DNA from: Cyclobacteriaceae bacterium
GTDB taxonomy: Bacteria > Bacteroidota > Bacteroidia > Cytophagales > Cyclobacteriaceae
Length of the DNA stretch: 64,000 nt
Direction: 5' to 3'
Assembly (NCBI GenBank): GCA_016787645.1
Contig: JAEUUF010000026.1
Span: 186,001-250,000, forward strand
Shown here piece after piece: positions 1-64,000 of the stretch. Both the position numbers and the translations under genes were made by a program. Numbering within the stretch: position 1 is the stretch's first letter; each line of letters starts with the position of its first letter. The notes below the pieces were generated by a model that worked only from the letters and a program-made list of their open reading frames with translations, ran no database searches and was not told the origin of the DNA.

Positions 1-24
1 CATGACCTCTACGAAAACTCCCCT

Positions 25-1158
25 ATGGTTGTTCGGTGCTTCGTGACATTTTGTTTGTTCTTGGGCTCGTGGGCAGGATTTGCACAAGAAGACGAGAAGT
101 CCACCGAGATCAGCGCTCTTCCGAAATCCATCGACTCGACCCACATTGGCTACAAGAATAAACTTCTTGTTTTTCCCATAGTGGCTCTTTCCACGGAGAC
201 GAGTTGGGTGTTTGGCATTGCCAACGCCTATGTCTTCAAAACCTCCAAAAAGGACCCTACCCTCCGGACGTCAACTATGCCATCCGGGATCCTGTACACG
301 CTAAAGGATCAAATTCTTATCGCCCTGGGCGCCAACATTTTCCTTCCAAGGGAAAAGTACATTATTCGCTTTGAGAATACGTTTAGCAAGTTTCCTGATA
401 AATTCTGGGGAATTGGCAACAACACCCCTTCCAGCGCGGAAGAGTCCTACACTATTAGCCAGTTCTATATCAACCCGGCCATCAGCCGCAAGATCAGAAG
501 GAATTTGTTCCTGGGAGTCGGCATCGAATACCAAAGTGTGTTCAACATCAAATACAAGGCTGGAGGAAATTTCGAAAAGGACCAGGTTCTGGGCATTTAC
601 AACCGGGAAGAATACAGCGTCTTTGGCATGAGTGCACTGATCACCTTTGATTCAAGAAACCACGCCTACACCCCTAACCACGGTTCGTTGTTTCGTGTTA
701 AGTTCTCCGATTTCAACAAGAACCTGGCAAGCGACTACAACTTTCACCTGTTTGATGTCGATATCCGGAAATTCTTCCAGCTGAAACCTCAGAATATCCT
801 CGCCTTTCAATATTACGGTATGTTCACCTTTGGTGATGTCCCCTACCGGCACCTGGCACTACTGGGCGGCAACGCGATGATGCGCGGATACTATGGAGGC
901 CGCTACCGCGACAAGATGTTCATGGGCCTCCAGGCAGAATACCGGTTTCCAGTGTACTGGAGGTTTGGTGCTGCCACATTCGCCAGCGCAGGACAAGTCG
1001 CCGATAACGGAACTCAATTCAATTTCTCCGGGCTTCATTACGCAGTCGGGGGCGGCATACGTTTTTCCGTGTTACCCAGAGAGAACCTTAACCTCCGCTT
1101 CGATGTGGCGTACGGAGACAAGGTGAATTATTACGTAGTGCTTGCTGAATCGTTCTAG
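25..1158 (+). CDS. BamA/TamA-type (Omp85 surface-antigen) outer-membrane beta-barrel protein
   Basis: The protein has 377 residues. It starts with a signal peptide (about residues 1-20, ending in FAQ) and continues as alternating hydrophobic and aromatic strands typical of an outer-membrane barrel. The C-terminal half has the Omp85 barrel character: an ALLGGNAMMRGYYGGRYRD segment near residue 280 matches the conserved loop of the surface-antigen domain, and the last residue is Phe. No POTRA repeats are present, so it is a barrel-only member and not BamA itself. The reading frame is open upstream to the window edge, but the signal peptide supports the start used here. It meets the minus-strand sanA tail to tail. 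Role in lipid or protein transport is unknown. Confidence 0.78.
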   Translation: MVVRCFVTFCLFLGSWAGFAQEDEKSTEISALPKSIDSTHIGYKNKLLVFPIVALSTETSWVFGIANAYVFKTSKKDPTLRTSTMPSGILYTLKDQILIALGANIFLPREKYIIRFENTFSKFPDKFWGIGNNTPSSAEESYTISQFYINPAISRKIRRNLFLGVGIEYQSVFNIKYKAGGNFEKDQVLGIYNREEYSVFGMSALITFDSRNHAYTPNHGSLFRVKFSDFNKNLASDYNFHLFDVDIRKFFQLKPQNILAFQYYGMFTFGDVPYRHLALLGGNAMMRGYYGGRYRDKMFMGLQAEYRFPVYWRFGAATFASAGQVADNGTQFNFSGLHYAVGGGIRFSVLPRENLNLRFDVAYGDKVNYYVVLAESF

Positions 1159-1160
1159 GC

Positions 1161-1811
1161 TTAGCCCATGTCAATGGGCTCCTTCTCCCCCAAGTGCCTT
1201 GGACCTGTTTTGAAAACATAGAGGTCCAACACCGCCTTGGCGCGCGCAAAATACTCCCTGACATAAACGCTGACCGCCGGTTCATCCGATGGTTCATTGG
1301 CGACAAGCGCTACCGCATCAATATGGTAGAAGCGGCTGATAAAGAGAGCGCGGTAGGAATGGAATGGTTGGGTAATGATGGTGATGTGTTCTTGCCCGAA
1401 GATCTCCTTGCTGCGTACCACAGAATCCAGGGTTCTAAGTCCTGCATAGTCAAGGGTAATGGCCGAATCCGGAACACCCAGTTTCAACAGGGCACGTTTC
1501 ATTTCCAGTGGCTCATTGTAGAAGCGCGACCGATTGTCACCACTCACAATGATGTGGCCAATCTTACCCATGGCATATAAACGCGCCGCGGCCTCCATGC
1601 GATTGTGAAAAAAGGGATTGGGCGACCCATCCGAACGACGACTGCTCGTCCCCAGCACTAAACCTACCGGGTTAGACGGGATACGATCGTAATCCGAAAA
1701 AACCTCATTCGAAGTGCTTCGGACAATCCACCAATTGGCGGCCACCAGCAGAAGGATGAAAAAAGTTCCAACCACCCAACTCAACCGCCACACCCATCGC
1801 GCGAAAGACAT
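1161..1811 (-). CDS. sanA: SanA/YdcF-family (DUF218) membrane protein
   Basis: The protein has about 216 residues, with one N-terminal membrane segment (roughly residues 5-27) and a DUF218 domain. SanA hallmarks are plain: VLGTSSR, an HNRMEAAARLY helix, IIVSGDNRSRFYNEP, LDYAGLRTLDSVVRSKEIF and ITQPFHSYRALFI. E. coli SanA is linked to envelope barrier function and vancomycin exclusion at high temperature; its reaction is not established. A longer frame opens at a TTG at 1838, but the ATG at 1811 puts the membrane segment at the usual place. The gene lies 29 bases downstream of trmH on the same strand and may be cotranscribed with it. Confidence 0.85.
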   Translation of the reverse strand: MSFARWVWRLSWVVGTFFILLLVAANWWIVRSTSNEVFSDYDRIPSNPVGLVLGTSSRRSDGSPNPFFHNRMEAAARLYAMGKIGHIIVSGDNRSRFYNEPLEMKRALLKLGVPDSAITLDYAGLRTLDSVVRSKEIFGQEHITIITQPFHSYRALFISRFYHIDAVALVANEPSDEPAVSVYVREYFARAKAVLDLYVFKTGPRHLGEKEPIDMG

Positions 1812-1840
1812 ACGTACCCCTTGATTAAAGCCGGACAAAA

Positions 1841-2524
1841 CTACTGAATTGTCTTCAGATACTCCCGCTCAATGACTTCTGCATTGCGCACACTCTTCTT
1901 GTACCAAAGCAATCGGAGCGTTTCTTTCTCTTCCTCACTTAACTGCCATGAGATTTCTGACTGACGTAACCCGGAGAGGCTCGTGTACAGGCAAATAGCT
2001 GCACTTACCGATATGTTCATACTTTCCGTAAAGCCTGTCATCGGTATGGTTACGGCAAGGTCCGCTTGTTTAAGTGCAAAGTCCGAGGACCCATGTCGTT
2101 CATTGCCCATGACAATCGCCAGGGGTCTATCCAGCGGAACTTCACCAATCGGAGTTCCACCTGCCGGATCAGTTACCGCGATTCGGTAGCCCTGCTGCCG
2201 AAGGGCATTGAAACATTCCGAAGTGTTGTTATGTCCCTTCTTGCGGTAGCGAACAATATTCAACCACTTATTGGACCCTTTCAAGACCAGCTTATTGGTT
2301 GACCATTCGCTATTGGTCTCTATGACATGCACATCTTGTAAGCCCATGCATTCGCACGTACGAATGACGGCACTGGTATTTTGCGATTGATAAATATCTT
2401 CCAGGACGATGGTGATATATCGGGTTCTTTGGGCAAGCACGCGCTCCATGAATTCCCTTTTGTGCTCCGAAACAAACTGGCTAAAGTGTTCCTTTAATAG
2501 GCGTTGATGTTGAAGTGGTTCCAT
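1841..2524 (-). CDS. trmH: tRNA (guanosine-18-2'-O)-methyltransferase TrmH (SpoU/SPOUT family)
   Basis: This SPOUT methyltransferase of about 227 residues would methylate the 2'-O of G18 in the tRNA D-loop with S-adenosylmethionine. The three family motifs are visible: QNTSAVIRTCE (motif 1), IVMGNERHG (motif 2) and IPMTGFTESMNISVSAAICLY (motif 3, the knot). TrmH-like helices flank the core on both sides. The frame is open to 2563, but the ATG at 2524 is preferred: a TACCTTGC element (2532-2538, one base short of the Bacteroidota -7 consensus) and an upstream TTTG (2561-2564) lie just ahead of it. The stretch 2525-2739 between this gene and the next holds no other gene that I can see. Confidence 0.88.
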   Translation of the reverse strand: MEPLQHQRLLKEHFSQFVSEHKREFMERVLAQRTRYITIVLEDIYQSQNTSAVIRTCECMGLQDVHVIETNSEWSTNKLVLKGSNKWLNIVRYRKKGHNNTSECFNALRQQGYRIAVTDPAGGTPIGEVPLDRPLAIVMGNERHGSSDFALKQADLAVTIPMTGFTESMNISVSAAICLYTSLSGLRQSEISWQLSEEEKETLRLLWYKKSVRNAEVIEREYLKTIQ

Positions 2525-2739
2525 TGAAATGCAAGGTACTCTGCGAGTTATTAAGTTGATCAAAGCATGTGAAGATATTAGAATAAAGCCACACGCATGA
2601 AATGGTGATGAAGAACAAGATAATTGGATAACTTTGTGTCAACTTTTTGATGCGGTAGTTCGTTGCACTGCCAACCATGTTGCCGCCGATGACGGGTCCT
2701 TTCTTAAGGTTTTCGTATTTTTGCACCGGTTTTTGAGCA

Positions 2740-3546
2740 ATGAAAAGAATAATCTTCATATCAATCGTTTGCATGCTATGGATTGGCGCTGCGCAAGCCC
2801 AATACATTCCGCTATCAAGCGATGAGCAGGGGTTTCGCAACGAACGACTTGAACATTTTTCACAACCAATAGAACTGCGTCGTTGGGAGATCGTCCAGGA
2901 CACGGCCGATGAATGGCGCGAGTGGGAAGTGGTTGACAATTATTCCTTCGGTATTAACCGCGGTTCTTTGTCGATGATCGCTGATCTGGAATCGCTCCAT
3001 CCTTACTTCCGTGACAAAGTGTTGGAACTGATTCGCGTCTGCCGGTCGAAAGGTATTGAACTTGCCGTGGTGGAAACCTATCGAACACATGCCAAGCAAA
3101 CAGAGTACAAGAAAATGGGCCGTCGCTATACGCGTTCCAAAGCTGGACATTCCAAGCATCAGTATGGCCTTGCCGTGGATGTGGTGCCCGTCATCGATAG
3201 TATCCCCCAGTGGAAGAACCTGAGATTGTGGAGAAAGATTGGTCCGATCGGAGAGCAACTCGGTATGCGTTGGGGAGGCCGTTGGTCCAGGCTGTATGAT
3301 CCCGGCCATTTTGAATGGACCGGTGGTTTGCTCGCCTCCGATCTGGCCAAAGGCCACTTCCCAGCTATTCCGCATCCTGAACAATATCCTTGCCTCGATG
3401 AAGACCTCAAGGAGCTTCGCCGCCATTGGAAAGCTTGGGAGAACGAACAATCCATTGTTGCCGATAAGATGGCCAGGGAAAAACGCGAGCGCATGCTGGC
3501 TGCAACCGCTGCCCGCAGTCTCGCTCGTACGGGCGGGCAAGACTAG
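2740..3546 (+). CDS. M15-family peptidoglycan peptidase (D-Ala-D-Ala carboxypeptidase / L-Ala-D-Glu peptidase like)
   Basis: This exported protein has 268 residues and a signal peptide (1-20, GAAQAQ). The M15 zinc site is intact: SKHQYGLAVDVVP supplies His140 and Asp147, and DPGHFEW supplies His190. The AVVETYRT segment before it matches the substrate-binding strand of the family. It would act in the periplasm on peptide crosslinks of the cell wall. A basic, Arg/Ala-rich helix of about 45 residues (220-268) follows the catalytic domain and is not part of the core fold. The fine specificity (carboxy- or endopeptidase) cannot be read from the sequence. Confidence 0.87.
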   Translation: MKRIIFISIVCMLWIGAAQAQYIPLSSDEQGFRNERLEHFSQPIELRRWEIVQDTADEWREWEVVDNYSFGINRGSLSMIADLESLHPYFRDKVLELIRVCRSKGIELAVVETYRTHAKQTEYKKMGRRYTRSKAGHSKHQYGLAVDVVPVIDSIPQWKNLRLWRKIGPIGEQLGMRWGGRWSRLYDPGHFEWTGGLLASDLAKGHFPAIPHPEQYPCLDEDLKELRRHWKAWENEQSIVADKMAREKRERMLAATAARSLARTGGQD

Positions 3547-3680
3547 ACTTCAGCCAGTACTCCACCGAATTAATTCACTTTGTTCTGTCTTTCATCTCCC
3601 CTTATCAGGTGGGAACAGGAGATTGCTGAATGGCATGAGATGGCTTGAAGTCTTATCTTTACCCACTTCACAAAACGGAT

Positions 3681-4730
3681 ATGAAAAAGATGTGGGCTGT
3701 TTACGTTGTTGTTGCTGCGGTGATCTACTTCATTGGCAATACCCTTTTCGTCGCGGGCGCCTTTAAGAGCATTCAACCCCATCAGGAAGGCATTACTGAG
3801 AAAATCTACACTGGCATTTATGGCGCCGAAGACATGGACCTTGACGAGGCGACGGGCAAACTCTATATCTCATCCGCTAACCGATGGAACACGCAACAGG
3901 GACTTCCTGCCGATGACGGCATATGGGTGATTGATCTCGACTCCACTCAATCTCCAAGACGGCTTGCCACCAACTACCCCGGTGAATTTCATCCCCATGG
4001 CATTTCCTTCTTGCGAACGGATTCTACCGCCAAACTTTGGGTGGTTAATCACAACCCTGCTGGAAATTTTGTAGAAGTCTTCATTATCAAGAATGACAGT
4101 CTGCTGCATCAAAGAAGCCTCGAGGATGCATCGATGTGCTGCCCGAACGATGTAGTCGCGGTTTCAGCAAATCAGTGCTACGTCACCAATGACCATGGCA
4201 CGCAAAAAGGATTCAAGCGAACCCTGGAGGACTATGGCCGGCTCCCCTTCTCTTCGTTGCTCTACTTTGATGGCAAGAGCTTCACTACTGCCTACGGGGG
4301 ATTGCGCTACGGTAACGGGGTAAATATCTCGAATGATGGAAAACAACTTTACCTGGCGGAGACTACCGGACGTAAAGTCCTGACGTTCGATCGTGACGCA
4401 ACGACGGGGGCTCTCAAACTCACCAATACATTCCAATTGGATACAGGCGTTGATAATATTGATGTGGATGCCAATGGTCACCTTTGGATCGCGGCACATC
4501 CCAAATTGCTGGCTTTTGTAGGTCATGCAAAAGACTCGACCAAGAAGTCACCGTCGCAAGTGCTGCGGCTTACCCCAATTGATACGGAGGGATTCCAGGT
4601 AACCGAACTAATGATTGATGATGGCCGACAACTTTCAGGATCCAGTATCGCGGTCCGGTACAAAGACGAGCTTTTCGTAGGAGGTGTATTTGAACCGAAG
4701 ATCCTGAGAATCCGGTTGAAGCAACCTTAG
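3681..4730 (+). CDS. Paraoxonase/arylesterase-like calcium-dependent lactonase, membrane anchored
   Basis: This 349-residue protein has an N-terminal membrane anchor (residues 5-27) and a six-bladed propeller of the paraoxonase (PON) family. By eye every metal-site motif of PON1 has a counterpart: GAED (Glu50, Asp51), PND (Asn156, Asp157), NGVN (Asn212) and VDNID (Asp258, Asn259). The two PON histidines match HPHG (His106) and VVNH (His124). The family hydrolyses lactones and aryl esters with bound calcium, so a periplasmic lactonase is the best guess; the natural substrate is unknown. The frame is open from 3645, but the ATG at 3681 places the anchor correctly. The next gene starts 11 bases downstream. 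Confidence 0.8.
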   Translation: MKKMWAVYVVVAAVIYFIGNTLFVAGAFKSIQPHQEGITEKIYTGIYGAEDMDLDEATGKLYISSANRWNTQQGLPADDGIWVIDLDSTQSPRRLATNYPGEFHPHGISFLRTDSTAKLWVVNHNPAGNFVEVFIIKNDSLLHQRSLEDASMCCPNDVVAVSANQCYVTNDHGTQKGFKRTLEDYGRLPFSSLLYFDGKSFTTAYGGLRYGNGVNISNDGKQLYLAETTGRKVLTFDRDATTGALKLTNTFQLDTGVDNIDVDANGHLWIAAHPKLLAFVGHAKDSTKKSPSQVLRLTPIDTEGFQVTELMIDDGRQLSGSSIAVRYKDELFVGGVFEPKILRIRLKQP

Positions 4731-4741
4731 ACGACAGCTGA

Positions 4742-5554
4742 GTGATGATCCGTAAATTTCTCCTGAGGCTGGTCGCCATAATTGCCGGATTGTTCGTGGT
4801 GTTATGGTCAGCACTTTTTCTTTTCCAGGACAAGCTAATCTTCCAGTCGGTCAGTCTTGAGCGTAACTATGTCTACAGCTTCAACTTCAATTTTCAAGAA
4901 TACTTCATCCCTGTCGGCGGCCAACACACAGATACCCTTAATGCCCTTTCGTTCAAACCGAAGGAAGAGTCAAAGGGGCTGATCATTTATTTTCATGGCA
5001 ATCGGGGCAACCTGCAACGTTGGGGCCAGTATGCGCCGAATCTTACCCGGCATGGTTATGAGGTACTCATGATCGATTACCGGGGGTATGGAAAAAGTAC
5101 TGGTAAACCCGGAGAGCAAGCATTCTACAGCGATGCCCGGCAAGTATATCAATGGGCTCGCGGTCGTCATCCGGAAGGAAAACTGATCCTCTATGGCCGT
5201 TCACTTGGTTCGGCGGTGGCCTCTCACCTGGCAACCGAGGTTTCTTGTGATCTCCTAATTCTCGAAACTCCATTTGATGAACTACGAGGAGTAATGGACC
5301 CCTATTTTGAATTCGGAATTCAGTTTCTGCCACTGCGCTACAAGTTCTCCAATTACGAAAACCTCCGAGATGTTCAATCAAGGGTCCTCATTCTTCATGG
5401 AACAGCGGATAAAGTGGTTCCGTTGAGTTCTGCCCTGCGACTCAAGTCCCAGCTTCAATCACCAGAAGACTTTGTCATCATTCCCAAGGGTGGGCACCGT
5501 AACCTGGGATCATTTCCTGAATACCAGCTAGCCCTGGAGAAGTTCCTCCCGTAG
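4742..5554 (+). CDS. Alpha/beta hydrolase (Bem46/YfhR-like), membrane anchored
   Basis: The protein has 270 residues, with one N-terminal membrane segment (about 5-25) and an alpha/beta hydrolase fold. The HGN oxyanion motif (YFHGNRGN), the nucleophile elbow GRSLGS, the acid loop GTADKVVP and the catalytic histidine in KGGHRNL are all present. Bem46-like proteins face the periplasm or membrane surface and have no settled substrate. The next gene encodes a homologue, so this is a tandem duplication. Confidence 0.8.
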   Translation: MMIRKFLLRLVAIIAGLFVVLWSALFLFQDKLIFQSVSLERNYVYSFNFNFQEYFIPVGGQHTDTLNALSFKPKEESKGLIIYFHGNRGNLQRWGQYAPNLTRHGYEVLMIDYRGYGKSTGKPGEQAFYSDARQVYQWARGRHPEGKLILYGRSLGSAVASHLATEVSCDLLILETPFDELRGVMDPYFEFGIQFLPLRYKFSNYENLRDVQSRVLILHGTADKVVPLSSALRLKSQLQSPEDFVIIPKGGHRNLGSFPEYQLALEKFLP

Positions 5555-5607
5555 TCATTTCACGCTTTGAAGATTAATTCCTATTTTTTTCATCGAATGG
5601 TGATCTC

Positions 5608-6411
5608 ATGGAGATAATAGTGCTTGCCGTTGTTCTTGGGTACGTTGCGTTATGCCTGATTTTCTATTTTACCCAGCACCTCTATTTCTTCCGCCCGGAG
5701 ATACTGTCCCACACGTTCAAGTATCAATACGTTTTTCCATTTGAAGAATTGAATTTCGATACAGCAGATGGCGGCAGGATCAACGCCATCCACTTCAAGG
5801 TCCCCAACTCACGAGGCATCATCTACTACCTGAAAGGGAATTCCCGCAGCATCAAAGGTTGGGGTAAGTTCGCTAAAGACTTCCTAAGCAATGGCTATGA
5901 CTTCTTCATGATGGATTACCGGGGCTTTGGAAAAAGCCGGGGCAAAAGGACCCAGGCGAAACTCTTTGAGGATGCGCAACAACTCTATAAATGGCTGAGT
6001 ACTCAGTATCCCGAAGACCGGATCGTGCTGTATGGTCGTTCACTGGGGTCGGGCATAGCGGCCCGTATCGCTTCGTGGAATCGACCCCGGATGTTGATCC
6101 TCGATTCGCCATACCGCAGTTTCTATCGCAATGCGGTTCGGTTTGCATTCCTACTGCCGCTGAAGTGGCTCCTCCGATATGACCTTCGTACCGACGAATA
6201 CTTGCACTCAGTGACCTGCCCGGTGCATATTATCCATGGCAATCGAGACCGACTGGTTTCCTTTCGCCAAAGCGAAGAACTCAAGGCATTATATCCTGAA
6301 AAGATAAACCTCCATCCCATCGAGGGTGCCCACCATAACGATCTCCCGGATTACCCTGAATTTTTTGAATTGCTTTACGACATCCTCTACGTTGAGCCCG
6401 GGAAATCCTAA
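5608..6411 (+). CDS. Alpha/beta hydrolase, tandem paralogue of the preceding gene
   Basis: This 267-residue protein is clearly homologous to the preceding one: the two share an MxDYRGxGKSxG block and the YGRSLGS nucleophile elbow. It has an N-terminal membrane segment (3-22), the Ser nucleophile in GRSLG, the acid in GNRDRLVS and the His in EGAHHND. One difference stands out: the oxyanion-hole motif HGN is replaced by KGN (YYLKGNSRS), so the usual His before Gly is lost. The catalytic triad is intact, so it is probably active with altered chemistry or specificity. The acyl-CoA ligase gene begins 19 bases downstream. Confidence 0.8.
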   Translation: MEIIVLAVVLGYVALCLIFYFTQHLYFFRPEILSHTFKYQYVFPFEELNFDTADGGRINAIHFKVPNSRGIIYYLKGNSRSIKGWGKFAKDFLSNGYDFFMMDYRGFGKSRGKRTQAKLFEDAQQLYKWLSTQYPEDRIVLYGRSLGSGIAARIASWNRPRMLILDSPYRSFYRNAVRFAFLLPLKWLLRYDLRTDEYLHSVTCPVHIIHGNRDRLVSFRQSEELKALYPEKINLHPIEGAHHNDLPDYPEFFELLYDILYVEPGKS

Positions 6412-6430
6412 ATTGCCCTGACCGCTCCGG

Positions 6431-8215
6431 ATGACCTCCGCACCTTCCATAGATTTCACACGTGTTTTTGACTTGCTTTCGTATCAGCAGGTTAAGTATC
6501 CGCAGTTGATTGCCTTCGCATCGCAACAGGCCAGGGAGTGGAAGGGACTTTCCACAGAACAGGTGCGGCAGGGTGCCAATTCAGTCTCGGCTTGGCTCAT
6601 CACCAATGGTTTGAAGAAGGGCGACCATGTGGCCTTCATACCGCGAATGGGCAGCCCTGAATGGATCATGTTTGATTTTGGCTGTCAGCAGATCGGGGCG
6701 GTGGTCGTGCCTATACACCCTACCTCGAGCGAGTCAGAGATGGCTTTTATCCTGAAAGAAACCGAAGCCAGGATGTGCGTCACCGCTGACCGTTCCCTGC
6801 TCGATAAAGTAGGCGCGGTGAAATCGGACATACCGTCCCTGGTTTACTTGTTTCACCTGGAGCAGGGAATACCCACGGAAATCATAGGAAGCAAAGGAGC
6901 TCAGTCAGACGAGTTGTTGAAAATCATGGACCGGGTGCTGCCGTCGGATGTACTCACGATCATGTACACCTCTGGTACTTCGGGTACTCCCAAGGGTGCC
7001 GTCCTCACGCATGCCAATGTGGTCAGTGCCATCAAGGCCGTTCTTTCATTACTACCCCTTCAGCCAGGAGATAGAGTCATCAGCTTCCTCCCCTTCAGCC
7101 ATATCTTTGAGCGCGCCAGTTGCTACGGCTACATGGCCTTCGGCGTCTCTATTTATTTCAGCCACACACTTGATAAACTTCGCGAGGATTTTTTGACGGT
7201 CAGGCCGAATTTCTTTACCTGCGTACCACGTACCCTGGAAAAGATGTATGACTACCTGCAAGAGCAACGGGAATCAAAAGCGTTGGTCAAACGCCACGTC
7301 ATTGGGTGGGCCATGAAAGTCGGTGCGAAATACCAGGCCGACGGCACCGGCTTACTTTATCGTATGCAACTGATGATCGCCCGGGTCCTTGTACTTGGAC
7401 GCTGGCGCCGCAACCTGGGCGGCAAAGTCAAGTACATTGGTGTGGGTGCGGCTGCGCTTAGGCCGGAAATTGCAAGGCTATTTGCCGCTGCCGGCATTGT
7501 GCCGTTGTCCGGGTACGGGATGACGGAGGCTTCCCCATTCATCTCCACAAACCGATACCTTCCGGGACTCAACCGCCTCGGGACTGTGGGTATCCCCGTC
7601 CCCGGCATCGAGGTAAGGATCGATCAGCCAAATGAAGCGGGCGAGGGAGAAATTCTTGTTCGAGGTCCAAATATCATGAGCGGTTACTTCAAAAGGCCGG
7701 AACTCAATGCAGAGGTCTTCACTTCGGATGGCTGGTTTCGTACAGGCGATGTAGGAAGAATGGTGGCGAAACGATTCCTGGCCATTACCGACCGGAAGAA
7801 GGACATCTTCAAGACCTCTACGGGAAAATACGTGGCACCGCAGGCGGTTCAAAATCACCTGGGCACTTCGCCGTTCATCTCCCAAAGCCTGGTAATCGGG
7901 TTCAATCGACCCTACCTAATTGGGATATTAGTTCCTCATTTTCAGTTACTTAAGAATTGGTGTGAAGATCAAAACATTCACTGGACCTCTCCTACCTATA
8001 TGGTCCATAATATCAAGGTCATCGCGAAGTACCAGGAAGAAATCGACCGGCTAAATGAAGGACTGCAAAGTCATGAGCGGATTAAGAAGTTCATTCTCTC
8101 TGACGAAGAGTGGTCGGTGGAGAACAAGGAATTAACCACGTCCTTCAAACCCATAAGGGCAAAGTTGCAGGACAAGCACAAGGGGCAGATTGAGAAGCTG
8201 TATGCGGGGGATTAG
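6431..8215 (+). CDS. Long-chain fatty-acid--CoA ligase (AMP-binding family)
   Basis: This 594-residue adenylate-forming enzyme would activate long-chain fatty acids to acyl-CoA through an acyl-AMP. It has the P-loop-like TIMYTSGTSGTPKGAVLTH, the YGMTEASP motif, the hinge region DGWFRTGDVG and the C-terminal lysine loop ITDRKKDIFKTSTGKYV. The C-terminal part (TGKYVAPQ, HERIKKFIL, TTSFKPIRAKL) follows the eukaryotic-like long-chain ACSL branch, not the short E. coli FadD branch. No signal peptide is seen, so it should act at the cytoplasmic face of the membrane. Its stop codon lies inside a 9-bp tandem repeat. Confidence 0.88.
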   Translation: MTSAPSIDFTRVFDLLSYQQVKYPQLIAFASQQAREWKGLSTEQVRQGANSVSAWLITNGLKKGDHVAFIPRMGSPEWIMFDFGCQQIGAVVVPIHPTSSESEMAFILKETEARMCVTADRSLLDKVGAVKSDIPSLVYLFHLEQGIPTEIIGSKGAQSDELLKIMDRVLPSDVLTIMYTSGTSGTPKGAVLTHANVVSAIKAVLSLLPLQPGDRVISFLPFSHIFERASCYGYMAFGVSIYFSHTLDKLREDFLTVRPNFFTCVPRTLEKMYDYLQEQRESKALVKRHVIGWAMKVGAKYQADGTGLLYRMQLMIARVLVLGRWRRNLGGKVKYIGVGAAALRPEIARLFAAAGIVPLSGYGMTEASPFISTNRYLPGLNRLGTVGIPVPGIEVRIDQPNEAGEGEILVRGPNIMSGYFKRPELNAEVFTSDGWFRTGDVGRMVAKRFLAITDRKKDIFKTSTGKYVAPQAVQNHLGTSPFISQSLVIGFNRPYLIGILVPHFQLLKNWCEDQNIHWTSPTYMVHNIKVIAKYQEEIDRLNEGLQSHERIKKFILSDEEWSVENKELTTSFKPIRAKLQDKHKGQIEKLYAGD

Positions 8216-8234
8216 AGGGATTAGAGGGATTAGG
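8208..8234. repeat. Three tandem copies of a 9-bp unit (GGGATTAGA)
   Basis: GGGATTAGA occurs three times in a row, the last copy with one change. The first copy contains the TAG stop codon of the acyl-CoA ligase, so copy number could vary without changing the protein. Confidence 0.85.
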
Positions 8235-8248
8235 CTTGGAGGAGGTTT

Positions 8249-8326
8249 CGCGCAAAGCTCGCTAAGGCGCAAAGTAAGGCGCAAAGGAAGACGCAAAGGA
8301 AGACGCAAAGGAAGGCGCTAAGGAAA
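8249..8326. repeat. Left repeat arm with five 12-bp GCGCAAAGGAAG-type units
   Basis: From 8267 to 8326 there are five consecutive 12-bp units (GCGCAAAGTAAG, GCGCAAAGGAAG, ACGCAAAGGAAG twice, GCGCTAAGGAAA). Bases 8275-8294 (TAAGGCGCAAAGGAAGACGC) are a perfect 20-bp inverted match to 8799-8818, on the other side of the GxxExxY gene. The same word family recurs at 11368-11402 and 13115-13391. Confidence 0.85.
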
Positions 8327-8400
8327 ACCTGATCGCGATAGTCAGGGATTCCGCAGGTGACTTATAAGGCTCATGGTGTGATAACGCCGTAAGTTGCTTT

Positions 8401-8778
8401 ATGAGTGAAAATGAGTTGTCAAGAGTGATCGTTAACGTTTGCTTTAACATTCACAAGACTTTGGGGCCGGGCCTTCTTGAAAGTGTTTACGAGGCGGCCA
8501 TATGCCATGATCTGGCAAAATTAGGAATTCCCTTTACCCGGCAGCAGGTACTTCCGGTCATCTACGACGGAGTGCACCTCGATCTGGGTTTCCGAACCGA
8601 CGTTATCGTTATGAACAAGGTTGTGATTGAAATAAAGTCCATTGAAACCGTTGCGCCTGTCCACCGGAAGATATTACTCACCTACCTCCGACTGACCACA
8701 ATAAAGCTTGGATTGCTGGTCAACTTTAGCGAAGAACTTATCAAAGACGGAATTCACAGAGTTGTCAACGGCCTCTAA
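8401..8778 (+). CDS. GxxExxY-family protein (PD-(D/E)XK nuclease-like fold)
   Basis: This 125-residue protein carries the family-defining GLLESVY near residue 25. It also has a PD-(D/E)XK-type core: Asp in FRTDVIV, then E-x-K in VIEIKSIE, followed by the LLTYLRLT and LGLLVNF strands. These proteins are common and scattered across Bacteroidota and other phyla, and their function is unknown. The gene sits alone between two repeat arms in inverted orientation, in the only part of the window dense in that repeat. A nuclease acting on, or maintained by, the repeats is an inference and not shown. Confidence 0.87.
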   Translation: MSENELSRVIVNVCFNIHKTLGPGLLESVYEAAICHDLAKLGIPFTRQQVLPVIYDGVHLDLGFRTDVIVMNKVVIEIKSIETVAPVHRKILLTYLRLTTIKLGLLVNFSEELIKDGIHRVVNGL

Positions 8779-8780
8779 GT

Positions 8781-8834
8781 CCCTTCGCGCCTTACTTCGC
8801 GTCTTCCTTTGCGCCTTATGCGCCTTTGCGCGAG
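8781..8834. repeat. Right repeat arm, inverted relative to 8249-8326
   Basis: The sequence consists of CTTCGCGCCTTA / CTTCGCGTCTTC / CTTTGCGCCTTA / TGCGCCTTTGCGCG words, the reverse complement of the left-arm family. The match to the left arm is exact over 20 bp (8799-8818). It lies between the GxxExxY stop and the stop of the convergent permease gene. Confidence 0.8.
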
Positions 8835-8838
8835 ACCC

Positions 8839-11304
8839 CTACTCATGCCGCAACGAATCCACCGGGCTAATTCTGGCAGCTTTGAGTGTCTGATAACTCA
8901 CTGTAAGCAAGGCCACGACCAGCACCATACCACCCGCGAATACAAAGATCATCGCCGAAATCGAAATGTGGTAAGGAAAGCGTTCGATCCAGCCGGACAT
9001 CACCCACCAGACAATCGGTGAGGCCAGGAGAATGGCTACACCCACCAACTGGGCATACTCCTTTGACAACAGAAAGAAAATTCCCTGCTCAGTGGATCCC
9101 AGCGCCTTGCGAATCCCAATCTCCTTGGTTCGCTGCACCGTGGTGAATGCAGACAACCCGAACAAACCCAGGCACCCGACCAGCACCGCCACCGTGGCAA
9201 ACACCGAAAAGAGGGAGCCAAACTTTCGCTCATTCTCGTACTGCTGGTTAAAGTACTCGTCCAGAAAGAAATACTCAAAGGGGTTTCCGGGAAATGCCTT
9301 GACCCACGCCCGACGTACGTCTTCAATAGCCTCCTGCTCCTTTCCACCAGCAATCCGAATGGAATAAAACTCACCGCCATATTTGGAGCAATAGAAGACC
9401 GTCGGGTCGAGGGGTTTCTTCAGTGAAACCTGGTGGTAATCATTGATCACTCCCACGATGATAGCTGTCCACCGAAAATCAGGGACCACGAGCGTTTGGC
9501 CGATGGCATCTTCGGGTCGTTTGAAGCCCATTATCCGTGTAACCGCTTCGGTCACCACCATCGAAGTATCCTCATCGTTGGTATACTGCTCACTGAACGT
9601 ACGCCCTGCCACCACTTTCATCTTGAATACATCCAGGAATTCGTAGTCCATACCATTGAACTTGACTTGTACGATCTGGTCATCGGGAGCCCCATAGCGT
9701 TTGATTCCTGCCTTGTACTCCCGCTGCTTGCCTGGGATGGTTCCTGATGCCGCTACCCCCATGACGGATGCGCTTCGCTTGAGTTCATCTCGGAAAACAT
9801 CCACCGCTGAACTGAATGCCTTGCGGTCTCGGGGTGCTATCCCGGGACGTTCAACCACCAGGACCTGGTCGATGTCCAAGCCGAGGTCACGGCTCATCAT
9901 GAATGAAAGTTGGCGGTAGACAATTACTGTTCCGGCAATCAACGCTACCGAAGCCATAAAGTGAAAAACCACCAGGGTCTTTCGTAGGGCAATACCACGC
10001 AGTCCCTGAGTGAATTTACCTTTTAGGACCGAAACGGGTTTGAATGACGATAAAACCCAGGCTGGATAGAAGCCAGACAATAATGTGCCCGTCAACCAAA
10101 GCAAAAGGATAAGTACCAGGTACCAGGGTTTGAGCAGGTACGAAAAATCCAGGCTCAATCCGGAAAGCCCATTAAACCACGGGAGGAACAAGAGAACAGT
10201 TGCCATAGCCGCAATTATCGCGAAGAGATTGACCAGGGCAGCCTCGGCAAGAAACTGCCGTACCAGTTGGCCCCGGATTGCACCGAGCACTTTCCTTACT
10301 CCCACCTCGCGTGCCCGTTCCAGGGCCTTTGCGGTGGACAGGTTGACGTAGTTGATCCATGCAATGGCGAGCACAAACAGGGCAATCAGTGAAATGAAAT
10401 CCACAATTCGCTTGTCCCCGTTGGTCTCCGGCTCCTCCGCCAGGTTGGAGGTAAGGTGTATCGAGTTCAGGGCCTGAAGCCTCAGTATGTCTTCCTGATT
10501 GCGCTCAGCGTTACCCGGCTTGTATTTGGCGACGAGGGCGGGAAGTTTGGATTCAAATGCCGCCGGATCAGTGTTGTCACTCAGGCGGATGAACGTGTAC
10601 ATGTCCTTGCGTTGCCATGACTGGTCATAACGTTCGAGGGCACGTTCAAAACGAGAAAAAAGTGTCTTGTAGGAAAAGAGCACTTCGAATTTCAGGTGCG
10701 TCTCTTCAGGAAGATCCTTAAAAACGCCGGTGACCTTCACCAGTTCATTATTAAAATCATCATCCTGCAACCTTAACGACTTGCCCAAGGGATCCTCGCT
10801 ACCGAAATACATCCTGGCATATCGTTCTGAAATCACCGCCGTGTTGGGCAGCGCAAGCGCAGTTGCCGGGTCTCCCGACACCATGGGATACCCCAGCAAG
10901 GGTAAGAAGGCCGAATCGGCGTAAAGGAACTTGCGGTGCTTGAAGGCGATGGCATCAGGTTTTGACTCCTCGTTCGTAATGATCACATTGTTTTTGTACC
11001 CCATGTTGTAGAGCCTGGCAAAGCCCAGCACTTCGGGGAACTCTGCTCTCAATGCGGGTCCTGCTCCCGGGTAGTTCTCCGCACTGCGTGTGACCAGGTC
11101 CTTATTCAGGTACGTTTCGAGATAGACCCGGTAGACATTCTCGGTGTTCGGCAAGAAGGACTCATAACTCTGCTCAACATAAACATATTGAGCAGCCAAC
11201 AGCAAAACCGTCATTCCTACCGCCAACCCCAATATGTTCAACATGGAAAAGAGCCTGTTCTTCCTTAGGCTGCGCCAGGCGGTCAGGATGAGGTTCTGTA
11301 ACAT
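8839..11304 (-). CDS. ABC transporter permease, MacB/FtsX family (stand-alone)
   Basis: The protein is about 821 residues after correcting the start. It has two MacB-type units: an N-terminal membrane segment, a periplasmic MacB_PCD domain and FtsX segments, with the motif EVGVRKVLGA in the first unit and EIGIRKALGS in the second. No ATPase gene is adjacent, as is common for these permeases in Bacteroidota. The substrate is unknown; peptide or antibiotic efflux or lipoprotein handling is typical of the superfamily. The frame extends to 11400, but the extra 32 residues would be translated from the repeat at 11368-11402. The ATG at 11304 (MLQNLILTAWRSLRKN) gives the usual N-terminus. Confidence 0.87.
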   Translation of the reverse strand: MLQNLILTAWRSLRKNRLFSMLNILGLAVGMTVLLLAAQYVYVEQSYESFLPNTENVYRVYLETYLNKDLVTRSAENYPGAGPALRAEFPEVLGFARLYNMGYKNNVIITNEESKPDAIAFKHRKFLYADSAFLPLLGYPMVSGDPATALALPNTAVISERYARMYFGSEDPLGKSLRLQDDDFNNELVKVTGVFKDLPEETHLKFEVLFSYKTLFSRFERALERYDQSWQRKDMYTFIRLSDNTDPAAFESKLPALVAKYKPGNAERNQEDILRLQALNSIHLTSNLAEEPETNGDKRIVDFISLIALFVLAIAWINYVNLSTAKALERAREVGVRKVLGAIRGQLVRQFLAEAALVNLFAIIAAMATVLLFLPWFNGLSGLSLDFSYLLKPWYLVLILLLWLTGTLLSGFYPAWVLSSFKPVSVLKGKFTQGLRGIALRKTLVVFHFMASVALIAGTVIVYRQLSFMMSRDLGLDIDQVLVVERPGIAPRDRKAFSSAVDVFRDELKRSASVMGVAASGTIPGKQREYKAGIKRYGAPDDQIVQVKFNGMDYEFLDVFKMKVVAGRTFSEQYTNDEDTSMVVTEAVTRIMGFKRPEDAIGQTLVVPDFRWTAIIVGVINDYHQVSLKKPLDPTVFYCSKYGGEFYSIRIAGGKEQEAIEDVRRAWVKAFPGNPFEYFFLDEYFNQQYENERKFGSLFSVFATVAVLVGCLGLFGLSAFTTVQRTKEIGIRKALGSTEQGIFFLLSKEYAQLVGVAILLASPIVWWVMSGWIERFPYHISISAMIFVFAGGMVLVVALLTVSYQTLKAARISPVDSLRHE

Positions 11305-11367
11305 AGGACCAGGTTTTATCAGATAAAGACTGATATAACTGGAAAAGGTTACAGCAAAAAATGAAAT

Positions 11368-11402
11368 CACGCAGAGGCGCAAAGGCGCCAGGAGGTGCAA
11401 AG
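11368..11402. repeat. Single degenerate copy of the GCGCAAAG repeat family
   Basis: CACGCAGAGGCGCAAAGGCGCC followed by a GTGCAAAG word, between the permease start and the DUF885 stop. It explains the spurious N-terminal extension of the permease reading frame. Confidence 0.7.
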
Positions 11403-11428
11403 ATATGGCATGGCTGCTTTACCTTCCG

Positions 11429-13111
11429 TTAAGGTTTTTGCAAAAACAGCGCCTCCCGCATCAGGGAAGTAGGCATACTCCCCGCCTTGAGTAGTCGCTC
11501 GTGAAACTCGCTGAGGGTAAAAGCATCGCCTTTCATTTTCTTATAGTCTTCCCTCATTCGAAGAATCTCCATCATGCCGGTAAAGTAACCGATGAAATAA
11601 CCCGGAGCAGCACAGCAAGCATCTACCTCCAACTGCGAAGCCCAGCGAAGAAAACCCACTTTGTCGGTCATCAGGGATATGGCCTCTTCATACGTCATCT
11701 TGCCGGTATGAAGTCCCACATCATAGATCACCCGGGCGTTGCGCCACAAACGCAATTGAAGCTGACGCAAGAGTATCTTGTCATTGGGAAAGAAGCCTGT
11801 CTCCCGCATGAGCTGCTCGTTGTACAGCCCCCACCCTTCTGAGAACAAACTGATGCTGTTCTTGCGCCGCAAAGGTCGTGGGTTGTTGGCCTGGTAAAGA
11901 CCGTGCACGTGATGGCCAGCATAGGTTTCATGTGGTGCGGTCACCATGATCACACCCCAGTCATGCTCAACGAGGTACTCCTTCTTCTTTTGGTCGTCCC
12001 ATTGGTCCTCAAACGGATTGATGTGCATCTCCGAGGTGTAAATGCTATCCTTGTCCTTGGCGCTCGCAAAATTGAAGTGCCCATAATAGGAAGTCTTGCG
12101 CAAGTACTCAGCGCGAGGAACAACGATTACTCGTTCCTTCCACGGTATGGGAATGAGGTTATGCTTGATCACATGTTCACGAGACTTGTCCACCCATTCC
12201 TGGTGAACTTCAATCATCTTGTGTGGATCCGGGTATTCATTTTTGATTTCAATGGCTAATTGCTGCCAGGTCTTGGATGGATCCATCTTTTTGGCTAACG
12301 CATCCAGCTCAGCCACGGTGGCGTTGAACTGCTGCCACCCAAACGCGTAGAGGCTGTCGGCGCCATAAGGCAGCAGATATTGACCTCGCAACATGGCGTT
12401 GTAAGTCGTTGCCCCCATGGCAAAATTGCCGGCTGCGCGCTTTGGAAGCTCTTCCTTCAGGAATGAAATGTACTTCTCCAAGGCAATTCTGGCGTCCCGG
12501 GCGGGCCCGATCAATTTCTTGGCAGGAGCACCTGCGCTCTTGATGAACTCAGGTATCTCTTTGTCAAACAACACAAATCCATTCTCCGCCATGAACACGG
12601 CCAGCTCCTGGAAGCGAGGCACAAATTGGTCGATCTGTTTCGCGCCATTCGCCATCTGCAGTGGTGCCAGCATTAGACGCTTTTCGACCTGGTCGATCTT
12701 CTTGCCCATCTCGCCCGGGCCGTTCAATAACCCGGAAATTCCCGTGAAAGTCATGTACAATCGCGGGTCCATTCTCCACGGCTGGTGTGTCTCCTGGTCC
12801 AGTTCGCGCCCCACGAGAATGCTCTGGGCAAACTTCCAGTCAATGAGGTCGTCTCCCTGGAGAGCGCTGGTATCGATAGCCCGGAGGCTGGTCAGTTGCT
12901 CCTTGGTTTTCTGCAGCGCCCGCTGGAAAGATTCGGCTGACATCGAATCGATATCGAGTCCCTGGCCTCTTCCCCGGGAGGGTGTTAGCTCCTTTACGAA
13001 TTCAGCTAGTTTCTTTGCTTCTTCCCCGGTGTCTTTGGCTGGTTTTTGATTGCCGCAGCTCATCATCATGGCCACGGTCATACCAAAAAGTAATAATCTC
13101 AACATAGGCAT
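11429..13111 (-). CDS. DUF885 lipoprotein (predicted zinc hydrolase), copy 1
   Basis: This 560-residue protein has a lipoprotein signal (MTVAMMMSCG, Cys at about 19) and a full-length DUF885 domain. It has a metallopeptidase-like helix APHETYAGHHVHGLY (HExxxGH pattern) and, about 35 residues later, SEGWGLYNEQL with the likely third ligand Glu. These are the expected catalytic elements of this uncharacterised family, which is distantly related to gluzincin peptidases. It would sit in the cell envelope facing the periplasm. A close paralogue lies directly upstream, separated by a triple repeat. Confidence 0.83.
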   Translation of the reverse strand: MPMLRLLLFGMTVAMMMSCGNQKPAKDTGEEAKKLAEFVKELTPSRGRGQGLDIDSMSAESFQRALQKTKEQLTSLRAIDTSALQGDDLIDWKFAQSILVGRELDQETHQPWRMDPRLYMTFTGISGLLNGPGEMGKKIDQVEKRLMLAPLQMANGAKQIDQFVPRFQELAVFMAENGFVLFDKEIPEFIKSAGAPAKKLIGPARDARIALEKYISFLKEELPKRAAGNFAMGATTYNAMLRGQYLLPYGADSLYAFGWQQFNATVAELDALAKKMDPSKTWQQLAIEIKNEYPDPHKMIEVHQEWVDKSREHVIKHNLIPIPWKERVIVVPRAEYLRKTSYYGHFNFASAKDKDSIYTSEMHINPFEDQWDDQKKKEYLVEHDWGVIMVTAPHETYAGHHVHGLYQANNPRPLRRKNSISLFSEGWGLYNEQLMRETGFFPNDKILLRQLQLRLWRNARVIYDVGLHTGKMTYEEAISLMTDKVGFLRWASQLEVDACCAAPGYFIGYFTGMMEILRMREDYKKMKGDAFTLSEFHERLLKAGSMPTSLMREALFLQKP

Positions 13112-13114
13112 ACA

Positions 13115-13391
13115 CTTTGCGTCTTATTTGCGACTTGGCGTCATAGCATGAGACTATTCTCTCGCAAAGGCGCGAAGGCGCAAAGATTTATTTAATTACC
13201 TCATTATCCGCACTGCTTTGCGTCTTAGTTGCGACTTGGCGTCTTAGCGTGAAACTATTTCTCTCGCAAAGGCGCGAAGGCGCAAAGATTTATTTAATTA
13301 CCTCATTATCCGCACTGCTTTGCGTCTTAGTTGCGACTTAGCGTCTTAGCGTGAAACTATTCTCTCGCAAAGGCGCGAAGGCGCAAAGATT
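13115..13391. repeat. Threefold 101-bp repeat with internal inverted arms
   Basis: Three nearly identical units start at 13115, 13216 and 13318 (period 101 and 102; the difference is one T). Each unit has an arm beginning CTTTGCGTCTTA and a facing arm ending GAAGGCGCAAAG, able to form a long imperfect hairpin, then a spacer with ATTTATTTAATTACC. The third copy lacks most of the spacer. The repeat fills the whole gap between the two DUF885 genes and leaves no room for a separate gene. Confidence 0.9.
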
Positions 13392-15062
13392 TTAGTTATT
13401 AAATAATGCTTCTCTCATCAGCGAGGTGGGCATGCTTCCGCCTTTGAGTAGTTTCTCATGGAAATCACTTAAGGTGAAAGCGTCTCCTTTCAACTTCTTG
13501 TAGTCCTCCCTCATTCGCAGTATTTCCATCATGCCGGTGAAATAGCCAATGAAATACCCGGGCGAAGCACAGCAGGCATCCACTTCCAATTGAGCTGCCC
13601 ATCGAAGAAATCCAACTTTTTCAGTCATCAATTGAATAGCTTCTTCATAGGTCATCTTCCCGGTATGAAGTCCGACATCATAAATAACCCGGGCATTGCG
13701 CCATAAGCGGAGCTGCAGCTGTCGGAGAAGTATACGGTCATTTGGTAAAAACCCGGTTTCTCGCATAAGCTGTTCGTTATACAGGCCCCATCCCTCTGAG
13801 AACAGGCTGATGCTGTACTTGCGCCGCAATGGTCTTGGGTTATTGTCTTGGTACAAGCCATGGATATGGTGCCCGGCATAAGTCTCGTGTGGGGCGGTTA
13901 CAATAATCACACCCCAATCATGCTCAACGAGGTACTCCTGCTTGCGCTTGGCATCCCATTGTTCTTCAAAAGGATTAATCATCCATTCTGAATGATAGGT
14001 ACTGTCGGCATCTTTACTACGGGCAAAAGAGAAATTTCCGTAATAGGATGTTTTACGCAGATATTCTGCACGAGGCACTACAGTCACCCGTTCCTTCCAT
14101 GGAATCGGAATCAGGTTGTTTTTCGTAACATGGTCCCGGGCTCTATCTACCCATAGCTGATGAGCTTCAATCATTTTTTCAGGAGCCGGGTACTCATTCT
14201 TGATCTCGATAGCCAATTGCTGCCAGGTTTTACTGGGATCAATCCGCCGGGCCACTTCCTCCAGTTCCTTAACGGTCTTATCAAATTGCTCAAGTCCAAA
14301 GCGGTACAAGCTGTCCGCATCGTAGCCCAACAGGTATTGACCTTTGAGCATTTCATTGTAGGGTTTGTCACCCATGGCAAAATCACCGGGAGTTCGGGTG
14401 GGCAGTTCTTTTTTCAGGAACTCCAGGTAATCCTTCAGTGCGGAATGGGCCGTCGCATTGAGAAGCAGCAGCGAATCGGCCGAGACACCCGCTGATTTTG
14501 CAAAGGCGGGTATCTCCTTCTCAAAAAGAACAAAACCATTCTCTGCCATGAAGACGGCCAGTTCCTGGAAGCGGGGAACGAAAATGGTCAACTGACTTTT
14601 CCCGTTCGCCAATTGTATTGGAGTAAGCTTGAGTTGCTGCTTGACCTCTTCCATTTTCTTGGCCGGGTCACCCGGTGCATTCAGCACGCCAGATATCCCC
14701 GTAAACGTCATGAAAATGCGCGGGTCCTTTTTCCAGGGCTGGGTAAAGGATTGTTCGATCTCCCTTCCCATCAGGATACTCTGCGCGAACTTCCAATCGA
14801 TCAGGTCATCACCTGAAAGTCTTGTCGTATCAATGCTTCTCAGGGCAGCCAGTTGCTTTCTTGTCTGTGCAAGACCCTCTTCGAAAGAGGCGGCACTCAT
14901 ATCACTCAGGGCCAACCCCTGGCCCCGTCCTCGGGAAGGGGTCATCTCATTGACAAAAGCGGTCAATTGATCAACCGCCTGTTGGTTTGAAATGGTTTCA
15001 GAGTTTTTCGGTGAACAGCCGATGGCCATCAACCCAAAGGCAAAAACAATTCTAACGCGCAT
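13392..15062 (-). CDS. DUF885 lipoprotein (predicted zinc hydrolase), copy 2
   Basis: The protein has 556 residues and the same architecture as the downstream copy: a lipoprotein signal (LMAIGCSP, Cys at about 16), APHETYAGHHIHGLY and SEGWGLYNEQLM. The two copies are most alike in the C-terminal third (long identical blocks such as FIGYFTGMMEILRMREDYKK) and differ more in the N-terminal third. Copy 1 and copy 2 therefore look like a gene duplication that has begun to diverge, possibly with different substrates. No partner gene is evident. The gap 15063-15190 holds nothing I recognise. Confidence 0.83.
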   Translation of the reverse strand: MRVRIVFAFGLMAIGCSPKNSETISNQQAVDQLTAFVNEMTPSRGRGQGLALSDMSAASFEEGLAQTRKQLAALRSIDTTRLSGDDLIDWKFAQSILMGREIEQSFTQPWKKDPRIFMTFTGISGVLNAPGDPAKKMEEVKQQLKLTPIQLANGKSQLTIFVPRFQELAVFMAENGFVLFEKEIPAFAKSAGVSADSLLLLNATAHSALKDYLEFLKKELPTRTPGDFAMGDKPYNEMLKGQYLLGYDADSLYRFGLEQFDKTVKELEEVARRIDPSKTWQQLAIEIKNEYPAPEKMIEAHQLWVDRARDHVTKNNLIPIPWKERVTVVPRAEYLRKTSYYGNFSFARSKDADSTYHSEWMINPFEEQWDAKRKQEYLVEHDWGVIIVTAPHETYAGHHIHGLYQDNNPRPLRRKYSISLFSEGWGLYNEQLMRETGFLPNDRILLRQLQLRLWRNARVIYDVGLHTGKMTYEEAIQLMTEKVGFLRWAAQLEVDACCASPGYFIGYFTGMMEILRMREDYKKLKGDAFTLSDFHEKLLKGGSMPTSLMREALFNN

Positions 15063-15190
15063 GAGTAATCAGGGATAGATCTAAAAATAGGCAAACCGTA
15101 CCTATTAATCCTACACTGGGTTAGGAGCTATTGGATAATTGGTGCGAGGCCCTGATTGCCGGTGTTACCGCACTGGAATTACTCTCTGCT

Positions 15191-15874
15191 TTATTCGCTG
15201 GCCGTAGTCAAGTCAGTTACAATGGCCTGCCGCTCAGAAAGGTACAGTTGGTAATCTGCAGAGTACACCATTCGCTCGCTGATCACCGTATGATAAAGTC
15301 CCAGGAGTCCAATGATCAATTCGCATCCTTCGCGCAATCCATGTTCGCCGCCACTGCATCCCGTCAGGTAGTCTACCATGCCATTCGATTTCGCAAAGTT
15401 AGCCAGCATGAGTGTGGAAGGCCGCGCGATCATCACACGCACTCCGCATTGCCTCGCCACCTCAAGATCAAGTACATCATCAAAGAAGAAAAGGACTTCT
15501 TCAGGGCGAAGGGAGTGAGTCTTGCAGAATTTTTCAAATACTGCCGCCTTGTTCTTGGCCTGGAAGTAGACCCCATGAAAGTGCTCCCGCTTCGAGAGGG
15601 TTTGAGCAGATTGATTTTCTTCCCCGGTAATAACCGCGCTCACCGGTAACTTGCCATGCTTTTTCCACAACGCATAGCGCAACATGTTGGTCCCCATGGC
15701 ATCCACCTCTGAAAAAGAGCTACCGCCGTCAGCCTGTTTGAACCCTTCATTAAAGACACCATCCCAGTCAAACAAGATGGCCCGCACCGTGGACAACCGA
15801 GTCAAAAAAACAGAAGGAGGGGTGAAAAACTCCCCTCCTCCCGATTCAAATAATTCTACGATCTCCTTGCTCAT
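15191..15874 (-). CDS. HAD phosphatase, KdsC-like (Kdo-8-phosphate phosphatase candidate)
   Basis: The protein has 227 residues; residues 31-200 align by eye with KdsC. It has motif I FDWDGVFNEG (DxD), then VITGEENQS, a Lys-containing GVYFQAKNKAAVFEKF and motif III FFFDDVLDLEVARQCG. KdsC removes the phosphate from Kdo-8-P, which fits its place as last gene of the Kdo8N operon, 23 bases after the transaldolase-CBS gene. It is longer at both ends than classical KdsC (about 180 residues). The N-terminal 30 residues are encoded over a hairpin plus T-run (15804-15839), so a start at the GTG at 15787 is a possible alternative. Confidence 0.78.
   Translation of the reverse strand: MSKEIVELFESGGGEFFTPPSVFLTRLSTVRAILFDWDGVFNEGFKQADGGSSFSEVDAMGTNMLRYALWKKHGKLPVSAVITGEENQSAQTLSKREHFHGVYFQAKNKAAVFEKFCKTHSLRPEEVLFFFDDVLDLEVARQCGVRVMIARPSTLMLANFAKSNGMVDYLTGCSGGEHGLREGCELIIGLLGLYHTVISERMVYSADYQLYLSERQAIVTDLTTASE
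15804..15839 (-). terminator. Terminator-like hairpin inside the 5' end of the kdsC-like frame
   Basis: On the minus strand the order is AGGAGGGG, a 9-base loop, CCCCTCCT, four bases, then TTTTTTT. This is an 8-bp GC-rich perfect stem with a T-run, the layout of a rho-independent terminator. It lies 60 bases after the stop of the transaldolase-CBS gene. It also encodes GGGEFFTPP of the longer HAD frame, so it may be a coding coincidence. Confidence 0.5.
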
Positions 15875-15897
15875 GGTTTAGCTTGGCTCACCATCGC

Positions 15898-16908
15898 TTA
15901 CTGAGCGAGATCCTGGATGTCGAGCATCCCGACAGGCTTGGTGCCATCGAGTACCAAGATAGTATCCACGTGCTTCTGCTTGAAGATATCGTTCGCCACT
16001 GTCAGGGCGTCATTCTGCTGAACGGCCAGCGGCGCATTATAGCTGAATTCGGACATCTTCTTCTTGAGAATGGCCTGGCCTTCCTTCTGAAGTGCCCGGC
16101 GCATGTCTCCGTCTGTGAAGATGCCTTTTACATTCCCGTCGTTGTCGGTAATCGTGATGGCTCCAAAACCATATTCCGTCATCTTTACGATGGCATCGGT
16201 CAGTACCGTGTTCATGTTCACCACGGGGTTAACAGGGTTGATCACGTCTTTTACGCGCATGGTTACGAGGCGGGTATGTTCAATGAATTGCTCTGTACCC
16301 AGTGTAGTGAGGTTGTTGTCCGTAAGCCCTTTCATAATCTTCCACGGTGCTGTGATTGTATGCACACCAACATTGATGGCGTTGCGGATATGCTCTGCAT
16401 TACGCACCGAGGAGAACATGATCTTCGTATTGTAGCCATAGTGGTCTACGGCAAACACACACTGGGAGACGAGTTCAAGCGCGTCATGTCCCTGGTCCTG
16501 GAGGCGTCCAACCAGTGGGCATACATAGGTAGCCCCTGCCTTCATGGCCATGTAAGCCTGTTGAAGGGTGTACACCAGGTGAACGTTGACCAGCAGGCCA
16601 CGATCCCTGAGCATCTTGCAGGCGCGTACACCTTCGAGGGAAACCGGGATTTTAAAAACGGTCTTCTGAGGGTCGAGACCTAGCTTAAGCTGACGTTCCG
16701 CCTCCTTCACTACTTCTTCAGCCGTGTTGCCAAGCGCTTCAATCTGAAGCACAGGAACCATCTTGCTGAGTTTCACAATGAGCGCATCGACGTCAGTAAC
16801 ACCGCCACGGTGCATGAAGGTCGGTGTTGTGGTCAGTCCGTCGAGGAAGCCCAGTTTAAAGGCATCTTCAATTTCCTTGAGATCGGCTGAATCGAGATAT
16901 AATTCCAT
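15898..16908 (-). CDS. Transaldolase / fructose-6-phosphate aldolase-like domain fused to a CBS pair
   Basis: This 336-residue fusion is in the Kdo8N operon, directly after kdsA (14-base gap). Residues 1-215 match the small transaldolase/FSA family: LYLDSADL at the start, the Schiff-base lysine Lys86 in VFKIPVSLEG, and AGATYVCPLVGR. The usual TTNP signature reads TTTP, so the conserved Asn is Thr. Residues 220-336 form two CBS repeats (AITITDNDGNVKGIFTDGDMRR and TILVLDGTKPVGMLDIQDL), similar to the CBS pair of the arabinose-5-phosphate isomerase KdsD. No KdsD is in the window. A role in making or sensing arabinose-5-phosphate for KdsA is inferred. Confidence 0.8.
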   Translation of the reverse strand: MELYLDSADLKEIEDAFKLGFLDGLTTTPTFMHRGGVTDVDALIVKLSKMVPVLQIEALGNTAEEVVKEAERQLKLGLDPQKTVFKIPVSLEGVRACKMLRDRGLLVNVHLVYTLQQAYMAMKAGATYVCPLVGRLQDQGHDALELVSQCVFAVDHYGYNTKIMFSSVRNAEHIRNAINVGVHTITAPWKIMKGLTDNNLTTLGTEQFIEHTRLVTMRVKDVINPVNPVVNMNTVLTDAIVKMTEYGFGAITITDNDGNVKGIFTDGDMRRALQKEGQAILKKKMSEFSYNAPLAVQQNDALTVANDIFKQKHVDTILVLDGTKPVGMLDIQDLAQ

Positions 16909-16922
16909 GGTTAATAATTGGG

Positions 16923-17774
16923 TTAGGCTAATACAAGTTCCTTATCGCGGTATTTCACTTCCACCGCATGAAGTTCAAGAATGGGCTTCAAAAATTCTTC
17001 GAGGTCATATACGCAGAGCTGGCTGGCGGCATCACATAAAGCCTTTGAAGGCTCAGGATGAGTCTCTACAAACACGCCATCTACGCCGGCCGCCACCCCG
17101 GCACGGGAAAGTACAGGCAGGAATTCACGGGCGCCACCTTTTGAATCGGCACTCGGGATGCCATACTTCCGAATGCTGTGGGTAATGTCGAACACCACCG
17201 GGTACCCCAGGTTATTCATGTGGTAGAAGCTACGCGGATCCACAACGAGGTCATTATACCCGAAGGTAAAGCCACGCTCGGTGAGGATGATATTTGTATT
17301 CCCGGCTTCTTCAACCTTCTTTACCGGGTGTTTCATATTATCGGGGGCGAGAAACTGGCCGTGTTTAATATTGACCACGCGTCCTGTCTTTGCCGCCGCT
17401 ACGGTTAGCGTCGTCTGCATGCACAGGTAAGCAGGAATCTGGAGGACATCGACCACTTCTGCCGCTGCCGCAGCCTGATCAGGATAGTGAATGTCGGTCA
17501 GCAAAGGGAAACCAAACTGCTCTTTCACTTTCGCGAGCATCTTAACGCCTTTCGCCAGTCCAGGGCCATCGTAGTACTTCGCTGAACTGCGGTTATCCTT
17601 CTGAAAGGATGACTTGTAGATGATGGGAACGCCAAGTCGTGCTGAAACTTCTTTCAGCTTCTCGGCAGTCTTCATCATGATCGATTCTTCTTCAATGACA
17701 CAGGGGCCGGAGATGACGAACAATTGGTCGGCACCGCATTGGATATCCCCTACTTTCACAATTTTCTTCTTCAT
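16923..17774 (-). CDS. kdsA: 3-deoxy-8-phosphooctulonate synthase KdsA (metal-dependent type)
   Basis: The enzyme condenses phosphoenolpyruvate with D-arabinose-5-phosphate to give Kdo-8-phosphate in the cytoplasm. About 283 residues. The (beta/alpha)8 motifs are clear: KSSFQKDNRSS, LLTDIHYPDQ, IPAYLCMQTTL, VNIKHGQF and HPEPSKALCDAASQL. The N-terminal motif is SGPCVIE with Cys where the metal-free E. coli enzyme has Asn, and the other ligands (His in ITHSIRKYG, Glu in VETHPEP, Asp in LCDAASQ) are present, so this is the metal-dependent class. The frame opens at 17861, but the ATG at 17774 (MKKKIVKVG) fits the family and leaves 8 bases after kdnB. Confidence 0.93.
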   Translation of the reverse strand: MKKKIVKVGDIQCGADQLFVISGPCVIEEESIMMKTAEKLKEVSARLGVPIIYKSSFQKDNRSSAKYYDGPGLAKGVKMLAKVKEQFGFPLLTDIHYPDQAAAAAEVVDVLQIPAYLCMQTTLTVAAAKTGRVVNIKHGQFLAPDNMKHPVKKVEEAGNTNIILTERGFTFGYNDLVVDPRSFYHMNNLGYPVVFDITHSIRKYGIPSADSKGGAREFLPVLSRAGVAAGVDGVFVETHPEPSKALCDAASQLCVYDLEEFLKPILELHAVEVKYRDKELVLA

Positions 17775-17782
17775 GGTTTTTC

Positions 17783-18862
17783 TTAAAGTCTTCGGAAAAG
17801 ATCTTTTACCGTATCCAGCGTCACCTTGCTTTTCCAATCGGTGCCGATGGCATGATTCCACATATGCTCCAACTTGATGGACACATTGGCCATCGCGGTG
17901 ATGGTTTCTTCGCTCCAGCCTTTGGCCAGGTTCCTGGGCAGCACAATGTTGTTCTTGCGAATCATTTCATTAAACTCCGCAACACCCTGCGGATAGTAAT
18001 CGCCCAGGTGCTGAAACGCAATGCAGTTGGAGATACAATGTTTTGAGCCCAGGATTTTGGAAAGGCCGTAGGAAAGAGCATGCACAATCCCCACTTCTGA
18101 ATACGTAAGACTGAGACCACCCATGAGCGAGGCTACCATCAACTTATCATCATTCTCCGGGGTCTGCCCTGCTTTATCACCCAGGTAGATCTCTCGGCAA
18201 AGATCAAGCGCCTGATTACCGTAAGCGGTGCTATAGGCGTTGTTGAGTATCCCATCGCGCGATTCTATACAATGAATGTAGGTGTCCATGCCGGCATAGA
18301 ACCACTTGTCGCGCGGTACGGACGCAATTAATTCCGGATCGAGAACGATCTGGTTGAACACGGTCCATTCACACTTCAACCCCAGTTTCTTTTCTGGACC
18401 CGTTAGTACGGCTGTCATTGAAACTTCGGCCCCGGTTCCGGAAATCGTGGGAACTCCAATGTGGTAGATGCCGGGTTTCTTGATCAGGTTAAGCCCCTGG
18501 TATTTCACCGACGAGCCCTCATTGGTGAACATGAGTGAGACCGCCTTGGCAATATCCATGATGCTTCCGCCGCCAATTCCAATCACAGCGGATGGGATCC
18601 CCATGCTGGCCATCACCGAATCGCGAATGCCATCAACCTGCTTGGTGGTAGGTTCTTCCGGATCTACATCAATAAACTGCACAATGTCATCCGGTTGTGC
18701 GGGAATTCGACGCTCCAGGTCTTTTCCCTTGAAATAGTTGTCGACGAGGAAAAGCATGAAATGGTCGTTCTCTCCCCTTCGCTCTTCCACAATGGGTCCG
18801 AGCTGCGAGAATGCCCCGCGGCCATACACTGTTTTCTCTACGCCTTTGAAATTCTTATGCAT
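17783..18862 (-). CDS. kdnB: KdnB-like 3-deoxy-octulosonate 8-oxidase (iron-type alcohol dehydrogenase)
   Basis: This group III (iron/zinc) alcohol dehydrogenase has about 359 residues. The NAD-binding part has GIGGGSIMDIAKAVS and PTISGTGAEVS. The metal ligands appear in MDTYIHCIES (Asp, His) and in GIVHALSYGLSKILGSKHCISN-like sequence near residue 260-280 (two His). Next to kdnA and kdsA it is best read as KdnB, which in Shewanella oxidises C8 of Kdo to the aldehyde for later transamination. The ATG at 18862 overlaps the kdnA stop by 8 bases, indicating tight translational coupling; the frame itself opens earlier, at 18889. Confidence 0.82.
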   Translation of the reverse strand: MHKNFKGVEKTVYGRGAFSQLGPIVEERRGENDHFMLFLVDNYFKGKDLERRIPAQPDDIVQFIDVDPEEPTTKQVDGIRDSVMASMGIPSAVIGIGGGSIMDIAKAVSLMFTNEGSSVKYQGLNLIKKPGIYHIGVPTISGTGAEVSMTAVLTGPEKKLGLKCEWTVFNQIVLDPELIASVPRDKWFYAGMDTYIHCIESRDGILNNAYSTAYGNQALDLCREIYLGDKAGQTPENDDKLMVASLMGGLSLTYSEVGIVHALSYGLSKILGSKHCISNCIAFQHLGDYYPQGVAEFNEMIRKNNIVLPRNLAKGWSEETITAMANVSIKLEHMWNHAIGTDWKSKVTLDTVKDLFRRL

Positions 18863-20066
18863 ACGTCTTCTCGGCAGTAACTTTTTCAACTGCCGTGCGG
18901 ATCTTGCCGGCCAACGACTTCACCTCGTCTTCCGTCCACGTGCAGCGGATGCCGAAGGAGATCAGGCGCCCTACCACTTCCTGTGACTTGGGCAGCTGAA
19001 GGTTGTTGTAGTCCTGTGGTTTGTCATAGTGGTGAACCGGAAGAGGCGCCGCCGCCTTCAGGTCTTTGAGATGACCCCACTGGTTGATGAAGTGATACAT
19101 GTTGATGTACCAGTAATTGAATCCGCCAATGCCTGCTGCGTTGAATGCATCGACCGTGCGTTTGGCCGACTCGGTGTCGGGCAGCATCAGGTTGAGGAAA
19201 GTAGAAGAGTCTCCGGCAGGATCGGGCAAATTCGCGAAGCTCAACCCAGGAACATCCTTGAGCAGGTTCATCAGTATCGTTTTGTTCTTGCGATTGGCAG
19301 CAAGAATCTTCGGCACCTTACGCGTTTGGGCTGCACCGATGGCTGCATGCAATTCGCTGATGCGGTAATTGAATCCAAGGATGGGATGTTGCTCCATGCC
19401 GCGGACATTCCCCACATGGTCATGCCCATGGTCACTGTAGCTGTCGGCATGCCGGTAGCAGGTCTCGTCGTTGGTGACAAATACACCACCTTCACCGGCT
19501 GTGGCAATCTTGAAGAAGTCGAACGAATAGCATCCGGTCTTACCAAAAAGTCCCACGCTTGTTCCTTTATAGCTTGCCCCGAATGCCTGGCCAGCATCTT
19601 CAACCAGGACGAGATTATGACGCTTTATTACATCCAGGATGGAAGGCATATCGGCCATCTGCCCGCACATATGAACCAGCAATACAGCTTTGGTCTTCGG
19701 GGTAATGGCTTTCTCGATGCCTTTCGCGCTGAGGCAAAGTGTTTCATCGATTTCGGCGAACACTGGTATTCCACCCGCGAAAATCACCGCCTCCACCGAA
19801 GCGATGTAGGTAAACGGAGGTACAATTACTTCGTCACCCGCGCCTACCCCGGCGGCGGCCAAGGCACAGGATACGGCGGTGGATCCCGACGACACCGCAT
19901 GCGCAAAACGCGCCCCGGTGATCTTCTTCACTTCCGCTTCAAAATCCCTCGCTTTCCAAATATTGTTTCGCTGTGCTTCGTGGTTGAACCGGAATAGTAT
20001 GCCGGTCTCCAGTACGTCACTAATTTCTTTCTTTTCCTCTGCGCCAAAAAGCTCCGTTCCGGGCAT
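18855..20066 (-). CDS. kdnA: KdnA-like 8-amino-3,8-dideoxy-octulosonate transaminase (DegT family)
   Basis: This PLP-dependent sugar aminotransferase has 403 residues. It has the DegT fold landmarks SSGSTAVSCALAA, PPFTYIAS, LVEDAGQAFGASY and the PLP lysine Lys186 in SFDFFKIATAGEGG. In Shewanella, KdnA aminates the C8 aldehyde made by KdnB to give 8-amino-Kdo (Kdo8N). Adjacency to a KdnB-type dehydrogenase and to KdsA supports that role over amino-sugar transaminases of O-antigen or teichuronic acid pathways. It is the first gene of the operon, with a -7-like element 21 bases upstream. Confidence 0.83.
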   Translation of the reverse strand: MPGTELFGAEEKKEISDVLETGILFRFNHEAQRNNIWKARDFEAEVKKITGARFAHAVSSGSTAVSCALAAAGVGAGDEVIVPPFTYIASVEAVIFAGGIPVFAEIDETLCLSAKGIEKAITPKTKAVLLVHMCGQMADMPSILDVIKRHNLVLVEDAGQAFGASYKGTSVGLFGKTGCYSFDFFKIATAGEGGVFVTNDETCYRHADSYSDHGHDHVGNVRGMEQHPILGFNYRISELHAAIGAAQTRKVPKILAANRKNKTILMNLLKDVPGLSFANLPDPAGDSSTFLNLMLPDTESAKRTVDAFNAAGIGGFNYWYINMYHFINQWGHLKDLKAAAPLPVHHYDKPQDYNNLQLPKSQEVVGRLISFGIRCTWTEDEVKSLAGKIRTAVEKVTAEKTYA

Positions 20067-20086
20067 AATTTCGATATTTAAGGCTG

Positions 20087-20094
20087 CAAAGATA
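20087..20094 (-). promoter_or_regulatory. Candidate -7 element for the Kdo8N operon
   Basis: On the minus strand TATCTTTG (followed by C) matches the Bacteroidota TAnnTTTG -7 consensus exactly, 20 bases before the kdnA ATG. No good TTTG -33 box is found at the usual distance, so this is a partial match. Confidence 0.45.
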
Positions 20095-20102
20095 GCGAAT
20101 AA

Positions 20103-20489
20103 ATGGATGCTAAAGGCCCCGGATCACTGCCCAAAGAGGGTTTCATCCCTGTGGGACGAGCACTGGTGTACGGCCGGCCTATTGACGGACTGACACGTTG
20201 TGTTCACTATCATTCCGTACTGGACATCCTGTCCATCAAATTCCCTTGCTGCAACCGGTATTACCCCTGTCATACCTGCCACGAAGAAAGTGCAGGTCAC
20301 AAAGCAGAGCGATGGCCAAGGTCACGCTGGAGTGAGGTAGCCATACTCTGTGGCGCATGCGGCACGGAACATACCATTGAGAGGTATCTTGGAGATCCGA
20401 CCAGGTGTCCATCATGCAAGGCAAGGTTTAACCCCCGTTGCACGCTGCATCATCATTTGTACTTTGAAAAGGAGTCCCCGGCTACCTGA
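20103..20489 (+). CDS. CHY zinc-finger protein
   Basis: This 128-residue protein has the CHY zinc-finger signature: TRCVHYHS, KFPCCNRYYPCHTCHEE, then LCGACGTEHTI and PTRCPSCKARFNPRC with HHH. At least ten Cys/His ligands are kept in order. CHY proteins such as yeast Hot13 handle zinc or redox state of partner proteins; the bacterial single-domain members have no defined function. The first 25 residues are not part of the domain, so the exact start is uncertain. It is divergent from kdnA (36 bases) and overlaps the next, convergent gene by 8 bases. Confidence 0.8.
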   Translation: MDAKGPGSLPKEGFIPVGRALVYGRPIDGLTRCVHYHSVLDILSIKFPCCNRYYPCHTCHEESAGHKAERWPRSRWSEVAILCGACGTEHTIERYLGDPTRCPSCKARFNPRCTLHHHLYFEKESPAT

Positions 20490-20901
20490 ATTTGATAGTC
20501 ACCGTTACAGTCGGCTGAAACTCACTTGCACTGGCATTCTGCCGAGGCAGGTTGAGCCGTTGGTTTTCTAGACGAACCATCGTGGTTGCCTTTCGGGCAT
20601 TTCTCGATGAACCGATAAAAAATGGAACGCTCGCAACATCCATCGCGAATCCACCGAGCACAAGGAAACCAAATACATCCGTATCACCGTTGGTATTGGA
20701 GTCGTACGTGTTATTGAAACCGATATACCCCACGATCATCATGGCCGTTCCGCAGGCCAGCAAGGTCGTTGCCGTTCGTTCTTGGGACTTACTCTTGGCG
20801 AGATAGTCAGTTTTTGTCAACGGCCGATCGGGTTCTCTCTTTTGTCCCATCGTCGTGGTCGCCATTAGACTACACAACAGGATCATCAGTGTCCGTTTCA
20901 T
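20482..20901 (-). CDS. Hypothetical exported protein with two membrane segments
   Basis: The protein has 139 residues and a signal peptide (1-19, MATTTMGQ). Two glycine-rich hydrophobic stretches follow (about 44-62 and 77-96), separated by an Asn/Asp/Thr-rich loop (NTYDSNTNGDTDVFG), then a basic, strand-like tail ending in TVTVTIKFR. Similar small proteins are frequent in Bacteroidota genomes. I recognise no functional domain. Confidence 0.65.
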   Translation of the reverse strand: MKRTLMILLCSLMATTTMGQKREPDRPLTKTDYLAKSKSQERTATTLLACGTAMMIVGYIGFNNTYDSNTNGDTDVFGFLVLGGFAMDVASVPFFIGSSRNARKATTMVRLENQRLNLPRQNASASEFQPTVTVTIKFR

Positions 20902-20989
20902 GCAGGCAACCTACCCAAAAAGCAAAGTGATCCTTATGGGATTTCTCACTGCAAGCGATGACCGTCCTCCTTGCCTTTACCACACCTAC

Positions 20990-21052
20990 CTTCTAACTTA
21001 TCCAACAACCAACTTCTATCTTCTATCTCCTATCTCCTAACTTCTATCTCCA
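20990..21052. repeat. Short-period C/T-rich repeat (AACTTCTATCTCC family)
   Basis: Between two minus-strand genes the sequence is built from variants of AACTTCTATCTCC and TATCTCC, about five partial copies over 60 bases. It is read as TAGAAGTTAGGAGATAG-type words on the other strand. It has a strong strand bias (pyrimidines on plus) and no coding potential. Confidence 0.65.
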
Positions 21053-21063
21053 ATCGCCTACCC

Positions 21064-21735
21064 CTACTCCTGCAAGATCCTCATTTCCACCCTCCTATTC
21101 TTCGCCCTTGCTTCCATCGAATTGCCTTGAACGATCGGTTTCGAGCCACCAAACGCCTTAGTGCTGATACGGTCCTTGGATACTCCCTTTGACACAAGGT
21201 ATTTCTTCACGTTGTCTACTCTATCCTGGGACAGTTTGAGATTCAATTTCTCATTGCCTTGGTTGTCGGTATGGCCTTCCAACTGTATTACAATGGAGGG
21301 CCGCTCCGTGAGCATGACCACTACTTCGTCCAAGCTCGGGTACGACTCCGGGTTGATGGTTGCCTTGCCCTGAGCGAAGATGAGATGCTCCAGGATAATG
21401 CTTGCCCCCTTTCGGGTCAGGACAATGTCGCGGATCACCTTGCGGTTGGCATCCATCGTTTTTGGATCTACGATGGCGGTACCGTCAATGTAGCCGTCAG
21501 CAGAAGCAACGATCTGGTATTTTGATGAGCCGAATATGACAAACGTATAGGTGCTATCGTTAAACCGGCCGAAGATGCTTCCTGTGGGGATGCTCTTGTA
21601 AGCGATCCGGGCCTTGACCCCTTTGCGGGTGAGCCCATCTATGATCTTGCCTTCAGCCATGATCTCGGGCTGCTGGGCTGAAGCGTGGATGACAGCCAGG
21701 AAAATGATCAGTACTACGGTGAATCGGGTCGACAC
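21064..21735 (-). CDS. OmpA-family peptidoglycan-binding outer-membrane protein
   Basis: The protein has 223 residues. A signal peptide (1-20, HASAQQ) is followed by a carboxypeptidase-regulatory-like beta domain (about 25-110: GKIIDGLTRKGVKARI, YQIVASADGYIDG). An OmpA C-terminal domain (118-223) follows, with VIQLEGHTDNQGNEKLN, LSQDRVDNVKKYL and the peptidoglycan-binding AKNRRVEM. It would anchor the outer membrane to the cell wall. It lies 3' of nothing obviously related and 108 bases from parC on the same strand. Confidence 0.85.
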   Translation of the reverse strand: MSTRFTVVLIIFLAVIHASAQQPEIMAEGKIIDGLTRKGVKARIAYKSIPTGSIFGRFNDSTYTFVIFGSSKYQIVASADGYIDGTAIVDPKTMDANRKVIRDIVLTRKGASIILEHLIFAQGKATINPESYPSLDEVVVMLTERPSIVIQLEGHTDNQGNEKLNLKLSQDRVDNVKKYLVSKGVSKDRISTKAFGGSKPIVQGNSMEARAKNRRVEMRILQE

Positions 21736-21843
21736 GGGACTAAGTTAAGTTTCACAAGCAAGTTGGAGGTCATTAAAGGCAAAACCAATGACCGTGGGCG
21801 TCAAATTGCTATTTCATCGGTAAAAACGACCGCTTCCGCGCTG

Positions 21844-24633
21844 TCAAAGCTCCAATTCAATCGTCTGCCCTGGAGTAAATACCACCGGTTTCCCCGTTTT
21901 CCCTTCGGGCTTTTTCTTCCCGGGTGCTGGCTTACTTTTTACCTCTTTTTGCGGGCTTTCCCCGAAGAGGCTTGCCTGAACGGCTTGGGCTTCTTTTGCC
22001 CTTTGGGGACGGCTTTCTGGCTTTTCCTCCGATTTTTTTTTTGGCGATGGAGAGCCCTTGGCTTCCGTCACCTTTCCTTTGACCGGCTGCACTTCCTCTT
22101 CGCCTTCGTCTTCTTCCATGCCTGTGTCACCGTCGTCTACAGGTCTCACTTTGGTCACCTTGTAAGTGGAGAGCCGGTTGCCCATCGCTTTCCAGCCTTT
22201 GACATCGATGATATCCTCCAGGTTCAGGACCTCAACTTCCTTGTCTTTGCCTTTGCCCTTTACTACCTCAATCTCTACCTCGGGGTTATCGGACGTGGTC
22301 ACATATTCCAAACGGGATCCAATGCCTTCTGAAATGAAATTGAATTCCTTGTCATTGGTATTGGTTTCAATCTTGAACCGCTTGACAAAATGCTGCTTGC
22401 TCTCCCCGTCCCAATAAACCGCGGAGATTACTTTCTTGGGATTGAACTTCTCCAGCAAGATGGTCTTCTCCGGCTCGAACCGGGTGGTAAGATCAAAGCC
22501 GGTGATTTTGTAGTTTCCACTTGAGGTGATGGCCAGTATCTGATCATCGCCATCAAACTTACCCACCGCCTTACCGCGCTTGTCTTTGTTGAGGCGTCCG
22601 GAAGCCTGGTCGAACCACAAGTCGAGCCCGCTCAGGGTTGATGTCCCTGCTTGCAGCAAATCAACCTTTCGAACCGGGTACTTGGTGATCGTGTTCCCGC
22701 GAGCACCCCTGCCTTTGATCTCCAGTTCAGCAAAGTCGAATTCGAACACCTTCTTGCGTGCTGTGCTGCTCGGATTGAGTTTGACCTCGACCACCTCCGC
22801 TTCCCCGTTGGGATTGGCACTGAGGTAGTGGACTTTGCTGTTGGGATTACCCTGGTCAAGGGCATACTCCTTGTCCCGGATGATACCGGGCATAGTAAAC
22901 CGCTTGGCAAATGACTTGCCCGATTTGCCATCGCTGTAGATCATGTTGTAAACCATCCGCTCGTCGCCTTTTTTCCAGACGCCGCAGTACAAAATATCTT
23001 TACCCATGAACACTTTCTCAGAAATCCGGCTAACGAGGGCCTTTCCATCCCGGCGGATGGCAATGATGTCGTCGAGTTCCGAACACTCGCAAATGAACTC
23101 ATCGCGCTTTAATCCCCAGCCCACAAACCCATCCACCCGGTTTACATAGAGCTTCTGGTTGTTGGCGATTACCTCGGTGGCAGTGACGGATTGGAACGAC
23201 CGGATTTCCGTCTTCCGCTCCCTGCCCTTTCCATACTTAGCGAGCAGGTTCTGGTAATAAGAAATTGCAAAATCTACCAGGTGCTTGAGGTGGTGAATGG
23301 TCTGCTTGAGGTCTTCCTCCAGTCCCTTCATAAGCTCGTCGGCTTTGAAGCTGTCGTACTTCGAGATGCGCTTGATTTTAATTTCGGTCAGCCGCACCAC
23401 ATCGTCGTCTGTGATCTCACGGTAGAACTGCTTCTTGTAAGGAGCCAGCCCTTTGTGTATGGTCTTGATTACCGCTTCAAAGGTTTCGCACTCCTCGATG
23501 TTGCGATAGATCCGTTTCTCGATAAAGATCTTCTCCAGGGAGGAGAACAGGATGCGCTCCATGAGGTCGGCTTTCCTGATTTCCAGTTCCTGCTTCAGTA
23601 ACTTGACGGTGAGGTCGGTATTGTACTTCAGCATCTCGTTCACTTTCATGAACTTCGGCTTGTCCTCGACGATCACGCAAGCATTGGGCGAGATGCTGAT
23701 CTCACAATCCGTGAACGCATAGAGTGCATCCATGGCAATCTCGGGCGACTGACCGGGCTGCAAGTGAATCACGATCTCCAGGTCTTTGGCCGTATTATCG
23801 ATCACCTGCTTCACTTTGATCTTCCCTTTCTCGCTGGCCTTCACGATGGATTCCATCAAAGAAGCCGTTGTGGTGCTGAAAGGTATCTCTTTGATTATCA
23901 GTGTTTTTTTGTCAATCGCTTCGATTTTGGCTCTAACCTTTATTTTGCCACCCCGATAGCCCTGGTCATATTCAGAAAAGTCCGCAATGCCACCCGTGAA
24001 GAAGTCAGGATAAATCTTGACACTCTTACCCTTGAGGATATCGATAGAGGCTTTGCAGAGCTCACAGAAGTTGTGAGGAAGGATCTTCGTAGAAAGTCCC
24101 ACAGCGATACCGTCAACCCCTTGAGCTAGCAGCAAGGGGAATTTAACAGGCAGCGTAACTGGCTCCTTTTTCCGGCCATCGTAGGATAGCTGCCATTCCG
24201 TGAGATCGGGATTATACCCCACTTCCAGGGCGAATTTGGAAAGCCGCGCTTCGATGTACCGGGGTGCAGCTGCACCATCACCGGTCCGAACGTCACCCCA
24301 GTTACCCTGGGTATCGAGCAGCAAGTCCTTCTGTCCAATATTAACGATGGCCTCCCCGATCGCCGCATCGCTGTGCGGGTGATACTGCATGGTATTCCCG
24401 ATGACGTTGGCCACCTTGTTGAAACGGCCGTCATCCATCTCCTTGAGGGAATGCATGATCCGTCGCTGCACAGGCTTGAGGCCATCCTCAATGCGCGGAA
24501 CCGCGCGCTCCAGGATCACGTAGGAGGCATAGTCCAAAAACCAGTTTTCGTACAATCCGTCAATGGAAGTCAGTTCGTGCGCTGCCTCACCTTCCTTGGT
24601 TTTTGCCGGTTTGCTTGCTTTCTTCTTGCTCAT
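21844..24633 (-). CDS. parC: DNA topoisomerase IV subunit A (ParC)
   Basis: The protein has 929 residues and is the cleavage and religation subunit of topoisomerase IV, which decatenates sister chromosomes. The winged-helix domain (about 30-130) has DGLKPVQRRIMHSL, MQYHPHSDAAIGEA and the catalytic Tyr126 in PRYIEARLS. The tower and coiled-coil region follow, then a C-terminal pinwheel region (about 520-810). The GyrA-box is absent, as expected for ParC. The last about 120 residues are a low-complexity acidic then Lys/Pro-rich tail of unknown role. It starts 14 bases after parE, forming a two-gene operon. Confidence 0.93.
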   Translation of the reverse strand: MSKKKASKPAKTKEGEAAHELTSIDGLYENWFLDYASYVILERAVPRIEDGLKPVQRRIMHSLKEMDDGRFNKVANVIGNTMQYHPHSDAAIGEAIVNIGQKDLLLDTQGNWGDVRTGDGAAAPRYIEARLSKFALEVGYNPDLTEWQLSYDGRKKEPVTLPVKFPLLLAQGVDGIAVGLSTKILPHNFCELCKASIDILKGKSVKIYPDFFTGGIADFSEYDQGYRGGKIKVRAKIEAIDKKTLIIKEIPFSTTTASLMESIVKASEKGKIKVKQVIDNTAKDLEIVIHLQPGQSPEIAMDALYAFTDCEISISPNACVIVEDKPKFMKVNEMLKYNTDLTVKLLKQELEIRKADLMERILFSSLEKIFIEKRIYRNIEECETFEAVIKTIHKGLAPYKKQFYREITDDDVVRLTEIKIKRISKYDSFKADELMKGLEEDLKQTIHHLKHLVDFAISYYQNLLAKYGKGRERKTEIRSFQSVTATEVIANNQKLYVNRVDGFVGWGLKRDEFICECSELDDIIAIRRDGKALVSRISEKVFMGKDILYCGVWKKGDERMVYNMIYSDGKSGKSFAKRFTMPGIIRDKEYALDQGNPNSKVHYLSANPNGEAEVVEVKLNPSSTARKKVFEFDFAELEIKGRGARGNTITKYPVRKVDLLQAGTSTLSGLDLWFDQASGRLNKDKRGKAVGKFDGDDQILAITSSGNYKITGFDLTTRFEPEKTILLEKFNPKKVISAVYWDGESKQHFVKRFKIETNTNDKEFNFISEGIGSRLEYVTTSDNPEVEIEVVKGKGKDKEVEVLNLEDIIDVKGWKAMGNRLSTYKVTKVRPVDDGDTGMEEDEGEEEVQPVKGKVTEAKGSPSPKKKSEEKPESRPQRAKEAQAVQASLFGESPQKEVKSKPAPGKKKPEGKTGKPVVFTPGQTIELEL

Positions 24634-24647
24634 GCTCGTTCAAAAAA

Positions 24648-26528
24648 TTACTCTTCCACCACAACGTCTTCCTCCTTCGCCTCAACGACATCCAATTCAA
24701 TGCGCAGGTTATCAATAATGAAATCCTGCCGATCGGGGGTATTCTTGCCCATGTAAAACTCGAGTGTCTTAACCAGGTGTTTCTCCTTGTCAATGAACAC
24801 CGGCTGAAGCCGGATATTCTCCCCGATGAAGTTGCCGAATTCCTCCGGAGAAATTTCACCCAGTCCTTTGAACCGGGTGATCTCAGGTTTCACACCCAAC
24901 TTCTTCATCGCGGCTTCCTTCTCCTCCGGGCTATAGCAGTAAATCGTCTCCTTCTTATTTCGTACCCTGAACAAGGGGGTTTCCAGAATATAGACATGCC
25001 CTGCTTTAACCAGGTCGGGGAAGAACTGAAGGAAAAATGTCATCAGCAGCAGCCTGATGTGCATACCATCCACGTCAGCATCGGTGGCAATGATCACTTT
25101 GTTGTACCTCAGGCCATCCAGCCCGTCTTCAATGTTTAAGGCGTGCTGAAGGAGGTTGAACTCCTCGTTCTCGTAAACGACTTTCTTGGTCAATCCAAAG
25201 CAATTGAGGGGCTTCCCCCGGAGGCTGAATACCGCCTGTGTTTCCACATCCCTTGATTTAGTAATTGATCCGCTGGCGGAATCCCCTTCCGTAATGAAGA
25301 TCATGGATTCTTTGCTGCGGGCGTCTTTTCCGTCGTCGAAGTGGACCCGGCAATCGCGCAGCTTCCGGTTATGTAGGTTGGCCTTTTTAGCCCGTTCATT
25401 GGCGAGTTTCTTGATACCGGCTATTTCCTTCCGTTCCCGCTCCGATTGGAGGATGCGCTTTTGCATCGCATCGGCCACGGAGGGGTTTTTGTGGAGATAG
25501 ATCTCAAGCTCCTTGGCTACAAAATCGCCTACGTAACTGCGTACTGAAGGGCCGTCAGGAGCCATGTTGATAGAACCTAGCTTGGTCTTGGTCTGTGACT
25601 CAAATACAGGTTCCTGGACGCGCACAGCGATGGCGGCAATGATACTGGCTCGTATATCCGCGGCATCAAATTCTTTTTTGTAGAAGTCCCGGACTGCCTT
25701 TACAACCCCCTCACGGAAAGCAGCAAGGTGCGTACCGCCCTGGGTGGTGTTCTGCCCGTTGACAAAAGAGTAGTATTCCTCTCCATACTGGTTGCCATGG
25801 GTAATGGCCACCTCGATGTCATTGCCTTTGAAATGGATGATGGGGTAACGGATCTCTTCGGCGTCAGACTTTCCCTTCAGGAGGTCGAGGAGTCCGTCCT
25901 TTGAAAAGAACTTCCTGCCGTTGTAATTAATGGTAAGGCCCGCATTGAGGTAAGCATAGTTCCACATCAGGTCATCCAGGTATTCCGGGATGAAATGATA
26001 ATTCTTGAACATCGTCCCGTCCGGCTCAAACTCAACGAGGGTTCCGTTGCGTTCACTGCTTTTGGATTGCCTGGGGTCGCTGGTGATCACCCCTTTCTTG
26101 AATTCCGCCAGCTTGGTCTGTCCCTCGCGGAAGGCTTGTACCTTGAAGTAATTGGACAAGGCGTTGACCGCCTTGGTACCCACCCCGTTCAATCCAACTG
26201 ATTTCTGAAAGGCCCCGCTGTCGTATTTGGCACCGGTGTTAATCTTGGATACCACATCCACCACTTTGCCGAGGGGTATGCCGCGACCATAGTCCCGGAT
26301 CACCACCTTCTGATCGGTAATCTTGACGTCGATGGCCTTGCCATAGCCCATCATGTGCTCGTCAATGCAATTGTCCATGACCTCCTTGACGAGCACATAG
26401 ATGCCGTCGTCTTTGGCCGAACCATCGCCCAGCTTACCAATGTACATCCCCGGGCGGAGGCGGATGTGCTCCCTCCAGTCGAGTGACCGAATACTCGACT
26501 CGTTGTATTCCATACTGTCCTTAGCCAT
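24648..26528 (-). CDS. parE: DNA topoisomerase IV subunit B (ParE)
   Basis: The ATPase subunit has 626 residues. A GHKL ATP-binding domain comes first ([46 protein letters not shown]), then the transducer domain with the QTKTKLGS loop, and the TOPRIM domain with [17 protein letters not shown] and [15 protein letters not shown]. The length and order match Bacteroidota ParE. It leads the parE-parC operon. The 206-base gap before it (26529-26734) is AT-rich, without a gene. Confidence 0.94.
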
Positions 26529-26734
26529 GCCGTTCGTTCGTGTTTAACCGTATTACAGTCCGTCGAAAAAATCTACTGGAATTGGGATTCCACGCAGCTT
26601 AAAAAATCGGGATACTGTAAATCCTTTTCTAAGAAAGAATATTTTGACCTGATTTCAATACTTCAGCGGATAGTTTCATCTACAATCTTTAGCGAATAGT
26701 ACGCTGCTAACTAACTGATTACTAATGTTTAATA

Positions 26735-27190
26735 TCAGTTATCAGTAACGCGTTGTTTAGGAACAAAGCGTTGGATGATCGCGCGTACCGGATACAATGT
26801 TGCCCAAACGACGATGAGTGAGACACTGCCGTAAATGATATAACCGATGCTGCCGTAATCGAACTTCTCCTGGCTGTTATACAAGTTGAAGAATTGCAGG
26901 GCGACCACCATGAAAAGGTTGAAACAAATGATCAATCCGTAAAACCAAGCCTGGAAGAATTGATCACCTGCAGCCATAAAGCGGTTTACCATGAAGACGG
27001 TGACATTGAAGATCGCCAGTAGGCCCAGGGCCGCGTAGAAAAGTTGGTTCCTGCTCAGGGTCTCCCCTGTCCCTTCCGCCCCTTCACGAACCTGGATCTC
27101 TTCCGGAAAGCCAGCATAGGCGTAAAGCAATATGGCCACTGCCGCCAGCAAAGAGAGGAGCCAGACCGCCTTGAATATTTTGACTGCCAT
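26735..27190 (-). CDS. Hypothetical four-helix integral membrane protein
   Basis: This 151-residue protein has four predicted membrane helices (about 7-25, 48-67, 82-103 and 113-135) and a short acidic periplasmic loop between helices 1 and 2 (EEIQVREGAEGTGE). The C-terminus is basic. No motif of a known family is visible. Its stop codon lies within a 7-bp inverted repeat (AACTGAT...ATCAGTT) without a T-run. Confidence 0.65.
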   Translation of the reverse strand: MAVKIFKAVWLLSLLAAVAILLYAYAGFPEEIQVREGAEGTGETLSRNQLFYAALGLLAIFNVTVFMVNRFMAAGDQFFQAWFYGLIICFNLFMVVALQFFNLYNSQEKFDYGSIGYIIYGSVSLIVVWATLYPVRAIIQRFVPKQRVTDN

Positions 27191-27265
27191 TATCGTGTAT
27201 CAATTTTGGCGCGCAAGGTAGCAGGAACAGGGTGATCAAGGTAATTCAAGGTTCACATTTTAGCG

Positions 27266-27273
27266 TAATTTTG
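27266..27273 (+). promoter_or_regulatory. Candidate -7 element upstream of the sterol desaturase-like gene
   Basis: TAATTTTG fits the TAnnTTTG consensus, 20 bases before the ATG at 27294. No TTTG -33 box is seen at the usual spacing. Confidence 0.35.
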
Positions 27274-27293
27274 TGCCCTGTTCGGAAAATGCT

Positions 27294-28514
27294 ATGAACC
27301 TTAACCCGATCGTACTGTCGATCCCCATCTTCTTCATCCTTATCGGGATTGAAATCGTTGTTGAGCGGCTTACTCACCGTAAACTCTACCGCTTGCCCGA
27401 CTCGATTGCCAACCTCAGCTGTGGAATCACTTCACAACTGTCGGGCATCTTCTTCCGGGTGCTGGCGGTTGGCGTTTACGAGGTCGTTTTCTCCCGACTT
27501 GCCGTCATGCACCTTGAGCGAAACTGGATGTATTGGACAGCCTTGTTCCTGCTGGTGGACCTGGCTTACTATTGGGCCCACCGGATGAGCCACGAGATCA
27601 ATCTCTTTTGGGGTGGTCATGTAGTCCATCACCAGAGCGAGGAGTACAACCTTTCTGTGGCCCTGCGTCAAAGTTCATTCCAGGTAGTATGGACTTTTTT
27701 CTTCTACCTCCCCCTGGCGGTAGCCGGTTTTGAAACTACCGACTTCTTGCTGATCTCCGCGCTGAATACGCTGTATCAGTTCTGGATTCACACAGAAACC
27801 ATCAACCGGATGGGTTGGTTTGAATATGTGTTTAATACACCTTCCCATCACCGCGTTCATCATGGCCGTGACCCGAAGTACATAGACAAGAATCATGCGG
27901 GTACCCTTATTATCTGGGACAAACTTTTTGGCACGTTCCAGGAAGAAGAAGAGCGTCCTACTTACGGAATCACCAAACCGATCAACAGCTGGAATGGGGT
28001 TTGGGCGAACTTCAGTCACTACGCCACGATGGCTCATGAACTAAAGCAGATTCCCAACCTCACCGATAAGCTCCGGTATTTGTTTCATAAGCCCGGCTGG
28101 CTCCCCTCATACCTCGGTGGTTATCAGCCTGCGCCTCCGGTGGACAAGGCGCATTATCACAAGTACGATACCCCAGCTCCAGTCATCTTGAATTATTATG
28201 CCCTATTTCAGTATGTCATCTGCCTTATAGCCACTGCAGTATTCCTGTTCAACCAGGGACATTACACCCTATGGGAAAAGGCACTGGCTGCAATTTTAAT
28301 TTCTATCTCGGTGGTCAACTGCGGCGTCCTGTTTGAAGGGAAAAGGTGGGTATATGTTTCTGAATGGCTTCGCATTGTCCTTTACCCAACCGGGCTGATG
28401 GCGCTGGCGGTAATGGCAGGTTGGCCCTCTTACGTTATGGTGGGCGCGGCGGTGTACCTGGTTATTTCGGTGGCATGGTTTTCAAGAATCCCAAGGACGT
28501 ATGCGCAAGCTTAG
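27294..28514 (+). CDS. Sterol desaturase / fatty-acid hydroxylase family membrane protein
   Basis: This di-iron membrane oxygenase has about 406 residues and at least six membrane helices. The histidine boxes are present: WAHRMSHEINLFWGGHVVHHQSEEYN-type sequence at about 95-115 (HxxxH and HxxHH) and HRVHHGRDPKYIDKNHAG near 190. This resembles the alkylglycerol monooxygenase/sterol desaturase-like branch, which oxidises C-H or ether bonds in lipids; the substrate is unknown. The C-terminal 130 residues contain extra helices. A GTG at 27273 in frame is less likely than the ATG used. The next gene overlaps by 14 bases. Confidence 0.85.
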   Translation: MNLNPIVLSIPIFFILIGIEIVVERLTHRKLYRLPDSIANLSCGITSQLSGIFFRVLAVGVYEVVFSRLAVMHLERNWMYWTALFLLVDLAYYWAHRMSHEINLFWGGHVVHHQSEEYNLSVALRQSSFQVVWTFFFYLPLAVAGFETTDFLLISALNTLYQFWIHTETINRMGWFEYVFNTPSHHRVHHGRDPKYIDKNHAGTLIIWDKLFGTFQEEEERPTYGITKPINSWNGVWANFSHYATMAHELKQIPNLTDKLRYLFHKPGWLPSYLGGYQPAPPVDKAHYHKYDTPAPVILNYYALFQYVICLIATAVFLFNQGHYTLWEKALAAILISISVVNCGVLFEGKRWVYVSEWLRIVLYPTGLMALAVMAGWPSYVMVGAAVYLVISVAWFSRIPRTYAQA

Positions 28515-28875
28515 CACCTTCATTCTGTGTGCGGTGTTGGTTTCCTGCACCAACCCATTGCCCACACTTGAGGGAATGGATATCAGCAAGTGGAAGGACG
28601 ACAAGAACGGATGCTTTGGCAAACGCCAGGAGATGGAACCTGCGCTGACACAGCAAATGAACAAGTTGAAAGGCCTGTCCGAAATGGATATCGTTGATTT
28701 GCTGGGACGCCCGGATGAGAACGAGTTGTATAAGCGCAACCAGAAGTTTTTTTCCTACTATGTTACGCCAGGGCCTGACTGCCCCGATCCGGAAGAACTG
28801 CCCAAGAAACTGGTTATTCGTTTCAATGCGATGGGATATGCCCAACTGGTTTCGCTGGGCACAGCGAGACATTGA
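28501..28875 (+). CDS. Hypothetical lipoprotein (BamE/SmpA-like pattern)
   Basis: The protein has 124 residues and a lipoprotein signal with lipobox LVSC (Cys16). The mature part has a segment, GLSEMDIVDLLGRPDENELY, followed by two strands (FFSYYVTPG, KKLVIRFNAMG). Its helix then LLGxPD then strands layout resembles small BamE/SmpA-type lipoproteins, but similarity is too weak to assign. It overlaps the end of the sterol desaturase-like gene by 14 bases, so the two are probably translated together. Confidence 0.7.
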   Translation: MRKLSTFILCAVLVSCTNPLPTLEGMDISKWKDDKNGCFGKRQEMEPALTQQMNKLKGLSEMDIVDLLGRPDENELYKRNQKFFSYYVTPGPDCPDPEELPKKLVIRFNAMGYAQLVSLGTARH

Positions 28876-28928
28876 ATTTTGTTAGTTTGCACCGATAAAT
28901 AGCCTTCCCGATAATTGAATCCCAAAAT

Positions 28929-29816
28929 ATGAAACAAGCAGCTGTCATTGGTTCTGGTACGATGGGTAATGGAATAGCGCATGTCCTGTCCCAGGCCGGC
29001 ATACCCGTGTCACTCATCGACATTTCCGAAGATGCGCTGAAAAAAGCATTGGCGACCATCGACAAGAACATGGGAAGGCAGGTCGAGAAGGGTGTATTGA
29101 CCGATGAGGCCCGAAAGAAGGCGATGGCCAACATCACCACGACCACCTTTCTCACGGAAGGCATCAAAGAGGCTGACCTGGTTGTGGAGGCGGCCACAGA
29201 AAATGTTGACCTCAAGCTGAAAATCTTCCGCGAGGTGGACGCGAACACTAAACCCGGTACCATCCTTGCGTCAAACACTTCATCGATATCCATTACCAAG
29301 ATTGCATCGGCGACCAAAAGCCCGGAGAATGTGATCGGCATGCACTTTATGAACCCGGTCCCGGTGATGAAACTGGTGGAGGTCATCCGCGGCTACGCCA
29401 CGAGTGACGCGGTCACGCAAACCATCATGGATCTTTCAAGAAAACTCGGCAAGGTGCCGGTCGAAGTCAACGATTATCCCGGGTTCGTCGCCAATCGCAT
29501 CCTAATGCCGATGATCAATGAGGCTATCTACAGCCTGTATGAAGGTGTTGCAGGGGTATATGAGATTGACACCGTGATGAAACTGGGCATGGCGCATCCG
29601 ATGGGTCCCCTTCAGCTAGCCGATTTCATTGGGCTGGACACCTGCTTGTCCATCCTCAATGTGCTGCACCAGGGCTTTGGAAATCCAAAGTATGCGCCTT
29701 GTCCCCTATTGGTCAATATGGTTCAAGCCGGACATCACGGGGTGAAGTCAGGACAGGGATTCTTCAAATACACACCGGGAAGCAAGGACCTGGTGGTCGC
29801 CGATCGCTTCAGGTAG
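28929..29816 (+). CDS. 3-hydroxybutyryl-CoA dehydrogenase
   Basis: This 295-residue cytoplasmic enzyme oxidises 3-hydroxyacyl-CoA to 3-ketoacyl-CoA (or the reverse) with NAD(P). The Rossmann N-terminus is AVIGSGTMGNGIAHVLSQ. The catalytic region has NTSSISITKIA, IGMHFMNPVPVMKLVEVI (His-Asn pair), and VNDYPGFVANRILMPMINEAIY. The C-terminal dimer domain has MAHPMGPLQLADFIGLD and GQGFFKY. Size and motifs fit the single-domain short form, not the FadB fusion. It may serve butyrate/polyhydroxybutyrate-type or beta-oxidation metabolism. Confidence 0.92.
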   Translation: MKQAAVIGSGTMGNGIAHVLSQAGIPVSLIDISEDALKKALATIDKNMGRQVEKGVLTDEARKKAMANITTTTFLTEGIKEADLVVEAATENVDLKLKIFREVDANTKPGTILASNTSSISITKIASATKSPENVIGMHFMNPVPVMKLVEVIRGYATSDAVTQTIMDLSRKLGKVPVEVNDYPGFVANRILMPMINEAIYSLYEGVAGVYEIDTVMKLGMAHPMGPLQLADFIGLDTCLSILNVLHQGFGNPKYAPCPLLVNMVQAGHHGVKSGQGFFKYTPGSKDLVVADRFR

Positions 29817-29824
29817 TTCCTCCG

Positions 29825-30205
29825 CTATTTTTTCAGAAGGTCCCGAATCTCGGTCAGCAGCTTGATGTCGGCCGGAGGCGCGGGCGGAGCAGCTTGAGCG
29901 GCAGCGGCATCATCACGTTTCTTGGCAGCATTGATCCCTTTGATAACCATGAAGAGTACAAAGGCGACGATGATGAAGTTGAGTACCGCCGACAGGAACA
30001 CTCCATACTTGACGGTACCAAACAGCGTAAGTTCATCCAGGTGAGTCAGGTTAGCGGCTTCCAGCGCTGGTTTCAGCACAAGAGGAGTAATCACATCCTC
30101 GATTAGTGAACTCACGATCTTGTTGAATGCGGCGCCAATGATCACACCCACAGCGAGGTCGACCACGTTGCCCCGCATGGCGAAGGCTTTGAACTCTTTA
30201 AGCAT
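29825..30205 (-). CDS. mscL: Large-conductance mechanosensitive channel MscL
   Basis: The protein has 126 residues and is a homopentameric inner-membrane channel that opens under membrane tension to release solutes on osmotic downshock. The N-terminal amphipathic helix and TM1 are typical (EFKAFAMRGNVVDLAVGVIIGAAFNKIVSSL), with TM2 around residues 70-92 (LNFIIVAFVLFMVIKGIN). The cytoplasmic helix ends LLTEIRDLLKK. It is convergent with the dehydrogenase gene, 8 bases apart. Confidence 0.96.
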   Translation of the reverse strand: MLKEFKAFAMRGNVVDLAVGVIIGAAFNKIVSSLIEDVITPLVLKPALEAANLTHLDELTLFGTVKYGVFLSAVLNFIIVAFVLFMVIKGINAAKKRDDAAAAQAAPPAPPADIKLLTEIRDLLKK

Positions 30206-30372
30206 AGGTTAGGCAGTTAGTTTAGTGGATACAAAATAAGATAACTTGGTCAATTCCAGAACTTTTTACACAGCCCTCTAAAATTGAGCGAACTTTTTAA
30301 CCATGAAATCGTTCTACGAAGGAAATTATCGCGGTCGGGACCTGAAAATCACGCAGGTATCAACAAAACAGG

Positions 30373-30380
30373 TAATTTTG
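30373..30380 (+). promoter_or_regulatory. Candidate -7 element of the response regulator gene
   Basis: TAATTTTG fits TAnnTTTG, 8 bases before the ATG at 30389. It argues for this ATG against a TTG at 30284 in the same frame. Confidence 0.4.
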
Positions 30381-30388
30381 CCGCCTGT

Positions 30389-30811
30389 ATGTCTCCAGAA
30401 AGTTCACCCCTTATCGCGGTTATCGACGACGATAGTGTTTATCAATTCACTGCGTCACGTACACTGAAGGCCACCCATTTGCCTCATCAGATCCTGCAGT
30501 TTCAAAATGGCCAGGAGGCACTTTCCTTCCTGAGAGGAAGTGCAGAGACCAATCAACCCTTGCCTGACATTATCTTCCTGGACATCAACATGCCGATCAC
30601 GGACGGCTGGGCTTTCCTGGATGAATTCCATAAACTCAAGGCACGGCTTGCGAAGGATATCAAAATCTACATGGTGAGCTCTTCGATTGATCCGCGCGAT
30701 CAAAACCGGGCCAAAAGCATCCCGGAAGTGACAGACTATATTGAGAAGCCAATCAGCATGAACCAGTTTTCGGAAGTGCTGTTGAACTGGGGAAAAGAGA
30801 CTAAAAAATAA
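30389..30811 (+). CDS. Single-domain response regulator (CheY-like receiver)
   Basis: The protein is 140 residues long and consists of a receiver domain only. The acidic pocket is Asp13-Asp14-Asp15 (AVIDDDS), the phosphoacceptor is Asp65 (IIFLDINMPITDGW), the switch Ser is in MVSSSID and the Lys in IEKPIS. No output domain follows, so it would act by protein contact within a phosphorelay; this REC subtype is common in Bacteroidota next to PAS kinases, but no kinase is nearby. It overlaps the 3' end of the convergent DUF3108 gene by 11 bases. Confidence 0.88.
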   Translation: MSPESSPLIAVIDDDSVYQFTASRTLKATHLPHQILQFQNGQEALSFLRGSAETNQPLPDIIFLDINMPITDGWAFLDEFHKLKARLAKDIKIYMVSSSIDPRDQNRAKSIPEVTDYIEKPISMNQFSEVLLNWGKETKK

Positions 30812-31613
30812 CTTTCAGCGGGTTGCGCAGCCCGCGGAACTTCACGAGTTCAAGGCCTGTATTTCCAATAAACATCTTGGCCTGGAGGCGGATCGGAACA
30901 CGGTTCAGGTCATCTGAAATCCAGCAGAGCACAGAATTCTCCCCATCGAACAAGGAGTTCTTGGGCATGACCGGGCGCAGCCGCAGGCATTGAACCTTGC
31001 CCACCTTCGTTTCGATGACTTCTTTGCCGGTATAGATGATCTTCAAATCATAGGAAGCATCTTCATGAAATCCGGAGATCACCAGTGTATCCCCGATCGC
31101 CACTCGCTTGAAATCAATGATCCTCAAAAAAAGGAAGCCGGCCACCAGGTCTTTTGACTTGTCCGGCACATCGTAGACTTTCGTTTCAACGGCACCGGTG
31201 TCGTTGTTCTTCACCTTTACTTCCACCTTGTCCTTCTCATGGTCGAACAGGACTTCTTCGTTTCGTCTGTATTTACCTTCCCTGATATTTCGGTAGGACT
31301 TGTGTGACAGCAAGGTGGCCGTGTCCACATAAGCACCCCAGTTGTCATTGACCTTGGCTACCCAGGAAATCCAGTCACTCGTTTCACCATAGGCATCCAC
31401 TTTGTAGCAGGTGCGCGCACTAACGGTGTGGTAGCTTTTGTCTACGCGTGTAATGGCTTTCCCCACGGTGAACATTCCGAAGTGGACACGGTACTCCAAT
31501 TCTTCCCCGACACCGTAGCTAACATTTCTGGAAATCGGTGTCTCCTTCTTACCCACCAGGAGAAACCCTGAGAATAACAAGAAGATGACTAAGCCGACCA
31601 GAAGACGCTGCAT
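30801..31613 (-). CDS. DUF3108 exported protein
   Basis: The protein has 270 residues and an N-terminal signal or membrane segment (3-21). A DUF3108 domain follows: VSYGVGEELEYRVHFGMFTVGKA near the start, YKVDAYGETSDWISWV, and VQCLRLRPVMPKNSLFDGENSVLCWISDDLNRVPIRLQAKM-type sequence at the end. The domain is predicted to form a periplasmic beta-rich fold and is found in envelope proteins of unknown function. The dapD gene ends 48 bases upstream on the same strand. Confidence 0.85.
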   Translation of the reverse strand: MQRLLVGLVIFLLFSGFLLVGKKETPISRNVSYGVGEELEYRVHFGMFTVGKAITRVDKSYHTVSARTCYKVDAYGETSDWISWVAKVNDNWGAYVDTATLLSHKSYRNIREGKYRRNEEVLFDHEKDKVEVKVKNNDTGAVETKVYDVPDKSKDLVAGFLFLRIIDFKRVAIGDTLVISGFHEDASYDLKIIYTGKEVIETKVGKVQCLRLRPVMPKNSLFDGENSVLCWISDDLNRVPIRLQAKMFIGNTGLELVKFRGLRNPLKVIF

Positions 31614-31661
31614 GGTACGAATTTAGCGGTTTACCGATAGCAGGTCAAAGGGCGTGCCACC

Positions 31662-32474
31662 TTATACAGACAGCTGATTTTCACGAAGGGCATCATTCAG
31701 CGAGGTCTTCTTGTCGGTACTTTCCTTGCGCTTTCCGATGATCAAGGCACAGGGTACCTGGTAAGTCCCGGAAGCAAATTCTTTGGGAATGGTTCCTGGA
31801 ATAACGACCGAACGCTCTGGGACATATTGCTTGTATTCTACTGGCTTGGGCCCTGTAACATCAATGATCTTTGAACTTCCGGTCAGCACCACATTGGCAC
31901 CCAGCACGGCCTCCCGCCCCACTCGCACACCTTCCACAAGGATGCACCTTGAACCGACAAAAGCATTGTCTTCAATGATTACTGGTGCTGCTTGTACCGG
32001 CTCCAACACACCTCCGATTCCCACGCCGCCACTCAGGTGTACATTCTTTCCGATCTGGGCGCAGCTCCCAACAGTTGCCCAGGTATCCACCATTGTTCCT
32101 TCATCCACATAAGCCCCGATGTTCACATAGGAAGGCATAAGGATCACACCGCGGTTGATAAAGGCCCCATGCCGGGCCACAGCATGCGGAACAACCCGGA
32201 TCCCGAGTGATTCATAGTGGTGTTTTAACGGGATCTTGTCATGAAATTCAAGCGGTCCCACTTCCATAGTCTCCATCTTCTGAATAGGAAAGTAGAGGAT
32301 CACCGCCTTCTTGATCCAATCATTGACCTTCCATCCATCACCCGTAGGCTCTGCGACCCGAAGGCGGCCTTTGTCCAGAAAATCGATGACCGTACGGATA
32401 TGAAGGCGGGTTTCTTCCTCCTTCAACAACTCCCGGTTGTCCCAGGCCTTCTCAATATGATCACGGAGTTCCAT
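31662..32474 (-). CDS. dapD: 2,3,4,5-tetrahydropyridine-2,6-dicarboxylate N-succinyltransferase DapD
   Basis: This 270-residue enzyme of the succinylase branch of lysine and meso-diaminopimelate synthesis transfers succinyl from succinyl-CoA to tetrahydrodipicolinate. The N-terminal helical domain precedes a left-handed beta-helix of hexapeptide repeats (GAFINRGVILMPSYVNIGAYVDEGTMVDTW region, then IGKNVHLSGGVGIGGVLEP and IIEDNAFVGSRCILVEGVRVG). The product also feeds peptidoglycan crosslinks. It is divergent from the glycosyltransferase gene, 19 bases apart. Confidence 0.94.
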   Translation of the reverse strand: MELRDHIEKAWDNRELLKEEETRLHIRTVIDFLDKGRLRVAEPTGDGWKVNDWIKKAVILYFPIQKMETMEVGPLEFHDKIPLKHHYESLGIRVVPHAVARHGAFINRGVILMPSYVNIGAYVDEGTMVDTWATVGSCAQIGKNVHLSGGVGIGGVLEPVQAAPVIIEDNAFVGSRCILVEGVRVGREAVLGANVVLTGSSKIIDVTGPKPVEYKQYVPERSVVIPGTIPKEFASGTYQVPCALIIGKRKESTDKKTSLNDALRENQLSV

Positions 32475-32493
32475 TTTGTTCTAATTTTAGATC

Positions 32494-33606
32494 GTGATGC
32501 AAGAAAGAGAAAAAAGAAGAATTGTCATTGCTTCCATCCTCAAACCGACGGATGACACACGAATGTCGGAAAAGATAGGGGCCACACTTTACCGAAGCGG
32601 GTTGTATGATGTTACCGTGATAGGTTATTCCTCTTCGGGCAAACCTATGGAAGGATTGAATATTGTTCCTGTTGGAGCTTTCCCAAGGCTCAGCTACTCC
32701 CGCTGGTGGGCCCGGTGGCAAGTCCTTCATCTTTCGCTGGCTATCCGGCCGGAAGTTTTCATCTTTTCCACTTACGAGCTCCTCTTCCCTGCCATCTTCC
32801 TTAAGGTGATCCTCGGGACACGGATCATCTATGATGTCCGGGAAAACTATTATCGAAACATCCTCCATTCCGAAGGCCTCCCCCGATGGTTGCGATGGCC
32901 ATTAGCCGTGGTCGTCCGGTTCCTGGAGAAAATCACAGCGCCCGCCATTGACTATTTCTTTCTTGCAGAAAAGGGATACGAAAAGGAATTTCGTTTCCAC
33001 CGCGGAGGATGGATCGTGCTGGAGAACAAGGCAACGCCTGTTCAAGTCCGCGGCGCAAAAAGAGAGGGAAATCCGTTGCGCCTTCTTTTCTCCGGAACCT
33101 TGTCCGAAAGCACCGGTGTTTTTCGCGCCATCAAACTTGCTGAGGCTTTACACCGTGAGAACAAGGAAGTCACTTTGACAATCGCTGGGTATGCTTCCAC
33201 ATCTGATCTTCGAGACCGCATTCGCAAGGAGGCCTCCGGACATTCCTTCATCCAGTTGATCGGTATTGATGCGTTGGTTCCTCATTCGGAAATCCTTGAC
33301 CTCGTCCAGGCTTCCCACGCCGGCATTATCGCCTACGAACGGTTTCCTCACACCGAGAACTGCGTACCCACCAAACTGTTTGAATACCTGCAGGCTTCAC
33401 TTCCCATCCTGGCCGAACCCCATTGGTCATGGGTTGCCCGGTTTGAATATGGCCACCCCTTTTTGCTCGTCGACTTTGAAAATCCAGACGCCAAGGCTAT
33501 CCTTAACACCTTGGCCCACAGCCCATTCTACACCTCGCCCATCACCGACGTCGAGTGGTCTTCCGAGGAACCAAAGCTCCTCGCCACGATCAAAACTTTG
33601 GTCTAA
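32494..33606 (+). CDS. Family 4-type glycosyltransferase
   Basis: The protein has about 370 residues and a GT-B fold. The N-terminal half has a nucleotide-sugar-independent Rossmann lobe (VIASILKPTDDTRMSEKIG; IIYDVRENYYRN), and the C-terminal half has LRLLFSGTLSESTGVFRAIKLAE and the C-lobe motif CVPTKLFEYLQASLPILAE with a Glu-x7-Glu-like pattern. It should act at the inner face of the membrane on an envelope glycan. Two starts are possible (GTG 32494, ATG 32497). No other polysaccharide gene is adjacent, so the acceptor is unknown. Confidence 0.82.
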   Translation: MMQEREKRRIVIASILKPTDDTRMSEKIGATLYRSGLYDVTVIGYSSSGKPMEGLNIVPVGAFPRLSYSRWWARWQVLHLSLAIRPEVFIFSTYELLFPAIFLKVILGTRIIYDVRENYYRNILHSEGLPRWLRWPLAVVVRFLEKITAPAIDYFFLAEKGYEKEFRFHRGGWIVLENKATPVQVRGAKREGNPLRLLFSGTLSESTGVFRAIKLAEALHRENKEVTLTIAGYASTSDLRDRIRKEASGHSFIQLIGIDALVPHSEILDLVQASHAGIIAYERFPHTENCVPTKLFEYLQASLPILAEPHWSWVARFEYGHPFLLVDFENPDAKAILNTLAHSPFYTSPITDVEWSSEEPKLLATIKTLV

Positions 33607-33613
33607 ATTATTT

Positions 33614-33629
33614 TTTAGACGAATCTAAA
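33614..33629 (+). promoter_or_regulatory. Candidate MntR/DtxR operator (palindrome)
   Basis: TTTAGACGAATCTAAA has perfect 6-bp inverted arms around a 4-base centre, 17 bases before the start of the DtxR-type repressor gene. DtxR-family operators often have the shape TTTAG-n-CTAAA. A TACTTTTG element (33635-33642) follows it. The site is likely used for autoregulation of the repressor and transporter pair. Confidence 0.6.
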
Positions 33630-33646
33630 TTTTCTACTTTTGGGCC

Positions 33647-34300
33647 ATGATCAGCTTTACGGAAGAGAATTACCTCAAGGCCATCTACCACCTGTCGCAG
33701 AACGGCGAGAAGGCGGTGCTCACGAACGAACTGGCCGAGGCCATGCAGACTAAGGCGGCCTCCGTGACCGACATGGTGAAGAAACTCTCGGCCAAGGAAC
33801 TGGTGGCCTATGAAAAGTACTATGGTGTGAAAATCACGGCCCTCGGCAAGCAGCAGGCATTACAAATTGTGCGCAAACACCGACTGTGGGAAACATTTCT
33901 CGTTGAAAAGCTGGGCTTCACCTGGGACGAAGTGCACGCGGTGGCTGAACAACTGGAGCACATCCAATCGCCACGTCTTATCAATAAACTGGATGAATTC
34001 CTGGGGTACCCGAAGTCCGATCCGCACGGAGACCCCATCCCCGATCAGCACGGCAAGATCAAACCACGCGTCCTTATTGGGTTGGATGAAGTGGAAGCCG
34101 GCAAGAAGGCGGTGATCACTTCGGTTAAGGATTCTGACGCGGAGCTCCTCAAATACCTTGAAAAGATCGGCGCGAAACCCGGCAAACAGATCCAGGTCGT
34201 GCGTCGCGAAGCCTATGATAAATCCATGGAAGTGCTGATTGATAAGAAGAAAGTGTTCATCAGCCTGGAGGTGGCCCGCAATATTCTCTTATCGCAGTAG
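33647..34300 (+). CDS. mntR: Metal-dependent transcriptional regulator, DtxR/MntR family
   Basis: The protein has 217 residues. An N-terminal winged helix-turn-helix (about 1-65: LTNELAEAMQTKAASVTDMVKKLS) is followed by a metal-binding dimerisation domain with the ligand-rich RKHRLWETFLVEKLGF and WDEVHAVAEQLEHIQS, and a C-terminal SH3-like FeoA domain (about 145-217). With Mn(II) or Fe(II) bound it would repress the transporter downstream. The transporter starts 2 bases after its stop. The symbol mntR is inferred from this pairing; an IdeR-like iron role is the alternative. Confidence 0.85.
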   Translation: MISFTEENYLKAIYHLSQNGEKAVLTNELAEAMQTKAASVTDMVKKLSAKELVAYEKYYGVKITALGKQQALQIVRKHRLWETFLVEKLGFTWDEVHAVAEQLEHIQSPRLINKLDEFLGYPKSDPHGDPIPDQHGKIKPRVLIGLDEVEAGKKAVITSVKDSDAELLKYLEKIGAKPGKQIQVVRREAYDKSMEVLIDKKKVFISLEVARNILLSQ

Positions 34301-34302
34301 TC

Positions 34303-36189
34303 ATGAGAGACCTTCAGTCCAAATCCCTTAGCGAAGTAAATGCCAGTATCGACGCCACATCGCGGCGAGGCTGGCGCAAACTGGTGGCTTTTCTTGGTCC
34401 GGCCTACCTGGTGAGTGTGGGTTATATGGATCCCGGCAACTGGGCAACCGATATCGCCGGTGGCAGTCAGTTCGGATACACCCTGATCTGGGTACTGCTG
34501 ATGTCCAACATGATGGCACTCCTCTTGCAAAGTCTTAGCGCAAGACTGGGGGTTGTTCGTCAATTGGACCTGGCGCAGGCCTCCCGAAGGGCGTATAACC
34601 CTGGGGTTAATTTCATCCTGTGGCTGTTGGCAGAGATTGCGATTGCTGCCTGCGATCTTGCCGAAGTGCTCGGGATGGCCATTGGTCTGAAACTGTTGTT
34701 CGGCCTTCCCTTGATATGGGGCGTGTCAATCACCGTGCTTGATACCCTGTTACTGCTTGTGCTCCAGAACTACGGGATGCGAAAGATCGAAGCCTTCATC
34801 ATCACCCTCGTCGTCATCATTGGAATGTCATTTTTGGTTGAAATGATTTTCGCCAAACCCGCGATGGGAGAATTGGCACTCGGTTTTATCCCCACCCTGC
34901 CTAATGACCAGGCGTTGTACATCGCCATTGGCATCATTGGCGCTACGGTGATGCCGCACAATCTCTACTTGCATTCCTCCCTGGTACAAACCCGGCGAAT
35001 TGATACTTCCGAACGCGGGATATGGTCAGCGATCAAGTACAACCTCATCGATTCAGCAATCGCCCTCAACGCCGCCTTCTTCGTGAATGCCGCCATCCTC
35101 GTGCTCGCCGCTTCCACGTTCTACAAGGCAGGGCTCTTCGAAGTGAGCAACATTGAAGACGCTTACAAATTCCTGGAACCTCTTCTCGGAACCCAGTGGG
35201 CTCCCCTCCTGTTTGGGGTGGCGCTTGTAGCCGCGGGACAAAGCTCAACCATCACGGGTACGCTGGCAGGTCAAATTGTGATGGAGGGATATCTCAACCT
35301 CCGCATTGCCGCGTGGCTGCGCAGGCTTATTACGCGGCTGATTGCTATCATCCCTGCCTACATTGTCATCGTTGTTTACGGTGAAAGCCAGACGGGAGCC
35401 TTGCTCGTATTCAGCCAGGTAGTCCTTAGCCTTCAATTGGGTTTTGCGGTGATCCCACTCATTCACTTTACCAGCGACCGGCAAACGATGGGCGTATTTG
35501 CCAACAAGCTGTGGGTAAAAATTGTAGCGTGGACGATTGCAACCGTCATCATTGCCCTTAATGTAAAGTTGGTATACAACGAAGTCGCTGCCTGGATTTC
35601 AAATGCCGGCGATTCAGCATGGGTGGTGTGGATAACCGCAGTACCTTTGTGCCTCGCCGCCGGGATGTTATTGATCTACATTACGGTTCGGCCTGTGATC
35701 GAGAAGCGCATTACCGAGAAACAAACTCCCATGCCGCACGGAACTGCCGCCCCGCTCCCTGACCTGGCTAAGCCCGTCTACCAGAAGATCGCTGTTTGCA
35801 TTGACTTCTCACCGATCGACTCTGTGGCGATACAGAACGCTGTGGCCCAGGGTGGCCGGGAAGCCTCCTACCTCCTGATCCACGTGAACGAATCGGCCGG
35901 TGCAATGGTATACGGCAGCGACATTGAAGACCGCGAATCCAGTGAAGACAAAGCCTCGCTGGAAGAATACCTTCGGCAGTTGACCGAGCGCGGCTATAAG
36001 GCCGAGATCAAGGTGGGATTTGGCAACCCTCGTCGCCGAATCCCGGAGATGGTCAATGAATTTGACGCGGACTTGCTCGTGATGGGCGCGCATGGGCACC
36101 GGTTCTTCAAGGACCTCGTGTTTGGCACTACGTTGAACACCGTCCGGCACCGGGTGAAGGTGCCCATCCTCATTGTAAGAAACGGGTGA
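34303..36189 (+). CDS. mntH: Nramp divalent-metal transporter fused to a UspA domain
   Basis: The protein has 628 residues. Residues 1-475 form an Nramp transporter with the metal-binding motifs DPGN (in YMDPGNWATD, helix 1) and MPHN (in ATVMPHNLYLHS, helix 6), expected to import Mn(II) with protons. Residues 495-628 form a universal stress protein domain with the ATP-binding pattern GxxGx9G(S/T) intact (GAHGHRFFKDLVFGT). The fusion suggests ATP or nucleotide sensing by the transporter. It is cotranscribed with the DtxR-type repressor, 2 bases upstream, and mntH rests on that context. Confidence 0.87.
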   Translation: MRDLQSKSLSEVNASIDATSRRGWRKLVAFLGPAYLVSVGYMDPGNWATDIAGGSQFGYTLIWVLLMSNMMALLLQSLSARLGVVRQLDLAQASRRAYNPGVNFILWLLAEIAIAACDLAEVLGMAIGLKLLFGLPLIWGVSITVLDTLLLLVLQNYGMRKIEAFIITLVVIIGMSFLVEMIFAKPAMGELALGFIPTLPNDQALYIAIGIIGATVMPHNLYLHSSLVQTRRIDTSERGIWSAIKYNLIDSAIALNAAFFVNAAILVLAASTFYKAGLFEVSNIEDAYKFLEPLLGTQWAPLLFGVALVAAGQSSTITGTLAGQIVMEGYLNLRIAAWLRRLITRLIAIIPAYIVIVVYGESQTGALLVFSQVVLSLQLGFAVIPLIHFTSDRQTMGVFANKLWVKIVAWTIATVIIALNVKLVYNEVAAWISNAGDSAWVVWITAVPLCLAAGMLLIYITVRPVIEKRITEKQTPMPHGTAAPLPDLAKPVYQKIAVCIDFSPIDSVAIQNAVAQGGREASYLLIHVNESAGAMVYGSDIEDRESSEDKASLEEYLRQLTERGYKAEIKVGFGNPRRRIPEMVNEFDADLLVMGAHGHRFFKDLVFGTTLNTVRHRVKVPILIVRNG

Positions 36190-36244
36190 TCGATTACCCG
36201 GTGAAAGAATGTATTGCAAAATCTATACTGAAGTGTAAGGCACA

Positions 36245-37606
36245 GTGAATCATTCCGACACCATCGTTGCACTCGCCACCGTCCCGGGCACATCGGCCAT
36301 TGCGGTAATCCGCGTTTCCGGGGTCAAGGCCATTGAATTGACGGGGCAAGTCTTTCATGGCAAGGATCTCACGCAGCAACCATCACATACCATTCACCTC
36401 GGAACGATTCGTGACAGTGAACGCATCGTCGATGAGGTTCTTGTGTCCGTCTTCAAAGACGAGCACTCCTACACCAAAGAGAACTCCGTGGAAATATCCT
36501 GTCACGGTTCACCACTCGTGGTCAAAGAGGTTATTCAGTTGTTGCTCAAGCACGGCGCGCGGCTGGCTGAGCCCGGTGAGTTTACGATGCGGGCCTTTCT
36601 GAATGGCCGATTCGATCTGGCTCAGGCTGAGGCCGTTGCGGACCTGATCGGCGCTGAGACGGAGAATGCCCGGCAGGCGGCGATGAACCAGATGCGCGGA
36701 GGATTTTCGAAAGAAATCAACGCGCTGCGGGATGAACTGATTCACTTTGCCTCGCTGATCGAACTTGAACTCGATTTCGGTGAAGAAGATGTCGAGTTTG
36801 CCAAGCGGGATGATTTGAGAAAGCTGATCCTCAAGTTGCAGTCGCACCTCAACAGCCTGATACAATCCTTTGACCAGGGCAACGTGATCAAGAATGGGGT
36901 GCCTACGGTGATTGCCGGAAAACCCAACGTAGGCAAATCAACGTTGCTCAACGCCCTCCTCAACGAGGAGAAAGCCATTGTCTCCGAGATTCCCGGCACA
37001 ACGCGCGATGTGATCGAAGATGAGATCACCCTGGGCGGGATTCACTTCCGCTTTATCGACACCGCCGGGCTACGCGAAACGGCCGATACCATCGAAGCCA
37101 TTGGAGTAGGAAGAACGCGCGAGCAACTGAAGAAGGCTGCCCTCGTGTTATATATGGTAGACCTGACTACCGCCGACTATGAAGGCGTAATGAAGGAGGT
37201 CAAAGAACTTGACGCGCTGAATGTGCCGGTTATCCGGGTAGCCAACAAAATGGACAAGGGCAACCCCGAACTGGTTAGGTTGCTGATGAAGCAGGACTTC
37301 CAGTTCATCTCTGCCATGAACAAAACGAATCTCAAAGCGCTCGAAGACCGCATCGTGCACACTTTCGAAGTCGGACAGGTAAAAACCGGCGATGTGATCG
37401 TCACCAATGCCCGCCACTACCAAAGCTTGCGCGACACACACGACGCGCTGAATCGGGTACTGGAAGGTATGGACAAAGGAGTTACCGGAGACTTCCTGGC
37501 GATGGATGTGCGGAATGCGCTGCATCACCTTGGGTTGATTACGGGGCAGATTACTACAGAGGACCTTTTGGGGAATATTTTTGGGAAGTTTTGTATTGGG
37601 AAGTAA
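36245..37606 (+). CDS. mnmE: tRNA modification GTPase MnmE
   Basis: The 453-residue protein is a full-length MnmE, which with MnmG installs the 5-carboxymethylaminomethyl group on the wobble uridine of certain tRNAs. The N-terminal folate-binding domain has GTSAIAVIRVSG. The G domain, inserted in the helical domain, has GKPNVGKSTLLN (G1), DTAGLRET (G3), NKMD (G4) and ISAMN (G5). The C-terminus ends in the family signature FCIGK. The start is a GTG; the 55 bases before it hold nothing recognisable. Confidence 0.95.
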   Translation: MNHSDTIVALATVPGTSAIAVIRVSGVKAIELTGQVFHGKDLTQQPSHTIHLGTIRDSERIVDEVLVSVFKDEHSYTKENSVEISCHGSPLVVKEVIQLLLKHGARLAEPGEFTMRAFLNGRFDLAQAEAVADLIGAETENARQAAMNQMRGGFSKEINALRDELIHFASLIELELDFGEEDVEFAKRDDLRKLILKLQSHLNSLIQSFDQGNVIKNGVPTVIAGKPNVGKSTLLNALLNEEKAIVSEIPGTTRDVIEDEITLGGIHFRFIDTAGLRETADTIEAIGVGRTREQLKKAALVLYMVDLTTADYEGVMKEVKELDALNVPVIRVANKMDKGNPELVRLLMKQDFQFISAMNKTNLKALEDRIVHTFEVGQVKTGDVIVTNARHYQSLRDTHDALNRVLEGMDKGVTGDFLAMDVRNALHHLGLITGQITTEDLLGNIFGKFCIGK

Positions 37607-37677
37607 TCTGTTCTTACCTCCTTCCAACTTCTGGCAGAGAAGTCTTATCTTAAGAAGGTTCAACCAAACCAACTCCA

Positions 37678-37824
37678 ATGAAAGCGCTTATTTCAATCTT
37701 AATGGCCTTCGTTGTTATTTGGTCGGCCTCCTGTTCATCCAAAACCCACGCCAGCAGCGCGGACAAGAAGAAGGCGAACAAGTACAACAGCATCCAGTAC
37801 GGTAATCAGAAAAAGAAGCATTGA
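37678..37824 (+). CDS. Small lysine-rich lipoprotein, 48 residues
   Basis: A short reading frame starts with ATG and codes for a lipoprotein signal (MKALISILMAFVVIWSASC, lipobox SASC, Cys19). It is followed by a short hydrophilic tail with Lys clusters (DKKKANKYNSIQYGNQKKKH). It has an intact stop and lies between mnmE and the acetyltransferase gene in an otherwise empty 272-base gap. Small lipoproteins of this build are frequent in Bacteroidota. Function is unknown; conservation could not be tested. Confidence 0.6.
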   Translation: MKALISILMAFVVIWSASCSSKTHASSADKKKANKYNSIQYGNQKKKH

Positions 37825-37878
37825 ATAAACGCCTGGTCTATTGCATCTATCTGGAGACCTGCGTCCTACCTAATCACC

Positions 37879-38385
37879 ATGCTAATCCAAAACAGCACCC
37901 CCGCTGATCTCAATACCATGTTAGCCCTCTACGACTCTGCCATCGAGCACCAGAAGAAGGTATTTACCAAACACTGGCAGCCTTTCGACCGGCAAATGAT
38001 TGAACGCGAAATCCAGGAAAAGCGGCAGTGGAAAATGATAGTCGACGGACAGGTGGTCTGCATCTTTGCCATCACCTACAACGACCCGCTCATTTGGAAG
38101 GAAAAAGATAAAGACCCCGCCATCTATCTCCACCGGATTGTCACGCATCCTGACCACCGGGGAAAGTTTTTCGTCAAAGATATCATCGCGTGGGCCCTGG
38201 AATTCGCACGAAGGAACGGCAAGAAATTTATCCGGATGGATACGTTCGGCGACAACCAAAAGCTGATTGATTACTACGTGGCCTGCGGGTTTAACTTCCT
38301 GGGACTCACTACCCTCGGCGCGGCGGATAACCTCCCCAAGCACTATTCAACTGCCTCCCTTAGCCTGTTCGAAATCCCTTGCTAA
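37879..38385 (+). CDS. GNAT-family N-acetyltransferase
   Basis: The protein has 168 residues and a GNAT fold: strands through VVCIFAITYNDP, the acetyl-CoA loop around LHRIVTHPDHRGKFFVKDII (core R-x-x-G-K version), and a late strand with GFNFLGLTTL. The substrate is unknown. The next gene starts 12 bases downstream on the same strand and could be cotranscribed. Confidence 0.85.
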   Translation: MLIQNSTPADLNTMLALYDSAIEHQKKVFTKHWQPFDRQMIEREIQEKRQWKMIVDGQVVCIFAITYNDPLIWKEKDKDPAIYLHRIVTHPDHRGKFFVKDIIAWALEFARRNGKKFIRMDTFGDNQKLIDYYVACGFNFLGLTTLGAADNLPKHYSTASLSLFEIPC

Positions 38386-38397
38386 CTTTCCTCTGAC

Positions 38398-39195
38398 ATG
38401 CCGATAAACAAAGAAGCCCTCAGGCAATGGATCAATTCTCATTATGGCCATGGTTCGTGGAACGCTCCGATTTGGTTTGTCAGTCATGAAGATGGCGGCG
38501 GAGATACTCCAGAAGAAGTTGCGGAAAGACTGGACTACTTCCACCGCACTCACCCCGAAGCGACGGAGCCCACTTTATGTGATATCCGCGCGATGTACCA
38601 ACAGATCGCTTTTCGAATGACCGGGCCCCGGGCAGGAACCTATCAGAATCTCTTCGAATACCGTTTTGGGAGTCATGCCCAGCTGAGCAGCGTATGGAAG
38701 AATCTCATCGCCTTTGCGCATGCGTGCCGTAACAAACCGCTGCCTGACTCGCTCACCTACCAGAAGAAATCATTCGGTTCGACGAAGGAAGCCCTGATCA
38801 AACTCTATCCCCTGCCCAGTCCGCACAATCACGCGTGGTACTACAGCTGGCTCAACGTCAAAGGTTTTGATTTTTTAAAGAGCCGTGATCTTTATGAGGA
38901 ACACGTGTACTCCCGCCGTATGCAAGGTCTGCTCTCATCAATTGCCAGTCACCATCCGGAAGTGGTGCTTATGTACGGCATGAATAATATTAACAAGCTT
39001 AAGAAGTCGATCCAGGATTATTTTCAATGCCCTTCCTTCAAGATGATCAAGGCCGTAAAGGGTCAGATCCCGCAGCATCACTTGGGCCAGGCAGGCCGCA
39101 CAAAAATCCTGATCACGACACAGATCCCGGCACTACGGCATAACCGGGTTGAAACGGGTTTTGATTGGGAGGCGTTAGGAAAGAGTATTCAGTAA
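38398..39195 (+). CDS. Protein of unknown function, uracil-DNA-glycosylase-like pattern
   Basis: This 265-residue soluble protein has no signal peptide. After a short helix it has APIWFVSHEDGGG, reminiscent of the active-site loop at the start of UDG-superfamily proteins, and late in the protein KILITTQIP followed by ALRHNR, where UDG members have a His-containing loop after a strand. A Trp/Tyr-rich segment (HNHAWYYSWLNVKGFDFL) lies in the middle. I do not recognise it with certainty. It follows the GNAT gene closely and ends 2 bases from the convergent DUF1080 gene. Confidence 0.6.
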   Translation: MPINKEALRQWINSHYGHGSWNAPIWFVSHEDGGGDTPEEVAERLDYFHRTHPEATEPTLCDIRAMYQQIAFRMTGPRAGTYQNLFEYRFGSHAQLSSVWKNLIAFAHACRNKPLPDSLTYQKKSFGSTKEALIKLYPLPSPHNHAWYYSWLNVKGFDFLKSRDLYEEHVYSRRMQGLLSSIASHHPEVVLMYGMNNINKLKKSIQDYFQCPSFKMIKAVKGQIPQHHLGQAGRTKILITTQIPALRHNRVETGFDWEALGKSIQ

Positions 39196-39197
39196 AC

Positions 39198-40100
39198 TCA
39201 ATCCCGGCACGCTCCATCCGACTTCACAAACCAGGGCCGGTATTTCTTGCTCGCCTTGTCCATACACCCTACCAGGTTGAGCAGTTCCATGTTCCTGAAG
39301 TCAACCGGTTGACTTTCCGCCTGCAGTGCGATGTAGCCTTCTTTCAGCGGCGTGTTTTCCCGGTCAAGCCAATATTGGAAGTTATCGATGCGCGCATCCT
39401 TCCAGTCGTGATCGGGACTCACAAACCCACCGCCAATCAATGGCCGAGTGTAGGTCAGGACCGTATCTCCCTCGATGATGTGCCGCACCAGCGAATCACC
39501 ATATACTTCGATGACTGCGTTGACCCACCGGCCTACCGGGTAGGATTTTGAAGTGGAGTTGATGCAATGCTCTTTCCGCAGTGTGTCACCCATGTGCACC
39601 AAAGTCCCCGGTGTACAGATGTTTCCCGTGGTTCGCTCCTCCCCGGGCGGAGCCGCAAGAAGCTGCGCCTCCAGCGATACCGGAAAATCCTGGTTAAGCT
39701 CCACGGAGGCTGCCAACTGTGAATGAACCATAACTCCACTGTTCAACGCCCCCCACCCCGGCGCACCAGGAATCTGGTTGCCCATGAACCGGTATTGAAA
39801 CCGGACCTTGTAATAGGAAAGTGGTTTGTTATAATAGAGATGCCCGAACTTCCCGCGGAAGCTGTCGTATTCGTCATATTTCACCCGGACTATCCCACTG
39901 TCCACCCGGAAGGTGTTCTTATAGTTGTCGTTAAGCGGGTGGCCCGCGATCTTGATGTCCCAGCCAGCCAGGTCCTTTCCATTAAAAAGCGGTTGCCACT
40001 CTTCCGGGGCATCCTGGTTAGAAGGTGATTGACTGCAAGCGGCAACCACAAAGGCCACCAGCCAACCCATCCGGTTGAGCATACACGTGTTGTATTTCAT
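39198..40100 (-). CDS. DUF1080 (3-keto-disaccharide hydrolase-like) lipoprotein
   Basis: The protein has 300 residues and a lipobox signal (VVAACSQ). A concanavalin-like DUF1080 domain follows: EWQPLFNGKDLAGWDIKI at the start, YDSFRGKFGHLYYNKPLSYYKV, APGWGALNSGVMVHSQ and IALQAESQPVDFRNMELL at the end. The family hydrolyses 3-keto-disaccharides or glycosides in Bacteroidota and lies in the periplasm. The ATG at 40100 is used; ATGs at 40082 and 40151 are alternatives. Confidence 0.86.
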   Translation of the reverse strand: MKYNTCMLNRMGWLVAFVVAACSQSPSNQDAPEEWQPLFNGKDLAGWDIKIAGHPLNDNYKNTFRVDSGIVRVKYDEYDSFRGKFGHLYYNKPLSYYKVRFQYRFMGNQIPGAPGWGALNSGVMVHSQLAASVELNQDFPVSLEAQLLAAPPGEERTTGNICTPGTLVHMGDTLRKEHCINSTSKSYPVGRWVNAVIEVYGDSLVRHIIEGDTVLTYTRPLIGGGFVSPDHDWKDARIDNFQYWLDRENTPLKEGYIALQAESQPVDFRNMELLNLVGCMDKASKKYRPWFVKSDGACRD

Positions 40101-40218
40101 ATCAATCCAATATTTCAAGATAAGGGTTTTATGAGGGAATACCACCCCCACCTGAAACCAGGCCCTCGTATCTCGACCGGGCTGGAAATAGTTGTAACTT
40201 TATAGTCTCCGATTCGCC

Positions 40219-42642
40219 ATGTTCAAAAACAACTTTCTCGTCGCCTGGCGGATTCTGCTCCGCCAGAAGACCTACTCACTTATCAATATCCTGGGACTTA
40301 CCGTCGGCGTCACTGCTTCGCTCCTGATCTTGCTCTATGTCGCTGATGAACTGAGTTACGATCGTTTCCACCCGGATGCGGATCGAATCTACCGCGTAAC
40401 GTTCCATGGCCGTCTCCAAGGGCAGGATATAAATACGGCCGAAACCGGGATGCCCGTGGCTGAAGCACTGCAACGCGAAGGCACCGGGGTTGAGGCCGCC
40501 GTTCGCATCGACAAGTGGATGACCTGCCCCGTGCAGTTTGAAGACCGGGCTTTCACCGAACGGTACTTCTTGCTCGCTGATTCCAATTTCTTCTCGTTCT
40601 TCTCCTACAAACTCCTTGAAGGAAATCCACAGGAAGCCCTTAAGGGCCCCAAAAAGATAGTCATTACCAAAGATGCCGCCTTGAGATACTTCAACTACAA
40701 AGGCAATGGCGACCCATCACCGCTCGGAAAAACCATGGTGATCGGCAGTACAGGCGATGTCACTGCGGAAGTAACTGGCATCGTGGAGAATCCACCCGCC
40801 AACTCCCACCTGCGTTTCGATTTCCTGATGTCGCTCGAAAATTCGGGCTATATCAACGACCCTGTATGGGTGAATGGCCTGGTCTACACCTATTTCAAGC
40901 TGTATCCCGGAACCGATATTAAAGGAATAGAAGGGACCCTGGATAACTTTGTCAAGAAGTACTGCGCAGGAGACCTCCAACGTTTCCTGAACCTATCGCT
41001 AGAAGAATTCAAAAAACAAGGCGGCCACCTGGGATTTCGCACCCAGCGTTTAACAGACATTCACCTCTACTCGCAATTCAACGACGAACTGGAACCGAAC
41101 GGAAGCGCCGACTATGTGATCCTGTTTGCATCTATTGCCGGCTTCATCATCCTGCTCGCCTGCATCAATTTCATGAATCTGTCCACGGCCCGCTCGGCCA
41201 ACCGTGCTAAAGAAATCGGCGTGCGCAAAACGGTGGGTGCTCTCCGCCAGAGACTCATTGGGCAATTCCTCACCGAATCGTTTCTCTATGCTTTCCTGGC
41301 TTTCTTCCTGGCACTGGTCTTCGTCAATTTCCTCCGGGTGCCGTTCAACTTGCTTTCGGGGAAGGAACTGACCACCGACATGTTGTTCCACCCGGCCTTC
41401 CTCGCGGGCTTTGTGATCCTCATGATCCTCGTCGGACTGGTGGCGGGCAGCTATCCCGCTTTCTACCTTACCGCATTCCACCCCATCGAGGTGCTGAAGG
41501 GAAAAGCGCGCGCAGGCCGGGGGAATTCACTGGTGCGGAATGGGCTGGTCATTTTCCAATTCTTTATATCCATCGCCCTCATCATTTCGTCCATCATGGT
41601 CTACTGGCAGTTGTCTTTTCTCCAGGAACAAAATGTGGGGTTCCAGAAGGAGAATGTAGTCGGCCTGATGCACACCATGAACCTTGGACGGGCTGCCGAT
41701 CCATTAAAAAACGAAATCCTCAGCCACCCGGAATTTGTTTCTGCCAGCTACGCCAGCCGGCTCCCTCCCAATGTGGACATGACTTCCACGTTCCGCACCG
41801 AGCACAGCGAGGAAAGTCACCTCCTGGCCGTTTACATCATGGACCATGACCACCTAAAAACACTCGGGTTCGAAATGGCCAGCGGTCGTTTCTTCTCCCG
41901 CGACTTCCCCTCCGATTCTTCGGCGGTGATCGTGAATGAAACGGCCGCACGACAACTCGGCCTGGTAGAAGGCCAGGTCAACCGCCTCCGCTTTTCGGGT
42001 AACGATCAGTACAAGATGGAGGTCATCGGGGTCATCAAGGACTTCAATTTTGAATCCCTCAAAACCGCGATCCGGCCCATGGCCATCATGCTGGGAGGCT
42101 CGCAGAACTGGACCATCGCGGTAAGGCTGAGCCCGGGAAATCCAGGTGAGAAAATTAAACTACTGGAGCAGATATGGAAAAAGTACATGCCCAACAGCCC
42201 ATTCGAGTATGCTTTCATTGACGAGAACTTTGACTCGAAGTTCCGCGCCGAACAGCGGCTGGGCAATGTGATTCTTGTGTTCACCCTGCTGGCTATCTTC
42301 ATTGCCTGCCTCGGTTTGTTTGGCTTGTCCACGTTCACCGCCGAACAGCGTTCCAAAGAAATCAGCATCCGGAAAGTTATGGGAGCATCCGTCTCCCAAC
42401 TGGTGGTGTTGCTCTCGATAGATCTTACCCGGCTGATCCTCCTTGCATTTGCGATCGCCATTCCCGTAGCGTGGTATGGGATGAATCAATGGCTGAACAC
42501 CTTTGCCTACCGCATCGATTTCAATTTCCTGATTGCGGTGGGAGCTGGTGCGATTGCTATTGCCGTGGCGATGGCTACGATCAGTTACCAGGCCATCAAA
42601 GTGTCCATGAGTAACCCGGTCGATGCGTTGAAAGCGGAATAA
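40219..42642 (+). CDS. ABC transporter permease, MacB/FtsX family (stand-alone)
   Basis: This 807-residue protein has the same architecture as the permease at 8839: TM1, a periplasmic MacB_PCD domain, FtsX segments, and the motifs EIGVRKTVGA and EISIRKVMGA. It opens MFKNNFLVAWRILLRQKTYSLINILGLTVG, and it carries no signal for an adjacent ATPase. A broad efflux role is likely, with an ATPase elsewhere. It is divergent from the DUF1080 gene, with a TAACTTTA near-consensus -7 just ahead. Confidence 0.87.
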   Translation: MFKNNFLVAWRILLRQKTYSLINILGLTVGVTASLLILLYVADELSYDRFHPDADRIYRVTFHGRLQGQDINTAETGMPVAEALQREGTGVEAAVRIDKWMTCPVQFEDRAFTERYFLLADSNFFSFFSYKLLEGNPQEALKGPKKIVITKDAALRYFNYKGNGDPSPLGKTMVIGSTGDVTAEVTGIVENPPANSHLRFDFLMSLENSGYINDPVWVNGLVYTYFKLYPGTDIKGIEGTLDNFVKKYCAGDLQRFLNLSLEEFKKQGGHLGFRTQRLTDIHLYSQFNDELEPNGSADYVILFASIAGFIILLACINFMNLSTARSANRAKEIGVRKTVGALRQRLIGQFLTESFLYAFLAFFLALVFVNFLRVPFNLLSGKELTTDMLFHPAFLAGFVILMILVGLVAGSYPAFYLTAFHPIEVLKGKARAGRGNSLVRNGLVIFQFFISIALIISSIMVYWQLSFLQEQNVGFQKENVVGLMHTMNLGRAADPLKNEILSHPEFVSASYASRLPPNVDMTSTFRTEHSEESHLLAVYIMDHDHLKTLGFEMASGRFFSRDFPSDSSAVIVNETAARQLGLVEGQVNRLRFSGNDQYKMEVIGVIKDFNFESLKTAIRPMAIMLGGSQNWTIAVRLSPGNPGEKIKLLEQIWKKYMPNSPFEYAFIDENFDSKFRAEQRLGNVILVFTLLAIFIACLGLFGLSTFTAEQRSKEISIRKVMGASVSQLVVLLSIDLTRLILLAFAIAIPVAWYGMNQWLNTFAYRIDFNFLIAVGAGAIAIAVAMATISYQAIKVSMSNPVDALKAE

Positions 42643-42659
42643 GGAGAATTGATTTTAGC

Positions 42660-43859
42660 CTACTCGCTCGCCATCAGGAACAAGGGCAACATCTCGAAAT
42701 CCTGGTAGATCGGCCGAAAGCGCTCCGTATCATAGTGCTTGCTGACATTCACCAGCTTCTTTTTGCTCGTGACGATATCAATGGGCAAGTGATCATAGCG
42801 TCCATTTCGCAGCGCCACCAGGCGGCCATGTGTTCCCTTCATGATCAGGTCGAGTGCCATGGTACCATAAGCCATGGGCACGATAGAGTCAATCGCATCC
42901 GGATCACCGCATCGCACCAGGTAGCCCAGCTTTTGGTTGATGATATCGATTCCCCTGCCCTTGTTGTATTTGGGAGACAGTTCTTTGATCTTGGCCGAAA
43001 TCATATCGCCGATGCCGCCGAGCTTGGCATGTCCGTAGGCGTCCTTTTCCGCACTCTCAAACAACATCTCCCCGCCGGAGAACATGGCTCCTTCCGACGC
43101 GATGAGGATCGAATAGCGACTGGGGTTCTCTCTCCGGTCTTCCACCATTTTCTCCGTCAGTTGATGAATATCAAAAGGATGTTCAGGGATCACGCACCGG
43201 TTGGCCGCTCCGGCCATGGTGGGAAGGATAGCCGTAAATCCGGCATACCGTCCAAATACTTCGAGCACCATGATGCGTTCGTGCGAACCTGCGGAAGTGC
43301 GCAGGGCGTTGGTCATTGAAATGGTACGGGTGATGCATGTGCTGAAGCCAATGCAATAGTCGGTGCCCGGTACGTCATTGTCCATTGTTTTGGGAATGGC
43401 ATTGACATTGACCCCTTTCTTTGAAAGTTCCACGCCATAACTTAGCGTGTCATCACCGCCGATCACGATCAGGTGATCGATTCCAATCCACTCCAGGTTC
43501 TTTAACACCTCTTTGGTGAGGTCGTTGGTTTTTTCCGTATAGGTACCCTTAAGATGCTCCGGTACCCTGCTGAGCGAGACGTTGCTCGGCCGGGTGCGTG
43601 AGGAATGCAGAAACGTGCCCCCGGTCCGGGAAGCGCGATCCACGACTACCTTGGAAAGCTCAATGAAGTTGTCCTCGTTATTGGCGTTGGCATCGCGCAC
43701 TACATCGACGAGACCTGCCCAACCTCTTCGAATCCCGATGACCCGGAATCCTTCCCGAAGTGCGCGAACGGTAACCGCGCGGATGGCGGGGTTGAGGCCG
43801 GGCACATCGCCTCCACCCGTGAGAATTCCAATGGTTCCTTTGTACTGAACATTTGCCAT
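42660..43859 (-). CDS. Phosphofructokinase family enzyme with PPi-type signature residues
   Basis: This 399-residue enzyme phosphorylates fructose-6-phosphate. The residue pair that separates donors in the family is visible: GGDD (Asp137) in place of the ATP-type GGDG, and PKTMDND (Lys157) in place of PGTxDND. Asp and Lys at these two places are typical of pyrophosphate-dependent enzymes, although a few such proteins use ATP. FGRYAG, IPKTMDND and GHERI-like FSAGSHERIMV segments are intact. It stands alone, with a 389-base gap upstream (see 43860-44248). Confidence 0.85.
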   Translation of the reverse strand: MANVQYKGTIGILTGGGDVPGLNPAIRAVTVRALREGFRVIGIRRGWAGLVDVVRDANANNEDNFIELSKVVVDRASRTGGTFLHSSRTRPSNVSLSRVPEHLKGTYTEKTNDLTKEVLKNLEWIGIDHLIVIGGDDTLSYGVELSKKGVNVNAIPKTMDNDVPGTDYCIGFSTCITRTISMTNALRTSAGSHERIMVLEVFGRYAGFTAILPTMAGAANRCVIPEHPFDIHQLTEKMVEDRRENPSRYSILIASEGAMFSGGEMLFESAEKDAYGHAKLGGIGDMISAKIKELSPKYNKGRGIDIINQKLGYLVRCGDPDAIDSIVPMAYGTMALDLIMKGTHGRLVALRNGRYDHLPIDIVTSKKKLVNVSKHYDTERFRPIYQDFEMLPLFLMASE

Positions 43860-44248
43860 ATCAGAAATATTTTTCGCGGCAAAAGCTAGTACTTTCTCCT
43901 CTCAGGTTCAATAACAAATGCTTCCTCCAATGGCCAATCGCACAGAACCTTGAGCGCAATCGGATGCAGTTGATCTGTTCGTGCAAGATTTCATTGATGA
44001 TCACCATATGGCTCAACATAGCATTTACCTGGACGAACCCGATGACACGCTGGAAAGGTTTTGGCGGCCCGGTTTGTGGAGGTATTAACACGATAGGCCT
44101 GACGCTTGGCAGGTACGGAAAGCTTTGATCGAGGTGAACTGTTCCTTGTATTCGATGAAAAGGCAAATCACTAACCCTGGGTCAACTTCTGTCGTATACA
44201 GGAGTTATATCGATAACCTCACCTATCATCCGCCCTGGGCGGAGCGCC
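43860..44248. other. Gene-free gap, possible relic reading frame
   Basis: No convincing gene is seen in these 389 bases. One short frame (about 43960-44089) reads DDHHMAQHSIYLDEPDD, is charged and protein-like, and stops with TAA, and after a shift of frame DRPDAWQVRKALIEVNCSLYS follows. This could be the remains of a small gene, but I cannot identify a family. No strong hairpin, repeat or RNA structure is apparent. Confidence 0.35.
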
Positions 44249-44920
44249 ATGAAAAGCAAGCAAAACATTATTCAATTCGGTGAAAAAGTGGAGGGGTTCA
44301 ACATCCCGGTGTTGAACGAACGTGAAATACGAGCCGCAGCCGGAATCCTCTTTGTGTTTATGCTCATTGCACTGATGATGATCCTTTTCAAAGGAAATTT
44401 TCTGATGATCAAGTACATCATCATCCTGTTTCTGACCGACATGGTCATACGGGTGTTTGTCAATCCCCGCTACTCCCCCATGCTGATCATTGGACGGCTG
44501 ATCGTCAGCCGGCAGAACCCGGAATATGTGGGGGCACCTCAGAAGAAATTCGCCTGGAAAATCGGGATTGCCTTCGCGAGTTTTATGCTCTTCCTGATGA
44601 TCATCCTGAATTCGTACAGCATCCTGACCGGCCTCACCTGCCTGTTCTGCCTGGTGTTTCTCTTCTTTGAATCAGCGTTTGGCATCTGCCTCGGCTGCCT
44701 CGTCTACAGTGTATTCTACAAGGACAAAGTCCAGTATTGTCCTGGGGAGATATGCGATGTGAAGAACAAACACGATATCCAAAAGACTTCCGTATCACAA
44801 TGGCTGATCCTCGCGGGCTTTATTGCCTATATCTTCCTGGCCGTCTCGTTGTTCAACGACACCTTCAGCGAAAAGCCCAGGAATCTCTGGAAGATTCTGA
44901 GCGAGGCTACGCATCAATAA
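44249..44920 (+). CDS. DUF4395 integral membrane protein
   Basis: The protein has 223 residues and about four membrane helices. The DUF4395 features are seen: the conserved NPRYSPMLIIGRLIV loop, VGAPQKKFAWKIG before the second pair of helices, and FGICLGCLVYS with two Cys. The Cys-containing end (YCPGEICDV) is present in many members. DUF4395 is linked in other genomes to thiol and sulfur metabolism, but the function is not established. The neighbours are convergent. Confidence 0.83.
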   Translation: MKSKQNIIQFGEKVEGFNIPVLNEREIRAAAGILFVFMLIALMMILFKGNFLMIKYIIILFLTDMVIRVFVNPRYSPMLIIGRLIVSRQNPEYVGAPQKKFAWKIGIAFASFMLFLMIILNSYSILTGLTCLFCLVFLFFESAFGICLGCLVYSVFYKDKVQYCPGEICDVKNKHDIQKTSVSQWLILAGFIAYIFLAVSLFNDTFSEKPRNLWKILSEATHQ

Positions 44921-44921
44921 C

Positions 44922-46004
44922 TTACTTGTTCAACGGCATCGCGCCTGACAGGTTGATAAACTCGACGCGGCGGTTCTTGGCTTTGTTGACCGGTGTGTCA
45001 TTGGGCGCTATCGGTGCTGATTCTCCCTTGCCCTCCGTCTCCAACCGCTCGATGGCAATGGCAAACCGGGAGTTCATTTCATTCTTCACGGCCAAAGCCC
45101 TTCTTTTTGAGAGTTCAAGATTGGCACCCTCGTCCCCATCGGCATCGGTATGTCCCACAATCTTCAGACGCACCGTACTGTTTTCTTTCATCACGTCAGC
45201 AATTTCTTTCAACGTGGCGTATGACTCCGGCTTTAACTTGTCAGCGTTCACGTCAAAGGTGATGCCGTAGGTAACCAGTTTGCCCTCCTTCAATAGTTTG
45301 TTCCTGAGGTCCGGGAAACCGGCGGCAATCCTGAAATTGCCAATAGCCGGAGTGGCTTCATCGCTGGCCTGCAACCTGAAAATGTTGTAAGTATACCCGG
45401 CTATCAACCCGCGAGGTAGATCGAGGATCTTACTTTCATTTGCATAAATCCGGATACGTTGTTTTTGTACCCACACCGCCATGTGGTATTTCTCATTGAT
45501 CTTGAACTGAAATGAGCTGCTTCCATGGTCTTTATACCCGCCGTCCTTTTCTGAATAATTGGTCCACGTGACCGCATCAAATGTGGGTGTCACCCTGATG
45601 CCCGATTTACCCGGGATGGCCCCGCCTTCCATGGGATCATCGAGGGTTCCGGACAGGACATAAAGATCAAGGCCATCCATGTATTCCATCCCGCTGGCCG
45701 AGCGAGGTATCAGGTCAAATTCAATGGTAAAGTTCTCCGAGAAGGACTCTCTTGCTTCAGGAATGAAATAGCCACCTTTGGTCAGTTGAAACCACCTTCC
45801 TGGGAATTTGTTCATGGTGACAATCTCACCGCTGCCGGAGGTATTCCATGCGGCCGGAAAATCCCCCAGGTTTTCTGTAGTAAACTCATCATAGAAGATG
45901 ACTTTTTCACCTGGAATAAAGTCGTACTTGGATTGTATGTAGTTCTCATCCTGGGCGGCCACCACCTGTGCTGCTGCCAGGAACGCAAATAAAAACCGTT
46001 TCAT
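44922..46004 (-). CDS. OmpA-family outer-membrane protein with concanavalin-like N-domain
   Basis: The protein has 360 residues: a signal peptide (1-17), a jelly-roll domain (about 30-230; FSENFTIEFDLIPRSASGMEY and GVKVWVQKQRIRIYANESK-like strands), then an OmpA peptidoglycan-binding domain (about 245-360; LKIVGHTDADGDEGANLELS, RALAVKNEM, KNRRVEFINL). A combination of LamG-like ligand binding and wall anchoring suggests an envelope adhesion or stabilising role. It is convergent with the DUF4395 gene. Confidence 0.83.
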   Translation of the reverse strand: MKRFLFAFLAAAQVVAAQDENYIQSKYDFIPGEKVIFYDEFTTENLGDFPAAWNTSGSGEIVTMNKFPGRWFQLTKGGYFIPEARESFSENFTIEFDLIPRSASGMEYMDGLDLYVLSGTLDDPMEGGAIPGKSGIRVTPTFDAVTWTNYSEKDGGYKDHGSSSFQFKINEKYHMAVWVQKQRIRIYANESKILDLPRGLIAGYTYNIFRLQASDEATPAIGNFRIAAGFPDLRNKLLKEGKLVTYGITFDVNADKLKPESYATLKEIADVMKENSTVRLKIVGHTDADGDEGANLELSKRRALAVKNEMNSRFAIAIERLETEGKGESAPIAPNDTPVNKAKNRRVEFINLSGAMPLNK

Positions 46005-46122
46005 TATGAAAATGATTTGATGGACAAACCATGCAAGTTTGCCTGGAACTTACAATCCCTCAATGACTTCTGTCATTCTCAGTAATGACCGGAGGCGCTC
46101 GGAGAACGGCTCAATCGGTATC

Positions 46123-47019
46123 TTAATTGAAGAATCGCTGGGTAGATTTCAGGTCGTGACTTGGCAAACAGATCGTTGGCCGTTCACGGCAATACTGTTT
46201 GATTTTTTCAAGGGTTTGACGGGCCACATGTCGATCCGCGTTGATACCCGGGACGAAGCCCGACACGATTTGGGAATACGTGAAGCAAGCATCTCCGGCA
46301 AAGAAAAAATCGGCCTGACTGGTCTTGAAAATTACCGACTGATGGTACGGTGTATGACCCGGTGTGGGAACGATCACCACATCTCCGGCCTTGGTGAGCA
46401 CATGCCCGCTTTCAAAGGGACCACCCACATCATCAAAATGACCAATCAGGTGCGGATCGAACCATGATGGATAGATGCTTTCCACAAACGCGTAAGGTCT
46501 TACAAACTCCTTATGAGCCACCAGGATCTCCGCTTTGGGAAAGTATCCCAGCCCACCCGCATGATCAAGGTGAAGATGTGTAAGGATCACCCAACGAACC
46601 GTGTCCGGGTGAATCCCCAACAAGTTCAGCTGTGCCAGCAGGTCAGAAGTCTCATTAACATTGATGCGCGCCAGGTGCTGATTAAGCCAGCCGTTCATCC
46701 CTCCCCCTTTGATGTGCTCTGGCCGGCTTGAACGCGCCGTCTCACCCGTATCAATCACAATGGTGCCCTCCGGGTGCTCGATGACCCAGGAGTAGATAGG
46801 CATCCAATCGTCCCAGGTAGGATCCAGTAAAACGAAATACGGCCCCAGGATGGAGTGGACGTGGGCATTTCGGTACTTTACCCAGCCACACGTAATGGCG
46901 TGGATCCTGATGCCGTCAACAACACGGGTGTAAATTCCATGTTCATTGAGTCCTCGCACGAGTAGCGCATGGTTGAGCGCTTCCTCCGGATGAACTCCAA
47001 CCGGGGTAGAGTGATTCAT
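46123..47019 (-). CDS. MBL-fold metallohydrolase (AHL-lactonase-like)
   Basis: The protein has 298 residues and a complete binuclear zinc site: THLHLDHAGG (His148, His150, Asp152, His153), the His in TPGHTPYHQSV, the Asp in FFAGDACF and the last His in LPSHD. WLNQHLARI and the spacing resemble the AiiA-type lactonase branch of the family, which opens N-acyl-homoserine lactones, but other substrates are possible. There is no signal peptide. It ends the minus-strand run that includes the GH3 gene (16-base gap), though a role in glycan use is doubtful. Confidence 0.78.
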   Translation of the reverse strand: MNHSTPVGVHPEEALNHALLVRGLNEHGIYTRVVDGIRIHAITCGWVKYRNAHVHSILGPYFVLLDPTWDDWMPIYSWVIEHPEGTIVIDTGETARSSRPEHIKGGGMNGWLNQHLARINVNETSDLLAQLNLLGIHPDTVRWVILTHLHLDHAGGLGYFPKAEILVAHKEFVRPYAFVESIYPSWFDPHLIGHFDDVGGPFESGHVLTKAGDVVIVPTPGHTPYHQSVIFKTSQADFFFAGDACFTYSQIVSGFVPGINADRHVARQTLEKIKQYCRERPTICLPSHDLKSTQRFFN

Positions 47020-47035
47020 AGGCTTGGGTTAGGTC

Positions 47036-49261
47036 CTACTTCAGTTCAAATTCCGCCTGCTTTACATCCCGGGAATTGCCGCCAGCAAATACCCGAAACT
47101 TACCAGGCTCACTGCCGAATGTCATGTCTTTACGATAGAATGACAAGTCTGAATTACACAAGCGGAAATGAATTTCTTTCGATTCTCCGGGCTTCAGCGA
47201 GACCTTCTGGAATCCCTTGAGCTCCATCACAGGCCGGGTCACCGACCCTACCTCGTCCTTCACGTAAAGCTGAACGACCTCTACTCCTTCCTTGCTTCCG
47301 GAGTTGGTAATCTTCACACTCACGTCCAGTGTATCCCGACTGGTCATCGTATTCGAACTCAGCACCGGAGCCTCATAGCTGAATGTCGTGTAGCTGAGTC
47401 CGTAGCCAAACGGATACAGCGGCGTATTCACTTCGTCGATATACTTTGACGTATACTTGTTATTGACTTCAAGCGGCCGACCGGTATTCTTCATGCTGTA
47501 ATAGATCGGGACCTGGCCTACCACCCGGGGGAAGGTCACCGGTAGTTTACCCGACGGGTTGTAGTCGCCAAACAACACATCGGCGATGGCGTGGCCCGCT
47601 TGTGTTCCCAGGTACCAGGTTTCAAGGATGGCCGGCGCATGGTCGTTAATCCAGGTTATCGTTAAAGGACGGCCATTCATCAGCACCACGACCACCGGCT
47701 TACCAGTTTTCTGGATCTCTTCGACAAGCCGTTGCTGAATACCTGGCAAGTCCAGGGACGTGCGGCTGGCTGCCTCTCCTGTCATCAATCCTCCTTCGCC
47801 TACGGCCAGCACCACCACATCCGCCTGTCGGGCGAGCCGGATCGCCTCCGCCAGGTACTGCGTGGAATCACCGGTGATGCTGCATCCCTTTGCATAGCTG
47901 ACCTTGGTGGCCGGGGAAACCGCCGCCTTTATTCCCTCGAGCAGTGTGACCGATTTCTTCCAGTCACCGGCCGCTGACCATGAGCCAATCATATCGCGCC
48001 GCGCATTGGCCAGGGGACCGATCACAGCCAGTTGCTTTACATTTTTTGACAAGGGAAGTATCGCCTTGTCACCACCCTCATTCTTTAACAGCACAATCGA
48101 CTTTCTGGACATGTCCCTGGCAGCTTCCAGGAACTCCGGCTTCATCACAGTACTTTGCTCACGCTGAGTATCACTGAAGCGGTAGGGATCCTTGAAGAGT
48201 CCCAATTCAAATTTCTTTCTCAGGATTCGGCGGACGGACTGGTCAATGAGGCTCTCCTTGATCTTGCCTTCCTTCACCAGCCTCGGAAGTGCATCCTGGT
48301 AAAACCCAGCTTGCATATCCATGTCGAGACCAGCGGTGAGCGCCAGGGCGGCTGCCGACGCCGTGTCTGCGGCCACGCCATGTGGAATTAGCTCCATCAC
48401 TGAGGTATAATCGCTAACTACAAATCCATCGAATTTCAATTCCTTCCGAAGCACTTCATTCAACAGGTATTCACTGGCGGTAGCCGGCACGCCATCATAG
48501 TCGTTGAATGATGACATTACCGTAGCAGAACCTGCCTTAACCGCGGCAGCATAGGGTGGCAGGTAGACATCCCGAAACATCCGTTCAGACATATCCACAG
48601 AATGATATTCACGCCCCGCCTGCGGAGCGCCGTAGGCGGCAAAGTGTTTAACACAAGCCAGCACTGCGCCCACGTCGCCATAGCCTTTTCCCTGGAATCC
48701 GCGTACGCGGGCGGCCGCAATCTGGGAGCCGAGATAGGTATCCTCACCAGATCCCTCGGCCATCCTTCCCCATCGGGGGTCACGGGCTATATCCACCATG
48801 GGTGCGAAGGTCCAGTGAATTCCTTCAGCCGACGCCTCTTCTGCAGCAATCCGGTCCGCACGTTCAATGGCTTCCATGTCCCAACTGGCTGCTTGCCCGA
48901 GAGGAATTGGGAATATGGTTCGGTGACCATGCACCACATCGTATCCGAACAATAAGGGGATTTTGAGGCGCGTTTGCTCAACAGCCAGCTGCTGGAGTTC
49001 ACGAGTGTACTTGGCGGTGAACGCATTGAAGATGGCGCCCACCCTGCCTTTTCGGATATCCTCCTTGTAGCCTTCCCGCATGGTGGGCCCGGTGACGTCC
49101 CAGTCACTCGTGTACAGGGACAATTGGCCAATCTTTTCTTCCAGGGTCATCAAGGAAAGTAAGGAATCAACGCTACCGGACAGTTTGTCTTCTGGCTTGT
49201 CCGTTGAAGCGCAGGAACTCATGAGCGCCAGCAGGGAGAATATTGTCAGGTGTTTGAGCAT
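47036..49261 (-). CDS. GH3 beta-glucosidase lipoprotein (BglX-like)
   Basis: The protein has 741 residues and a lipobox signal (LMSSC, Cys17). The GH3 domain has VKHFAAYG (about 205), and the nucleophile Asp284 is in FDGFVVSDYTSVMEL. The GH3 C-domain and a C-terminal fibronectin-like domain (about 650-741; GVEVVQLYVKDEVGSVTRPVMELKGF-type sequence) follow. It would split beta-linked glucosides in the periplasm. It is the sixth gene of the SusCD locus, 19 bases after the first GH144 gene; its pairing with GH144 points to sophoro-oligosaccharides. Confidence 0.9.
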   Translation of the reverse strand: MLKHLTIFSLLALMSSCASTDKPEDKLSGSVDSLLSLMTLEEKIGQLSLYTSDWDVTGPTMREGYKEDIRKGRVGAIFNAFTAKYTRELQQLAVEQTRLKIPLLFGYDVVHGHRTIFPIPLGQAASWDMEAIERADRIAAEEASAEGIHWTFAPMVDIARDPRWGRMAEGSGEDTYLGSQIAAARVRGFQGKGYGDVGAVLACVKHFAAYGAPQAGREYHSVDMSERMFRDVYLPPYAAAVKAGSATVMSSFNDYDGVPATASEYLLNEVLRKELKFDGFVVSDYTSVMELIPHGVAADTASAAALALTAGLDMDMQAGFYQDALPRLVKEGKIKESLIDQSVRRILRKKFELGLFKDPYRFSDTQREQSTVMKPEFLEAARDMSRKSIVLLKNEGGDKAILPLSKNVKQLAVIGPLANARRDMIGSWSAAGDWKKSVTLLEGIKAAVSPATKVSYAKGCSITGDSTQYLAEAIRLARQADVVVLAVGEGGLMTGEAASRTSLDLPGIQQRLVEEIQKTGKPVVVVLMNGRPLTITWINDHAPAILETWYLGTQAGHAIADVLFGDYNPSGKLPVTFPRVVGQVPIYYSMKNTGRPLEVNNKYTSKYIDEVNTPLYPFGYGLSYTTFSYEAPVLSSNTMTSRDTLDVSVKITNSGSKEGVEVVQLYVKDEVGSVTRPVMELKGFQKVSLKPGESKEIHFRLCNSDLSFYRKDMTFGSEPGKFRVFAGGNSRDVKQAEFELK

Positions 49262-49280
49262 ATTTTATTTAGGCACATAT

Positions 49281-51272
49281 TCAGTTGGAGAAACCTAATT
49301 TAGTCATGGCCGTCTGTACTTCAGGAGCCGACATGAACAGATTCCACAGCAAACCTGTTCGGTGATTCTCGATCATCACAATGATGGGGCCTTGATCGAT
49401 GGCCAGGTAGGAAGTGGCGTACCAATCCTTCCCGGGGTTAAATGCATCGTAGAAACCGTAAGATCCCCACAACCGGTCGCCGAGGTTATAATAGAAGAAC
49501 TTCAGGGCCTTCATGGATTCGGTGGGTGTATAAGGGAAGGAGGACAATGCCGCCGTAGGTGAAATAACACCAAGGTCGTTGGTGGGCGAATGGGCAGAAT
49601 AACCCGACTCATTATCGCTCGCGGTTAACCCCCAGCATTGATCGCTATACCCGATTTTTCCCGACGGATTCGCCACACAATAGTCATGGTTGATCAGTGA
49701 GTGATTGACATTCTGCGTCCAATAATTCGCGTAAGTATCCGAGAGCCCCGTGGGGTTAAATCCAAGGAATGAATAATGGGCAAAGAACAAAGGGCCTCCG
49801 AGATCCGAACCCAATGGAAGTACATGGCCATAGAACGTTTTGCCGTTTACGATTCCACCACTTCGTGCCCAGCCCTGGTGATAGACCGGGGCATTAATGG
49901 TGTGCGTTGGGGAACCGGCGGCCAGCACATACATGATCAGCGCTTCATTATAACCGCGGACAGGGAAATTCATCTTCCAGGCTACCGTGGGTGACCAGTG
50001 CCAGTAAAGCACATTTTCACCACCCTTGGTATACCAGTCAAATTCAACCGCTTCCCATAACGCGTTGATCTTTTGGATAACTGAATTTTCCGTGGCATCC
50101 AGGGGGTTGAGAAACTGGCGGGCGGCCAGGAGGCCTTGCAGCATGAAGGAAGTTTCTACAAGATCGCCGCCATTGTCGTCGGGGCTGAAGGGCACCACAT
50201 CACCCGTATTGCCATTCATCCAGTGCGGCCACGCTCCATGAAACCGGTCAGCAGTTTGCAAAAAGGATACGATGGTGTTCAGGCGACTCACGCCCTGAGA
50301 CCGTGTAATAAAATTTCGTTGGATACCCACGAGGATGGCCATTACGCCAAAGCCCGAACCACCCGTGGTGACGATATCGCCCGATGTATTTCGTTCACGG
50401 GCGAGGCCACTATTCGGGTGCGCAAAGTCCCAGAAGTATTTAAAGGTCTGCTGCTGAACCAGGGTGAGCAGCTCATCATCGGTAATCACCGGGAACACGG
50501 GCGTTGGATCCACGGCGGAATAGAATTCCTTGACATAGACACTGGCTACTTCCCCTTGTGCGCCAAGAATTTGATCAGAGATAAAAAGCCGGTAGCGTCT
50601 GAATCCTTTCAGGGGCTCGATCACGTTGATCGTAAGTTTTTGATTTCCGTTGGAGAGTGCCAAGGTGGCATTTAAGGCTGGCGGGCCCAGGATTTGAATG
50701 GTAGTCGCATTGATGGTGGTGGGATCTACAGGGGCGGAAAAATTCACTTCAAGGGTCAGGCCTGTTAATGGCACGTTGATTACCGTTTGAGTTAAGGGTG
50801 AAACTACCTGGGCTCCGATCTTCAGGCCCTGGATAGTGAGTGGCGTGGCTATGGTGGTAAACTCAAAAACGGCGCCGTTGAAAATTTCACCAAGCTTTCC
50901 TTTGACCGTGTTGGAAATGACAAGCCGGTAAGCCTTGTTCCCCAACAACGGTTGGAGCGGCATTAGGGAAAATGATTTGGAGTTGTTTGGAAACGAGAAG
51001 GTAACGGGGACAGCAACATTATTGAGTGTCAAGGTAACACCTGCGATTACTGAGGCGGTATCCAATGCGGATGAGAATTCACCTACAAAAGCCTGGTCGG
51101 ATGGAACCCCTGTGTTGGGAGAGCCCGCGGTCAACGCCGCTGACCCGGCACGCAGCTCGATTAACTGGAGCATGCCGGTAGGAACGGTATCGCTTGTTTT
51201 CTGGCACGATGCCACCAGGAGTAGCAACGAAAGGCAGAAATAAGCGACGATGTACTTTTGCGGGCGTTTCAT
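49281..51272 (-). CDS. GH144-family lipoprotein with two Big_5 domains
   Basis: The protein has about 663 residues and a lipobox signal (LLLVASC). Two Ig-like Big_5 domains occupy about 20-235 (GVPSDQAFVGEFSSALD; GLTLEVNFSAPVDP), then a C-terminal GH144 (Glycoamylase, PF10091) domain with FKYFWDFAHPNSGLARERN, RGYNEALIMYVLAAGSPTHT, CWGLTASDNESGY and YLAIDQGPI. The best characterised GH144 enzymes are endo-beta-1,2-glucanases. It is likely on the cell surface. The in-frame start at 51323 would cross a terminator, so the ATG at 51272 is used. Confidence 0.85.
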   Translation of the reverse strand: MKRPQKYIVAYFCLSLLLLVASCQKTSDTVPTGMLQLIELRAGSAALTAGSPNTGVPSDQAFVGEFSSALDTASVIAGVTLTLNNVAVPVTFSFPNNSKSFSLMPLQPLLGNKAYRLVISNTVKGKLGEIFNGAVFEFTTIATPLTIQGLKIGAQVVSPLTQTVINVPLTGLTLEVNFSAPVDPTTINATTIQILGPPALNATLALSNGNQKLTINVIEPLKGFRRYRLFISDQILGAQGEVASVYVKEFYSAVDPTPVFPVITDDELLTLVQQQTFKYFWDFAHPNSGLARERNTSGDIVTTGGSGFGVMAILVGIQRNFITRSQGVSRLNTIVSFLQTADRFHGAWPHWMNGNTGDVVPFSPDDNGGDLVETSFMLQGLLAARQFLNPLDATENSVIQKINALWEAVEFDWYTKGGENVLYWHWSPTVAWKMNFPVRGYNEALIMYVLAAGSPTHTINAPVYHQGWARSGGIVNGKTFYGHVLPLGSDLGGPLFFAHYSFLGFNPTGLSDTYANYWTQNVNHSLINHDYCVANPSGKIGYSDQCWGLTASDNESGYSAHSPTNDLGVISPTAALSSFPYTPTESMKALKFFYYNLGDRLWGSYGFYDAFNPGKDWYATSYLAIDQGPIIVMIENHRTGLLWNLFMSAPEVQTAMTKLGFSN

Positions 51273-51288
51273 CAGGATATGAGAAGAA

Positions 51289-51317
51289 AAGGGTTTCCGG
51301 ATCAACCGGAAACCCTT
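51289..51317 (-). terminator. Terminator-like perfect 12-bp hairpin
   Basis: On the minus strand AAGGGTTTCCGG, a 5-base loop, then CCGGAAACCCTT, followed by TTCTTCTC with four T at the start (part of the stem arm is included). It lies in the 74-base gap between the glycan-binding protein gene and the GH144 gene. It would lower read-through from the susC, susD and binding-protein genes into the enzyme genes. Confidence 0.7.
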
Positions 51318-51346
51318 ATTCAATCAAACTAAACCAAAACTAAATA

Positions 51347-52615
51347 CTAAGGCTTCTCGGCTGTGTAGAGCGCTACGATTTCCGCCTCCGTCAACGCGCC
51401 TTTCCAGATTCTCAGGTCATCCATGAGACCTTTGAAGTGGTTGTTCGCCGGATCAGCAGGATCAGCCCATGTGTCCGTGATGATACGGTTGCCGCTGGCC
51501 TGGATAAATCCAAGAGCGAGCTTGTTGCCGCCACCGGTGGTATTGCCAGCAAACTTCACGCCTGCTGCAAACTGCTTGCAAGGTGACGTGCAGGTAGGCC
51601 ACAGGTTGAAATCCCATGAACGGGTCTTCTGTCCATCTACATACATGGTTCCGACCTTCGTGGATGCCTTGTAGGTGCACACCACGTGAACCCAACGATC
51701 CTTAAAGAAGGAAGCGATACCACCAGAACCGGTCACGTCTTTGGCAAACGTAGAACCCTGCCAGCCGTTCGGGTTACCATTCCACCAGGTATCTTCAGCA
51801 TCCGTCAGGCCGCCTCCGATGTCATAGCGGGTAGCCAGTTTCACACCTTTGTCAAGGGCTGTCCAAGGGCCGCCCATGATCTCAAACTGGAAGCCATACC
51901 AGCCGGCAAGACCGAGTACAAAATGAGATTCTTTGGTTCCGTCGGGTTTGATCCAGAAGCTGATACTGAAGTCAGGTCCTACCATGAAGCCGTCCCCATT
52001 CGGAACTTCCACGATGGAAGTAGTTCCGTTGAAGCTGGCTGCCAGGCCGGCAAAACCAAAGCGGTCTGCCACAAACGTCATGTTCTTTACATCAGCTGCA
52101 TCGGGCGTGTGGGCCCCGGTGGCATCTGTCAGGTTGCCGTTGAAGGGGAAGAAGGCTAGCAAGTTGGATTCCTGGGGTGTTGTCACCACCGGAGGACCGA
52201 ACGACTTGAACGTGAACTCTGCCGCAGAAGCAGCACCACCATCACTGGCCTTCAGGCCTGCGGTGACCGCTACCGTATGATTGGTACCCGTGGGCAAATC
52301 ATTCGTCGGGTCAATGGTAACCACTGCGCCATCCACGGTAATCGTGGAGGCAACAGTCACGCCATTTACCTTCAGCGAAATGTTCGCGGCAGTGGCCGTT
52401 GTCGCATTCACCGCTTTGTTGAAAGTAGCAACTACTGAGGCATTCAGCGGGATGGCCGTAGCCGAGGTAGCGCCATCGAGGGCCACGCCACCGTCTGTCT
52501 TGAGGCTGGACAAGACGAGCGCTCCGGGCGTCTCATCTTTGGAGCAGCTCTCCATGTACATGCTGGTCGCTCCCGCAAAGAGCACCAGCAACATCACATA
52601 CTTCACTTTTCTCAT
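51347..52615 (-). CDS. Surface glycan-binding protein candidate (Big_5 and LamG domains)
   Basis: The protein has 422 residues and a likely lipoprotein signal (YMESCSK, Cys24). A Big_5 Ig-like domain (about 35-140) is followed by a LamG/concanavalin-like domain (about 150-422; FPFNGNLTDATG, NGDGFMVGPDFSISFWIKP, HVVCTYKASTKVGTMYVDGQ, MDDLRIWKGALTEAEI). Its place directly after susD is where surface glycan-binding proteins usually sit. It would hold the substrate at the surface next to the SusCD complex. Confidence 0.8.
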   Translation of the reverse strand: MRKVKYVMLLVLFAGATSMYMESCSKDETPGALVLSSLKTDGGVALDGATSATAIPLNASVVATFNKAVNATTATAANISLKVNGVTVASTITVDGAVVTIDPTNDLPTGTNHTVAVTAGLKASDGGAASAAEFTFKSFGPPVVTTPQESNLLAFFPFNGNLTDATGAHTPDAADVKNMTFVADRFGFAGLAASFNGTTSIVEVPNGDGFMVGPDFSISFWIKPDGTKESHFVLGLAGWYGFQFEIMGGPWTALDKGVKLATRYDIGGGLTDAEDTWWNGNPNGWQGSTFAKDVTGSGGIASFFKDRWVHVVCTYKASTKVGTMYVDGQKTRSWDFNLWPTCTSPCKQFAAGVKFAGNTTGGGNKLALGFIQASGNRIITDTWADPADPANNHFKGLMDDLRIWKGALTEAEIVALYTAEKP

Positions 52616-52674
52616 AATTGATCGTTTAGTTATGGTTTAACGAATAAAAAGAAATTGTATAGAAAATTGACTAG

Positions 52675-54174
52675 TTAGTTCCATCCGGGGTTCTGGGTAA
52701 TTCGTCCTTGTGAGAGATCGATTTGCGATTGCGGAATAGGCAACAGGTCATACTTGGCCGTGTAGCCCAGTGGACCCAATACCGTCGCCGCCTTGCCTGT
52801 GCGCACCAAATCCCAGTAGCGATGACCTTCCAGGGCCAACTCGTGCCTGCGCTCATTGATAATGATATCATGGAGCAGATTCTGATCCGTTTCGGTTATG
52901 TCGGGCAAAATGGAACCGTTGCCTCCACGTGCACGAAGACGCACCTGGTTGAGATAGATTCTCGCCTGTCCGGAATTACCATTCTTGTTCAAAATCTCGG
53001 CCGCCATCAACAGTACATCGGCATACCGCATTAGCCGGCGATGATGGCCCCATTGAGAAGGTGTATCCCCACCCGACGTCCAGACTTTCTGGTTGTAACA
53101 TTCCACTTCCACAATGACGTTGTTCACTTTAATGGTATCTGGATTGGTGAGGTCACCCAACGTGGGAACGCCAGCCAGTACTTCACCGAGGAAAATGACG
53201 GTGGCCTCTTTCCGTGGATCATTGGCTTCGAACGAATTGATCAGGTCAACCGAAGGGCGGTTAAATCCCCAGCCGCGATTGGGTGAACCGCGAATCCCCT
53301 GGGTGTTGGCGTATTGGGCACCCCCATTGTCATTTCCGTCATTGGGTTTTGCGCCCACTTCGAAAACCGATTCGACGCCGAAATTTCCATTTACCCCATT
53401 GGCATCTTCAAAGTTGGTTTCCAGGCTGTACTTCCCGGAAAGAATGACATCGACCGCCGGCTGCTCAGCATTAATCAAATCTCCCTTGAAAAGGTAAGCC
53501 TTGGCAAGATAGGCCTTGGCTGCACCTTTGGAAGCTCTTCCAATGTCACTCCCTGTGTAGGCGTCACGCTCGGGAAGATTTTGAGCGGCGAAAGTCAGGT
53601 CCGAAATAATCTGAGCATACACTTCGTCACTGGTTGCGCGCGTCATATTCAAGGGAGGATCCGGAACGGTAACCAACGGCACACCACCCCAGGCGCGAAC
53701 CATGTCAAAATAGAACAACGCCCTGAGAAACCTGGCCTCGGCCACATACCGTGTACGCAATGCGTCATCCATGGGAACAGTAGGGATGTAGGTAATGGCA
53801 ATGTTGGCATTTCGGATCCCTTGATAAACTGCGGCCCACCAGCGATCCAGTCCGTCCTGCTGGGTATTGATGGCAAACGCATCGTAGGCACCCACCGTAG
53901 AAACCTGGTCGGCGGGACTGCTTCCCTTGCGGGCATCATCCGACATGATGTCGAGAATCGGATAACCTCCGGAGTGGAAATACCAGTTGCGGAGCGAAGC
54001 ATAAACCGCGTTGGTAGCGGCCAGCGCATCGGCGGCTGAAGTCGGCCACGAAGTCTGTAGCAGCTGCCCCTGAGGTTTGCGATCCAAAAAGTCTTCGCAG
54101 GAAAACGAAATCAGCAGCACCGGAATCAACAACCAGGCTTTCCGGAAGAGGGTAGTAATGTGATGATTCTTCAT
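52675..54174 (-). CDS. SusD/RagB-family starch/glycan-binding lipoprotein
   Basis: The protein has about 499 residues and is anchored by a lipobox signal (LLISFSCEDF). It has the family pattern: N-terminal FLDRKPQGQL, TPR-like helices (KGAAKAYLAKAYLFKGD), RRLMRYADVLLMAAEILN and IINERRHELALEGHRYWDLVR near the C-terminus. It is the lid and ligand-binding partner of the SusC pore. The true start is the ATG 4 bases after susC; an upstream frame to 54270 overlaps susC and is not used. Confidence 0.93.
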   Translation of the reverse strand: MKNHHITTLFRKAWLLIPVLLISFSCEDFLDRKPQGQLLQTSWPTSAADALAATNAVYASLRNWYFHSGGYPILDIMSDDARKGSSPADQVSTVGAYDAFAINTQQDGLDRWWAAVYQGIRNANIAITYIPTVPMDDALRTRYVAEARFLRALFYFDMVRAWGGVPLVTVPDPPLNMTRATSDEVYAQIISDLTFAAQNLPERDAYTGSDIGRASKGAAKAYLAKAYLFKGDLINAEQPAVDVILSGKYSLETNFEDANGVNGNFGVESVFEVGAKPNDGNDNGGAQYANTQGIRGSPNRGWGFNRPSVDLINSFEANDPRKEATVIFLGEVLAGVPTLGDLTNPDTIKVNNVIVEVECYNQKVWTSGGDTPSQWGHHRRLMRYADVLLMAAEILNKNGNSGQARIYLNQVRLRARGGNGSILPDITETDQNLLHDIIINERRHELALEGHRYWDLVRTGKAATVLGPLGYTAKYDLLPIPQSQIDLSQGRITQNPGWN

Positions 54175-54178
54175 ACCG

Positions 54179-57100
54179 TCAGAAAGTAACGTTGAGACCA
54201 AGTGTATAAATCCGTGCCACGGGATAAGCTCCGTTGTCGATGTTGTTGGCCAACACATTGGTGCTTCCAAAATCCGGGGAATAGCCCGTGAAACTGGACA
54301 CGGTAAACAGGTTCGTGCCGCGGAGGTACAACTTTGCCGACTTCACGGACACCTTGTCCAGCCATTTTGCGGGTAGGTTATAACCCAGCGTCAGGCTTCT
54401 CAACCTCAGGTAGTCTCCCGATTGAATGAACCGATCGGATATGGAGTAATTGTAACCACCAAATGATGGCCGAGGCTCTGTATAGGATGTGCCCTCCCCT
54501 GTCCATCGGTTCATCACGTGCTTCTCGAAATTGTATGGATCAGGCCTTACAATTTCTTTTCCGTTCAGGATCTTGTTTCCCGATTGACCCTGGAAATCGG
54601 CGAGCAATTCAAAGCCCTTGTATTCCAGCTGGAAGTTGAATCCATAAAGAAAAGTGGGTATCGGCGAGCCAATGTTAGTCCGGTCAGCCGCGGTGATTTT
54701 GCCATCGTTATTCATATCCACAAAACGAAGGTCACCGACTACCGCTTCGGAACTCGCCGGGTAAGAAGTCAATTCCGCGGCATTCTGGAAGAGGCCATTT
54801 GTTCGATATCCATAAAAGGAGCCAATGGGTAGTCCGACACTGCTCAAGGTAGCGGCCTGTCCATTGGCGAGGAAACCGCCCACGAGGGTAGAGTCAATTC
54901 CCTTCGAACCACCGACGGCCAGTACTTCATTGTGAAGCGTATTTCCCACCAGGCCAATGCGATATTTCAATCCATGAAATTCATCCTGCCAGGCCACGTT
55001 AAATTCAAAACCCCTGTTTAATACGGTACCGGCATTCACGGTGATCAAGGCGCCGTTGCCATTTCCCGTATACCCTTGGGTGCGCAAGGGAACCAGAATA
55101 TCCTGGGTCTCCTTGCTGAAGTAATCAAACTCGGCCGTGAGTCGGTCATTCAGGAAACCAACTTCCAACCCGATATCCGTCTGGTAGGTGGTCTCCCATC
55201 GCAGGTCGGGATTTCCGGCCACATCCCACGTGGCACCGTTCACCAGGTTGTTGCCCACTCCAAACACTGGACTTGTGTTGCCGTTCGATGCAATCAAGGA
55301 GTACTGCTTGAGGTAATCGATCTTCTCATTGCCAATCGCTCCCCAGCTTGCCCTCAACTTCAGGTTGGTGAACAGCTTGACATCCTGCATGAAGTCTTCA
55401 TTGATAATGTTCCATCCAGCTGCGAAGGAGGGGAAATTGGCAAAGCGGTTACTCTTCGAAAACTTCGAGGATCCGTCACGACGGAAAGAAGCCGTGAAGA
55501 GATACCGGTCCTTCAGGTTGTAGTTGACCCGGAAGAGGTAGGATATCATGGAATAATACATTCCCGCATCCACGCCGTTGTTGATACCCGAAAGGTTGTT
55601 GACGTTGGGCGTGGTAGTCAGGTCATAATAATACAGGGGATTGTTCAGGTAGCGCAACTCCGGGTAGTCGCGGATAATGTTGCTGCCTCGAATATTGATA
55701 AACTCGTTGGAGGTGGTCTGCATCGTATAACCGCCCAGCACGGTGAACTTGTGGTCGCCAACCTGTTTGGTATAGGTCAGCGTATTTTCCCACAGCAGGG
55801 TTGATGAGGTCGATGTACCTTTACTTAGACTGCTCAGCAGGTTTTGCTGTTGGTTGGGCGTACCGTCCGGATTATAGACGGTGTAAGCAGGTGTGAAATC
55901 TTCGCTCTTGCTGTTCAACGCATCCACCCCGAGGCTGGTATGGAAAACAAAATCTTTCATGAACGACACATCCACGAACAGGTTCCCGACCAGTCGCATG
56001 CCTGAGTTGTAGTTGTTCGAATACGCGAGTGATGCCAGCGGGTTACCCACATTGGGAACGGCTCCGAATGACCCATCGGAATAGTACGGCACTTTCAGTG
56101 GCTGCGCCCGGTACGCCTGGTAGACCACATCCGGAGCGTTGCGCTGGCTGAAGGGGGCGAACGAAATGTTATTGCCAAACTTGATATGGTCAGTGATGGC
56201 ATATGTGTTGTTGAACTTCAGGGTCACCCGCTCGTAGTTGGAATTGGGAACGATACCCTCCTGGTTGTAGTATCCCACCCCGAAATAGTATTGCGATTTC
56301 TGCGAAGAACCGGTTACAGACACCTGGTAATTCTGCTGCGGTGCGGTTCGGAAGATGAGCGATTGCCAATCGGTATTGGGAAGCGCGTTCAGGTTATTGT
56401 AGGTGCCTGGCATGATTTCATTGGTGATCTGGCCAAACTCCTTGCCGTTCAACAGATCGATCGTCTTACCAACCTCCTGCACACTGTATTCTGCATTGAC
56501 ATTTACCACCGGTACTTCTTGCCCTACCTTACCCAATTTAGTGGTCACAATAATGACCCCGTTGGCACCGCGGGAACCAAAAATGGCGGTGGATGATGCA
56601 TCTTTCAGCACTTCCATGGACTGGATGTCGGCCGAGTTAAGGAAGGAGATGTCGTCGAGAATCACACCATCCACCACGTAGATGGGCGACGTATTGTTAA
56701 ACGTACCTACACCCCTGATCCGGACAACGGGCACTGCACCGGGTGCCCCCGATGAGTTGAACACCTGAACGCCAGATACTCTGCCCTGGAGCGATTGTGC
56801 TGCATTGAAGGAGGGGATTCGGGTGAGATCTGAACCCTTTAGCGATGCAATCGAGCCCGTCAGGTCGCTCTTAGCCTGAGTGCCATAACCTATCACCACA
56901 ACTTCTTCCAGTAGGTCGGTATCCGATTCCATCACCACATCGACGATGGTCCTGTTTCCGACATCAATGGTCTGTGTCGTAAAACCTACAAACGAAAAGA
57001 CGAGGGTATTCTCATTGGGGCCCAATTCAATGACGTACTTTCCATCCAGGTCGGTCGAATTCCCTTTGGAGGTACCCTTTACCGTAATATTTACCCCCGG

Positions 57101-57211
57101 GACAGGTTCGCCATCCTCCTTGGCCGTTACTCTGCCTTCCACCTTGCGGACTTGGGCGGTCGCCATGAAGGAAAACAGCACTAACGAGCTAATTATTAAT
57201 GTTTTAACCAT
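54179..57211 (-). CDS. SusC/RagA-family TonB-dependent glycan importer
   Basis: The protein has 1010 residues and imports glycan fragments through the outer membrane, powered by TonB. A signal peptide (1-20) precedes a carboxypeptidase-regulatory-like domain (VEGRVTAKEDGEPVPGVNI). Next come a SusC-type TonB box region (EVVVIGYGTQAKSDLTGSI), the plug with IVDGVILDD, GVIIVTTK, and a 22-strand barrel ending in a Phe (LGLNVTF). The frame opens at 57226, but MVKTLIISSLVLF at 57211 fits the signal peptide. Confidence 0.94.
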   Translation of the reverse strand: MVKTLIISSLVLFSFMATAQVRKVEGRVTAKEDGEPVPGVNITVKGTSKGNSTDLDGKYVIELGPNENTLVFSFVGFTTQTIDVGNRTIVDVVMESDTDLLEEVVVIGYGTQAKSDLTGSIASLKGSDLTRIPSFNAAQSLQGRVSGVQVFNSSGAPGAVPVVRIRGVGTFNNTSPIYVVDGVILDDISFLNSADIQSMEVLKDASSTAIFGSRGANGVIIVTTKLGKVGQEVPVVNVNAEYSVQEVGKTIDLLNGKEFGQITNEIMPGTYNNLNALPNTDWQSLIFRTAPQQNYQVSVTGSSQKSQYYFGVGYYNQEGIVPNSNYERVTLKFNNTYAITDHIKFGNNISFAPFSQRNAPDVVYQAYRAQPLKVPYYSDGSFGAVPNVGNPLASLAYSNNYNSGMRLVGNLFVDVSFMKDFVFHTSLGVDALNSKSEDFTPAYTVYNPDGTPNQQQNLLSSLSKGTSTSSTLLWENTLTYTKQVGDHKFTVLGGYTMQTTSNEFINIRGSNIIRDYPELRYLNNPLYYYDLTTTPNVNNLSGINNGVDAGMYYSMISYLFRVNYNLKDRYLFTASFRRDGSSKFSKSNRFANFPSFAAGWNIINEDFMQDVKLFTNLKLRASWGAIGNEKIDYLKQYSLIASNGNTSPVFGVGNNLVNGATWDVAGNPDLRWETTYQTDIGLEVGFLNDRLTAEFDYFSKETQDILVPLRTQGYTGNGNGALITVNAGTVLNRGFEFNVAWQDEFHGLKYRIGLVGNTLHNEVLAVGGSKGIDSTLVGGFLANGQAATLSSVGLPIGSFYGYRTNGLFQNAAELTSYPASSEAVVGDLRFVDMNNDGKITAADRTNIGSPIPTFLYGFNFQLEYKGFELLADFQGQSGNKILNGKEIVRPDPYNFEKHVMNRWTGEGTSYTEPRPSFGGYNYSISDRFIQSGDYLRLRSLTLGYNLPAKWLDKVSVKSAKLYLRGTNLFTVSSFTGYSPDFGSTNVLANNIDNGAYPVARIYTLGLNVTF

Positions 57212-57264
57212 AGGCAAGTCAATCATTAAAGTGTGCCACTTGTGCCTTTTGCCAAATGAAGTTA

Positions 57265-57280
57265 TGCCTATGTCAAGGCA
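57265..57280 (-). promoter_or_regulatory. Inverted repeat upstream of susC (operator candidate)
   Basis: TGCCTATGTCAAGGCA has perfect 5-bp arms (TGCCT/AGGCA) around a 6-base centre, 54-69 bases before the susC start. The location suits a regulator site, but the length is short enough to be chance. Confidence 0.3.
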
Positions 57281-57371
57281 CGGCTAATAAATTTTTCCAA
57301 AATCGTGCGAAACAGCGAGGAATTTTGGTTCCACAAGCTAGAGTAATTTAGCGGGAAAAAAACATCGATTT

Positions 57372-57379
57372 CAAACGTA
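57372..57379 (-). promoter_or_regulatory. Candidate -7 element of the susC promoter
   Basis: On the minus strand TACGTTTG matches TAnnTTTG exactly, about 160 bases before the susC ATG; a TTTC 17 bases upstream is a weak -33 counterpart. The 57212-57444 gap (233 bases) holds no gene. Confidence 0.4.
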
Positions 57380-57444
57380 TTCGCGGCATAGTTGCCGAAA
57401 CCGATTGCAGGATTTTGCACTTGAAAACCAAATGAAAGGGGCCC

Positions 57445-59364
57445 CTACTTCGCAAACCGGCCGAAAGACCGTCGGACGAACCCCGAAATCCGGGACCGGA
57501 CACCCCTCAGCCCCTCTGAAGGGCCCAACAATACCACTTCCTCCCAGCGGCCAGTGGTAGGGCGCTTTCCGTGCGCCTCCAGCTCCGCAATCCGCTCTGT
57601 AAGCTTCCTCCTGAAGCTCCAGACTGTATTCATCCGGATTTCCAATGTGGATGCGAGCTCTTCCAGGGTCTTCTTCTTTCCAGCTACACTCAGGTAGGCA
57701 ATATAGAAGGCCTTCTCGATGGGGAACTTGATTCCATGAAAAACGGTGTAGCTGGTAATCGATTCATTGTATCCGCAGCGAGTGCACCGACGGCCAAATT
57801 TCTGGGCACCTTCAAAGTACTTCTCATTACCACAGCGCCGGCATTTATATCCCTGGCTCCATTTCAGGGTTTCCAGGAACCGATGGCAGGCCAAGGTATC
57901 CGGGTATAACGTCCTGAATTCCCCATACTCCATGGCTGTCTCGTGGAGCCGCTCTTCCAACACCTCGATCACTTTGTTTTTTAGCTTCCAGTTGTCAAGG
58001 TCCAGCAACGAGTTAATCTGGTTGATCTCACGGGCCTGCACTACGAGCTTCTGGTTGCTTTCCTCCAGTTCCTTGTTCTTCAGGTCAAGCGCCACTGTTC
58101 GCTCCCTCACCTTCTCCTCCAATTCACGGTTTACCTTGTCCTTCAGCTGCATGTTCATTTCATTCTGCAAAATGATCCGCTTCAGCGCGCGATCGCGATT
58201 GTCCTTGAGTATCCGAATCCGGTCGCCCAGGGCAAAAGTGAGGAATAGCATTTCCACCACGAAGCTCAGGTGCAAACTGTAGTGCGACAGTATAGTTATG
58301 GACAGGACGTTAAAGTAGACAAGGCTACGAAGGAGAAATCCCATCAAGAGAAGTCCATAAGCGATCACAAAGAACCGGGCGGGCCGATACCCTCGCATCC
58401 AGATCTTCAAGCCGGTGTAGAACACCAGGGAAAGCGGGATGATCTCAATAACCCGGAAGGTGAAGTATTCCGGGAAGAAGAAGAACTCCACGAGGAAGAC
58501 CAGCGTTCTTGCCACGATCATTCCTTTCAACCAAGAATCCAGGTTCGGCGCTTTGGCCCGGGTGCTCAGGAATCGCCGGGTGAAGATCAAAGCCCATAGG
58601 ATAACTGAATAGAGTGTAAACCCGACCGCATAGTCATTCCATTCCGGGTGATCGGGCCACAGGTACTGAAAAGCAATGCCATCGAGGCTCATGGCATACA
58701 AGGCCACGCTAAGGATGTAGAAGATGTAATAAAGATTCTTGATTTCCCGGATCGCCAGGTAAACGAGAAAATTGTAAAGGGCAATGATCAGGATCATGCC
58801 ATAGAAAGTCCCGTACAGGAAATACTCGTTGAGTGCGTAACTGATAAACCGACGTTCACTGCGGAAGGCAATCCGGATGTCGGCAAATTCATGCGACTTC
58901 ACCTTGAAGTAGTAGACCAGGATGGTGTCCTTCCGCATGGTGAGTGGCACCTCAAAGTTCTTGTGCTGGAAGTTACGCTGCGTGAACGGGTAATGATCGC
59001 CCATGATCAGGCGGGCATGTCCATTGTTTTCAGAGGGGACAAATGCCTCGATGTGGTCGATGGTCTGATCATAGAACTCCAATAACCAGATGCTTTTGTG
59101 ATCATCCTTGTGATGGATAGGAATCCGGATCCAGTACGACACATCTGGCAGGAAGTCCTTGTTCTGGTAGGTGGGCACTTTTATGAACCGATCGCGGAAG
59201 CTCGCTGAAGAAACAAGTTCAAAATCAACTGTGTTCGTGGTGTCGACATAGTATTCCAACTCCCGCAAATACAGAATCCTCTCCCCGTCTACCGGCACTT
59301 CCAGGGTTTGACCCCTCGCGGAGCAACCCAGGAACATCAACATCACAAAAAGCGAGATTCTCAT
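57445..59364 (-). CDS. 7TM-DISM membrane receptor fused to an IS1595-type zinc ribbon
   Basis: The protein has about 639 residues. A signal peptide is followed by a periplasmic 7TMR-DISM-type sensor domain (about 25-165), seven membrane helices (about 180-385) and a long coiled coil (about 395-500; LKDKVNRELEEKVRERT). A C-terminal zinc ribbon (Cys508, Cys511, Cys527, Cys530: YKCRRCGNEKYF...RRCTRCGYNESIT) and a helix-turn-helix-like stretch (TLEELASTLEIRMNTVWSFRRKL) match the N-terminus of IS1595-family transposases. No catalytic transposase domain remains. Between the second GH144 gene (13-base gap) and susC it is a likely locus regulator. Confidence 0.82.
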   Translation of the reverse strand: MRISLFVMLMFLGCSARGQTLEVPVDGERILYLRELEYYVDTTNTVDFELVSSASFRDRFIKVPTYQNKDFLPDVSYWIRIPIHHKDDHKSIWLLEFYDQTIDHIEAFVPSENNGHARLIMGDHYPFTQRNFQHKNFEVPLTMRKDTILVYYFKVKSHEFADIRIAFRSERRFISYALNEYFLYGTFYGMILIIALYNFLVYLAIREIKNLYYIFYILSVALYAMSLDGIAFQYLWPDHPEWNDYAVGFTLYSVILWALIFTRRFLSTRAKAPNLDSWLKGMIVARTLVFLVEFFFFPEYFTFRVIEIIPLSLVFYTGLKIWMRGYRPARFFVIAYGLLLMGFLLRSLVYFNVLSITILSHYSLHLSFVVEMLFLTFALGDRIRILKDNRDRALKRIILQNEMNMQLKDKVNRELEEKVRERTVALDLKNKELEESNQKLVVQAREINQINSLLDLDNWKLKNKVIEVLEERLHETAMEYGEFRTLYPDTLACHRFLETLKWSQGYKCRRCGNEKYFEGAQKFGRRCTRCGYNESITSYTVFHGIKFPIEKAFYIAYLSVAGKKKTLEELASTLEIRMNTVWSFRRKLTERIAELEAHGKRPTTGRWEEVVLLGPSEGLRGVRSRISGFVRRSFGRFAK

Positions 59365-59377
59365 GGAGCGACCAACA

Positions 59378-60751
59378 TTATTCCTGGAGCCAACCACCTG
59401 TGAATCCGGCCTTGCGCAGACCCTCCACAATGTGTTTGTTCTTCTTCATGAGCTTCCAGACGAACTCACTTCGATAATTTTCCACCTGCAACAGGATCGG
59501 CCCCTGGTCGATGCCGAGGTAATCCTCATCAAACCAACCCTTTCTTCCATCTTGAAACTGAATCGACAGGTTGAATGCGTCTTTGAACCCATACTTGCCA
59601 TACAACCTGTCGCCATACAAGCGTTGCATCTCTTTCAAGGCTGGAATGCAGACTTCGGGCGCGAATGGAACAGATCCGCCTGCCGCCGTCGGAGAAAGTG
59701 TGCCATCATCCTCCACATACCATTGGGCAGCACCCCGTGCATGATACCCGGTGAAGTGCACATTGGGATTGGCGTTTTGATCATTGCCGGGGCCATCGCA
59801 TGCCGTGAGTCCCCAGACATTTTCACCATAACCATTCCATCCCATCGGGTTGTCGATGGCATATTTCCGATTAGCAAGGGTTGCCCGTCTTGAGTTCTCA
59901 AAGTAATCCAACCCTTTGTTTTTCATATAGTTATCCTGAATCCCCCTAAAGTCTATATACATCTGTGAGTATTGGTGTCCGAACAACGGCCCAAAGTTCA
60001 CATGCTCCTGGCCTTGGTATTTGCCCCATTGATACGTTTTTGTCCAGGCGTTCCAACTTTCGGCAGGGATGGTGTGCGTCGGAGAACCCAAGGCAAGGAT
60101 GTAGAGAATCATGGCTTCATTATATCCATCCCAGGATGCTTCCAGGAATCCTCTCTCCGGGTGCCAACCCATGCTCATCGTCTCCCTCCCATCCATCGCC
60201 CAATCCCATTCAACCGCCTGGTATAAAGAATCCGCGGTTGCCCGTATTGTGGCTTCCGTTTCATTGTCGCCGTCGAAGTAGCTTTGGCAAGAGAGGATGC
60301 CCGCCATCAGCAGCCCAGTGTCTATGGTGGACAATTCCACCTTTTGAAACCGAAGCCCCGTTTTCATGTCCAGGAAATGGTAGAAGAAACCCCGGTGACC
60401 GGTTATTCCGGTGTCTGCTTCTCCCTTGGGGGAATGTTGAAAGAACTGAAGGGTTGTCAGCACGCGGGCTGCCGCTTGTTCACGAGGAACATAACCGCGT
60501 TCCACCCCGACGAGGTAAGATGTAAGGCCGAAGCCCGTGGCGGCAATGCTTGAAAAACTCGGAGACGGCCACCGATCCGGAACGAGGCCATTATCGGGAT
60601 TCGCAAGATCCCAGAAATAGAAGAAGGTATCCCTTGAAAGGGAATCAAGAAATGGATCGTCCTTAGTAGCTGCGATCTCACGTGACGGGGCTTTACAGCA
60701 CAGGATGAAACCAATGGCGGCCATCCAAAGCAAGGACCGGGTAACTCTCAT
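59378..60751 (-). CDS. GH144-family glycoside hydrolase lipoprotein, second copy
   Basis: The protein has about 457 residues with a lipobox signal (GFILCCKAP) and a GH144 domain with no extra modules: DTFFYFWDLANPDNGLVPDRW, WDGYNEAMILYILALGSPTHT, VWGLTACDGPGND, FGFKDAFN-like GKYGFKDAFNLS and YLGIDQGPILLQVENY. It lacks the Big_5 domains of the first copy, so it may act in the periplasm on shorter chains or as an exo-acting form. It is the most upstream gene of the minus-strand locus, 13 bases before the receptor gene. Confidence 0.85.
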   Translation of the reverse strand: MRVTRSLLWMAAIGFILCCKAPSREIAATKDDPFLDSLSRDTFFYFWDLANPDNGLVPDRWPSPSFSSIAATGFGLTSYLVGVERGYVPREQAAARVLTTLQFFQHSPKGEADTGITGHRGFFYHFLDMKTGLRFQKVELSTIDTGLLMAGILSCQSYFDGDNETEATIRATADSLYQAVEWDWAMDGRETMSMGWHPERGFLEASWDGYNEAMILYILALGSPTHTIPAESWNAWTKTYQWGKYQGQEHVNFGPLFGHQYSQMYIDFRGIQDNYMKNKGLDYFENSRRATLANRKYAIDNPMGWNGYGENVWGLTACDGPGNDQNANPNVHFTGYHARGAAQWYVEDDGTLSPTAAGGSVPFAPEVCIPALKEMQRLYGDRLYGKYGFKDAFNLSIQFQDGRKGWFDEDYLGIDQGPILLQVENYRSEFVWKLMKKNKHIVEGLRKAGFTGGWLQE

Positions 60752-60823
60752 TTTGCCTTCGATCAGAGTCCTAAAAGTAACCAATTGAGCAAGAAAACGA
60801 AGCAGCCGGCATCAGCAACTTCA

Positions 60824-61930
60824 TCAGGTGGGAAGTGGCTGATGCCGTCGCGCCCGCTCAATAAGAATGAATTCCACGAGATTGTCATTGTCGATCATGC
60901 CGATCACTTTATCCCTCTCCTGGACAAGGGCCATTGACGTTCGGTGGATTTGCATTTTGAGGATGGCTTCATTAACGGGCATTGAAGAAGGCAAGTAGAC
61001 AATATCCGTCTTCATAAAATCCCTGACCAGGGCCTCTTCTCCCCGATCGCCCAATGCCTTGATTACATCCAGCTGCGTAATGATCCCGAGTACCTGCTCA
61101 CCGTCGGTTACGACAAAGTTCTTTTTCTGTGTGTTCAGGATCTCCTTCACCATTTCCGCTACCGTTGTGGTGGGACTTACCACTGGCATTTCATGCATCG
61201 TAAGGTCCTGCACGGTATGTCCCTCCATCAATGCTTCCGATTGTGCGTAATTGGACTCCGCCTGTGCCCCTAGAATGATAAACAGTCCAATGAAGACGAG
61301 GAAAGGATTGACATAGAAGCCGAGGAAGATAAATCCAATGGCGAGAAGCTGACCTAATGAAGCAGCAACGCGCGTTGCCTTTGCGCGATCCATCCAGAAA
61401 TTGAGTATTGCCCTGAATACGCGTCCGCCATCCATGGGAAATGCGGGGATCAGGTTAAACAGCGCAAGCCATATATTCACTGCCGCAAATGCAAAAAGAA
61501 AATTGGAGGGACCAATCTGTGCCATTCCCTCGGGTGAGGGAGGTGCTGAAAAATTCATGAACGGGACCAGCAGCAAGGCGATCAGCAGGTTAACGGCCGG
61601 TCCCGCAAGAGCAACCCACAATTCTTCCAGGGGCTTTTTGGGGAGCGACTCCAGGCTGGCCACCCCGCCGATGGGATACAGTGTAATATCCCTGGTTTTG
61701 ATGCCATAACGGCGGGCAGTTAACGCATGGCCCAGTTCATGAAGGATGACGCACATGAATATGGCCAACACAAAAGCCAGTGTCCATAACAAGGAATCTG
61801 CGGCCATGCCGCTGCGAACATTCTGAAATACGATCCAGGCGATAAGCAGCAGGAACGTCCAATGAACAGACACCCTGATGCCTTTGATTTTCGCTATGTC
61901 GAGGGAACCTTTCAATGAGTTGGTTATCAT
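60824..61930 (-). CDS. M50-family site-2-type membrane protease with CBS domains
   Basis: The protein has about 368 residues and six or so membrane segments. The zinc motif HELGH is at residues 64-68 ([16 protein letters not shown]), and the second Asp motif is [20 protein letters not shown] pair follows the membrane part (about 230-350; [31 protein letters not shown]). This is the SpoIVFB-like branch with CBS domains, which cleaves membrane substrates under nucleotide control. The frame to 62071 includes the upstream gene's start and is not used; the ATG at 61930 fits the family. Confidence 0.88.
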
Positions 61931-62035
61931 TATAAAGATACACCTTGACCTTTCGTCCATAAACTGACATGCGTCACCTTCGGGATGCTGAACTTCTTGA
62001 ACTTTGTGGGTAGACTTACCGCTTAACCGAATCAA

Positions 62036-62860
62036 ATGCATTCCCGGACGGCCTCTCCGCTGAAGTGGCACCTCCTCAGGTTAGTTCTCCTGGTTGCACC
62101 CTTTGCCACTCCGGTCCTTGGCCAGCAAAACCTCTTCAATGTTCCTTCCTCCGACATTACCGTCAAGAACAAGCTCTTCTTTCAACAGCAAATCAATCTG
62201 CTGAATGACGGCACGGCAGCATTGAATTCAACCTTGTGCTATGGTCTAGGCAAAGGATTCGAAGCCGGAGTGAACATACTTGGCGTTTACATCGATCCCC
62301 ACGCTTCTGGCTCGCCTATTCAGACCAATTCAGACGCTGGCCAGCCTCCTTTATACCCCTTTTTTACCGTCAACCTTCAAAAAGGCTTGGTCATCAATCC
62401 AACCTTCAAACTCGGGCTGGGAACTCAAATTGGTTTTTCGCCCGGCATGCATTTCGGCAACTTTACCTATCTGAACCTGGTGACTGCCATTCCCCGGCTA
62501 CAGGCTAAGATTGTGACGGGCATCAATCACGGCTCTGAATCCTTCCTGGGACCGGGTGATCTCAATCCCTACTTTTCCTCCAAATATGACCCCGTGGGTT
62601 TTCAGTTTGGGTTGGAGCAGGAAATCATCCACGGCAAGTTGCTGATTCTCGCCGAGCACATTTCAGGAACGCATACCCTGGGAATCTCCGTACTCGGTCT
62701 CGGCTATCATGTTAGCGATCACTGGGTACTATCGACCGGCTACCAATTCTCAAGTGCAGGTAACCAGACTCCGAACAGCATTGTATTAGAACTGACCTTT
62801 GTACCTTCGGCGGTGATCACCGAACGCATCTATCATGAAGGTCATTCAGAACGCAAATAG
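62036..62860 (+). CDS. Hypothetical outer-membrane beta-barrel protein
   Basis: The protein has 274 residues, a signal peptide (about 1-29, PVLGQQ) and a run of short strands with alternating pattern typical of a small barrel ([71 protein letters not shown]). It resembles barrel-like 'transporter' proteins that precede efflux systems in Bacteroidota, but no family can be given with certainty. It is divergent from the protease gene. Confidence 0.65.
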
Positions 62861-62934
62861 TGTGCACCGTCAAGGTGACTTCAACCTTTGGTTTGCCCAG
62901 ATCCCTCGATGGAGTCTATATGGAAAAATCAACT

Positions 62935-62942
62935 TACCTTTG
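62935..62942 (+). promoter_or_regulatory. Candidate -7 element of the efflux operon
   Basis: TACCTTTG followed by C matches TAnnTTTG exactly. It lies 30 bases before the GTG at 62972, which is preferred as the start of the small exported protein. No -33 TTTG is evident. Confidence 0.4.
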
Positions 62943-62971
62943 CATGGCCCAATTGGGAATTTCGCATAACC

Positions 62972-63331
62972 GTGGAGACTATTCGTAGCATATCACCTAC
63001 TTGGTCAATTGTCTTGTGGCTGGGTTTCATGCTCAGCACTGGAGTGTGCTGCACGTCATTGGCTGCGGAAGCCACCACCTACCTCGGGCAACCTGTTCTT
63101 CAGGCTGGGCAAGTGGATACTCCATCCATTATCACATTGGAAGCGATCGATGGGGAAATAGAATTCTCTGACAATAGTTCAAGGCAGGAATGCAAGTTGA
63201 TTGATACTGAAAACATCCATCATCTCGCTCGCTGGTTGTCCCGGTCATTGCCTTGCCAGGAAAGCCAACTTCCCAAAGTTCCAATTCCAGGTGGTTGCTT
63301 CTCAATCCTCCACCGGCGCCTTCTTCTTTAA
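62972..63331 (+). CDS. Small exported protein at the head of the efflux operon
   Basis: The protein has 119 residues from a GTG start and a signal-like hydrophobic stretch (WSIVLWLGFMLSTGVCC, ending near SLAAEA). The mature part is hydrophilic, with four Cys spread through it (including CKLI and PCQESQ). The frame also opens at 62888, but the -7 element and the signal-like segment favour 62972. Small exported proteins often precede CzcC-type genes in Bacteroidota. No family is recognised. Confidence 0.5.
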   Translation: METIRSISPTWSIVLWLGFMLSTGVCCTSLAAEATTYLGQPVLQAGQVDTPSIITLEAIDGEIEFSDNSSRQECKLIDTENIHHLARWLSRSLPCQESQLPKVPIPGGCFSILHRRLLL

Positions 63332-63413
63332 TCAAGTCCCTTGATCGGGATATCCATCAATCATCTTTCTCCGGACTCGAGAGGAAGAATCTCTTCATCC
63401 TTCAATTTATTTT

Positions 63414-64000
63414 ATGAAACAATTTGCGTCAGGCATATTGCTCATTACCCTCCTTGTTGGCGCTGCCAAGGCGCAGGCACCAGATACTGTTCTGTCGCTG
63501 CAGGAGGCGCGAGCCCGCCTGCTGAACTATAACATCGGCTTGCTCTCAGCCTATTACGATATCAGCCAGGCACGAGCCCAGGTAATCCAGGCAAAGGTTT
63601 GGAATAACCCCTATTTCATTTTTAACGGTGAACTCTGGAATTCTGAAACCAACGAATACTTCCATGTGGGGAACCAATACCTGGTTCAGATTGAACAAAC
63701 CTTTTCGATAGCCGGTAAACACACCAACTCGGTTCGCCTGGCCAAGGTTGGCGTTGCGTTGGCCGAAAAACAAATGGAGGATGTCATTCGAAGCCTGCTC
63801 TTTGAGCTGGCGAATATCTATAACGAATTGGCGGCCCTTCAGGAGAAAGAGAGACTTTACCAGCTTGTCATGGGGAACTATGATCGGCTCATGGAGGCTA
63901 CCCGAAAGCAACTTGAAGTGGGGGCTATCTCTGTCACTGAAACCGTGCGGCTCGAAGCCGAATACCTTGGCGTTAAGACCAACGCGCTGAACAACCTGGG
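63414..64000 (+). CDS. TolC/CzcC-family outer-membrane efflux protein (partial, runs off the window)
   Basis: The first 195 residues are in the window. A signal peptide (1-20, AAKAQA) is followed by an outer-membrane efflux (TolC) domain: LSLQEARARLLNYNIGLL, ARAQVIQAKVWNNP, FIFNGELWN and IEQTFSIAGKHTNSVRLAKVG. The NPYFIFNGE start and IEQTFSIAGK resemble CzcC/CusC proteins of metal-efflux systems, whose periplasmic adaptor and RND pump genes would be expected beyond the window edge. It may also export drugs. Confidence 0.85.
   Translation, partial: MKQFASGILLITLLVGAAKAQAPDTVLSLQEARARLLNYNIGLLSAYYDISQARAQVIQAKVWNNPYFIFNGELWNSETNEYFHVGNQYLVQIEQTFSIAGKHTNSVRLAKVGVALAEKQMEDVIRSLLFELANIYNELAALQEKERLYQLVMGNYDRLMEATRKQLEVGAISVTETVRLEAEYLGVKTNALNNL

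Follow-up and report, generated by a model that had tools for sequence, protein, structure and literature searches.

Kdo synthesis conventionally begins with arabinose-5-phosphate (A5P), which is formed by the SIS-domain isomerase KdsD. The window described here, a stretch of 64,000 nucleotides from a Cyclobacteriaceae bacterium, raises the question of how this first step is carried out where the gene next to KdsA, the enzyme that uses A5P, encodes a small transaldolase joined to a CBS pair. An earlier note on this DNA had raised a non-orthologous replacement of KdsD as a possibility, with a regulatory or sensor role as the alternative. The distribution, linkage, active-site conservation and viral pairing of the gene, all read from sequence, now support the first of these. 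We find that the fusion very probably takes KdsD's role in Kdo synthesis, and we consider it likely that it does so as a replacement in which the transaldolase (TAL) domain would form A5P and the CBS pair would regulate it.

The fusion gene (15898..16908, minus strand) is listed as an open reading frame of 336 amino acids with an ATG start, and domain matches, PDB sequence matches and a structural model all resolve it into a TAL/FSA-like domain fused to a KdsD-type CBS pair. Residues 1-212 (16273..16908, minus strand) make up the TAL/FSA catalytic domain, in which alignment shows the catalytic residues kept and four residues specific to the clade; Pfam TAL_FSA (PF00923) matches residues 3-202 (E = 1.6e-33, 116.8 bits against a cut-off of 27). 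Residues 213-336 (15901..16272, minus strand) constitute the CBS pair by NCBIfam and PDB matches, with Pfam CBS covering residues 219-274 (E = 6.8e-13), and are the proposed allosteric (feedback) part. The AlphaFold2 model of the whole fusion has a mean pLDDT of 92.4 and a pTM of 0.73, and solved transaldolases can be superposed on its first half at 1.4-2.3 Å, the top matches lying at about 1.5 Å. This confirms the small transaldolase with a CBS pair, Lys86 and a TTTP motif that had been described from the letters alone, the motif being residues 26-29. The 80 best of 492 fusion relatives in named assemblies align over residues 1-334 or more, and the fusion clade occurs in 57 of 345 genomes sampled from the class, every frame being open and at least 334 amino acids long. 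Full-length relatives and open frames across so many genomes show that the fusion is not an effect of assembly or chance.

The description of the CBS pair as KdsD-like holds by score. The top NCBIfam match of this half is the KpsF/GutQ/KdsD model TIGR00393 (residues 216-329), although it covers only the C-terminal model positions 154-267 and reaches 64.4 bits against a cut-off of 203.7, and KdsD/GutQ-type CBS pairs rank first among PDB sequences (3k2v, 4o9k, 3fna). On the other hand, stand-alone CBS pairs of Bacteroidota score almost equally, and a CBS tree with long branches recovered no sister group for the fusion CBS pair, so that this part of the description does not extend to descent. In 4o9k the CBS pair presumably holds CMP-Kdo; a literature search on this ligand in the 4o9k CBS pair found no paper.

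The catalytic half belongs to the small transaldolase/FSA family by its barrel, Schiff-base lysine, Asp6, glutamate and phosphate-binding arginine, as judged from Pfam, alignment and model. It scores 153.1 bits against the FSA equivalog TIGR00875 (cut-off 245.95), 52.8 bits against the transaldolase equivalog TIGR00874 (cut-off 396.2) and 60 bits against TIGR02134 (cut-off 281.95), and in place of the FSA-type Tyr131, Gln59 and Asn28 it has Leu132, Glu57 and Thr28. A Pfam search gave no match to the SIS domain (PF01380) at the fusion gene. Classified on sequence grounds, the fusion is thus neither a member of the KdsD family, as it has no SIS domain, nor an FSA equivalog, given its scores below the cut-off and its altered active site.

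The fusion lies in a row of genes on one strand in the order aminotransferase, KdnB-like alcohol dehydrogenase, KdsA, fusion and KdsC-like phosphatase, and its placement in a KdsA operon by the earlier note is borne out. KdsA (3-deoxy-8-phosphooctulonate synthase; 16923..17861, minus strand; 338.7 bits against a KDO8PS cut-off of 314) is directly upstream; its frame is listed from a GTG, and comparison with locus L007 makes the ATG at 17774 the likely true start. The divergent KdsC-like HAD phosphatase (15191..15874, minus strand) scores 44.5 bits against the KdsC model, whose cut-off is 208, and matched no Pfam family. The KdnB-like Fe-ADH (17783..18889, minus strand) has as its best PDB match 5k8c (E = 1.6e-123), the KdnB structure, which is a 3-deoxy-alpha-D-manno-octulosonate 8-oxidase. 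The adjoining gene (18855..20066, minus strand) is a DegT/DnrJ/EryC1 aminotransferase by domain search, which we take to be KdnA-like from its position beside KdnB. In Shewanella, KdnA and KdnB convert Kdo to its 8-amino form. By analogy the cluster has the appearance of a Kdo operon that includes conversion to the 8-amino form; it shares with the Shewanella operon a KdnB relative beside an aminotransferase and differs from it in joining a Kdo-8-phosphate module with the TAL-CBS fusion. Elsewhere in the window, two tandem genes of about 560 amino acids (11429-13111 and 13392-15062, both minus strand) are 71% identical over 552 residues, an apparent duplication.

This linkage recurs among relatives. 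Among 80 fusion loci from named assemblies (the best 80 of 492, some ending at contig edges), KdsA is found on the same strand in 68, within 1 kb in 65 of them, a KdsC-like relative in 67 (within 250 bases in 66), and KdnA and KdnB together in 41, contig ends cutting some loci short. For the 12 loci with no KdsA nearby, 11 genomes were searched, and KdsA is encoded elsewhere in 10 of them and was not found in G189. The widespread occurrence outside Kdo operons that had been named as an argument against the proposal is therefore not seen. One Bacteroidota-type fusion operon (L089) lies on a contig of an assembly labelled "Azovibrio restrictus", which is probably a contaminating contig.

The host genome (4.0 Mb, 99.83% complete) encodes KdsB (194.6 bits) and the Kdo transferase WaaA (146 bits), which together with the linked KdsA place the fusion in a Kdo module. 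The genome search for KdsD that had been proposed as a check was run with both the SIS family and the KdsD model over the whole genome, and found none, so that the normal KdsD that would have spoken against a replacement is absent. The KdsD model gave weak matches only, among which the CBS half of the fusion scored highest (65.3 bits). A hidden A5P isomerase without CBS domains is ruled out, since each of the five SIS matches is another enzyme: GlmS (two domains), MurQ, GmhA and a phosphoglucose/phosphomannose isomerase (PGI/PMI). With KdsA, KdsB and WaaA present and KdsD absent, all the Kdo steps searched for in the host were found except the formation of A5P.

Across genomes that encode KdsA, the fusion and KdsD are nearly mutually exclusive. 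In the class sample of 345 genomes, KdsA was counted at E = 1e-50 (248 genomes; 239 over the cut-off) and KdsD at E = 1e-40 (196 genomes, of which 177 exceed the curated cut-off). The 248 KdsA-bearing genomes divide into 53 with the fusion only, 185 with KdsD only, three with both and seven with neither. Three of these seven are assemblies at most 80% complete, while the other four (G210, G438, G452, G493) are at least 95% complete; in G332 (67% complete) the fusion is present and KdsA was not found. Of the 148 genomes in a phylum sample, KdsA exceeds the cut-off in 107; KdsD accompanies it in 103, and the remaining four are three fusion genomes and one (G023) with neither gene. Furthermore, we examined 50 fusion genomes hand-picked from the 80 loci to thin near-duplicates, a set that overlaps the class sample; KdsD is over the cut-off in five of them and KdsA is found in 47, partial at contig ends in two and absent in one. 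G173 of this set and G425 of the class sample have identical KdsD coordinates and are probably one genome. All five KdsD genes neighbour a recQ-type helicase gene, and a mannose-1-P guanylyltransferase-like gene adjoins three of them as well (neighbours named by eye). Chryseolinea serpens is one organism that carries fusion and KdsD together.

Such a pattern could also arise by shared ancestry, if the loss of KdsD and the gain of the fusion had been unconnected events in a single lineage. The genomes are indeed related, the Fisher test of exclusion (p = 2e-42) ignores kinship, and in 14 of the 16 families that carry the fusion the genomes bearing it show no KdsD, all three genomes with both genes belonging to the other two (f64 and f67). 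However, the exchange recurs within each of six families (f1, f4, f34, f38, f44 and f68), where the fusion genomes have no KdsD and other genera have it. The fusion genome G154 carries what appears to be a decaying KdsD (L127, 1369-2277, plus strand) beside a recQ-type gene, with 193 bits, just under the cut-off, model positions 1-222 of 268 covered, and HGDLG and SKSGNT altered. The pairing with KdsA in viruses, described below, is moreover independent of bacterial descent, and we regard coincidence as most improbable.

The distribution also bears on whether the fusion could be an ordinary fructose-6-phosphate aldolase or transaldolase under CBS control, or a sensor that tunes Kdo synthesis and does not make its precursor. 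Its FSA/TAL fold, the role of CBS pairs as sensors and the few genomes that keep KdsD as well would all fit, but 53 of the 56 genomes with both fusion and KdsA would then have no known source of A5P, and it is on this ground that we set the sensor-only alternative of the earlier note aside and strongly favour replacement. The host also already has an ordinary small transaldolase of the TTNP type (C1:337342), and copies with no CBS pair sit with KdsA in viruses. An ordinary aldolase or sensor is accordingly very improbable.

If the fusion does replace KdsD, its chemistry should be reflected in the active site. Compared with the small transaldolase of T. acidophilum, the fusion shares the fold and keeps Asp6, the TAL-type Glu57 (Glu60 there), the Schiff-base Lys86, Asn108, Arg135 and Ser167, most of the catalytic apparatus of a family that includes E. 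coli FsaA. It departs from that family in having TTTP and not TTNP (N28T), His110 and not Thr (T110H), Cys130 and not Ser or Ala (S130C), Leu132 and not Phe or Tyr (F132L), and in its fused CBS pair. Twelve active-site residues are shared by 105 of 108 distinct fusion sequences, the most distant of which is 55% identical overall, and by all three viral TTTP proteins. The 108 were drawn from 117 fusions (79 of the 80 loci, 27 class loci, 10 fetched regions and the window) and are used in place of an earlier count of 88 rows, which included duplicate loci. All 32 ordinary FSA/TAL rows, from 32 loci of which two are viral, have Asn28 and Thr110, with Ser or Ala at 130 and Phe or Tyr at 132.

The three deviating fusions (L193, 4889-5890, minus strand; L194, 5413-6414, plus strand; L195, 4930-5937, minus strand) have lost Lys86 and most of the active-site residues, while the CBS half is kept and the gene is still open. 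KdsA was not found in their genomes, which are 97-100% complete and belong to one family. The catalytic site is thus retained alongside KdsA and lost in three deviants without it, although this loss may have been a single event, since the three genomes are related. These proteins are possibly pseudoenzymes with a regulatory role.

From alignment to the T. acidophilum transaldolase, we take the clade-specific positions 28, 110, 130 and 132 to be FSA Asn28, Thr109, Ala129 and Tyr131, FSA numbering being one lower than that of the fusion from Lys85 on, and the retained Arg135 and Ser167 to be the phosphate side of the active site. A 2026 study of FSA assigns stabilisation of the dihydroxyacetone donor to Asn28 and Ala129; in its account, the catalytic water and the proton transfers are organised by Gln59, Thr109 and Tyr131 (PMC13259622). 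Altered donor-site residues beside a kept arginine and serine of the phosphate side are what a changed donor with an unchanged acceptor would lead one to expect. The position of residue 132 has been engineered in another transaldolase: one report states that TalB F178Y turns the transaldolase into an aldolase (PMC3962226), and the title of PDB entry 4xz9 likewise records such a conversion.

Alternatively, the barrel could act as a ribulose-5-phosphate/A5P isomerase by way of an enediol, with Glu57 and His110 as acid and base and no cleavage of a carbon-carbon bond. The protein would still hold KdsD's role and act on KdsD's own substrate, with no need of glycolaldehyde, and His110 is found in 105 of the 108 distinct fusions and none of the 32 ordinary rows. 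Lys86 is, however, just as fixed (105 of 108), as are the remaining class I aldolase residues, none of which an enediol route would require, and we know of no isomerase in the transaldolase family. We therefore regard an isomerase as rather unlikely, both overall and among the mechanisms open to a KdsD replacement. Given such a replacement, aldol chemistry is somewhat favoured in our estimate, and any other chemistry would be a distinctly minor prospect.

The transaldolase domain also occurs on its own in viruses. Two scans of virus contigs, one among the 600 pattern matches listed and the other complete, yielded five relatives, of which three read TTTP and two are of the ordinary kind. The viral TTTP proteins are 213 amino acids long, have no CBS pair and are 62-66% identical to the TAL domain of the window. 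KdsA accompanies the TTTP transaldolase in all three contigs (L117, 5001-6385; L118, 5001-6373; L139, 1896-2726 and 10001-10639). In two of them KdsA follows the transaldolase with a one-base overlap and scores 233-240 bits against two KDO8PS models, just under the cut-off of one, and in the third it is encoded about 7 kb upstream, on the strand of the transaldolase, and exceeds the cut-offs of both models. The two genes would together make up a small viral Kdo-8-phosphate module.

Virus contigs commonly encode KdsA itself (at least 553 relatives). At 79 of 80 viral KdsA loci there is no transaldolase within up to 6 kb on each side, the exception being a TTTP contig, which implies that viral KdsA needs none; nor was KdsD found within the flanks (up to 6 kb) of the 80 loci. 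In the Synechococcus phage S-SCSM2R (L226), KdsA adjoins KdsB. The viral TTTP proteins resemble cyanophage TalC in being virus-encoded small transaldolases, but their best matches are about 39% identical and annotated as ordinary transaldolases.

A search of cellular genomes (345 of the class and 395 of the phylum) at E = 1e-50 found no TTTP transaldolase standing alone: members of the TTTP clade in these samples have frames of at least 334 amino acids, and two shorter weak matches read TTNP. No fusion was found in plasmid records, as none of 162 matching records covers 80% of the query. Phylogenetic analysis places the viral and fused TTTP domains in one clade (support 100/100); the branch that separates this clade from ordinary FSA measures about 3.7 changes per column. 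The viral forms stand beside the fused ones (91/83), and the fused group has 90/69, a weak case for its monophyly.

The KdsA that accompanies the fusion is itself unusual. Six clade-specific residues (A89D, R148M, K167H, Q231R, P233Y and S276C) occur in 68 of 68 fusion rows and in all ten unlinked KdsA of fusion genomes; the KdsA of the window has Asp89, Met148, His167, Arg231 and Tyr233. This comparison comprised 68 fusion and 25 canonical rows, five of the latter being second copies from fusion genomes; rows shorter than about 200 amino acids were excluded, and the viral column represents two contigs, each entered twice. Met148 aligns with R106 of A. aeolicus KdsA, of which a glycine mutant has been crystallised and which we take to bind the phosphate of A5P, and the loss of the arginine means that the acceptor may be bound otherwise than A5P normally is. 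Fusion-type KdsA would either have a different mode of A5P binding, which might involve the altered loop 231-235, or use a somewhat different acceptor.

Were the acceptor different, the fusion would make some other aldose phosphate and the altered KdsA a ulosonate other than Kdo-8-phosphate. The fixed substitutions in KdsA, R148M, K167H and A89D among them, speak for this, as does the highly divergent KdsC-like phosphatase. Against it, the KdsA partners of the viral TTTP proteins keep KANR and have K or R at the R106 position. A second, canonical KdsA is present in eight fusion genomes (G164, G168, G170, G176, G194, G300, G335 and G505), five of which (G170, G176, G194, G300 and G335) have no KdsD, so that A5P would be required there, although in assemblies from metagenomes such second copies might belong to stray contigs. 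The host KdsA is also over the KDO8PS cut-off, KdsB and WaaA are present, and the operon encodes KdnB, a relative of the Kdo 8-oxidase. We judge a different acceptor improbable; the canonical-type viral partners and the canonical second copies both suggest that A5P is what the TTTP domain makes.

How the fusion would form A5P can be outlined from these residues. Lys86 would hold a two-carbon glycolaldehyde unit as a Schiff base or enamine, and this unit would add to glyceraldehyde-3-phosphate (G3P) held by Arg135 and Ser167 to give A5P, the acceptor of KdsA. The substitutions N28T, T110H, S130C and F132L would suit a donor that has no C1 hydroxymethyl group of the kind found in dihydroxyacetone, and His110 may serve as a proton shuttle in place of FSA Tyr131. 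The glycolaldehyde could be free, or more likely come from retro-aldol cleavage of ribose-5-phosphate with no release of the fragment, which would amount to a net epimerisation at C2. We know of no plentiful source of free glycolaldehyde, and we favour ribose-5-phosphate because the free compound is probably scarce. By analogy with KdsD, the CBS pair would exert feedback control over the first committed step. A5P would then pass to KdsA, the KdsC-like phosphatase, KdsB and WaaA, with KdnA and KdnB leading to 8-amino-Kdo in many fusion genomes.

That FSA can make A5P from glycolaldehyde and G3P in vitro, as the earlier note had stated, is documented for E. coli FsaA, which cleaves A5P reversibly with a KM of 0.65 mM and a kcat of 3.6 per s (PMC6900487). 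FsaA or TalB F178Y have also served as A5P aldolases in synthetic pathways (PMC9947464). The FsaA reaction is the same as that proposed for the fusion, but its use there is engineered, with KdsD alongside, whereas the fusion would be a natural, dedicated form in KdsD's place. KdsD/KpsF/GutQ (TIGR00393; SIS plus two CBS domains) shares with the fusion its place in the Kdo pathway, a C-terminal CBS pair and nearly exclusive sets of genomes, but the fusion has no SIS domain and carries, as its catalytic half, a class I aldolase barrel from another superfamily. A literature search, in which few subscription journals were covered, found no transaldolase-CBS fusion and no transaldolase replacing KdsD. 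The protein thus combines known folds in a new architecture and probably represents a new enzymatic solution to A5P formation.

Taken to its full extent, our reading is tentative: a dedicated A5P enzyme may work by C2 epimerisation of ribose-5-phosphate through Lys-bound glycolaldehyde, having displaced KdsD and gained a KdsD-type CBS pair while KdsA co-evolved with it, and with a form lacking the CBS pair, overlapping KdsA, in viruses. The absence of KdsD from genomes that encode KdsA would otherwise be read as a gap in the pathway, and in many Bacteroidota the fusion would fill it. If this holds, nature has a dedicated aldol enzyme linking glycolaldehyde, G3P and A5P with an allosteric domain attached, which would offer natural enzymes to metabolic engineers who now rely on FsaA. 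It would also imply that inhibitors of KdsD would miss the organisms that bear the fusion.
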